In this document: positions 1-32,330 of the stretch, one piece after another
Numbering within the stretch: position 1 is the stretch's first letter
How the letters are laid out: each line of letters begins with the position of its first letter
NCBI GenBank assembly: GCA_944392425.1
Contig: CALXWM010000017.1
Location: forward strand, 1-32,330
Source: an uncultured Clostridia bacterium
GTDB taxonomy: Bacteria; Bacillota; Clostridia; TANB77; CAG-508
DNA length: 32,330 bases
Reading direction: 5' to 3'
Position numbers and translations under genes: made by a program
The notes under the pieces: model-generated
The model's database searches: none
Told to the model about the DNA's origin: nothing
Seen by the model: only the letters and a program-made list of their open reading frames with translations

Positions 1-4
1 AAAT

Positions 5-56
5 CATAATTATTTCCCCCCAATAATATTTTAAACTAATTGTAGGATAAAGTCAA
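5..56 (-). promoter_or_regulatory. Promoter and start site of a gene leaving the left edge
   Basis: On the minus strand a -35 TTGACT (51-56) and a -10 TAAAAT (28-33) are separated by exactly 17 bp. A G-rich ribosome binding site (complement of 15-21) follows, then an ATG at 7-5. Only two codons of the gene lie inside the window, so its product cannot be named. The promoter sits inside an inverted repeat (31-79), which could be an operator. Confidence 0.6.
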
Positions 57-79
57 TTTTTTTCCGACAATTAGTTTAA
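31..79. repeat. 13-bp perfect inverted repeat around the left-edge promoter
   Basis: TTAAACTAATTGT (31-43) and its exact reverse complement (67-79) flank a 23-base spacer that contains the -35 box; the left arm overlaps the -10 box. On the plus strand the right arm is followed by a T-run (80-86), so it could also act as a terminator for plus-strand transcription. Its position over a promoter makes an operator at least as likely. Confidence 0.55.
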
Positions 80-251
80 TTTTTTTATAAATTATATCAT
101 TTATTATAAACTTTTATTTAGTTTTAATTCATTGATATTAAACTTTTAAAATATATTTTTGTTTTAAACAACAATTATACTCTTCTAAATTTTAAACTTT
201 AACAATATACAATTTATATTTGTATAGTTTTGTTGATATTTAAAAAAAATT

Positions 252-294
252 TAAACCATAATCTTTTTATAAATATTATAAAGATTATGGTTTA
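252..294. terminator. Strong bidirectional intrinsic terminator
   Basis: A 19-bp stem (252-272 with 276-294, one two-base bulge, three-base loop) is followed by a T-run on the plus strand (296-302). A T-run also lies beyond the other side on the minus strand. It would end transcription coming leftward from the truncated yebC-like gene at 453. Confidence 0.65.
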
Positions 295-351
295 CTTTTT
301 TTCTATATTAATCATTTTAATTATTGTTCTTTATGGTTCTTTGTTTAACGA

Positions 352-434
352 ATTGTGCCCAAATTGTGCCAAAAGCATTTATTCGTTTTTTGAAACCGTT
401 GAGGCTGTAAGGAAAGAATTTTCAACATTGTGCC
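352..434. repeat. Three copies of ATTGTGCC
   Basis: The octamer ATTGTGCC occurs at 352-359, 363-370 and 427-434. Read on the minus strand (GGCACAAT), the copy at 427-434 covers most of codons 7-9 (Trp-His-Asn) of the truncated yebC-like gene. That is exactly where its similarity to the YebC family stops. The other two copies lie 57 and 68 bp further along the minus strand. They may mark the recombination that truncated the gene. Confidence 0.5.
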
Positions 435-453
435 ATTTACTGTGTCCTGACAT
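379..453 (-). pseudogene. Orphan 5' end of a yebC/TACO1-family gene
   Basis: A GGAGG site 8 bases upstream of an ATG opens a 24-codon frame beginning MSGHSKWHN, the recognisable first residues of the YebC/TACO1 family of transcription or translation regulators. A normal member is about 240 residues. Here the next 15 residues do not resemble the family, and a TAA stops the frame at codon 25. An extended -10 (TG-T-TACAAT) lies just upstream, and the terminator at 252-294 closes the unit. This is seen directly in sequence; the family assignment rests on the first nine residues only. The likely reading is a gene truncated by deletion or recombination, leaving its promoter, ribosome binding site and first codons. 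A genuine small peptide is less likely but possible. Confidence 0.6.
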
Positions 454-570
454 GACTAATTCCTCCTTTTTTATTTTTTCCATTATTTATTGTAACACAT
501 TTTTTGGCTTTTGTGTAGTGTTTTTATCAATTTTTACCCCTAAATATTATATTAATAATTTTTTTATTTT

Positions 571-627
571 TGCGACAAACATACAACAAAGGTGCGACAA
601 ACATACGACAAAAGTGCGACAAACATA
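571..627. repeat. Direct repeats with exact 22-bp period (11-bp subperiod)
   Basis: TGCGACAAACATA occurs at 571-583, 593-605 and 615-627, spaced exactly 22 bp apart. The nine bases between copies (CAACAAAGG, CGACAAAAG) echo the same CGACAAA core. The block is therefore five successive ACAAA cores 11 bp apart, close to one DNA helical turn. It lies upstream of the yebC-like remnant and downstream of the hypothetical gene ending at 678. The pattern resembles an array of protein-binding sites (operator or iteron type). There are no spacers as in a CRISPR array. Confidence 0.75.
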
Positions 628-677
628 TAAAATTAATTATTTTTGATTCTATAAACTTTTTATGATATATAAATATT

Positions 678-1001
678 TTAAGCAATTAAATGCAGGGATG
701 TATATTCTACCATATCGTTTTCATTAAAAACTACTCTAAGTTCACAACCATAAGTGCAATCAAATATTAGGGCTTTATTTCCCCAGAATATTCCTTTATC
801 CAAGTTTCCTGCATCATAGCAGTATACTTCTTTATCTTTGTTACTATCGTATTGGTCTATTGGCTTACCTAATATATTAACAACTTCTTCTTTGGATAAT
901 CCTATTAGGGTTTCGTTATCACTGATTTCTTTCATTTCTCTATATAAATAATCTGTTCTTTCATCATTAAAATTAAATATTAGTATAAATACAAATTGCA
1001 T
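678..1001 (-). pseudogene. 5'-truncated hypothetical gene (SmpA-like LSKEEV...LGKP segment)
   Basis: The 107-residue frame contains GLSKEEVVNILGKP (about residues 34-47), the turn typical of small SmpA/BamE-like lipoproteins and many Firmicute hypothetical proteins, followed by YCYDAG and a beta-rich tail. Only the end of a hydrophobic segment (FVFILIFNF) remains at the N-terminus, and the frame starts inside the last codons of the rhuM-like remnant, so the original signal or membrane anchor is missing. No ribosome binding site precedes the first ATG. An internal ATG at 935 is the alternative start. The likely history is that the 5' end was lost when this DNA fused to the rhuM fragment. Function unknown. 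Whether the remainder is still translated cannot be told from sequence. Confidence 0.5.
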
Positions 1002-1269
1002 CTAAACTATAGAAGTTTGTATTATATTTCTTTCCATCATTTGCAGTTATTCGAATTTTTCGAATAACTGATTGTTCTTCTAATTCATTTGTTTTAAAAA
1101 TTTCTTTTAAATGATAATTGATTGTATTAACTTCAATGTCAAATAATTCAGCCATTGACTTTTGTGTTAATCAAAAGTCTTCATCATTATACAATACTTC
1201 AACAGATATATTCTCGTTATTTTGACTTTGGTATATAATTAAATCTTTTAAATTTTCTATGTTATTCAT
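973..1269 (-). pseudogene. RhuM-family protein remnant with an in-frame TGA
   Basis: From an ATG at 1269 (preceded by GGTGG) the frame reads MNNIENLKDLIIYQSQ, continues to EDF, meets TGA at 1173-1171, then continues LTQKSMAELFDIEVNTI and on to DGKKYNTNFYSLDAI. RhuM proteins (about 300-340 residues, accessory, often beside restriction systems) have WLTQ at this point, so TGG has become TGA. The match then ends at the YNLDAI equivalent, with about two thirds of the protein absent. The frame closes with TAA at 975-973, inside the next gene fragment. An SOS-box promoter lies about 85 bp upstream. Two independent lesions (nonsense codon and 3' truncation) make this a pseudogene. Family assignment comes from recalled motifs. 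Confidence 0.75.
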
Positions 1270-1353
1270 TTTTTTCACCACCAATTCTTTTTATGATTTC
1301 CGGCTTTTAACACTCTCCCGACATCAGCAAAGTGCTCTTCTTTAATCTTAGCA

Positions 1354-1396
1354 GAACTTTTGTTCGTATTTTATAACATTTTTGCCTCTTTGTCAA
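1354..1396 (-). promoter_or_regulatory. Consensus promoter with LexA (SOS) box
   Basis: On the minus strand TTGACA (1396-1391) and TAAAAT (1373-1368) are 17 bp apart. Directly after the -10 comes CGAACAAAAGTTC (1366-1354), which fits the Gram-positive LexA box pattern CGAAC-N4-GTTC. The box covers the expected transcription start, so LexA would repress the unit leading to the rhuM remnant. Between the box and that ATG a second frame is open (about 1346-1272), reading EEHFADVGRVLKAG and ending in a TGA that overlaps the ribosome binding site. It has no clear start of its own and may be a relic of a preceding SOS gene. Confidence 0.75.
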
Positions 1397-1453
1397 GTAT
1401 TTTTTAGATTTATCCTTCATTTATAATTATTTATAAATCTTGAAAATAATTAG

Positions 1454-1494
1454 AAAAAGTGTACGAGCTCTACTTTAAGGCTGGTACACTTTTT
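1454..1494 (-). terminator. Intrinsic terminator after the DUF362 gene
   Basis: A perfect 11-bp stem (AAAAAGTGTAC at 1454-1464 with its complement at 1484-1494) encloses a 19-base loop. On the minus strand the stem ends in a T-run, about 50 bases past the DUF362 stop codon. Confidence 0.75.
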
Positions 1495-1541
1495 AAGTAT
1501 ATTATAATGCTCCCACAATTTTATGTGGCACATACATTTCT

Positions 1542-2426
1542 CTACTCAACATTTATTAATTCATATTCTTTTGTTCCAAATCCTAATTCTGCTGCCGCAT
1601 CTATTGTATGTGTTCCATTTCTTGAATTTACTCTTTCTAAGAAATGTTCTTTTCCTGGGTCATCAGAATTTTTTACTAAATCTATACATGCTTGGTCTAT
1701 TGCGATTGGGTCAGTAGATGCTAATATTCCTATATCTTTCATGCATGGGTCTTCTGCAACTGCACAACAATCACAATCAACTGACATATTTGCCATTATG
1801 TTAATAAAAGCTATTTTATCTCCAAAATATTTAACTACTGTCCCTGCTGCATCTGCCATTGACTCTAAGAACTTATTTTGTTCAGGTAGGTTATTCCATA
1901 TTGAATATTGGTCTTTACTTTGTCCTGCTGAATGAATCCATGCTTTTCCTTCTGATGATGCACAACCTATTGACAATTGCTTCAAAGCTCCACCATATCC
2001 ACCCATTGGATGACCTTTAAAGTGTGAAAGAACTAGCATAGAATCATACTTTTCTATGTCTTTTCCCACAAAGTTTTCCTTCAAAACTTTTCCATTTTCT
2101 ACTGGTAAAACTTTGTCCGGTCCTTCTTCATCCATTAAATCTACATTAAAATATTTGTTCCAATTATGTTCTTCTAACAATTTTTTATGTTTTTCACTTG
2201 TATTTCTTGCACCTTCATAAGCAGTATTGCACTCTACTACTGTACCGTTAACATATTCCACCATTGGTTTTACAAATTCTGGTCTTAAATAATTTTGATT
2301 TCCTTCTTCACCAGAATGCAATTTAACAGCTACTTTTCCTGGTAATTCTCTCCCTAACACTTTATACATTTTTACTACATTTTCAGGTGTTATTTCTTTG
2401 CAAAAATATACTTTTGATTTTTTCAT
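1542..2426 (-). CDS. DUF362 domain-containing protein
   Basis: This 294-residue protein belongs to the DUF362 family, recognised by the SHFKGHPMGGYGGALKQLSIG stretch (about residues 134-154) and the STDPIAIDQACIDL stretch near residues 237-250. Its biochemical role is not established. Members are often redox-associated. A cysteine cluster (C218, C220, C221, C228) sits in MSVDCDCCAVAEDPC and could bind a metal or Fe-S cluster, but the ferredoxin-type four-cysteine motifs seen in longer relatives are absent. No signal peptide or membrane segment is visible, so it should be cytoplasmic. The start is supported by AAGGA upstream of the ATG. A terminator separates it from the desulfoferrodoxin gene, so it is probably transcribed on its own, though its neighbours suggest a redox context. 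Confidence 0.85.
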   Translation of the reverse strand: MKKSKVYFCKEITPENVVKMYKVLGRELPGKVAVKLHSGEEGNQNYLRPEFVKPMVEYVNGTVVECNTAYEGARNTSEKHKKLLEEHNWNKYFNVDLMDEEGPDKVLPVENGKVLKENFVGKDIEKYDSMLVLSHFKGHPMGGYGGALKQLSIGCASSEGKAWIHSAGQSKDQYSIWNNLPEQNKFLESMADAAGTVVKYFGDKIAFINIMANMSVDCDCCAVAEDPCMKDIGILASTDPIAIDQACIDLVKNSDDPGKEHFLERVNSRNGTHTIDAAAELGFGTKEYELINVE

Positions 2427-2468
2427 AATAAAATCCTTTCTTAAAAATTATATTTTAATAGAAAAATG

Positions 2469-2497
2469 AAAAGCTCTATATTAAATATGAGCTTTTT
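2469..2497 (-). terminator. Intrinsic terminator after desulfoferrodoxin
   Basis: AAAAGCTC (2469-2476) pairs with GAGCTTTT (2489-2496). On the minus strand it is followed shortly by a T-rich tract. It ends the rubredoxin-desulfoferrodoxin transcript just before the DUF362 gene. Confidence 0.7.
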
Positions 2498-2506
2498 ATC
2501 TTATTT

Positions 2507-2887
2507 TTATTCAACTTCTTTTTTCCATAAAGAATGTTTATTACAATATGCATATAATGTTGAACCTGGAATGTAGTGGAATTTTGCATCAGCCACATCT
2601 CCTGGTTTAAAATATTTTGTACATTCTTGATTATCAGATACCATACTTATCCATTCAATGAAATGGTCTTCTTCCATTACATGATTCACTTTTACAAGTA
2701 TTTTATCTCCTTCAACTGTGTACTCTGGCACATGTTTTTCTGCTGCTGCATCTGCTGTATTTGGTACTACCACATTCATTTGCTCTCCGCAACATCTTAT
2801 TCCACATTCGTCACTATGGCAGTCTTGAATAACTTTTACCATAGCTCCGCAACTTCTGCATTTTTTTAAAACCATTTCTCTTGCCAT
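2507..2887 (-). CDS. dfx: Desulfoferrodoxin (superoxide reductase, two-iron type)
   Basis: A 126-residue superoxide reductase, which reduces superoxide to hydrogen peroxide without releasing O2, a strategy of anaerobes. The N-terminal desulforedoxin-like domain carries C10-x2-C13 and C32-C33 for a rubredoxin-type Fe(Cys)4 centre. The C-terminal domain has the expected catalytic ligands: H52 in EKHVPEY (with K51), H69, H75, C115 and H118 in YCNKH. All active-site residues are present and the length is normal for the class with both centres. The start is the ATG preceded by AAGGAGAAAG. Rubredoxin, its usual electron donor, is encoded immediately upstream on the same strand, so the two are very likely co-transcribed. 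Confidence 0.95.
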   Translation of the reverse strand: MAREMVLKKCRSCGAMVKVIQDCHSDECGIRCCGEQMNVVVPNTADAAAEKHVPEYTVEGDKILVKVNHVMEEDHFIEWISMVSDNQECTKYFKPGDVADAKFHYIPGSTLYAYCNKHSLWKKEVE

Positions 2888-2962
2888 CTTGCACTTTCTC
2901 CTTCTTTATTATTTGCTTTTAGTAATAAATTACTTACAAAATTTTTAGAATTTTTTGTCATA

Positions 2963-3103
2963 TTATTCTTCTACTTTTTTGAACATATCTTTGCCAACTC
3001 CACATAATGGGCATGTCCAATCGTCTGGTAAATCTTCAAACTTAACTCCTTCTTTTTCTTCATCATAAATATATCCACATGCCATACATTCATATTTTGC
3101 CAT
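2963..3103 (-). CDS. Rubredoxin
   Basis: A 46-residue rubredoxin reading [19 protein letters not shown] and ending DMFKKVEE. The two CxxCG knuckles (C6/C9 and C31/C34) supply the four thiolates of the single iron, and DDWTCPLCG is the family signature. It is a small cytoplasmic one-electron carrier that feeds superoxide reductase and flavodiiron proteins. A GGAGGT site lies 8 bases before the ATG, and a promoter (-35 3228-3233, -10 3205-3210) lies about 100 bases upstream. It is the first gene of the rubredoxin-desulfoferrodoxin unit. The flavodiiron gene just upstream on the same strand is its probable second partner. Confidence 0.95.
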
Positions 3104-3204
3104 AATTTTTACCTCCTATAATTATTTTTGTAAAATCTTCTTAATTTTTTATAAAATATATTTCTATATTTACAATTTTAATCAAGATTTTATTTTACAT
3201 GCTC

Positions 3205-3233
3205 ATTCTATCATGTTTGGAACTTTTTGTAAA
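3205..3233 (-). promoter_or_regulatory. Promoter of rubredoxin-desulfoferrodoxin
   Basis: TTTACA (-35, 3228-3233) and TAGAAT (-10, 3205-3210) on the minus strand are separated by 17 bp. This gives an untranslated leader of about 95 bases before rubredoxin. Confidence 0.6.
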
Positions 3234-3240
3234 CAGTTTT

Positions 3241-4452
3241 CTATTTACTAATAGCATCTTCTAATTCTTTCATTTTTTCTTCTGATTCTTTATTTAATTT
3301 TGTTTTTATTGTAACTATTGGTTCTACTATTTCTATGTTTTTCATTGTAGATAGCATGTCCTTTATTACTTTGCCTGCATTTGGAGCCCATGAACCATTT
3401 TCTATAATTCCTATTTTTCTATTTTGATAATTTTTTTCTCTTAGTAAATGTAGAAAAGAATTCATTGCTGGAAAAATATTCATATTGTATGTTACACAAG
3501 CTATACACATTTTAGAATATTTAAAAGCCTCTGCCACTACATCTGCAATTTGAGCTCTAGAGATATCTATTAATTTTACGTTATTTTCTTTTTCTTTTAA
3601 ATCTTCTGCAAATTTTTTAGATACTTCGTATGTGTTACCATGTAATGAACCGCAAACAACTAGTATTCCTTCTTCTTCTGGTTCATATTTGCTCCATTTA
3701 TCATATAAATTAATATAATAATCTAAATTTTTCTTTAAGATTGGTCCATGTAATGGACAAATCATTTTAATATCTAAAGAAGAGGCTTTTTTTAGTACAT
3801 TTTGCACTTGCATTCCGTATTTTCCAACTATATTTATAAAATATCTTCTAGATTCATCTACCCATGGTTCATCTGTGTCTAATGTTCCAAATTTTCCAAA
3901 AGCATCTGCTGAAAATAATATTTTTTCTGTTTGCTCATATGTTAGCATAACCTCTGGCCAATGGACCATAGGTGCCATAAAAAATTGTAGAATATGCTTT
4001 CCTAAATTTATTGTGTCTGTTTCTTTTACCACTATCTTTTTATCATCTAACCAATTTTGAATATCTAATTGCTTTGTACCATCTACTTCTTCGCATATTT
4101 TGCCAAAGTCTACAAATTGTGGTAGCATTGAAAATACTTTTTCATTTGAAATTATCTTAATATTTGGATATTTATTAAATAGTTTTCCTATACTACCTGA
4201 ATGGTCTGGTTCTAAATGAGATATTACTAAATAATCTGGCTTTCTGCCATCTAATTCTTTTTCTAAATTGCTAAGCCATTCATCAGTTTTTCTTTTGTCA
4301 ACAGTATCCATTATGGCAATTTTATCATCTAAAATTAAGTATGAATTATATGCCATACCATTTTTTAAAATATATTGGTTCTCAAATAAATCTAATTCTT
4401 TATCATCTACACCAATATATTTGATATTTTCTGCTATATTTACGTCCTTCAT
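3241..4452 (-). CDS. A-type flavoprotein (flavodiiron protein, FprA family)
   Basis: A 403-residue soluble protein that reduces O2 to water and/or NO to N2O using electrons from rubredoxin. The N-terminal metallo-beta-lactamase-like domain (about 1-250) has the di-iron ligands H79-x-E81-x-D83-H84, H164, D183 and H235, with no substitutions. The C-terminal flavodoxin domain (about 260-400) begins GILVVCGSLHGNT, the FMN phosphate loop. Length and domain order are those of class A enzymes; no extra rubredoxin domain is fused, consistent with the separate rubredoxin gene downstream. The nearest Shine-Dalgarno (AAGGAG) is about 17 bases from the ATG, longer than usual, and no better start is visible. 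It follows the FTR-like and thioredoxin genes on the same strand. Confidence 0.93.
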   Translation of the reverse strand: MKDVNIAENIKYIGVDDKELDLFENQYILKNGMAYNSYLILDDKIAIMDTVDKRKTDEWLSNLEKELDGRKPDYLVISHLEPDHSGSIGKLFNKYPNIKIISNEKVFSMLPQFVDFGKICEEVDGTKQLDIQNWLDDKKIVVKETDTINLGKHILQFFMAPMVHWPEVMLTYEQTEKILFSADAFGKFGTLDTDEPWVDESRRYFINIVGKYGMQVQNVLKKASSLDIKMICPLHGPILKKNLDYYINLYDKWSKYEPEEEGILVVCGSLHGNTYEVSKKFAEDLKEKENNVKLIDISRAQIADVVAEAFKYSKMCIACVTYNMNIFPAMNSFLHLLREKNYQNRKIGIIENGSWAPNAGKVIKDMLSTMKNIEIVEPIVTIKTKLNKESEEKMKELEDAISK

Positions 4453-4528
4453 ATTTTATTTGTTTTTTTCTCCTTTTGACAATTTAACATCTTTATTCTT
4501 CACATTTTTTATGATATTATTTATCAAA

Positions 4529-4747
4529 TTATTTTTTAGAAATGCTACTATTTTTATATACTTCTTCACTTTGCTTTTTTACAAATAAATTACACTTGCA
4601 TATTTGTTTTTCTACAAATTCATCACAAGGGCATAATGTTGTATCATCTACATTAAGTCTACATGGGCAGTGTCCATCTTTTCTATATATACCCTCTAAT
4701 ATTTTTTGCACATATTCTTTGTCCGGATTTAATTCATAACCTTTCAT
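4529..4747 (-). CDS. Ferredoxin-thioredoxin reductase catalytic-subunit-like protein
   Basis: A 72-residue protein carrying the cysteine pattern of the FTR catalytic subunit: CPC (27-29), CPC (39-41) and CKC (50-52). All six cysteines are present, four for the 4Fe-4S cluster and two for the redox-active disulfide. The spacing between the first two motifs is 9 residues, shorter than the 16 of the plant and cyanobacterial enzyme; the spacing to the last (8) is the same. In that enzyme the cluster passes ferredoxin electrons to thioredoxin. The thioredoxin gene lies directly upstream with a gap of only 30 bases, so a cognate pair is a strong inference. No variable (alpha) subunit is encoded nearby. 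The start is supported by AAAGGT upstream of the ATG. Confidence 0.82.
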   Translation of the reverse strand: MKGYELNPDKEYVQKILEGIYRKDGHCPCRLNVDDTTLCPCDEFVEKQICKCNLFVKKQSEEVYKNSSISKK

Positions 4748-4777
4748 TTTGTTTACCTTTCTTTGTTTTATATTAAA

Positions 4778-5092
4778 TTATATATACCTTTTTAATACTT
4801 CCTCTAATTCTGCTTTTGGATAAAATCCGCCAATTCTATCTATAGCAGTTCCGTTTCTAAATATAATCATTGTTGGTACAGCTTCTATTTCATATTGATA
4901 AGCTAAGTTCCTTGATTCATCAACATCTATTTCTATTATATCTATATCTTGTCTTTCTTCTGCTATTTCCTTTAAAACTGGCATTAACATTTGACATGGT
5001 CCACACCATGTTGCAAAAAAGTCTACAATTACTGGTTTTGTATTTTTTAAAACCTCTTTTTCAAATTCATCTTCTTTTATCTTTCTTATCAT
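4778..5092 (-). CDS. Thioredoxin
   Basis: A 104-residue thioredoxin with the active-site WCGPC (C30, C33), the preceding VIVDFFAT strand and the cis-proline loop EAVPTMIIF. It is a cytoplasmic dithiol reductant. The frame is open 23 codons further upstream, but the ATG at 5092 is the true start: GGAGG sits 6 bases before it, and the protein then begins MIRKIKEDEF like other thioredoxins. It is the first gene of a probable thioredoxin, FTR-like, flavodiiron unit, with a promoter at 5133-5161. Pairing with the FTR-like protein suggests reduction by ferredoxin rather than, or in addition to, NADPH. Confidence 0.94.
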   Translation of the reverse strand: MIRKIKEDEFEKEVLKNTKPVIVDFFATWCGPCQMLMPVLKEIAEERQDIDIIEIDVDESRNLAYQYEIEAVPTMIIFRNGTAIDRIGGFYPKAELEEVLKRYI

Positions 5093-5132
5093 AAAACTTC
5101 CTCCATTTTGTATTTTTTCATTTTCACTGATA

Positions 5133-5161
5133 TTTATACCATATCGAAGTAATTTTTGCAA
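5133..5161 (-). promoter_or_regulatory. Promoter of the thioredoxin unit
   Basis: On the minus strand TTGCAA (5156-5161) and TATAAA (5133-5138) are 17 bp apart, with TGG directly before the -10 giving an extended -10 feature. It lies about 40 bp upstream of the thioredoxin start. Confidence 0.6.
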
Positions 5162-5267
5162 CAGCTCATTTTAAAATTATGTATTTTTTATGTAAACCTA
5201 TAGGCTTTTGTGGAAATATATGGTAGTATGAATATGCCTTTCATGGTAGAAAGGAGGTATACAAAAG

Positions 5268-5336
5268 ATGCAATACTTAAAAGAAATGCTAATATTAATC
5301 TTTATATACATAATTGTGTCTAATGGAAAAGATTAA
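5268..5336 (+). CDS. 22-residue hydrophobic peptide minigene
   Basis: ATG at 5268 opens a 22-codon frame, MQYLKEMLILIFIYIIVSNG then KD. Residues 7-18 form a strongly hydrophobic stretch that could span a membrane. AAAGGAGG (5251-5257) sits 10 bases upstream. The first part of this site is paired in a small hairpin (CCTTTC 5237-5242 with GAAAGG 5249-5254). An extended -10 (TGGTAGTAT, 5221-5229) precedes it but no good -35 is evident. A perfect terminator begins four bases past the stop. The unit is thus a self-contained transcript of about 140 bases between opposing genes. Size, hydrophobicity and a partly hidden ribosome site resemble type I toxin peptides, but no antisense RNA is evident. 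Family not recognised. An overlapping frame from ATG 5243 is a less likely alternative because it lacks a ribosome site. Confidence 0.55.
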   Translation: MQYLKEMLILIFIYIIVSNGKD

Positions 5337-5339
5337 GTG

Positions 5340-5372
5340 AAAAAAGCTAGGATCACAACTCCTAGCTTTTTT
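5340..5372. terminator. Bidirectional intrinsic terminator
   Basis: A perfect 13-bp stem (5340-5352 with 5360-5372) and a 7-base loop, with six A on one side and six T on the other. It ends the minigene transcript on the plus strand and the aldehyde dehydrogenase transcript on the minus strand. Confidence 0.9.
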
Positions 5373-5446
5373 AGTATACTGATGAAACACTTAAAATTTA
5401 ATTGCTATAATTATTATACTTTTTTACCTTATATTGTCAATAGTTT

Positions 5447-6880
5447 CTACAATATATTTTTCAATACTATTGTTTTCATTCTGCTCATTTCTTGAAGAGT
5501 TGTAAGAACACCCTCATTTCCTATACCACTATGTTTCCATCCACCAAATGGCATTTCGAATGAACGATAGAAGCTTGCTCCATTTACTACTGCTCCACCA
5601 CATTCAAGTTTATTTGCTATTTTTACTCCTCTTGAATAGTCTTTTGTTACTACACATCCACATAGGCCATAAGAAGATTGGTTAGCAATTTCAATTGCTT
5701 CTTCTTCAGTGTCAAATCCTATAACTGGGATTACTGGTCCAAAGATTTCCATATCTTTTGCTACGTCCATGTCTTTTGTAACATTATCTAATATTGTTGG
5801 ATAGTAGTATGCTCCTTCTCTCTTACCTCCACATACTAAAGTAGCTCCTTGTTCAATTGTTTTATTTACAAATTGTTCTACTCTTTCTGCTGCAGGAACA
5901 TTTATAAGTGGTCCCATATCTGTATCCATTTTTGATGGGTCTCCAACTTTTAAGTTAGATATAACTTCTTTCATTCTATCTATAAATTCTTGTTTTCTAG
6001 AATTATGTATTAAGAATCTCTTTGATGCACAACACACTTGTCCACCATTATATAATCTTCCCCAGATAGTTTCCTTAACTGCTAAATCCATATCTCCATC
6101 TTCTAAGAATATGAATGCGTCATTTCCACCTAATTCAAGCATTACATGTGTTAGGTTTTTAGAACATGTTCCCATTGTTTGAATTCCGGCTCCTGTACTT
6201 CCTGTTAGTGAAACTAAATGAACTCCTGGATGTCCTGCTAGTTCTTGCCCTACTGTTGGTCCATCTCCTGTAAGTAATTGTATTGTACCTGCTGGTACAC
6301 CTGCTTCAATCATTAATTTTACATATTCTGTAAGTGTAAGTGGATTATAGTTTGATGGTTTTACTATTATACTATTTCCCATAAGTAGTGCAGGTGGTAC
6401 TTTTTGACAGAATAAGTCACTTGGGAAGTTGAATGGCAATATTGCTGCAACTACACCTATTGGTTGTCTAACAGTTATTTGCATTGTTTTTTCTTGGCCT
6501 GCTTCTTGTCCTGCTGGTATTGATTCATTATATAAATGTTTTGCTCTTTCAACAAATGCAGTAGCACCAATTCTTACATTTGCTATTTCTGCGATAGCTT
6601 CTTTTATTGGTTTTCCAGTTTCTGCTGATAATAATTTTGCTAATTTGTCTTTATCTCTTTCTACTAAATCAATAAATTTGTATATTTTGTCTGCTCTTTC
6701 ATGAAGTGGAACTTCCGCCCATTTCTTTTGTTCTATTTCAGCTACTCTTACAGCTTCATTTACATCTTCTTGTGTACAGTTTGGAACTGTATCTATAAGT
6801 TCTCCAGTTGCTGGATTAGTTACTTCAATAACCTTTCCTTCTGATGCATCTCTCCATTCATAACCTATTAAATTCTTCAT
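5447..6880 (-). CDS. NAD(P)-dependent aldehyde dehydrogenase
   Basis: A 477-residue ALDH-superfamily enzyme that oxidises an aldehyde to an acid with NAD(P)+. It has the oxyanion asparagine N151 in PFNFP, the cofactor lysine in IVKPS, the GSTGAG cofactor loop (227-232), the general base E249 in LELGG and the nucleophile C283 in NGGQVC. The tail MPFGGWKHSGIGNEG is typical of succinate-semialdehyde or lactaldehyde-type members. Substrate cannot be fixed from sequence; a GapN-type or succinate-semialdehyde role are both possible. Full length and intact. AGGAAAG lies upstream of the start. The FIST-domain gene precedes it on the same strand with a 117-bp gap, so co-transcription from the FIST promoter is plausible. 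Confidence 0.9.
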   Translation of the reverse strand: MKNLIGYEWRDASEGKVIEVTNPATGELIDTVPNCTQEDVNEAVRVAEIEQKKWAEVPLHERADKIYKFIDLVERDKDKLAKLLSAETGKPIKEAIAEIANVRIGATAFVERAKHLYNESIPAGQEAGQEKTMQITVRQPIGVVAAILPFNFPSDLFCQKVPPALLMGNSIIVKPSNYNPLTLTEYVKLMIEAGVPAGTIQLLTGDGPTVGQELAGHPGVHLVSLTGSTGAGIQTMGTCSKNLTHVMLELGGNDAFIFLEDGDMDLAVKETIWGRLYNGGQVCCASKRFLIHNSRKQEFIDRMKEVISNLKVGDPSKMDTDMGPLINVPAAERVEQFVNKTIEQGATLVCGGKREGAYYYPTILDNVTKDMDVAKDMEIFGPVIPVIGFDTEEEAIEIANQSSYGLCGCVVTKDYSRGVKIANKLECGGAVVNGASFYRSFEMPFGGWKHSGIGNEGVLTTLQEMSRMKTIVLKNIL

Positions 6881-6997
6881 ACCTATTTTCTTTCCTTTCT
6901 CACCTTGTATAGAGGTTGTTTCCTCTTTATAGGCAATTATTTCTTTATTGGAATTTATTTCTAAGTTTTTAGTCCTACTTGGGTCTTCCCCTTCTCT

Positions 6998-8164
6998 TCA
7001 TTTACTAAATGCTGTGAATGAAAGCATTAAACCTCCACAAGTATTTGCTCCATGGTCTTTTAATCCATATTCTCCGAATGTAAATATTGTAATGAATGGT
7101 ACACCTTTAGCTTCTTTCTTAAGTTGTTTTACAACTTCATCAATTCTATCTCCTATTCCTAATCTTCTTCCTCCACAATGTACTAATAGATAAGCTCCAA
7201 CATCTTTTCCCATTTCTTTGTTAAGTTCTTTCATTGTGTCTCCTGTTGATTTTATTAATTCATCAACACTTGCTTGCATTTGAATAACTGCTGTATTTAA
7301 AGCAACATGATTTCCTACATTTATTGAGTAGTCTTTATTTGCTGACATTGGGTGACGAATTGCAACTAAATCTCCAAGTCTATCTTTTACTCCTAAAGGT
7401 TCTGTAACTGATTGCAAAAGTAAATTTCCACCTTCAATATCTTTTAACTTTTTACCTGTCCAAGTTGCGTATTTTTTAAGGGCTGGAACACCATCTATTT
7501 CAACAATTGTTCTCTTTCCTTTTAATTTTGTAATGATACCTGCGTTGCCTGTTTCATGATATGCTCCTGTATAAACATTTGCCATTTTCTTGTCTGTATA
7601 GAAAAATGCTACTGCTACACCATCAGAAAATACTGTATCACCAGTAAATATGCTCCATTTACCTTCAACTGTATTATCTGCTGCACTTCCACCAAAGAAA
7701 GGTACTCTACCAATTACATCTTCAATACCTTTTAAATAATCTTCTTCTTCTCCTGGTGATGCAACCATATAGAAGTATTCTGGTGCAAAGTCTAATCCTG
7801 CATTTTTCATAGCTTCTTCAGCCACTAATCTACCTGTTTCTCTAGCTGTTTTTTGCTTTTTATATCCTGCAACACCCACTGTTGTGTCTGGATCACCTAA
7901 AGCTAGCATTCCTACAAATCCATTTTCTGATGAAATAAATCCATCTGGTACTATAATACCAGCACTTGATGTACAGCCTATAATAGGAGCTGTTCCAAGT
8001 TCAGCCTTTGCTCCCTCTAAAACTTTTTCTACATCATTATCTACTGATGTATATAAAAATGCAACTTTTGTTTGCATCAAATCTTTAACTGCATTTTTTG
8101 CAGTCTCTTGTCCTGCTTTGTAACTGTCTTTATTTGTGCTATATGCAACATTTGATTTTAGCAT
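6998..8164 (-). CDS. FIST domain-containing sensor protein
   Basis: A 388-residue protein with an N-terminal FIST_N domain (VAFLYTS, then IIGCTSSAG around residue 65) and a C-terminal FIST_C domain (FGGSAADN; ending AYLLVHCGGRR and the FGEYG...GANTCGGLM block). FIST domains are predicted small-ligand sensors, often for amino acids, usually attached to signalling outputs. Here no kinase, cyclase or chemotaxis domain is fused, so it stands alone in the cytoplasm. GGAGG sits 7 bases before the ATG, and a consensus promoter with a nearby palindrome lies upstream. The aldehyde dehydrogenase follows on the same strand. A link between sensing and that enzyme is inference. Confidence 0.88.
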   Translation of the reverse strand: MLKSNVAYSTNKDSYKAGQETAKNAVKDLMQTKVAFLYTSVDNDVEKVLEGAKAELGTAPIIGCTSSAGIIVPDGFISSENGFVGMLALGDPDTTVGVAGYKKQKTARETGRLVAEEAMKNAGLDFAPEYFYMVASPGEEEDYLKGIEDVIGRVPFFGGSAADNTVEGKWSIFTGDTVFSDGVAVAFFYTDKKMANVYTGAYHETGNAGIITKLKGKRTIVEIDGVPALKKYATWTGKKLKDIEGGNLLLQSVTEPLGVKDRLGDLVAIRHPMSANKDYSINVGNHVALNTAVIQMQASVDELIKSTGDTMKELNKEMGKDVGAYLLVHCGGRRLGIGDRIDEVVKQLKKEAKGVPFITIFTFGEYGLKDHGANTCGGLMLSFTAFSK

Positions 8165-8197
8165 AAATATTTCCTCCTTCGTATCAATATTTTCTTC

Positions 8198-8254
8198 ATT
8201 ATATTTTAAAATTCGACTTTTTTCAACAAATTTAATATTACATTTTTGTAATAT
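8198..8254 (-). promoter_or_regulatory. Promoter of the FIST gene with upstream palindrome
   Basis: On the minus strand TTGAAA (8221-8226) and TATAAT (8198-8203) are 17 bp apart. Immediately upstream lies the perfect inverted repeat ATATTACA-TTTT-TGTAATAT (8235-8254), placed as an operator or activator site would be. Confidence 0.65.
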
Positions 8255-8287
8255 ATTTTACGAAAAGGACCGTCCCCAAAGTAAAAT
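8255..8287. repeat. Palindromic intergenic repeat, unit 1
   Basis: A 33-bp unit bounded by ATTTTAC and GTAAAAT with the core GGACCGTCCCC. It is one of nine units found at five intergenic loci in this window. It lies between the ileS stop codon and the FIST promoter. Confidence 0.8.
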
Positions 8288-8336
8288 TTCATTCAATTTG
8301 TGACAGTCCTATTTTGAATCATATTCCTTATAATGA

Positions 8337-11093
8337 TTATTTTTCTAAAACTTCTCTACATCTTGGGCATAAGCCATTTTCTGTATGTTCATCATACATC
8401 CAGCATCTTTCACATTTTTCGCCATCAGCATGTTCAACTTTTATACCCATTTTTTCTTCCTTACGCTTGTTTTCTTCTATTTTTAATCCAGAAACTATTA
8501 AAACTAATTTTATTAATTCTTCATTTTCTTTTAAGAAGCTGTATTCATCACTTTCTGCATAAATTGTAACTTTTGCATCTAGTGAATTTCCAATTGTTTT
8601 ATTTGCTCTTGCAAGTTCTAATTCTTTTGAAGCTACATCTTTTAGTTTTATTATTTTTTCCCATTTGTCTGACAATTCTTTGTTATCCCACATGTCTACT
8701 GGAGTTGGGTAATCTGCAAGCATTGGGCTTTCTACATTTTCTTTTGCGGTATGCTTCATAGCTTTCCAAATTTCTTCTGATGTAAATGATGTCATAGGTG
8801 TTAATATTTTTACTAAAGCGTCTAGTATATAATACATTGTTGTTTGAGCTGCTCTTCTTTCAAGCGAATCAGCTTTTGAAGTATATAATCTGTCTTTTAT
8901 TATATCTAGATAAAAGCTACTCATATCTACAACGCAGAATTGGTTTATATCATGATAGCAATTTGCAAAATCATATTCATCATAGTCTTTCGTGCAATCA
9001 CGAATTAATTTGTTAAGTCTTGTTAATGCCCATTTGTCTATTTCCATTAAATCTTCATAAGGAACTGGATTTTCTGGATCATAATCGTTTGTATTTCCTA
9101 ATATATATCTTGCTGTATTTCTTATTTTTCTATAAACATCTGAGATTCCTTTTAATATATCATCAGATAAGTTTACATCCATTGAATAATCAGCTGATAG
9201 TACCCATAGTCTTAGTATATCTGCACCATATTTTTTACATACATCTATTGGAGATACACCATTGCCTAAACTCTTAGACATTTTTCTTCCTTGTCCATCC
9301 ACAACAAATCCACAGCTTAATACTTCTTTATATGGAGCTATACCTTTTGTTGCAACTGATGTAAGTAGTGATGATTGGAACCAGCCTCTATATTGGTCAT
9401 TTCCTTCAAGATATAAATCTGCTGGATAGTTTAATCCTCTTTCTACTAAAACACCTTGATGAGTTGAGCCTGAATCAAACCAAACGTCCATTATATCTGT
9501 TTCTTTTTTGAAATGAGTGCATCCACATTTAGCACATTTTGCATTTTCTGGCATAAGTTTCTCTACTTCTTTTGCCCACCATGCATTTGAACCTTCTTTT
9601 CCAAATATATCTTGGATTTTCTTTATAGATTCTTTTGTAACATAAGGTTCTCCGCAGTCTTTACAATAGAATATTGGAAGTGGAACACCCCATGTACGTT
9701 GTCTAGATATGCACCAATCATTTCTGCCTTTTATCATTTCAGTCATTCTTTCTTCGCCCCATGATGGATGCCATTTAACTGTTTTTATAGCTTTTAAAAC
9801 TTCGTTTCTAAATCCATCAACTGATGCAAACCATTGTGGTGTTGCTCTGAATATGATTGGATTTTTACATCTCCAGCAATGTGGATATGAGTGCATAATT
9901 TTTACTGCTTTTAATAAGTATCCTTTTTCTTCAAGCCATTTTGTTATTTCTTTATTTGATTTAGCATAGTACATTCCTGCAAAAGGTCCTGCTTCTTCTG
10001 TTTGAACACCTTTGTCATTTACTGCAACTTTTATTTCTAGTCCATCTTTTAGGCTTTGTAAATAGTCTTCTTTACCATATCCAGGTGCAGTGTGTACAGC
10101 TCCAGTACCTTCTTCTAAAGTAACATTTACTCCATCTTCTCCTCCTAAAACTACTACTGAATTTCTTTCTAGGAATGGATGTCTACATTGTACTCCTTTT
10201 AAATCTTCACCTTTAAATGTTTTTAAAACTTTGTAATCTTCTATTTCAACAAGTTTCATAACTTTTTCTACTAAATCGCTTGCTATAACTAGGTTACCTA
10301 CACATGTTTTAACTAGACTATATTCAAAATCTGGTCCAACAGTAATTGCCATATTTCCAGGTAATGTCCAAGGGGTAGTTGTCCATATTACAATATAAGT
10401 ATTTTCATCTTCTAATACGCATTTTCCTTCTACTACTGGAAATTTAACATATATAGAAGTTGATTCAACATCTTTGTATTCTATTTCTGCTTCTGCTAAT
10501 GCTGTTTCGCAGTCAGTACACCAATAAACAGGTTTTAATCCTTTATATATATATCCTTTTTGATACATATCTCCAAATACGCCAATTTGTCTAGATTCCA
10601 TTTTAGGGTCATAAGTAATATATGGATGTTCCCAATCTCCTAGAACTCCTAAACGTTTGAATCCTTCTGTTTGAATATCTTTATATTTTCTAGTAAAATC
10701 TTGGCAAGTATCTCTAAATTGTGTTACAGGGATTTTACTTCTATCTAGTCCTAATTTTTCAATAGCTTTCTTTTCAGTTGGCATACCATGAGTATCATAC
10801 CCCGGTACATATGGTGAATAAAAGCCTTTCATTGACTTATATCTAACTATTGTATCTTTTAGAATTTTATTTAGGGCATGTCCTGCATGTATTTCTCCAT
10901 TTGCATATGGAGGTCCATCGTGAAGTACAAAGCTTGGATGTCCTTCATTCTTCTTTAGAACTTTTTCATACAAACCATTTTCAAAAACATTTTCTAATAT
11001 ACCTGGTTCTTTTTCAGGTAAATTTCCTCTCATAGGAAAACCTGTTTTTGGTAAGTTAAGTGTTTGACTATAATCTTTCTTTTCTTTTTCCAT
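8337..11093 (-). CDS. ileS: Isoleucine--tRNA ligase
   Basis: A 918-residue class I aminoacyl-tRNA synthetase that charges tRNA-Ile. The HIGH motif appears as HAGH (69-72) after DGPPYANGEI, and KMSKS lies near residue 604 in GRKMSKSLGNG. The editing (CP1) domain lies between them, with TTTPWTLPGN. The C-terminus keeps a zinc knuckle, CERCWMYDEHTENGLCPRC, as in the shorter bacterial type. Length is normal and the frame intact. GGAGGT lies 5 bases before the ATG. Expression is controlled by the T-box leader at 11224-11508, whose specifier codon reads ATC. A palindromic repeat cluster is inserted between the T-box terminator and the ribosome binding site. Confidence 0.97.
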   Translation of the reverse strand: MEKEKKDYSQTLNLPKTGFPMRGNLPEKEPGILENVFENGLYEKVLKKNEGHPSFVLHDGPPYANGEIHAGHALNKILKDTIVRYKSMKGFYSPYVPGYDTHGMPTEKKAIEKLGLDRSKIPVTQFRDTCQDFTRKYKDIQTEGFKRLGVLGDWEHPYITYDPKMESRQIGVFGDMYQKGYIYKGLKPVYWCTDCETALAEAEIEYKDVESTSIYVKFPVVEGKCVLEDENTYIVIWTTTPWTLPGNMAITVGPDFEYSLVKTCVGNLVIASDLVEKVMKLVEIEDYKVLKTFKGEDLKGVQCRHPFLERNSVVVLGGEDGVNVTLEEGTGAVHTAPGYGKEDYLQSLKDGLEIKVAVNDKGVQTEEAGPFAGMYYAKSNKEITKWLEEKGYLLKAVKIMHSYPHCWRCKNPIIFRATPQWFASVDGFRNEVLKAIKTVKWHPSWGEERMTEMIKGRNDWCISRQRTWGVPLPIFYCKDCGEPYVTKESIKKIQDIFGKEGSNAWWAKEVEKLMPENAKCAKCGCTHFKKETDIMDVWFDSGSTHQGVLVERGLNYPADLYLEGNDQYRGWFQSSLLTSVATKGIAPYKEVLSCGFVVDGQGRKMSKSLGNGVSPIDVCKKYGADILRLWVLSADYSMDVNLSDDILKGISDVYRKIRNTARYILGNTNDYDPENPVPYEDLMEIDKWALTRLNKLIRDCTKDYDEYDFANCYHDINQFCVVDMSSFYLDIIKDRLYTSKADSLERRAAQTTMYYILDALVKILTPMTSFTSEEIWKAMKHTAKENVESPMLADYPTPVDMWDNKELSDKWEKIIKLKDVASKELELARANKTIGNSLDAKVTIYAESDEYSFLKENEELIKLVLIVSGLKIEENKRKEEKMGIKVEHADGEKCERCWMYDEHTENGLCPRCREVLEK

Positions 11094-11132
11094 AATTACC
11101 TCCTTGAATTTTTGGTGATGCTGGCAGTTGTA

Positions 11133-11227
11133 TTTTCCGTTGGGGACGGTCCTTTTCGTAAAATATTTTACGATGGGGACGGACCAAAAAGTAAAATTTT
11201 ACGAAAAGGACCGTCCCCAACGGAAAA
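11133..11227. repeat. Palindromic repeat cluster, three units, in the ileS leader
   Basis: Perfect 32-bp arms (11133-11164 and 11196-11227) enclose a central unit (11165-11197) with the same ATTTTAC/GTAAAAT ends. The outer end of the right arm overlaps the T-run of the T-box terminator; the left arm stops about 25 bp before the ileS ribosome binding site. The cluster would form a long hairpin in the ileS mRNA leader. Confidence 0.88.
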
Positions 11228-11508
11228 AGACCCCATCCTTTTAGGACGAAGTCTTTCCGCGGTACCACCTAATTTAAAAGAATTTATATATTATATAATC
11301 TTTATAATTAACTTTTTAGATTATACTATTCTTTTCTCTTTAATATCTTTAACGCAGATTTACGACTTAAACTAATAACAACTGTTTTCGTTTAAGCAAC
11401 ATATAAGTGATAATAAATAAATAGTTTCTTACTAGCATCTCACCGCCACTAGCTCTCTTGGAAGGCTTGTTTATTTACCGTGTCTTATATATAGTTTTTA
11501 TTTATGAT
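11224..11508 (-). ncRNA. T-box riboswitch (tRNA-Ile specific)
   Basis: The minus-strand leader holds the conserved T-box AGGTGGTACCGCGG (11270-11257), which pairs with the acceptor end of uncharged tRNA. A terminator follows directly: a 13-bp stem 11256-11244 with 11238-11226, then a T-run. Stem I is marked by the distal AGAGAGCTAGTGGCGGTGAG element (about 11456-11437). TAAATAAA pairs with TTTATTTA below it, followed by ATC then A at 11411-11409, read as the isoleucine specifier codon. Uncharged tRNA-Ile would stabilise the antiterminator and turn on ileS. Confidence 0.93.
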
Positions 11509-11514
11509 ATGACT

Positions 11515-11544
11515 ATTTTACAACAAATTATGTAAAAAAGTCAA
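11515..11544 (-). promoter_or_regulatory. Promoter of the T-box/ileS transcript
   Basis: On the minus strand TTGACT (11539-11544) and TAAAAT (11515-11520) are separated by 18 bp, just past the pgi stop codon. ileS is therefore transcribed separately from pgi. Confidence 0.7.
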
Positions 11545-11555
11545 TAGTTTATTAT

Positions 11556-12860
11556 TTATTTTTCTTCATATCCTGGCTTTTTTAATAACTTAAACATATT
11601 TGTTTTGTATTTTTCAACACCTGGTTGATTAAATGGATTAACTTCTAATAACTCTGCTGACATAGCACATGCTTTTTCAAAAAAGTATATTAGCTCGCCT
11701 AATGTTTTTTCATCTAATCTATCTATATGAATTACTATATTTGGTACATTACCTTCTGAATGAGCTTTTATTGTTCCTTCCATTGCCATTTTGTTCACAT
11801 AGCTTAGTTTTTTTCCATATAAATAGTTTAAATTGTCTAAATTATCCTCATCCATATTTATGGTAATGTCTGTGTTTGATTTTTCTATATCTATAACTGT
11901 TTCAAATAATATTTTTCTTCCTTCTTGAATATATTGTCCAAGAGAATGTAAATCTGTTGTAAATTCTGCTCCTGCTGGGAATAGTCCTTTTTCGTCTTTT
12001 CCTTCACTTTCTCCAAATAATTGTTTCCACCATTCTATAAAATAATGCATTCTTGGGTTGTATGAAACTAGCATTTCTATTGATTTGTCTTTTTCATATA
12101 ATAAATTTCGTGCAACTGCATATTGATAGCATTGGTTATATTCTAAAGAACTATCTGAGTACTTATCTTCAGCTATTCTCGCGCCTTCCATTAATTTATC
12201 TATATTTACTCCACTTGCTGCAATTGGCAAAAGCCCTACTGCTGTTAATACTGAAAATCTTCCTCCTACATCGTCTGGAATTACAAATTGCTCATAGCCT
12301 TCTGAATCTGCTAATTGTTTTAATGCTCCTTTTTTCTTATCTGTTGTAACGTATATTCTTTTTCTTGCTTCTTTAATTCCATATTTTCCTTCTAGAATTT
12401 CTCTAAAAATTCTAAAAGCTATTGCTGGCTCAGTTGTTGTTCCAGATTTTGAAATTACATTTATGCTAAAATCTTTTCCCTGTAATACATCTATAACATC
12501 ATTAACATAGTCAGGACTTAAATTATTTCCCACAAATATAATATGTGGTTTTTCATCTTTCATTTGTGAAAACGAGCTATGTAAAGCTTCAATAACAGCT
12601 CTAGCTCCTAAATATGACCCACCAATTCCTATGACTAGTAAAATATCTGAATCTTCTTTAATCTTTTTTGCAGATTTTTTAATTCTTTCAAATTCCTTTT
12701 TATCATATTCTGTTGGTAAATTAAGCCAACCTAAAAATTCACTTTCATCTTCTGATTTCTCTATTAATTCTTGATTTATTTCTTCTACAACACCTGAATG
12801 TTCAAGTATATCTTCCATTTTTATTTTTGATTCTTTAAAATCTAATTTAATATTTGACAT
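11556..12860 (-). CDS. pgi: Glucose-6-phosphate isomerase
   Basis: A 434-residue phosphoglucose isomerase interconverting glucose-6-phosphate and fructose-6-phosphate in glycolysis. It has [13 protein letters not shown] (about residue 77 on), the SIS-type [12 protein letters not shown] block and the family signature [18 protein letters not shown]. The C-terminal [12 protein letters not shown], with the catalytic lysine region, is present. Length fits the short bacterial form. AGGAGG lies 6 bases before the ATG, and a promoter with 17-bp spacing lies at 12890-12918. spoIIP upstream on the same strand is separated by a palindromic repeat pair, so pgi is probably transcribed on its own. Confidence 0.96.
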
Positions 12861-12889
12861 TAATTTCCTCCTTTGATTTTGTTGCTACT

Positions 12890-12918
12890 ATTCTATTATA
12901 CTTTAAAATTAGTTGCAA
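12890..12918 (-). promoter_or_regulatory. Promoter of pgi
   Basis: On the minus strand TTGCAA (12913-12918) and TAGAAT (12890-12895) are 17 bp apart, about 30 bp upstream of the pgi start. Confidence 0.6.
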
Positions 12919-12947
12919 GAGTTTTTTGCATTTTTTCAATTTTGCAT

Positions 12948-13011
12948 TTTTACTTTTGGAACGGACCAAAACGTAAAATATTTTACGAAAAGGACCGTTC
13001 CAAAAGTAAAA
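12948..13011. repeat. Palindromic repeat pair after spoIIP
   Basis: Two 32-bp units head to head (12948-12979, 12980-13011). The arms are identical in inverted orientation except for a five-base difference: GGACCAAAACG on the left against GGTCCTTTTCG when the right arm is reverse-complemented. The right end abuts the spoIIP stop codon exactly. As RNA it forms a long hairpin that could end or protect the spoIIP transcript. Confidence 0.85.
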
Positions 13012-14229
13012 TTATATTTCCTCAATTATTCTTGCCAAATATTTCATCGCTCCCATGCTTTCTTCTAAAGTATTACCAGTTGAACCCACTTCTATTATGC
13101 AAGCTGCTTTTGCAACATGTTGATTATATTCTGAATTTCTTAATATTATTGGTTTAAAAAGCCCTGGATATAATTCATTTGCCTTTTGTTGAACTTTGAT
13201 AGCAAACTTTAAATTTTGTAACCAATTTGTATGTGCTGAGTTTGCACCATCTGTTCCTATTACAAACATTAATTGTGATACATATTCGTCTCCTATTTTT
13301 ACTCTTGGACCATAAGTCTCATCAGCAATTGCATCTCTATGTAGGTCTATTACTATTTCAGCATCTGGATTTGCACTTAACATGTTTTGAGCAGTAATTA
13401 AAGACCTTGAATATGAACCATTATATGCGGGATAGTCGTGGTAAGTCCTATCATGAATTACAGTACAACCATATGAATTTAAGGCTTTTTCAAGTTCATC
13501 TCCCACCCTAGATACAGAATAGTTTAAATCAATTGTTCTAAAATTACCACTAGCAGTATACTGGTATTTTTCTGTTGGAGTATAACTCTCACAAGTATGT
13601 GTATGATAAATTGCAACTTTATTTTTGTTTACTTCTACATCTGGTGTTAACATTTCTTGTGTTAATTGATAATTTGTTCCATTATTAATAAAAACCCCGT
13701 TATACTCGTCCGTATATCTTGGATTTACTCCACTGTTATCTACTTCTGTTACTGTCCAATCTAAATTGATTCCTGTTTGTGTATCATTTATTGATGTATT
13801 TTCTGTTTCATTTGTTATATTTCCTTCATTACTTAAGTTTTGATTTTTTTCATTTTCTGCTGTGTTAGTTGTTACCTCATTCGAATCGCTTTTTATAGCT
13901 TCCATAACTTCAAGTTCTGAGGAAAATGCAATCTTTGTCTGACTAGTTTTTTTACTTTCCTCTTCCGCTTTATTTATTGTTATTTGTGGTAACATATCAT
14001 CTATACAAAAAATCCACGCTTTTGATTTATTGGTATCTTTATTTGAATTATTTTCATTAACGTTGTTTTCTGTATTATTATTAAAATTTTCTATATTGTC
14101 ACCATTATTTCCTATATTACTACTATTTCCTATATTAAATACTTTTACTACTAACGCAACTGCTGTAAGTACAATCAAAATCTTTATTAAATATTTAATT
14201 AAATCTTTTACTTTAAATACTTTTATCAT
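13012..14229 (-). CDS. spoIIP: Stage II sporulation protein P (SpoIIP)
   Basis: A 405-residue sporulation cell-wall hydrolase. SpoIIP, with SpoIID and SpoIIM, cuts septal peptidoglycan during forespore engulfment. A membrane anchor occupies about residues 13-31, followed by a long Asn/Ser/Thr/Glu-rich linker (about 32-200) and the catalytic domain. That domain has YHTHTCESY (H209, H211, E214), VIDLHRD (H297) and IEVGSTGNT near the end, matching the zinc amidase/endopeptidase motifs. Expected regulation is by sigma-E, but no convincing sigma-E promoter could be read. No clear ribosome binding site precedes the ATG at 14229, so the start is less certain than the domain. It diverges from the ger operon. 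The linker is unusually asparagine-rich. Confidence 0.93.
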   Translation of the reverse strand: MIKVFKVKDLIKYLIKILIVLTAVALVVKVFNIGNSSNIGNNGDNIENFNNNTENNVNENNSNKDTNKSKAWIFCIDDMLPQITINKAEEESKKTSQTKIAFSSELEVMEAIKSDSNEVTTNTAENEKNQNLSNEGNITNETENTSINDTQTGINLDWTVTEVDNSGVNPRYTDEYNGVFINNGTNYQLTQEMLTPDVEVNKNKVAIYHTHTCESYTPTEKYQYTASGNFRTIDLNYSVSRVGDELEKALNSYGCTVIHDRTYHDYPAYNGSYSRSLITAQNMLSANPDAEIVIDLHRDAIADETYGPRVKIGDEYVSQLMFVIGTDGANSAHTNWLQNLKFAIKVQQKANELYPGLFKPIILRNSEYNQHVAKAACIIEVGSTGNTLEESMGAMKYLARIIEEI

Positions 14230-14427
14230 AATAAAAATTATATTCTTTGTACATAATTTTTATGTTATTTTAATTAAATCATTTTTTAAATATAAAAAAT
14301 GTATAAATTTTCAAATAAAGGAAAATCTAATAAAGAAATGCAAATTAAAAATGCAAAACTGTTAAAATAATTAAACTTAAATATGGAAAGATTTGTCTAT
14401 ATTTAATAAATTATTAAGTGAGGATTT

Positions 14428-16110
14428 ATGAAGTTTATTAAAAAAGTAAAAGAATTTTTTAATGTACTTACTCAAAATGCGGAAAGCTATGATTTTAGTA
14501 TATCTAAAGAAAATTCTAGTGAATCACAACCTGAAGATTTATTAAAAAATCAAAGTATTTATCCAAGCCTTGATGTAAATTTAGAATACATTAAGTCCAG
14601 ATATAATGTTTTGATTAATTCTGATATAAAAATAAGAGAATTTATGCTAAACGCCAAAGGTAAGCAATTTAAAGCTTTTATCATATATATAGATGGTTTG
14701 GTTGATACAACTTCTATAAATGATTTTATATTAAATCCTCTTATGATTAAAAATTTTTCTAATCAGAATACTGAGCCTCAGATTATATCTGAAGCTATTA
14801 CTACAAATATAAGTGTTAGGAAAATTAAAAGATTTAATATTACAGATTATATATATGAATGTTTATTACCTCAAAATAGTGTTAAAAAGATTTCATCTTT
14901 TGATGAGATTGTACAAAATGTAAATTCAGGAAATTGTGCTTTATTTGTCGATACAATTAATTTTGCTTTTGATATAGATATAAAGAAGTTTGCACAAAGG
15001 AGTATTTCTGAGCCTAAAAATGAGCCCAGTGTAAGAGGTTCACAAGAGGCTTTTGTTGAAAATCTCAGAACTAATACTTCTATGATTAGAAGAAATATCA
15101 ATAATGAAAATTTGATTATTGAAAATATTACAATTGGAAAAACAAATAAAAATAATTGTGCAGTTTGTTACATTAAAGATATTGCAAATTCTAGCTTAGT
15201 TTCCGAAACAAAATATAGATTAAATAACCTTGATGTTGATTATGTTCTTTCTAGTAGTGAACTTATTCAACTTATTAAGGATGACCCTGAAACAACTCTT
15301 CCTGAAATCCTTACAACAGAAAGGGCTGATAAGGCATGTTCAAGCCTTCTTCAAGGTAGGGTTATTCTTATTTATAATGGTTCTCCATATGCTTTAATAC
15401 TTCCAGTGACTCTTTTTGATTTTATTACATCACAAGAAGATATGAACCTGAATTATCACTTTGCAAATTTATTAAAGATTATTAGAGGAATTGCTTTTTT
15501 TATAACATTACTTTTACCTGGACTTTATTTAGCAATAACAATTTATCATAGAGAACTTTTACCAACTGAATTACTTTATTCAATTGTGGCATCGCGTGTA
15601 AACGTTCCTTTCCCAATTCTGGTGGAAATTCTTATTATGGAACTTTCTTTTGAATTAATAAGAGAAGCCGGTCTAAGGGTTCCTTCTCCTCTTGGTTCAA
15701 CAGTTGGTATTGTTGGTGCTTTGGTTTTGGGCGAAGCTGCTGTTTCAGCAAATATTGTTTCTCCAATATTGATAATTATAGTTGCAATTACAGCAATTTC
15801 ATCATTTGCAATACCAGACTTTTCACTAGGTTTTCATTTAAGAATTTCAAGATTTGCTTATACGCTTCTAGGCTCTTTATGTGGTTTTTTAGGAATTGGT
15901 GTTGGAATATTTATACACTTAATTACACTATGCTCTTTAAAATCTTTTGGCGTACCTTACCTTTCTCCATATATGCCTAAGACAAATATTAGAAATAATG
16001 GTTATTTATTGAAACCTGTATGGAAAAGAGAAAAAAGGTCTGACTTTTTAAATACCAAAAGAACTACTGTTCAAGATAAAACAAGTATGAAATGGAGAGA
16101 AAGGAGTTAA
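14428..16110 (+). CDS. Spore germination protein, GerA family (A subunit)
   Basis: A 560-residue A subunit of a germinant receptor in the spore inner membrane. The N-terminal half (about 1-340) is hydrophilic with the family's SSFDEIVQNVNSGNCALFVD and PKNEPSVRGSQEAFVENL stretches. The C-terminal part holds four to five membrane segments starting at about residue 350, with LPTELLYSIVASRVNVPFP and REAGLRVPSPLGSTVGIVG. These are hallmarks of GerAA/GerKA-type proteins, some of which form oligomeric channels. The ATG is preceded by GTGAGG. It starts a three-gene operon; the B subunit begins 6 bases after its stop. Sigma-G control is expected from the family, but no clear promoter was read. Which germinant it senses cannot be inferred. 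Confidence 0.95.
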   Translation: MKFIKKVKEFFNVLTQNAESYDFSISKENSSESQPEDLLKNQSIYPSLDVNLEYIKSRYNVLINSDIKIREFMLNAKGKQFKAFIIYIDGLVDTTSINDFILNPLMIKNFSNQNTEPQIISEAITTNISVRKIKRFNITDYIYECLLPQNSVKKISSFDEIVQNVNSGNCALFVDTINFAFDIDIKKFAQRSISEPKNEPSVRGSQEAFVENLRTNTSMIRRNINNENLIIENITIGKTNKNNCAVCYIKDIANSSLVSETKYRLNNLDVDYVLSSSELIQLIKDDPETTLPEILTTERADKACSSLLQGRVILIYNGSPYALILPVTLFDFITSQEDMNLNYHFANLLKIIRGIAFFITLLLPGLYLAITIYHRELLPTELLYSIVASRVNVPFPILVEILIMELSFELIREAGLRVPSPLGSTVGIVGALVLGEAAVSANIVSPILIIIVAITAISSFAIPDFSLGFHLRISRFAYTLLGSLCGFLGIGVGIFIHLITLCSLKSFGVPYLSPYMPKTNIRNNGYLLKPVWKREKRSDFLNTKRTTVQDKTSMKWRERS

Positions 16111-16116
16111 TATTTT

Positions 16117-17220
16117 ATGAACAATAACAGAATTGGTTTTGTAGAGTCAATATCTCTTACTTTAATTGTTATTATAAGTCATATTTTGCTCAACCTTCCT
16201 AATGAAATATTGGGTTCTACTGCGTCTAGTGGACCTTTAAATGTTATTTACATTACAATTCTTGCTGTAATTTTATTTTTAGTTTTTAACAAACTCTTTT
16301 CTCCTTTTCAAGGTAAAGATATTTTAGATGTTGCAGAATTTGTTGGTGGTAATATTCTAAAAAAAGTAGTTTCAATTATTTACACATTATATTTCATTTT
16401 TGTTTGTGGAATACTTCTGCTAAACTTTGCCAATACATTAAAAACTGTTTATTTACAAGACATGCCTACTTCGCTCATTTGCTTAGCATTTATACTAATT
16501 GCACTTATTGCTAATCAATTTGGTTTTAAAAATGTAAGTAGAGTAAATGCTATTATATTACCATTTATAGTTGTAGCTATTTTAATAATATTTTTTGCTT
16601 TATCAGTACGTTTTGTACCTGAAAGATTCTTCCCCGTTCTAGGATATGGTGTAAATAACACTTTTATTTTAGGTGCTACAAATGTATTTGCATTTGGTGA
16701 AATTATACTTTTGCTTTTGATGAGATCAAGTTATAAAGATCCTAAGGATGTTAAAAGAAATGGATTAACATCTGTAATATTATCTGGCATAATACTTTTT
16801 TTAAGTGTTACATCTCTTATTTTAATATTTCCTTTTGCAACTGGTGGAGAAGGAATACTTTCTATATATATGATAACTAGAAGTATTCAATTCGGAACAT
16901 TTTTTCAAAGAGTCGATGCATTTTTTATACTAATATGGGTATTAACATTTTTCTCATATTTATCAGTAGTTTTTGCTTTTATTTTAAGAATTACTAACAA
17001 AAATTTAAGAATGCAAAAATCAAATATTCCTACATTTATAATTGGACTAGGAGTTTTTATAGTTACATTAATACCTCAAAATATTGCACAAATTCGATTT
17101 GCAGAAAATGTTATTTATAAATATGCATGTTTAATTATTGTATTTGGAATGAGTTTTGTTATCTTACTTTTGGGATATTTAAAGAAGAATAAAAAAGGAA
17201 TGGTATTAATTCGCAATTAA
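16117..17220 (+). CDS. Spore germination protein, GerB family (B subunit)
   Basis: A 367-residue integral membrane protein of the spore germination B-subunit family (amino acid permease-like fold), with about ten hydrophobic segments. It opens RIGFVESISLTLIVIISHIL and ends in a short basic tail. Recognisable family stretches include LDVAEFVGGNILKKVVS and GEIILLLLMR. Relatives bind the germinant amino acid or nutrient. AAAGGAG lies upstream of the ATG, and the gap to the A subunit is 6 bases, so the two are translationally close. The C subunit follows after 55 bases. Length is normal and the gene intact. Confidence 0.93.
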   Translation: MNNNRIGFVESISLTLIVIISHILLNLPNEILGSTASSGPLNVIYITILAVILFLVFNKLFSPFQGKDILDVAEFVGGNILKKVVSIIYTLYFIFVCGILLLNFANTLKTVYLQDMPTSLICLAFILIALIANQFGFKNVSRVNAIILPFIVVAILIIFFALSVRFVPERFFPVLGYGVNNTFILGATNVFAFGEIILLLLMRSSYKDPKDVKRNGLTSVILSGIILFLSVTSLILIFPFATGGEGILSIYMITRSIQFGTFFQRVDAFFILIWVLTFFSYLSVVFAFILRITNKNLRMQKSNIPTFIIGLGVFIVTLIPQNIAQIRFAENVIYKYACLIIVFGMSFVILLLGYLKKNKKGMVLIRN

Positions 17221-17275
17221 ATACAAAATAACTATTTGCAAGTTAAAGCAATAATTTTTTGAAAGGAGTACTTTA

Positions 17276-18568
17276 ATGGAAGCAAAAAAAATATTGATAT
17301 TTATGCTTATAATAGTTTTAATATCAATAACATTATTCGGAATGAATTCTGTAACATCTATGGATAATTTAGCATATGTAGTTGCAGTTGGTTTTGATAT
17401 TAAAGATACTGGAAAATTAGAACTCAGCTTTCAAATTGCTCTTCCATCTGGAACTGAAGGAGGTGCCTCTGGATCTAGCTCTTCTCAATCTTCGAGTTCG
17501 ATTGTAACTAGTGTTGAATGTAATTCTTTTGAATCTGGAATTAATTTGGTTAATTCATATTTAAGCAAAGAATTAAATTTATCACATTGTAAAGCAGTAG
17601 TATTTTCAGAAGAAATAGCCTCACAAGGAATTGGTGAATATTTATATACTTTAATTAATCATATTGAAATAAGACCAACTTGTAATGTAATAATTTCAAA
17701 ATGCAATGCTAAATACTTTTTGAACAACTCTAGCCCGATGTTAGACCAACTATCTTCAAAATATTATGAAATAGCTTCTACATCTGAAAGAGTTACTGGA
17801 TACACTTATAATATAACTTTACTAGACTTTTTCTCAGATTTTGCAGATTCATTCACTGAAAGTTTTGCTACTCTTGGAAGTGTTAACGATGGTAATATCT
17901 CTAGTAGTGGGGCAAATAACAATTCTAGCTATAGTTCTAGTAACGGAAGTAATAGTGATCAATCTAGCTCAAGTTTATCTAGTGAGGGAACTGATGATAG
18001 TTATGTTGCTTCTGAAACTCCTATAGATTCACAAAAAAATATTGAAAACTTGGGACTAGCTGTTTTTAAAGGAGATAAATTAGTGGGAGAACTAAACGGA
18101 GTTGAATGTATTGCTCATTTAATTTTAGCTAATGAATTAGAAAATGCTGTAATAAGTGTACCAAGCCCTTTTGAAAGTACAAATTATATTGATTTATATC
18201 TTACAAATAGCAAATGTAAGACTAAAGTATATTTGACAAATGGTACACCTTATATAAAACCTAACATAAACTTGAGTGCCAGAATAATTAGTATGGCAGA
18301 TGATTACAAAAATTTGACAGAAGAAAACATTGAATTAATTGAAGAATATGCTAAATACTATGTAGAAAGATTTATTTATGATTATTTATATAAAACCGCT
18401 AAAGTATTTAAGTCGGATATTACAGCCTTTGGTAAATATGCTGTTTCAAATTTTGCTACTATTGATGAATGGAATGAGTATAACTGGTTAGATAATTATC
18501 AAAATTCTTTCTTTAATGTGGATATAAATGTGGATATTGTTTCTAGGTATTTGTTGATTGACACTTGA
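17276..18568 (+). CDS. Spore germination protein, Ger(x)C family (C subunit), lipobox cysteine missing
   Basis: A 430-residue C subunit of the germinant receptor. Family members are lipoproteins with a conserved GCWD-type start to the mature chain. Here the N-terminal hydrophobic helix (about 5-22) is followed by LFGMNSVTSMDNLAYVVAVG, so methionine 23 stands where the lipidated cysteine belongs. The rest fits the family: AYVVAVGFDIKD, the LSKELNLSHCKAVVFSEEIA block, the EIRPTCNVIISK strand and a C-terminal domain. Two Ser/Asn/Gly-rich low-complexity inserts (about 62-80 and 205-250) are unusual. AAAGGAG lies upstream of the ATG. It is the last gene of the operon, with a terminator-like hairpin at 18619-18655. 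The protein is probably anchored by an uncleaved helix. Confidence 0.88.
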   Translation: MEAKKILIFMLIIVLISITLFGMNSVTSMDNLAYVVAVGFDIKDTGKLELSFQIALPSGTEGGASGSSSSQSSSSIVTSVECNSFESGINLVNSYLSKELNLSHCKAVVFSEEIASQGIGEYLYTLINHIEIRPTCNVIISKCNAKYFLNNSSPMLDQLSSKYYEIASTSERVTGYTYNITLLDFFSDFADSFTESFATLGSVNDGNISSSGANNNSSYSSSNGSNSDQSSSSLSSEGTDDSYVASETPIDSQKNIENLGLAVFKGDKLVGELNGVECIAHLILANELENAVISVPSPFESTNYIDLYLTNSKCKTKVYLTNGTPYIKPNINLSARIISMADDYKNLTEENIELIEEYAKYYVERFIYDYLYKTAKVFKSDITAFGKYAVSNFATIDEWNEYNWLDNYQNSFFNVDINVDIVSRYLLIDT

Positions 18569-18579
18569 TAAGTTTGTGC

Positions 18580-18612
18580 ATTTTACTTTGAGGACGGACC
18601 TTTTCGTAAAAT
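18580..18612. repeat. Palindromic intergenic repeat, single unit after gerC
   Basis: A 33-bp unit with ATTTTAC and GTAAAAT ends and the core GAGGACGGACC, starting 11 bases past the gerC stop codon. It is a member of the nine-unit family. Confidence 0.8.
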
Positions 18613-18618
18613 ATTTAC

Positions 18619-18655
18619 TTTTGTGACGAAGTAAAACTTAAAATATGTCACAAAA
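18619..18655 (+). terminator. Probable terminator of the ger operon
   Basis: TTTTGTGAC (18619-18627) pairs with GTCACAAAA (18647-18655) around a 19-base loop, followed after five bases by a run of six T (18661-18666). It would end the gerA-gerB-gerC transcript. Confidence 0.55.
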
Positions 18656-18695
18656 CAGAATTTTTTATTGATATATGTTTTTTCGTTTAAAGTAA

Positions 18696-18724
18696 TTGAC
18701 AAAAATAATTTTTATGTATATAAT
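18696..18724 (+). promoter_or_regulatory. Perfect consensus sigma-A promoter of the small RNA
   Basis: TTGACA (18696-18701) and TATAAT (18719-18724) are exactly 17 bp apart, matching the consensus at all twelve positions. No protein gene follows on this strand; the next gene, rnr, faces the other way. Confidence 0.85.
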
Positions 18725-18730
18725 AGATGT

Positions 18731-18825
18731 AGAAAATGGAGAAACCACAAACGTGGTTGCCTCAAGATTTGAATTGTAAAAACACATCTCAAACTTGGCA
18801 ATGTTTTACAGATGTGTTTTTCTTT
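18731..18825 (+). ncRNA. Candidate standalone small RNA (about 95 nt)
   Basis: Starting about 7 bases after the perfect -10 box, the transcript holds a hairpin AACCAC-AAAC-GTGGTT (18743-18758). It ends in an 11-bp terminator stem (18779-18789 with 18810-18820) and a T-run. The terminator loop contains CAAACTTGGC, complementary (with two small bulges) to GCCTCAAGATTTG just upstream (18759-18771). This permits either a pseudoknot or a competing hairpin that would break the terminator. No open frame with a ribosome binding site is present. It does not match tmRNA, 6S, SRP RNA, RNase P or a riboswitch class I can recall. With no downstream gene on its strand, a free-standing RNA is the best reading; expression is inferred. 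Confidence 0.6.
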
Positions 18826-18875
18826 ATTTTTTTCTACTAATTAATATTCTTTTTTCTGCTTATTCTCATTTTCTA

Positions 18876-18912
18876 CGATATATAGTATATCGCAATTTCG
18901 TTATTTTGTCTA
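18876..18912 (-). promoter_or_regulatory. Possible antisense promoter with palindromic operator
   Basis: On the minus strand TAGACA (18907-18912) and TATACT (18884-18889) are 17 bp apart. The -10 lies inside the palindrome CGATATA-TAG-TATATCG (18876-18892). It would send a transcript of about 100 bases into the 3' part of the small RNA, ending at the same hairpin read in reverse. It could be fortuitous. Confidence 0.4.
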
Positions 18913-18940
18913 TAGTTTGTGTTAAATTTCATAAATAAAA

Positions 18941-20911
18941 TTACGGCTCTAATTTAAAATCTATCTTTCTCGTTTGCTTATCTGCAAACACCACTTCAAT
19001 TTTTACTTTTTGTCCAAGTTTGTATACTTTTTTAGTTTCTTTGCCTATTAGTTGTTTATTCATGTCATCATAAATGTAATAATCATCATTTATTTCTGCA
19101 AGTCTTATTAAACCTTCAACTGTATTATTAAGCTGTACAAACATTCCCCAACTTGTTATACTTGAAATAATACCATCATATTGCTCGCCAATTTTATCTT
19201 GCATGTATTCAGCCTTTTTTATATCTTCACTTGCTCTTTCTGCTTTTGTAGCATTTTGCTCACATTCAGAAGAACTCTCAGCATATTTTATTGCTTGCTT
19301 TTCTAGTTTTGCCTTTGTGTTTTCATCAATTATATCATTTACTGCCTTATTATTCTTAACATTTTTGCCTTTATTAGATTCTGTACTCATATACTCTAAG
19401 TATTTAGATATAACCCTATGTATAAACAAATCAGGATATCTACGAATTGGTGATGTAAAGTGGCAGTAATACTTACTTGAAATACCAAAGTGTCCTTTAT
19501 TTTCCGCTTCATATCTTGCAACCTTTAAAGTTCTTAAAAGCAAATTAGAAACTACCCTTTCTTCATCTTTTCCTTTTACATCTTCTAATATTTGTGAAAA
19601 TGATTTTGGCTTCACATCATCCAATTTTCCTTTTATTCTATATCCAAAGTTAAACAAATATTTATTTAATTCTTTTACTTTATCACTATCTGGCTTTTCA
19701 TGAACTCTATAAATAAATGGCGCTTCTAACCAATAAAATCTTTCTGCTACTGTTTCATTGGCTGTTAGCATAAATTGCTCAATTATTTCATGTGCAAAGT
19801 TTGTTTCATAGGCCATAATATCTATTGGCTTTCCATTTTTGTCTAAAGTTATTTTGCTTTCTGGTATATCTAAAGATAAATACCCATCTTTTAGTCTTCT
19901 TTCTTTTAAAATTAATGCTAATTCTTTCATTTTATCAAAATGCTGAATATATGGTTCATATTTTGATAATATCTTTTCATCACTTCTTTCGATTATTTTA
20001 TATACATCATTGTAATTCATTCTTTTAGTTACTTTAATAATGCTTTTGAAAATATCATTATCTATAACTTTTCCTTTTGAATCTATTTTCATTATAACTG
20101 AAATGGCATATCTATCTTTGCCTTCGTTTAAGCTACAACATCCATTTGATAATTCAGTTGGAAGCATTGGAATAACTCTATCTAGCATATACACACTTGT
20201 TCCTCTTTTTATTGCTTCTTTATTAAGCAAGCTTCCGTCTTGAACATAGTAGCTTACATCAGCAATATGCACTCCAAGTGTATATGTTCCATCTTCGTTT
20301 TTATTTACACAAACAGCATCATCTAGGTCTTTTGCATCTTCGCCATCAATTGTAAAAATTTCTTTATCTCTTAGATCTACTCTACCATTTGGGACAATTT
20401 CTTTTTTGCTTACTCTTTTAGCTTCTTCTAAAACTTTTTTAGGAAATTCGCTTTCTAAATTATATTCTTTTATAATTGAAAGCATGTCCACACCCGTTTC
20501 ATCTTCATATCCTAAAACTTCGAAAATTTTTCCTTCTGCTTTCATTCCTTTTCTAGGATATTTAGTAATTTTCACTACAACTTTTTGATGATTTTTTGCT
20601 TTTCCAAAATTAGATTTTGATATAAAAATATCTGTTCCAAGTGTATTGTCATCTGGAATAACAAATCCAAAATTCCTACTTTTTTCAAAGGTTCCTACTA
20701 CTTGTCTAGTATTTCTCTCAACGACTTGAACAATGGCACCTTCCCTACTGTTGCCACTATTTTCGTCTATTATTTTAACTTCAACTATATCTCCATTCAT
20801 AGCATCTTTTTTATTGCTTTTAGCTATGAAAATATCTGGCTCATCATCTGATGTTTTTACAAATCCAAAGCCTCGTTCATGACCAATAAATTTTCCTTGA
20901 ATTAAGTCCAT
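18941..20911 (-). CDS. rnr: Ribonuclease R
   Basis: A 656-residue processive 3'-5' exoribonuclease that degrades structured RNA and takes part in rRNA and tmRNA quality control. N-terminal cold-shock-like OB domains (about 1-150; QGKFIGHERGFGFV, RNFGFVIPDD) precede the RNB catalytic domain (about 165-500), with the acidic cluster FTIDGEDAKDLDDAV and the signature FTSPIRRYPDLFIHR. An S1 domain (about 575-650; YDGIISSITSWGMFVQL) closes the protein. The lysine-rich tail of some homologues is lacking. The ATG at 20911 is chosen over an upstream TTG because GGAGG sits 6 bases before it. secG lies upstream, the usual Firmicute pairing. The smpB and ssrA genes that often follow are not here. Confidence 0.95.
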   Translation of the reverse strand: MDLIQGKFIGHERGFGFVKTSDDEPDIFIAKSNKKDAMNGDIVEVKIIDENSGNSREGAIVQVVERNTRQVVGTFEKSRNFGFVIPDDNTLGTDIFISKSNFGKAKNHQKVVVKITKYPRKGMKAEGKIFEVLGYEDETGVDMLSIIKEYNLESEFPKKVLEEAKRVSKKEIVPNGRVDLRDKEIFTIDGEDAKDLDDAVCVNKNEDGTYTLGVHIADVSYYVQDGSLLNKEAIKRGTSVYMLDRVIPMLPTELSNGCCSLNEGKDRYAISVIMKIDSKGKVIDNDIFKSIIKVTKRMNYNDVYKIIERSDEKILSKYEPYIQHFDKMKELALILKERRLKDGYLSLDIPESKITLDKNGKPIDIMAYETNFAHEIIEQFMLTANETVAERFYWLEAPFIYRVHEKPDSDKVKELNKYLFNFGYRIKGKLDDVKPKSFSQILEDVKGKDEERVVSNLLLRTLKVARYEAENKGHFGISSKYYCHFTSPIRRYPDLFIHRVISKYLEYMSTESNKGKNVKNNKAVNDIIDENTKAKLEKQAIKYAESSSECEQNATKAERASEDIKKAEYMQDKIGEQYDGIISSITSWGMFVQLNNTVEGLIRLAEINDDYYIYDDMNKQLIGKETKKVYKLGQKVKIEVVFADKQTRKIDFKLEP

Positions 20912-20953
20912 TTTATCCTCCAAATAATTTCAAATAACACATAACTGATTGAA

Positions 20954-20986
20954 AAAGAGTGCACCAATTAAATATGTGCACCCTTT
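20954..20986 (-). terminator. Intrinsic terminator or attenuator between secG and rnr
   Basis: An 11-bp stem (20954-20964 with 20976-20986, one G-T pair) has on the minus strand a T-run after it. It sits between the secG stop and the rnr start, so it would reduce read-through into rnr. Confidence 0.75.
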
Positions 20987-20991
20987 AAAAA

Positions 20992-21240
20992 TTATAATAC
21001 ATAAACTATTCCTAAAACTATTGTTAATACTGCAAATATTATACCAATTATGATTGTATTTCTTTGAACTTTACCACCTTTTGTTCTACCTTTAGTTTTA
21101 TCATAATACTTATTAGCATTTGGATTTTCTGCAATGTCTTCCATTGAATTTCGGTCTTTGTTTTGTAGTAATGTGATTATTATTAAAGCTACACAAACTA
21201 TTAAATATATTACTGTTAATATGTTTTTTGCCACTTCCAT
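20992..21240 (-). CDS. secG: Preprotein translocase subunit SecG
   Basis: An 82-residue membrane protein with two hydrophobic segments (about 6-25 and 62-81) joined by a polar loop NKDRNSMEDIAENPNANKYY, the family layout. SecG assists the SecYEG channel during protein export. AAGAGG lies upstream of the ATG, and a promoter with 17-bp spacing is at 21309-21337. It precedes rnr on the same strand, an arrangement common in Firmicutes, which supports the call for such a short protein. Confidence 0.92.
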   Translation of the reverse strand: MEVAKNILTVIYLIVCVALIIITLLQNKDRNSMEDIAENPNANKYYDKTKGRTKGGKVQRNTIIIGIIFAVLTIVLGIVYVL

Positions 21241-21308
21241 TTTGAATAACCTCTTTCTTTCTGCCTAATGTTATCTCTTAAATTAAGCTCATTTTTCACA
21301 TATAATAT

Positions 21309-21337
21309 ATAATATCATATTTTTGTTTAAAAAGCAA
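21309..21337 (-). promoter_or_regulatory. Promoter of secG
   Basis: On the minus strand TTGCTT (21332-21337) and TATTAT (21309-21314) are separated by 17 bp, about 70 bp upstream of secG. Confidence 0.55.
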
Positions 21338-21420
21338 TAGTTGTATTAGCTAATTGCAATGATTTTTTAAATTACAGTTAAGTAAAATATATTACCTAAT
21401 AAAAATTATTGAACTGTAAC

Positions 21421-23370
21421 CTATTTCTCTTTATTATAATTCTCAATAATATCTCCAAGTGCATCTGAAAAATCTTGAAGCATTACTACTTTAATGTTAG
21501 GAGCTTTGCCAGAAATATAGTCATCAACAACTTGTTTTAATTTATACATATTATTAAGTTCTGGCAAAAGTATTTTTGCATTTTTGTTTGCTCTATCTGC
21601 AAGTTTTTCTTTTATTGTCACTATATCTTCATTACTTGCACAAGATATTCTTTGGAATATTTGATAAGGATCACTATATTTAAATATAGGTATATCCATA
21701 CATTCTTTGTCAAATAAGTCATAAAATTTTTCCATTTTCATCGGTATATTTTTAAATATAGTATCAGCTTTAATTCTATACATTTTATCTTTTAATTGAT
21801 TATTTAAATCTCTAAATCTATTTAATATTTCTTGCATTTCCGGCATATTTTCATCAAACGACATTTGTTTTATTTCTTCTTCTGCGTCCTCACAATATTC
21901 TGATGTAATTGATGATACATTCATGCCATTTAAAAATACACTGTTTATTGTTTGCATATCATAATCAACTAAACCTTTTTTTACAAAATACACAAAATAT
22001 GTGTATATCTTTATTAAATCTATAAGTTGTATTTCACCTTTTTTTACAGATTCTAGTACTTCAGAAATAACATTTGGAAATTGGTCATCTGATATTTTCC
22101 AATATTCTTCTGTAAGAAGTCTTTTGTAACCTGGTAATTTATCTGTATCAACTGTATTTATTATATCTTCCATGTCTTTTTTAAAAGTTTTCATGTCAAA
22201 TATTCTAGTTCTTACATATATTTCAATAAATTTGAAAAATCTATATTCTGTTTTAAAATTGTAGTAATAGTTATTATCAAATTCTTTTATATAGAATTGT
22301 CTATTATCCATGAAAACTCTTGAAGATACTACTAATGACTTATATTCTTCATTATCATTAATATTTACAAATTTATCTTTTGTAACTTTTCCTGCTTTAA
22401 TTTCAAAAGATACAGCTATTGTAAATATTAACATTGTTTGAAGAATTCTATTATTTGTATTTGGGTATGATTTATTAACCATATCCAATACCTTTTTGAA
22501 GTCATTTAAAGCGTGTTTTAAAATTCTTAAGTTCCTAGTACCACTTTTAATAAATGTTGAAACTATTAAATTTGTATTTTCTCTTAAAAATCTTATTAAA
22601 TCTCTATTGTTTTCATATCTTATTAGCAATCCATTAATAATATATGTAAACTCAGGTGCATATTCAAATGTTTCACCTATAAGTTTTTCTTTTATTCTTT
22701 CATAATCGTTTGCTTTGTCAAATACATTTTCAATAGTATCTTCTATTTTTTCAACCATTGGTTTATCTGTTGTAAGAAGTTTGTCTTCTTTGTCCAACAA
22801 ATATGTAGCAATAAATGTTTTCATTTCCAAATTGCTACTTTTTAATTTAGTAGAAAGTTCTTTTTCGTTGCAAATTATTATTGTTTTTATGTGGTCATGC
22901 TCCACGAAATTATTTATGTAACCCAATATATCTATAACGTCTACGTTAGCTCTCTCTAGGTCATCAAAGCATAGTACTTTGTCATCTGTTGAGAAAAAGT
23001 TTTCATAATCTATTTTATCTCCATTTTGAGTTACTCCAAAAAAGTTAGCCATATCTAGACCAGTTTTTGCATATTCTGGAATTATTGTTTGTCCATTGCT
23101 ATTCATATATCTTTTTAAATTTTTATCCATTAACTGTGTTGTTTCTATGAATATTTTTTTGCTTATTTCTTCTAGGTTTGATATACCATATAAAGACATA
23201 TAAATGGTTGTTAATTTTTTACCATTTACAGTCATATTTTCTATTCTATTTCTTATTTTGTGATTCCAAAAGTAGGTTTTACCACTTCCCCACTCACCAT
23301 TTATCATAATGGCATAGTCTGTGTAATCCGACCTTATGTAATCTAATATGCTTTCTACTAAATCATCCAT
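21421..23370 (-). CDS. KAP-like P-loop NTPase, possible defence protein
   Basis: A 649-residue protein with Walker A GEWGSGKT (25-32), only 24 residues from the N-terminus, and Walker B VLCFDDLER (132-140). The Walker A GEWGSGKT and DDLER/DDLDR Walker B resemble KAP-family NTPases. A sensor-1-like IIICNEKEL follows near 164-172. The remaining 450 residues look helical, carry no recognised domain and show no membrane segments, although many KAP proteins have a membrane insert. The ATG at 23370 is chosen over a TTG seven codons upstream because AAAGGA fits it. It lies between housekeeping genes (secG, comF) with no partner gene. KAP NTPases are accessory and some act against phage; a defence role here is inference only. 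Confidence 0.7.
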   Translation of the reverse strand: MDDLVESILDYIRSDYTDYAIMINGEWGSGKTYFWNHKIRNRIENMTVNGKKLTTIYMSLYGISNLEEISKKIFIETTQLMDKNLKRYMNSNGQTIIPEYAKTGLDMANFFGVTQNGDKIDYENFFSTDDKVLCFDDLERANVDVIDILGYINNFVEHDHIKTIIICNEKELSTKLKSSNLEMKTFIATYLLDKEDKLLTTDKPMVEKIEDTIENVFDKANDYERIKEKLIGETFEYAPEFTYIINGLLIRYENNRDLIRFLRENTNLIVSTFIKSGTRNLRILKHALNDFKKVLDMVNKSYPNTNNRILQTMLIFTIAVSFEIKAGKVTKDKFVNINDNEEYKSLVVSSRVFMDNRQFYIKEFDNNYYYNFKTEYRFFKFIEIYVRTRIFDMKTFKKDMEDIINTVDTDKLPGYKRLLTEEYWKISDDQFPNVISEVLESVKKGEIQLIDLIKIYTYFVYFVKKGLVDYDMQTINSVFLNGMNVSSITSEYCEDAEEEIKQMSFDENMPEMQEILNRFRDLNNQLKDKMYRIKADTIFKNIPMKMEKFYDLFDKECMDIPIFKYSDPYQIFQRISCASNEDIVTIKEKLADRANKNAKILLPELNNMYKLKQVVDDYISGKAPNIKVVMLQDFSDALGDIIENYNKEK

Positions 23371-23446
23371 TGTAATTTTCCTTTCTTTCAAATCTTATGT
23401 TTTTACATTATTTTTAACTTTCAAACTTTATAATTATATAAAGCTT

Positions 23447-24133
23447 TTAATTATAAACATCTTTTGCTAATGCAATAAATCCAATTTTATTTGTAGCTTT
23501 ACTTAGTGTTTTGATACATTCATTTGCAGTAGATCCTGTAGTGTAAATGTCATCAAGTAATAATAATTTTTTATTTTTAATTTTATCCACATTCTGAATT
23601 GCAAATATATTCTTTATGTCAATTTGCCTTTCTTTAGCTGTTTTTGTGCTTTGTGGCTTTATGTTTTTTGTTTTAACTAAACAATTTGTTTCAACTGGAA
23701 TTTCAAGCTTTCGAGCTATTAATTCAGTTTGATTATATCCACGCTCATTCATTCTTTTTTTATGTAGTGGAACTGGAATAATTATATCATAACTTTTCAA
23801 AATAGAATATATTTTTTTATTGTTTTTTATTAAATACGCAAAAGACTTTGACAAATAACTGCTATCCATGAATTTGTAATTAATTAAAAGATTTCTAATT
23901 ATGTCTTGGTATTTGTAGATAAAGATTTTTTGTACTCTTAAGTTGGCTTTATTGTCTTTATAACTAATCTTTTTTTCTGACATATAATTAAATAAAATGT
24001 CGTCTTTTTCTACTAAATTTATTTCAAATGGTTTTATTTTTTCTTCACACTCTTTGCAAATTGGTAAACCTATTTTTCCACAAACTCCACATTTTATAGG
24101 AAAAAATAAATTGAGGGCTTTTTCTAAAATCAT
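23447..24133 (-). CDS. comF: ComF family phosphoribosyltransferase-like protein
   Basis: A 228-residue ComF-type protein. An N-terminal zinc finger (C15-x2-C18, C27-x2-C30) is followed by a phosphoribosyltransferase fold with the PRPP loop LLLLDDIYTTGST (190-202). Central family motifs IPVPLHKKRMNERGYNQTE (119-137) are intact. ComF is needed for DNA uptake in competent bacteria and is thought to act on incoming single-stranded DNA; its exact reaction is unsettled. AAAGGA lies upstream of the start, and recD2 ends 27 bases upstream on the same strand, so the cyclophilin, recD2 and comF genes probably form one operon. No other competence genes are in the window. Confidence 0.92.
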   Translation of the reverse strand: MILEKALNLFFPIKCGVCGKIGLPICKECEEKIKPFEINLVEKDDILFNYMSEKKISYKDNKANLRVQKIFIYKYQDIIRNLLINYKFMDSSYLSKSFAYLIKNNKKIYSILKSYDIIIPVPLHKKRMNERGYNQTELIARKLEIPVETNCLVKTKNIKPQSTKTAKERQIDIKNIFAIQNVDKIKNKKLLLLDDIYTTGSTANECIKTLSKATNKIGFIALAKDVYN

Positions 24134-24160
24134 AAAAATTCCTTTCTGCCCCCAATTTTT

Positions 24161-26428
24161 CTATAAATTCTCTATTTTATATTTTAGTCCTGAGTTTCTT
24201 TGTTTTATTTTTTCATTGTTTATCATAAACTGAATAGTAAAAGGATTTCCTATCATTATTAACTTATCTTTTGCTCTTGTCATTCCTGTGTATAGTAAAT
24301 TTCTTGTGAGTAGCATTGGTGCTGCCTGATAAATAGGTATAATTACTGTTTGAAATTCACTTCCTTGTGATTTGTGTACTGTAATTGCAAATGAATGCTC
24401 TATTTGATCTAAGTCTTGATAACCGTAAAATGCAACTTTGTCATCATCAAATCTAATTTTTACTTCACCTGCTTCATCATCTATTTTTTCAATAACGCCC
24501 ATTTCTCCATTAAAAATTCCACTATTTATCTCACTTTTTCTTCTCCACATTATATCATAATTATTCTTAGTTTGCATTATTTTGTCGCCTTCTCTATATA
24601 TTACTTCTCCAAATTTCTTTTCGTTTTTAATGACACTTGCTGGATTAAATTTTTCTTGTATTAATTTATTTAAGTTTTTTGTTCCTAAATCTCCTTTTTT
24701 AGATGGCGTTATTATTTGTTCGTCTAAGTTGTATAATTCTAGTATTTTGTTTATTATTTGCATTGTAGATTTTTCTTGGATAAAGAAGAAATCGTTTCTA
24801 GTGACTGTTTGGCTTGCTAGTTTTGTTTCTCCTTGTGTTTTTGATCTATTTATTTGTGCAAAATCTTCATCTGTTTCACCATTTTGCAAATTTTCTAAAA
24901 AGTTTATTCCTTCATTAACTTTGTGGGAATTAACAATAATTTCACTTTGAAGAGCTTGTCTAAAGATTTTGTTAAGTCTTATATATGGTACTCTTTTTGA
25001 ATCTATTAAATCTTTTAAAACAACTCCTGGTCCTACTGATGGAAGTTGGTCTGTATCTCCTACTAGCACAAGCTTTGTTCCTTTAAATAATGCTTTTACA
25101 ACATAATTCATCAAGAATATGTCTACCATTGACATTTCATCTATTATAACTACATCTGCGTCAATTGGTGTTACATCTAAATCTGGGTCAGGCTTTTCGT
25201 CTGAAACTTTTCCTATTTCCAATAGTCTATGTAATGTACTTGCTTCTTCTCCAGTTGCCTCTGTCATTCTTTTAGCGGCTCTACCGGTTGGAGCACAAAG
25301 AACTACTTTTTTACCTCTTGACTTATATATGTCTATAATTGTTTTTATTATAGTTGTTTTACCTGTACCAGGTCCACCGGTTATAATGCATACATTATTG
25401 TCATTTACCATTTTTACCGCTTCTACTTGTTTTTCAGATAATTCTAATGAAGTAGCTTTTTCAGTTTTTTCTAATTCTTTATTAAAGTTTGATATTCTTT
25501 TTATATTATCTGCCTGCTCTAATCCCAGAATTCTTTGTGCAATATTTAACTCAGTTTTGTAATAATCAATTAAATAAATCCAAGTTTGTATACACAATTC
25601 TGTTTTGCCATTTGTGGTAGCTATTTCTTCTCTTTCCTCTATTTTTATTTGTTCTTTTACTCTTAAATCTTTTATTCCATCTAACACATCATCTTCTGAA
25701 ACTCGTAAGAGCTTGGTTACAAATGTTATTAAATTTGCTTCTAATACACAACTATGTCCATTATATGTAGCTAAGTTAAGTCCATGTCTAATACCAGCGT
25801 CCACTCTCTTTAGGTTGTTTCTTTCCACACCTAAATCTAAAGCCATTTTATCTATTTGTGAAAAATCTACTTTCACGCCAAGTTCGCTTAAAACATATGG
25901 GTCATTTTCAACAATAGATATTGTATTAGCCCCCAATTTTTTGTAAATTGTATTAGCACTTTGAGGACCTATACCAAACTTTTCTAAAAATCCTACTATT
26001 TGCCACAACTCCCAATTAGCAACAAAACTTTCATTAATTTCTTCTGCCTTTTTCTTAGTAATACCTTTAATTTCTGTAAGTCTATCTGGATCAGCTTTTA
26101 ATACCTCAACTGTCTCTTCTCCAAACTTTTTTATTATTTTTTTTGCAGTTGCAGGGCCAACACCTTTTACAATACCATTTGACAAATATTTTTCCAGAGC
26201 ATCTAAGGTTTCGGGCATTATTTTTTCAAAAGTTTCAACTTTAAATTGGTCCCCATAATCTGGATGAGTAACAAATTTTCCAATGATTTTAAGGCTATCA
26301 CCTTTTTGTACAAAAGGTAAATAGCCTACTATAGTTGTATCAGCTGACTCCATATCAAATGTAGCAATTGTATATCCGTTTGTTTCGTTTTTATATATTA
26401 TATCTTGTACAGTTCCTTTAAGCTCCAT
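24161..26428 (-). CDS. recD2: ATP-dependent RecD2-like DNA helicase
   Basis: A 755-residue superfamily 1B helicase moving 5' to 3' on single-stranded DNA, used in repair outside RecBCD. An N-terminal OB-like part is followed by helix-hairpin-helix repeats (VKGVGPATAKKI near 88-99; TEIKGITKKKAEEI; FGIGPQSANTIYKK). Then come the helicase motifs: GGPGTGKTT (351-359), DEMSMVD (430-436), GDTDQLPSVGPG, the SH3-type pin region, TVHKSQGSEF and YTGMTRAKDKL. Length is typical of RecD2. AAAGGA lies upstream of the ATG. Gaps of 13 bases to the cyclophilin gene and 27 to comF indicate an operon. The frame is intact. Confidence 0.95.
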   Translation of the reverse strand: MELKGTVQDIIYKNETNGYTIATFDMESADTTIVGYLPFVQKGDSLKIIGKFVTHPDYGDQFKVETFEKIMPETLDALEKYLSNGIVKGVGPATAKKIIKKFGEETVEVLKADPDRLTEIKGITKKKAEEINESFVANWELWQIVGFLEKFGIGPQSANTIYKKLGANTISIVENDPYVLSELGVKVDFSQIDKMALDLGVERNNLKRVDAGIRHGLNLATYNGHSCVLEANLITFVTKLLRVSEDDVLDGIKDLRVKEQIKIEEREEIATTNGKTELCIQTWIYLIDYYKTELNIAQRILGLEQADNIKRISNFNKELEKTEKATSLELSEKQVEAVKMVNDNNVCIITGGPGTGKTTIIKTIIDIYKSRGKKVVLCAPTGRAAKRMTEATGEEASTLHRLLEIGKVSDEKPDPDLDVTPIDADVVIIDEMSMVDIFLMNYVVKALFKGTKLVLVGDTDQLPSVGPGVVLKDLIDSKRVPYIRLNKIFRQALQSEIIVNSHKVNEGINFLENLQNGETDEDFAQINRSKTQGETKLASQTVTRNDFFFIQEKSTMQIINKILELYNLDEQIITPSKKGDLGTKNLNKLIQEKFNPASVIKNEKKFGEVIYREGDKIMQTKNNYDIMWRRKSEINSGIFNGEMGVIEKIDDEAGEVKIRFDDDKVAFYGYQDLDQIEHSFAITVHKSQGSEFQTVIIPIYQAAPMLLTRNLLYTGMTRAKDKLIMIGNPFTIQFMINNEKIKQRNSGLKYKIENL

Positions 26429-26441
26429 TTTTTCCTTTCTT

Positions 26442-27380
26442 TTAATATCCGTACATTTGAGACATATACCATGAATTTATATCAAATGGTTCTCTTGTTT
26501 CTGGCATACCATAATTAATACCATAAGTTTCAACTCTAATACTTGTTATTACTGGTGGGTTTACTGGTCTATCTTGAGTAAGTTCACTGTTTGAATCTGT
26601 TTGTGTTTCTCTTGTTTCTACTTCTACACTCGCAATTTTATCTACTACATCCATTCCTTCTGTAACCTTACCAAATGCTGCATATAATCCATCTAGACTA
26701 TCAGTCGAATCTTCGGTTGTTATGAAGAATTGGCATGATGCTGAATTATATCCTTCTGTTGCTAAACTAGCACTATAACTACTATAGTCACTTCTTGCCA
26801 TTGAAATAACTCCTCTTTCATGTTTTAGAGTATTGTTATTGTCTCCATTAGCAATGAATTCACCAGTTATTGTGTATTCTTCATCAGAGTCCTGTCCTAA
26901 ATCTTTTAGAGTAGCATTTCCTGTTCCGTCTCCATTAGGGTCTCCACCTTGTATCATAAAATCTGGTATTGTTCTATGGAATGTAAGTCCATCATAAAAT
27001 CCATTATTAGCTAAAGCTATAAAATTTGCTACTGTTTCTGGTGCATAATTTGGATAAAGTTCTACTTTTATTGTTCCAAAATTTTCTATTTCTATTGTAG
27101 CAAGAGGATTTTGTACATAAAAGTTTTGCTTTTTTATTATTGTATTAGTAACATATGCTATTAATCCTAAAACTAGTATTATTGCTATAATGGTTGCTAC
27201 AAATTTGATTTTTGTATATTCTCTATTATTTTCAGAAGTTTTAGCTTTTTCTGACTTTTTATTTGCTTTTTCTAGTTTAGCTTTTGCCTTTGCTTCTTTT
27301 TTCTCTGCTTTTGAAATTTTAGTTTTTGCGTTTACTTTCTCTTCATTTTTTGTTTCATTCTTTTTTGTATCTTTACTCAT
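26442..27380 (-). CDS. Membrane-anchored cyclophilin-type peptidyl-prolyl isomerase
   Basis: A 312-residue protein with three parts: a highly charged Lys/Glu/Ala-rich cytoplasmic tail (about 1-57), one membrane helix (about 59-82) and an external cyclophilin domain (about 92-300). The domain shows ETVANFIALANNGFYDG, LTFHRTIPDFMIQGGDPNG and the SCQFFIT and LDGLYAAFGKV strands, so the prolyl isomerase site is present. Such exported foldases help fold secreted proteins. The charged tail is longer than usual and low in complexity. AAGGA lies upstream of the ATG, and a promoter lies at 27426-27454. It is the first gene of the unit with recD2 and comF, although the functional link is not obvious. 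Confidence 0.93.
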   Translation of the reverse strand: MSKDTKKNETKNEEKVNAKTKISKAEKKEAKAKAKLEKANKKSEKAKTSENNREYTKIKFVATIIAIILVLGLIAYVTNTIIKKQNFYVQNPLATIEIENFGTIKVELYPNYAPETVANFIALANNGFYDGLTFHRTIPDFMIQGGDPNGDGTGNATLKDLGQDSDEEYTITGEFIANGDNNNTLKHERGVISMARSDYSSYSASLATEGYNSASCQFFITTEDSTDSLDGLYAAFGKVTEGMDVVDKIASVEVETRETQTDSNSELTQDRPVNPPVITSIRVETYGINYGMPETREPFDINSWYMSQMYGY

Positions 27381-27425
27381 AATATGTATCCTTCCTTGTC
27401 TTTTACATCCTCTTTTAACAAAAGT

Positions 27426-27454
27426 ATTCTATCACAGAATTTATGAATTATCAA
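27426..27454 (-). promoter_or_regulatory. Promoter of the cyclophilin-recD2-comF unit
   Basis: On the minus strand TTGATA (27449-27454) and TAGAAT (27426-27431) are separated by 17 bp, about 46 bp upstream of the cyclophilin start. Confidence 0.65.
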
Positions 27455-27521
27455 CGCTATTTTTTCTTATTTTTTAATATATTTTCAATATTAGTTTTAA
27501 AAGATGGAATTTCTATTTTCC

Positions 27522-28586
27522 TTACCCAATCAAATTATCAAACAAAAACTGCTCCTGCATTCTCTTTAATGATCTTTTAATAGTTCTAGCTCTTATTTCT
27601 CCAATACCATCAACTGCATCTAGTTCTTCTATATTTGCTTGTAATAAATTTTGAAAAGATTTAAACTTTTTAACTAAATTATCCACTATATTACTTGGCA
27701 TTCTTGGAATTTTACTAAGTATTCTATATCCTCTTGTATATACACTAACTTCATCATAACTGTCTTGAGCTGTAAATCCAAGTGCTTTAGCTACATTTGT
27801 TGAAATCATAAGTTCTTCATGAGTCATATTTTGTATTTTTTCTAATGCTTTATCTGCATTTTTACCTTTAACATAATCTTTTATAATTAGTTCAACTTCT
27901 TCATTTATGCCATCTGTTAATTCTTCTAATTGCATTTCTATTAGTCTTCCATCTGTACCTAATTCATAAATTGCTCTTTCAACTTCATCAACTACTTGCA
28001 TAAGCATTCCTGCTCTTTGCAATGTTTCTATAACAATTTGAAGTGTAACAATATCATTAAATTCATATTCATTAAGTAAGTTAAGCCTGTTGTCCAATAC
28101 TTTTTTATATTTTTCAACTGTCTGAAGAGCTTGATTTGCTTCTGATGCTACTCTTGATGTATCTTCTAATACATAACGATTGTTTCCTTGATAAATTGTT
28201 ATTATTCCTCTTCTTTGAGAAATACTAATTACAATATTTCCTGTTTGTTTTGCAACACGTTCAGCTGTTCTATGCCTTGTACCTGTTTCTTGAGTAGGAA
28301 TTGATTGTGAAGGAACTAATTGAGTATTGGCAAACAATATTTTTTTCAAATCTGAACTCAATATAATTGCTCCGTCCATTTTTGCTAATTCATAAAGTCT
28401 CGCAGATGTGTAGTCAACATCAATATTGAATCCACCATCAACTAAATCCATTACTTCTTTGTTTTCGCCAATTACTATTAAAGCACCAGTTTTGGCTTTT
28501 AATATATTTTCTAGACCTTCTCTAATAGGTGTACCCGGTGCTATAAGTTTTAAAATGTTAATAAAATCATTTTCTTTAATTGCCAT
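27522..28586 (-). CDS. disA: DNA integrity scanning diadenylate cyclase DisA
   Basis: A 354-residue protein that makes cyclic di-AMP from two ATP and scans DNA for branched lesions, delaying sporulation when damage is found. The N-terminal DAC domain (about 1-140) has DGA (71-73) and GTRHRTAER (102-110). A helical linker and a C-terminal helix-hairpin-helix DNA-binding part (DAVDGIGEIRARTIKRS) follow. Residues and length match the octameric DisA class. The ATG at 28586 is preferred over one three codons upstream, which falls on the ribosome binding site AAAGG itself. radA lies upstream with a 130-bp gap, the standard neighbour whose product interacts with DisA. Confidence 0.95.
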   Translation of the reverse strand: MAIKENDFINILKLIAPGTPIREGLENILKAKTGALIVIGENKEVMDLVDGGFNIDVDYTSARLYELAKMDGAIILSSDLKKILFANTQLVPSQSIPTQETGTRHRTAERVAKQTGNIVISISQRRGIITIYQGNNRYVLEDTSRVASEANQALQTVEKYKKVLDNRLNLLNEYEFNDIVTLQIVIETLQRAGMLMQVVDEVERAIYELGTDGRLIEMQLEELTDGINEEVELIIKDYVKGKNADKALEKIQNMTHEELMISTNVAKALGFTAQDSYDEVSVYTRGYRILSKIPRMPSNIVDNLVKKFKSFQNLLQANIEELDAVDGIGEIRARTIKRSLKRMQEQFLFDNLIG

Positions 28587-28716
28587 TGAATTCATCCTTT
28601 CAGCTATAATTTAATATATTTTAGACTTTTGTTTTTTATTTTATTAACAAGTACCTTATTATTACTCCATTAGTTTTTCAAATTAATTTTACTATTTTAC
28701 TTATCTAAATTTTTTT

Positions 28717-30084
28717 CTATTTAATCTCAACTGCTCTTAAAGCATCATTTATATTTCTGACACCTATTATATCTAAATTATACTTATTTTTCAATAGTTT
28801 TTTGTTATTTTCTGGTATAATGCACCTTTTAAATCCTAGTCTTTCTATTTCCTTTAATCTTTTATCTATTAAATTTACACTTCTTATTTCTCCAGTAAGT
28901 CCAACTTCTCCAATAACAGCTATATCTTTAGGTATACTAATGTTCTTAAAGCTTGATGCTACAACTAATGCAATGCCCAAATCTGCTGATGGTTCATTTA
29001 TTCTCATTCCACTCACAACATTTAAGTAAACATCTTGGTTACCGAGCGCTAGGTTTGCCCTTTTTTCTAACACTGCTATTAATAATGCCAGTTTATTAAA
29101 ATCCACGCCATTTGCAGTCCTTTTAGGTATACCATAAACACTCATTGTAGTTAATGCTTGTACTTCTACTAAAAGTGGTCTTGTACCTTCAATTGTACAT
29201 ATTATAACCGAACCAGAATATTTATCGCTACCTTCTGAAATTAGAATTGATGATGGGTTTGTTACTTCTATCATTCCTTCATTTTGCATTTCAAACATTC
29301 CAACTTCATTGGTAGAACCAAATCTATTTTTTACGCTTCTAACAATTCTGTATGAAAAATATCTTTCACCTTCTATGTATAAAACCGTATCAACCATGTG
29401 CTCAAGCACTCTTGGTCCTGCTATATTTCCATCTTTAGTTACGTGTCCAATTATAATTGTAGTTATTTGATTTTGTTTACAAACTCTCATTATTCTTGAA
29501 GTTATTTCTCTTACTTGGCTTACAGTTCCCGGAGCTGAGGTTATTTCTGAAGAATACATTGTTTGAATAGAGTCTATTACTACAAGTTTTGGATCCATAG
29601 ATGTAATTTCTGTATCTATTGCATCAATATCAGTTTCACCCAAAAACATAATATTATCACTATTTATGCCTAATCTATCTGCTCTTAGTTTAACCTGTTC
29701 TGCTGACTCTTCTCCTGAAACGTATAAAACTTTTGAATCTGGTCCTAAGCTTGCTATTTTATTACATAATTGTAAAATTAATGTAGACTTACCAATACCG
29801 GGTTCACCGCCAACCAAGACTAAAGAGCCTTTGACTAAACCTCCTCCTAAAACTCTGTCTAGTTCTTGGTACCCAGTTTGAACTCTTATAGCTTCTTTGC
29901 CTTCTACATTTTTAAGCAAAGTTGGTTTTGCTGCTGTTTTTTGCTTTCCATCTGTTCCTACAATTTTTTGCTCTTTTTCTTCATAAAATGTATTCCACTC
30001 ATTACACGCTGGACATTTACCAAGCCATTTAGGTGATTCATACCCACATGAGCTACAAACAAAAATTGTCTTTGCTTTCGCCAT
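28717..30084 (-). CDS. radA: DNA repair protein RadA
   Basis: A 455-residue RecA-like helicase that promotes branch migration in recombination and repair. An N-terminal zinc finger (C10-x2-C13, C24-x2-C27 in CSSCGYESPKWLGKCPAC) is followed by the RecA-fold core with GGEPGIGKST (92-101), the RadA-specific KNRFG (252-256) and a Lon-protease-like C-terminal domain (NVVSGMRINEPSADLGIA). The frame is open 28 codons further up into repeat DNA, but AAAGGATG before the ATG at 30084 and the zinc finger's position fix the start. A 249-bp repeat element directly precedes it, so its promoter may lie inside that element or upstream of the glycosidase gene. Confidence 0.96.
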   Translation of the reverse strand: MAKAKTIFVCSSCGYESPKWLGKCPACNEWNTFYEEKEQKIVGTDGKQKTAAKPTLLKNVEGKEAIRVQTGYQELDRVLGGGLVKGSLVLVGGEPGIGKSTLILQLCNKIASLGPDSKVLYVSGEESAEQVKLRADRLGINSDNIMFLGETDIDAIDTEITSMDPKLVVIDSIQTMYSSEITSAPGTVSQVREITSRIMRVCKQNQITTIIIGHVTKDGNIAGPRVLEHMVDTVLYIEGERYFSYRIVRSVKNRFGSTNEVGMFEMQNEGMIEVTNPSSILISEGSDKYSGSVIICTIEGTRPLLVEVQALTTMSVYGIPKRTANGVDFNKLALLIAVLEKRANLALGNQDVYLNVVSGMRINEPSADLGIALVVASSFKNISIPKDIAVIGEVGLTGEIRSVNLIDKRLKEIERLGFKRCIIPENNKKLLKNKYNLDIIGVRNINDALRAVEIK

Positions 30085-30099
30085 TTTAACATCCTTTCT

Positions 30100-30348
30100 T
30101 TTTACGATGGGGACGGTCCTTTTCGTAAAATAATATATATTTAAAGCACACAATATACTTCTTTCCATTTTAGTGAAATGGAGCGGACAGCAAAATACTC
30201 AATTATGTCTTGTTCTCTGTAGCGAAGTGAGAACGTGCGAGCGCTGAGTGAGCATTTTGCGAACGAACCGCGAAGTAAAATAGGAAAGAACGTATATTGT
30301 GGCTTTGTTAGAAAATATTTTACGAAAAGGATCGTCCTCATCGTAAAA
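30100..30348. mobile_element. MITE-like element bounded by the palindromic repeat units
   Basis: About 249 bp with imperfect terminal inverted repeats of roughly 70 bases. Each end begins with a 33-bp unit (30099-30131 and 30317-30349) of the intergenic repeat family. Similarity runs inward through CACAATATAC and TTCTTTCC on both arms. The interior is richer in G and C (GTAGCGAAGTGAGAACGTGC around 30219-30238) and forms further small palindromes. No protein of its own is supported; a 75-codon frame across it appears spurious. No clear target duplication was seen. The left end stops about 8 bases before the radA ribosome binding site and the right end touches the glycosidase stop codon, so it fills the whole gap between the two genes. 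Confidence 0.65.
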
Positions 30349-32330
30349 TTAGTATTCCTTATTTCCATTTTTCAAAAATACAAGTAATTCAATAAATACT
30401 GCATGTGACCAAGCAAGACCAATAACCCATTTTTCATTTAAATCACTATTTGATTGTTCTGCTAAAAATCCTTGTGGTGTAGTGCTTTGTACTATAAAGT
30501 TCAAACATTCATTTGCTCTTTTATCATCACCAACAGCATGAAAATATAGTCCCATCCAACCTGTTGCAATTATCCAAGGATTATTACCACCAAGATATCC
30601 ATCACCTTGATATCTTAAATATCCTCCTGAATAAGTTCTTAATGTCATATTTATTTGGTCAACTGTATTTTGTACAAATTTTTCATTCATGTCAAATACT
30701 CTAAATGGGAATATTGATGCTATAACACTTATATCTACGAGTCTATCTGTTGTATTTCTTAGCAATACATTCATTTTTTTATCTACTAAATTATCTAAAA
30801 TGTACTTTTTTGTATCTCTTTTATATTCTTCTAATTTCTTTTTGCATTTTAAGATGTCATCTTGTTTTAATCTGTTCTTGTCAAACAAATCATATACTTC
30901 ATCATAAGTTTTTATCATTGAATCAAATGCTGAATATATTGCAGATAATGAATATAAATGTATTCCTTCTGTATTTTCCCATAAGTCATAGCTTGGATGT
31001 TTGTATATTTCATCTCTTTCTTTGTAGTTGTAATCTTTTTCTAGTTCCATTCTAACTTTATCTTCTGTTTCTTCTTTGCCTAAAATAAAGTCCATATATT
31101 TTTCAAGGAATTTTATCGCCTTTTCTAGCATTTTTAAATTATCTTTTAAAAATTTAGTATCTTTCTTTCCCGTCTTTCTTGCCATAACTAGAAAATGTCT
31201 ATATGCTCCATAAACTACTGTTGCTGTTTCATCTATTTGATACCCCCAGCAAGGTGCTAGTCTTCCATCTGTATAAAATCTTTGCTCCCACATTCCATTT
31301 TTTTCTTGCGTTTTTCTTAAAAAGTTTTCATACAATTTTTTAGACATACTTTCAAACCCAATAAAGTCTAAAGCCTTATATACTAAAACTGAATCTCTAG
31401 GCCAGCAGTATGCATATCTTCCTGATTTATCTCTTTCTTCATCAACTTCAACAGAAGCAGAAATTCCACCAGTTCTTTCATTTATTAATAATGCCATAAG
31501 TAAAATAGTTCTTTTATATATTTGAATTATTTTATTCATATAATCAGATCCATCTGGCTTTAGGTTTAATGTGTCATGTTCTTCAACATATTTTTTCCAA
31601 TGTTTTATTACTTTGTTTATTTCTTTATTTACATCTATTCTTCTAACTTTTTCAATTTGTTCTTGTATTTCTGTTAAGCTATCATCCCCTGATGAAATAT
31701 ATATGTACATACAAAACTCTCTTGTTTCGCCTGGTTTAATTACACCCAAATCATAACTTATTGCACTGTCAGCACTCATACCAATATAATCTTTATCATA
31801 AATATTGCCTGATTTTATATTATTATCTACATTATTTAACTGATGGCTATATAGTTTCTCTTTAGAAAAAGTTGCACAAGTATAATTGTGACTGTATTGT
31901 ATTAAAGCATTATTTGAAATCATACCACCTGCAGTATTGTTATATGATGAGAATACTTTTGAATGTACTAGAAATTTTAAGTCTAAATCTATTGTATTGT
32001 CATTTTTAAAAACATATTTTTTTAGTAAAATATCTTGGCTTATCATTGCACAGTCAACTTGTTTTACTTTTAAATTAAAATAGGTATTTTCTATATCTGT
32101 TACTAAAACATTAGTGTTATCTTCATAATATTGATTATATCTATTATTTACATCGTTGTGTAAATATATAATATCAGAATCATTTATTTTTACTCCTATA
32201 TGATAAAAATCTGAATATTGCATATAGTCTGGAGAAGGATAATATAATCTTAGTAATTCTCCATATTTGCTAAATGTAGCAATTAAATCTTTGTTACCTA
32301 TAAATGCATCATTGTAATACTTTTTCTTCA
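30349..32330 (-). CDS. Glycoside hydrolase family 15 (glucoamylase-like), start clipped by window edge
   Basis: A GH15-type enzyme that releases sugar from non-reducing ends of alpha-glucans or trehalose-like substrates; 660 codons are visible. The frame continues past the first internal ATG (32223) to the window end, reading KKKYYNDAFIGNKDLIATFS, and TG at 32330-32329 are the last two bases of the likely start codon. The N-terminal part (about 1-260) is the family's beta-sandwich. The catalytic alpha barrel follows with RYAYCWPRDS, MWEQRFYTDGR, YDLWENTEGIHLYSLSA (probable catalytic Glu in DLWE) and NNPWIIATGW. No signal peptide is seen, so intracellular glycogen or oligosaccharide breakdown is likely. 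Substrate is not certain. The stop codon abuts the repeat element. Confidence 0.88.
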   Translation of the reverse strand, partial: KKKYYNDAFIGNKDLIATFSKYGELLRLYYPSPDYMQYSDFYHIGVKINDSDIIYLHNDVNNRYNQYYEDNTNVLVTDIENTYFNLKVKQVDCAMISQDILLKKYVFKNDNTIDLDLKFLVHSKVFSSYNNTAGGMISNNALIQYSHNYTCATFSKEKLYSHQLNNVDNNIKSGNIYDKDYIGMSADSAISYDLGVIKPGETREFCMYIYISSGDDSLTEIQEQIEKVRRIDVNKEINKVIKHWKKYVEEHDTLNLKPDGSDYMNKIIQIYKRTILLMALLINERTGGISASVEVDEERDKSGRYAYCWPRDSVLVYKALDFIGFESMSKKLYENFLRKTQEKNGMWEQRFYTDGRLAPCWGYQIDETATVVYGAYRHFLVMARKTGKKDTKFLKDNLKMLEKAIKFLEKYMDFILGKEETEDKVRMELEKDYNYKERDEIYKHPSYDLWENTEGIHLYSLSAIYSAFDSMIKTYDEVYDLFDKNRLKQDDILKCKKKLEEYKRDTKKYILDNLVDKKMNVLLRNTTDRLVDISVIASIFPFRVFDMNEKFVQNTVDQINMTLRTYSGGYLRYQGDGYLGGNNPWIIATGWMGLYFHAVGDDKRANECLNFIVQSTTPQGFLAEQSNSDLNEKWVIGLAWSHAVFIELLVFLKNGNKEY

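Follow-up and report, generated by a model that had tools for sequence, protein, structure and literature searches.

The small RNA encoded at 18731-18825 (+) is very probably the antitoxin of a chromosomal type I toxin-antitoxin (TA) module with the layout of par(pAD1), whose toxin ORF has been deleted. It is carried by contig C17 of an uncultured Clostridia genome (G000, 1.54 Mb), which constitutes the window, i.e. the whole stretch of 32,330 nucleotides analysed here. From the sequences of its relatives, we file the family as a new one within the type I TA systems. No earlier description was found in the searchable, mostly open literature, a scope that excludes T1TAdb and leaves priority unproven. 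The layout, the complementarity of the two RNAs, the coding nature of the toxin, the co-variation of both partners and the deletion at this site can all be read in the sequences compared below.

The antitoxin gene is preceded by a sigma-A-type promoter (TTGACA-N17-TATAAT, 18696-18724, +) that matches the consensus at 12 of 12 positions, as the earlier note on this DNA had claimed. Two such 12/12 promoters are present in the 32-kb window versus 0.09 expected from dinucleotide shuffles of both strands. The other one (5413-5440, -) has a 16-nt spacing and is located just downstream of the end of an ORF at 5447-6880 (-). Among 112 homologues, the antitoxin promoter matches at least 10 of the 12 positions in 109 and all 12 in 42. 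The transcript would be about 95 nt long, its 5' end being placed from the promoter. Its predicted fold (-25.3 kcal/mol, z -3.06) is more stable than that of all 200 shuffled sequences, and the covariance model R1 matches 18729-18822 in the window with 74.3 bits. The fold and the homologues bear out the claim of a conserved, terminator-ended small RNA of Clostridia. Starting from the 5' end, the segment 18738-18749 (+) carries GGAGAAACCACA, which is complementary to the toxin leader UGUGGUUUgcCUCC of intact relatives and changes in step with the leader of its partner toxin; within it, AAACCACA is the antitoxin-side copy of a direct repeat. It overlaps hairpin H1 (18743-18758, +), supported by covariation, with a CCAC-aaac-GUGG core at 18745-18756 and A-U ends. 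The RNA ends with a bidirectional terminator common to both genes (18778-18821, both strands), identified from the fold and from covariation and directly followed by a T-rich sequence. Its stem is one base pair longer than the 11 bp first proposed (12 bp, 18778-18789/18810-18821). As the terminator scan was limited to loops of 8, this terminator, with its 20-nt loop (18790-18809), was absent from it.

The search of Rfam 15 that had been recommended gave no match for the antitoxin RNA at gathering score, in agreement with the statement that no known class was recognised. The RNA is however not an unclassified sRNA, since most of its relatives carry a small hydrophobic toxin gene on the opposite strand, just beyond the terminator. 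At a relaxed threshold, RefA9 was retrieved from Rfam with an E value of 0.25, below gathering and on the other strand, and was rejected. ARAGORN identified neither a tmRNA nor a tRNA. As described previously, no gene lies downstream on the same strand: gerAC is located upstream and rnr is convergent. An attenuator or riboswitch was rejected on this ground, and we agree that attenuation is unlikely.

The covariation alignment, which was fitted to the model, covers 82 distinct relatives, some of them divergent and with clearly dissimilar terminator stems. Changes on both sides were observed in 11 of the 12 pairs, and 96.6% of the cells are paired versus 77% in shuffles. The covariation sought for the 18743-18758 hairpin proved strong, as did that of the terminator: 98.5% of cells are paired in H1, with compensatory changes in 3 of 4 pairs, and 95.7% in the terminator, with compensatory changes in 8 of 8 modelled pairs. 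Since the alignment is model-fitted and the collection was selected for H1, the terminator helix constitutes the stronger evidence.

The complementarity proposed between the terminator loop and the segment upstream is present, with its two bulges, and is two pairs longer than claimed. It links UUGCC-AAG-UUUG (18757-18771, +), the possible 5' strand of a pseudoknot, with CAAA-CUU-GGCAA (18790-18801), its possible 3' strand. The pseudoknot itself is possible and receives modest support from the family, while in the window alone the pairing remains within chance (p 0.16-0.22, dinucleotide shuffles). Native segment-loop pairs are better than loop swaps across the family (z -4.4; -2.1 for class A and -3.4 for class B), although these scores are uncorrected for kinship and inflated by relatedness; the covariation expected for this pairing is thus seen, but weakly. 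In class A, a competing fold is predicted in which H1 is extended by pairing between a 5' GGAG and CCUC or UCUCC of this segment. Moreover, to form in full, the 12-bp pseudoknot would require a linker of 8 nt to bridge 12 bp, and it is likely that only part of it could form beside the terminator. The segment 18757-18771 also resembles, in the sense orientation, the toxin leader together with the toxin terminator loop.

In most homologues, a short ORF on the opposite strand ends just beyond the terminator (e.g. MIETEFLISIIYILFYALIGITIIALTSIITLLILLRKSK and MFMVKVILFFIISFMLSLTLNVALTAVLYKNWVDKQLHK). In intact relatives this ORF is preceded by an SD, is convergent with the antitoxin and encodes a hydrophobic peptide of 35-45 aa. 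A loose test identified an adjoining convergent hydrophobic ORF in 96 of 124 homologues. With strict criteria (SD and hydropathy of at least 2.3), it was found at 78 of the 112 loci with enough flank versus 0.8% of 2000 random positions from the same contigs. According to these criteria, 17-30% of loci show no toxin; some of these are truncated at contig ends, and in some the toxin seems genuinely lost. Of the single-base codon differences between 35 distinct class B ORFs, 46% are synonymous versus 21% expected, a substitution pattern indicating that the toxin ORFs evolve as protein. No Pfam or NCBIfam model matched 19 representative toxin peptides, and searches of PHROGs, PADLOC and PDB matched the peptides to no known toxin family. 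At the family level, a small hydrophobic toxin gene is hence found together with a complementary small RNA gene, the ORF of the window being deleted.

The two partners co-vary. One of two leader motifs, UGUGGUUUGCC or UGUGGUUUUGCC, sits upstream of the toxin SD; the former accompanies antitoxins with GAGAAACCACA and the latter antitoxins with ACAAWCCACA. The antitoxins bear AAACCACA or CAAAWCCACA, and the repeat type follows the leader type across loci. At one class A toxin locus with a B-type leader, the antitoxin is also B-type. In 75 of 82 loci, the 5' part of the antitoxin pairs better with its own leader than with shuffled ones. The toxin SD is inside a predicted hairpin (CCUCC-aacaa-GGAGG, also GCCACC...GGUGGU). 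Because the terminator is common to both RNAs, their loops are fully complementary, and YUUG, which as a sequence motif only has the YUNR U-turn form, is present in 75 of 85 toxin loops.

In the window, the antitoxin gene follows the gerA-type spore germination genes (14428-18568, +), the last of which is gerAC (17276-18568, +), and converges with rnr (18941-20923, -), beyond which lies secG. A KAP-family P-loop NTPase gene (21421-23391, -) is located between secG and a phosphoribosyltransferase-like gene. The toxin promoter (TAGACA-17-TATACT, 10/12, 18884-18912, -) and the start of the toxin leader (GTAGAAAATGAGAATAAGCAG, 18856-18876, -) are retained and are identical at 60 of 62 positions to those of G012, a genome with a 96% identical rnr in which the gerAC-rnr junction carries a complete toxin and antitoxin pair. 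Compared with the layout of the relatives, about 34 nt between the leader and the terminator (18822-18855, -) form a deletion scar from which the SD, toxin ORF and stop of intact relatives are missing. On this sequence comparison, the window has lost the toxin gene but kept the antitoxin and the start signals of the toxin. The description of the RNA as an orphan is therefore true of the window, but only through the deletion of the toxin ORF. In G008 (rnr 95% identical) the antitoxin alone is present, abutting rnr, and the deletion differs from that of the window. No module was found at the gerAC-rnr junction of G028 (95%) or of the more distant G016, G023 and G020.

Other elements occupy this site. 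The junction of G028 (locus L172) is filled by inverted and direct repeats of GGGGACGGTCCTAAATCGAAAA, and a related-looking GAGGACGGACC element, perhaps a small non-autonomous mobile element, is found at 18585-18650 of the window between gerAC and the sRNA. The junction in contig C14 of G027 (locus L173) carries a different convergent sRNA/peptide pair. Its opposite-strand ORF MTQPDLIQKLIEQLLAEREKNIILQLRLEEAKKGKD has a GGGGGT SD, and the direct repeat GATCTGGTTGTG occurs in the sRNA and beside the start codon of the peptide. The pair has the appearance of a second par-like module, unrelated to the family described here, whose peptide is not hydrophobic.

When 56 relatives were searched at the DNA level, clear full-length homologues were retrieved, with two to four in some genomes. 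A pattern scan of named GTDB genomes, using a pattern that contains H1, gathered at least 116 stretches, nearly all from MAGs and many from animal gut. The titles of the listed stretches refer to uncultured Clostridia, Clostridium or Eubacteriales, with one from Bacilli. The covariance model, built from 65 of the listed stretches, detected the RNA at E values of at most 0.001 in 264 of the 385 genomes and 38 of the 48 genera of the order, with up to eight copies per genome. In a class-wide sample of 291 genomes, there was one match outside the order, in G569, a member of another order of the class. This distant locus (L212) has both genes: the antitoxin is GACCGCAAACGGTTATGCC, the toxin leader GGGCGGTTATGCC and the peptide, of 22 aa, MDNEYILSFMMILLLLVISIKK. 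Together with two further weak model matches, it suggests a superfamily reaching beyond the order. Tandem TA copies a few hundred bases to 2 kb apart were observed at L038 (4467-5650), L116 (420-2280) and L241 (530-1073), and at L119 a class A-like antitoxin adjoins a class B toxin. Such tandem and mixed-class copies suggest frequent recombination at the shared terminator. A DNA pattern search of viral contigs found no family member, and one toxin query each against plasmids and phages gave no match; a phage, plasmid or viral origin was rejected on the basis of these searches.

The par locus of pAD1 consists of convergent promoters, a short antitoxin RNA, a shared bidirectional terminator and a small hydrophobic peptide (PMC7472228). 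There, a YUNR U-turn in the toxin loop starts pairing, direct repeats provide the toxin leader with a further region of complementarity, and a 5' hairpin contains the SD (PMC7472228). The family resembles this system (RNA I-Fst/RNA II) and its chromosomal homologues in its convergent promoters and shared bidirectional terminator and, as far as sequence can indicate, in its leader-complementary direct repeat, predicted SD hairpin and YUNR motif in the toxin loop. However, where par(pAD1) has DRa/DRb over the initiation site, the family has a single repeat, AAACCACA or CAAAWCCACA, and this lies upstream of the SD. Its antitoxin also differs from the RNA II of about 40 nt: it is about 90 nt long, has a 5' hairpin of its own and includes the target sequence in sense orientation (GUGGUUUGCC). 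Since no model matches the 19 representative peptides, by toxin sequence the family belongs to neither Fst/Ldr nor TxpA/BsrG (RatA/SR4). The fst-Sm/srSm locus of Streptococcus mutans is chromosomal and intergenic, with a convergent toxin mRNA of about 200 nt, an antitoxin of about 70 nt and direct repeats (PMC3543317). It resembles the family in layout but has an Fst-like toxin and a single described locus versus several per genome. CD2517.1-RCd8, CD2907.1-RCd9 and CD0977.1-RCd11 of Clostridioides difficile are multicopy modules with convergent overlapping genes and small hydrophobic toxins (PMC6563280), properties that the family shares, as it does their occurrence in Clostridia. The C. difficile toxins are 34-59 aa long and many are prophage-borne; the family is set apart from them by description rather than by residue comparison. 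Type III TA systems (ToxIN, CptIN, TenpIN), in which a repeat-array pseudoknot RNA precedes the gene of a ToxN-like endoribonuclease, were rejected: the RNA is single-copy, its neighbours are gerAC and rnr, and its partner is a small peptide.

A likely mechanism can be proposed for intact relatives. In these, two short genes converge on one bidirectional terminator and would yield an antitoxin RNA of about 90 nt and an mRNA of about 230 nt that would encode the membrane-type peptide of 35-45 aa. As in par(pAD1), from which we infer the order of pairing, the translation block and the toxicity, first contact would occur between the complementary terminator loops, with YUUG in the toxin loop. The antitoxin 5' segment (GGAG)AAACCACA would next pair with UGUGGUUU(gc)CUCC just ahead of the SD of the toxin mRNA, and this leader pairing would block translation of the toxin. 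Having lost its partner in cis, the window antitoxin might be a decaying relic or might still act on the related toxin mRNA of another contig, C32. This contig of the same genome carries a class A copy that is intact; two others, which are more divergent, are located on C10 and C46.

There is an even chance that the RNA is a pure relic, an antitoxin left without a target and drifting after loss of the toxin. The toxin ORF is absent here and, by a different deletion, in G008, and toxin-less antitoxins are found elsewhere in the family; on the other hand, all antitoxin elements, including a 12/12 promoter, are intact at both toxin-less loci. Alternatively, and as a refinement of the same identification, the RNA may tentatively be considered to have been kept as a guard in trans that would silence the C32 toxin mRNA, i.e. 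an RNA anti-addiction module or backup antitoxin. Its promoter, hairpin and terminator are all intact, and among 107 other family terminators the best partner of the window terminator is that of C32. With the C32 toxin mRNA, the window RNA is predicted to form a duplex of -54.7 kcal/mol; the cognate antitoxin of C32 reaches -67.0 and the C10/C46 antitoxin -29.1. In pairing with the C32 leader, the 5' segment of the window RNA equals that of the cognate (-20.5 and -19.5, respectively). The substitution of RCd12 for RCd11 in C. difficile despite three mismatches (PMC6563280) is also in favour of such an activity. However, the deletion tail and the terminator are themselves closest to C32, which descent explains as well as selection; type I antitoxins are mostly specific to their own toxin, and if the toxin was lost recently, the RNA would still be intact even in the absence of selection.

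An elaboration of this proposal, which we consider rather unlikely, combines the guard function of a toxin-less copy with self-masking. The middle segment GUGGUUUGCC, which corresponds to toxin leader sequence, would pair internally with the 5' CCAC and the terminator-loop GGCAA, and the antitoxin so masked by a copy of its target would be opened by strand exchange with the toxin mRNA. It is very improbable that the RNA is an independent sRNA acting in trans, or a terminator/antiterminator switch as considered in the earlier note. The RNA does possess a promoter of its own, and its loop is complementary to the segment upstream, but this complementarity is within chance in the window alone, the same strand is empty downstream, and a toxin partner exists in most relatives and at the same site in G012. 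Finally, a short peptide encoded from the ATG at 18736 can practically be dismissed: although the frame is open over 34 codons in the window, it has no SD and is not conserved, since insertions and deletions in relatives move its stop to anywhere between 9 and 39 codons.

The RNA of the window, as the antitoxin of a module that has lost its toxin, belongs to a TA family that is carried by roughly two of every three genomes in an order of gut bacteria and is missing from Rfam, Pfam and NCBIfam. The covariance model and the peptide set make this family searchable. The series of intact, toxin-deleted and empty states at one site offers a direct test of the activity of orphan RNA antitoxins in trans. 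The same series bears on why such modules persist in small, largely uncultured genomes.
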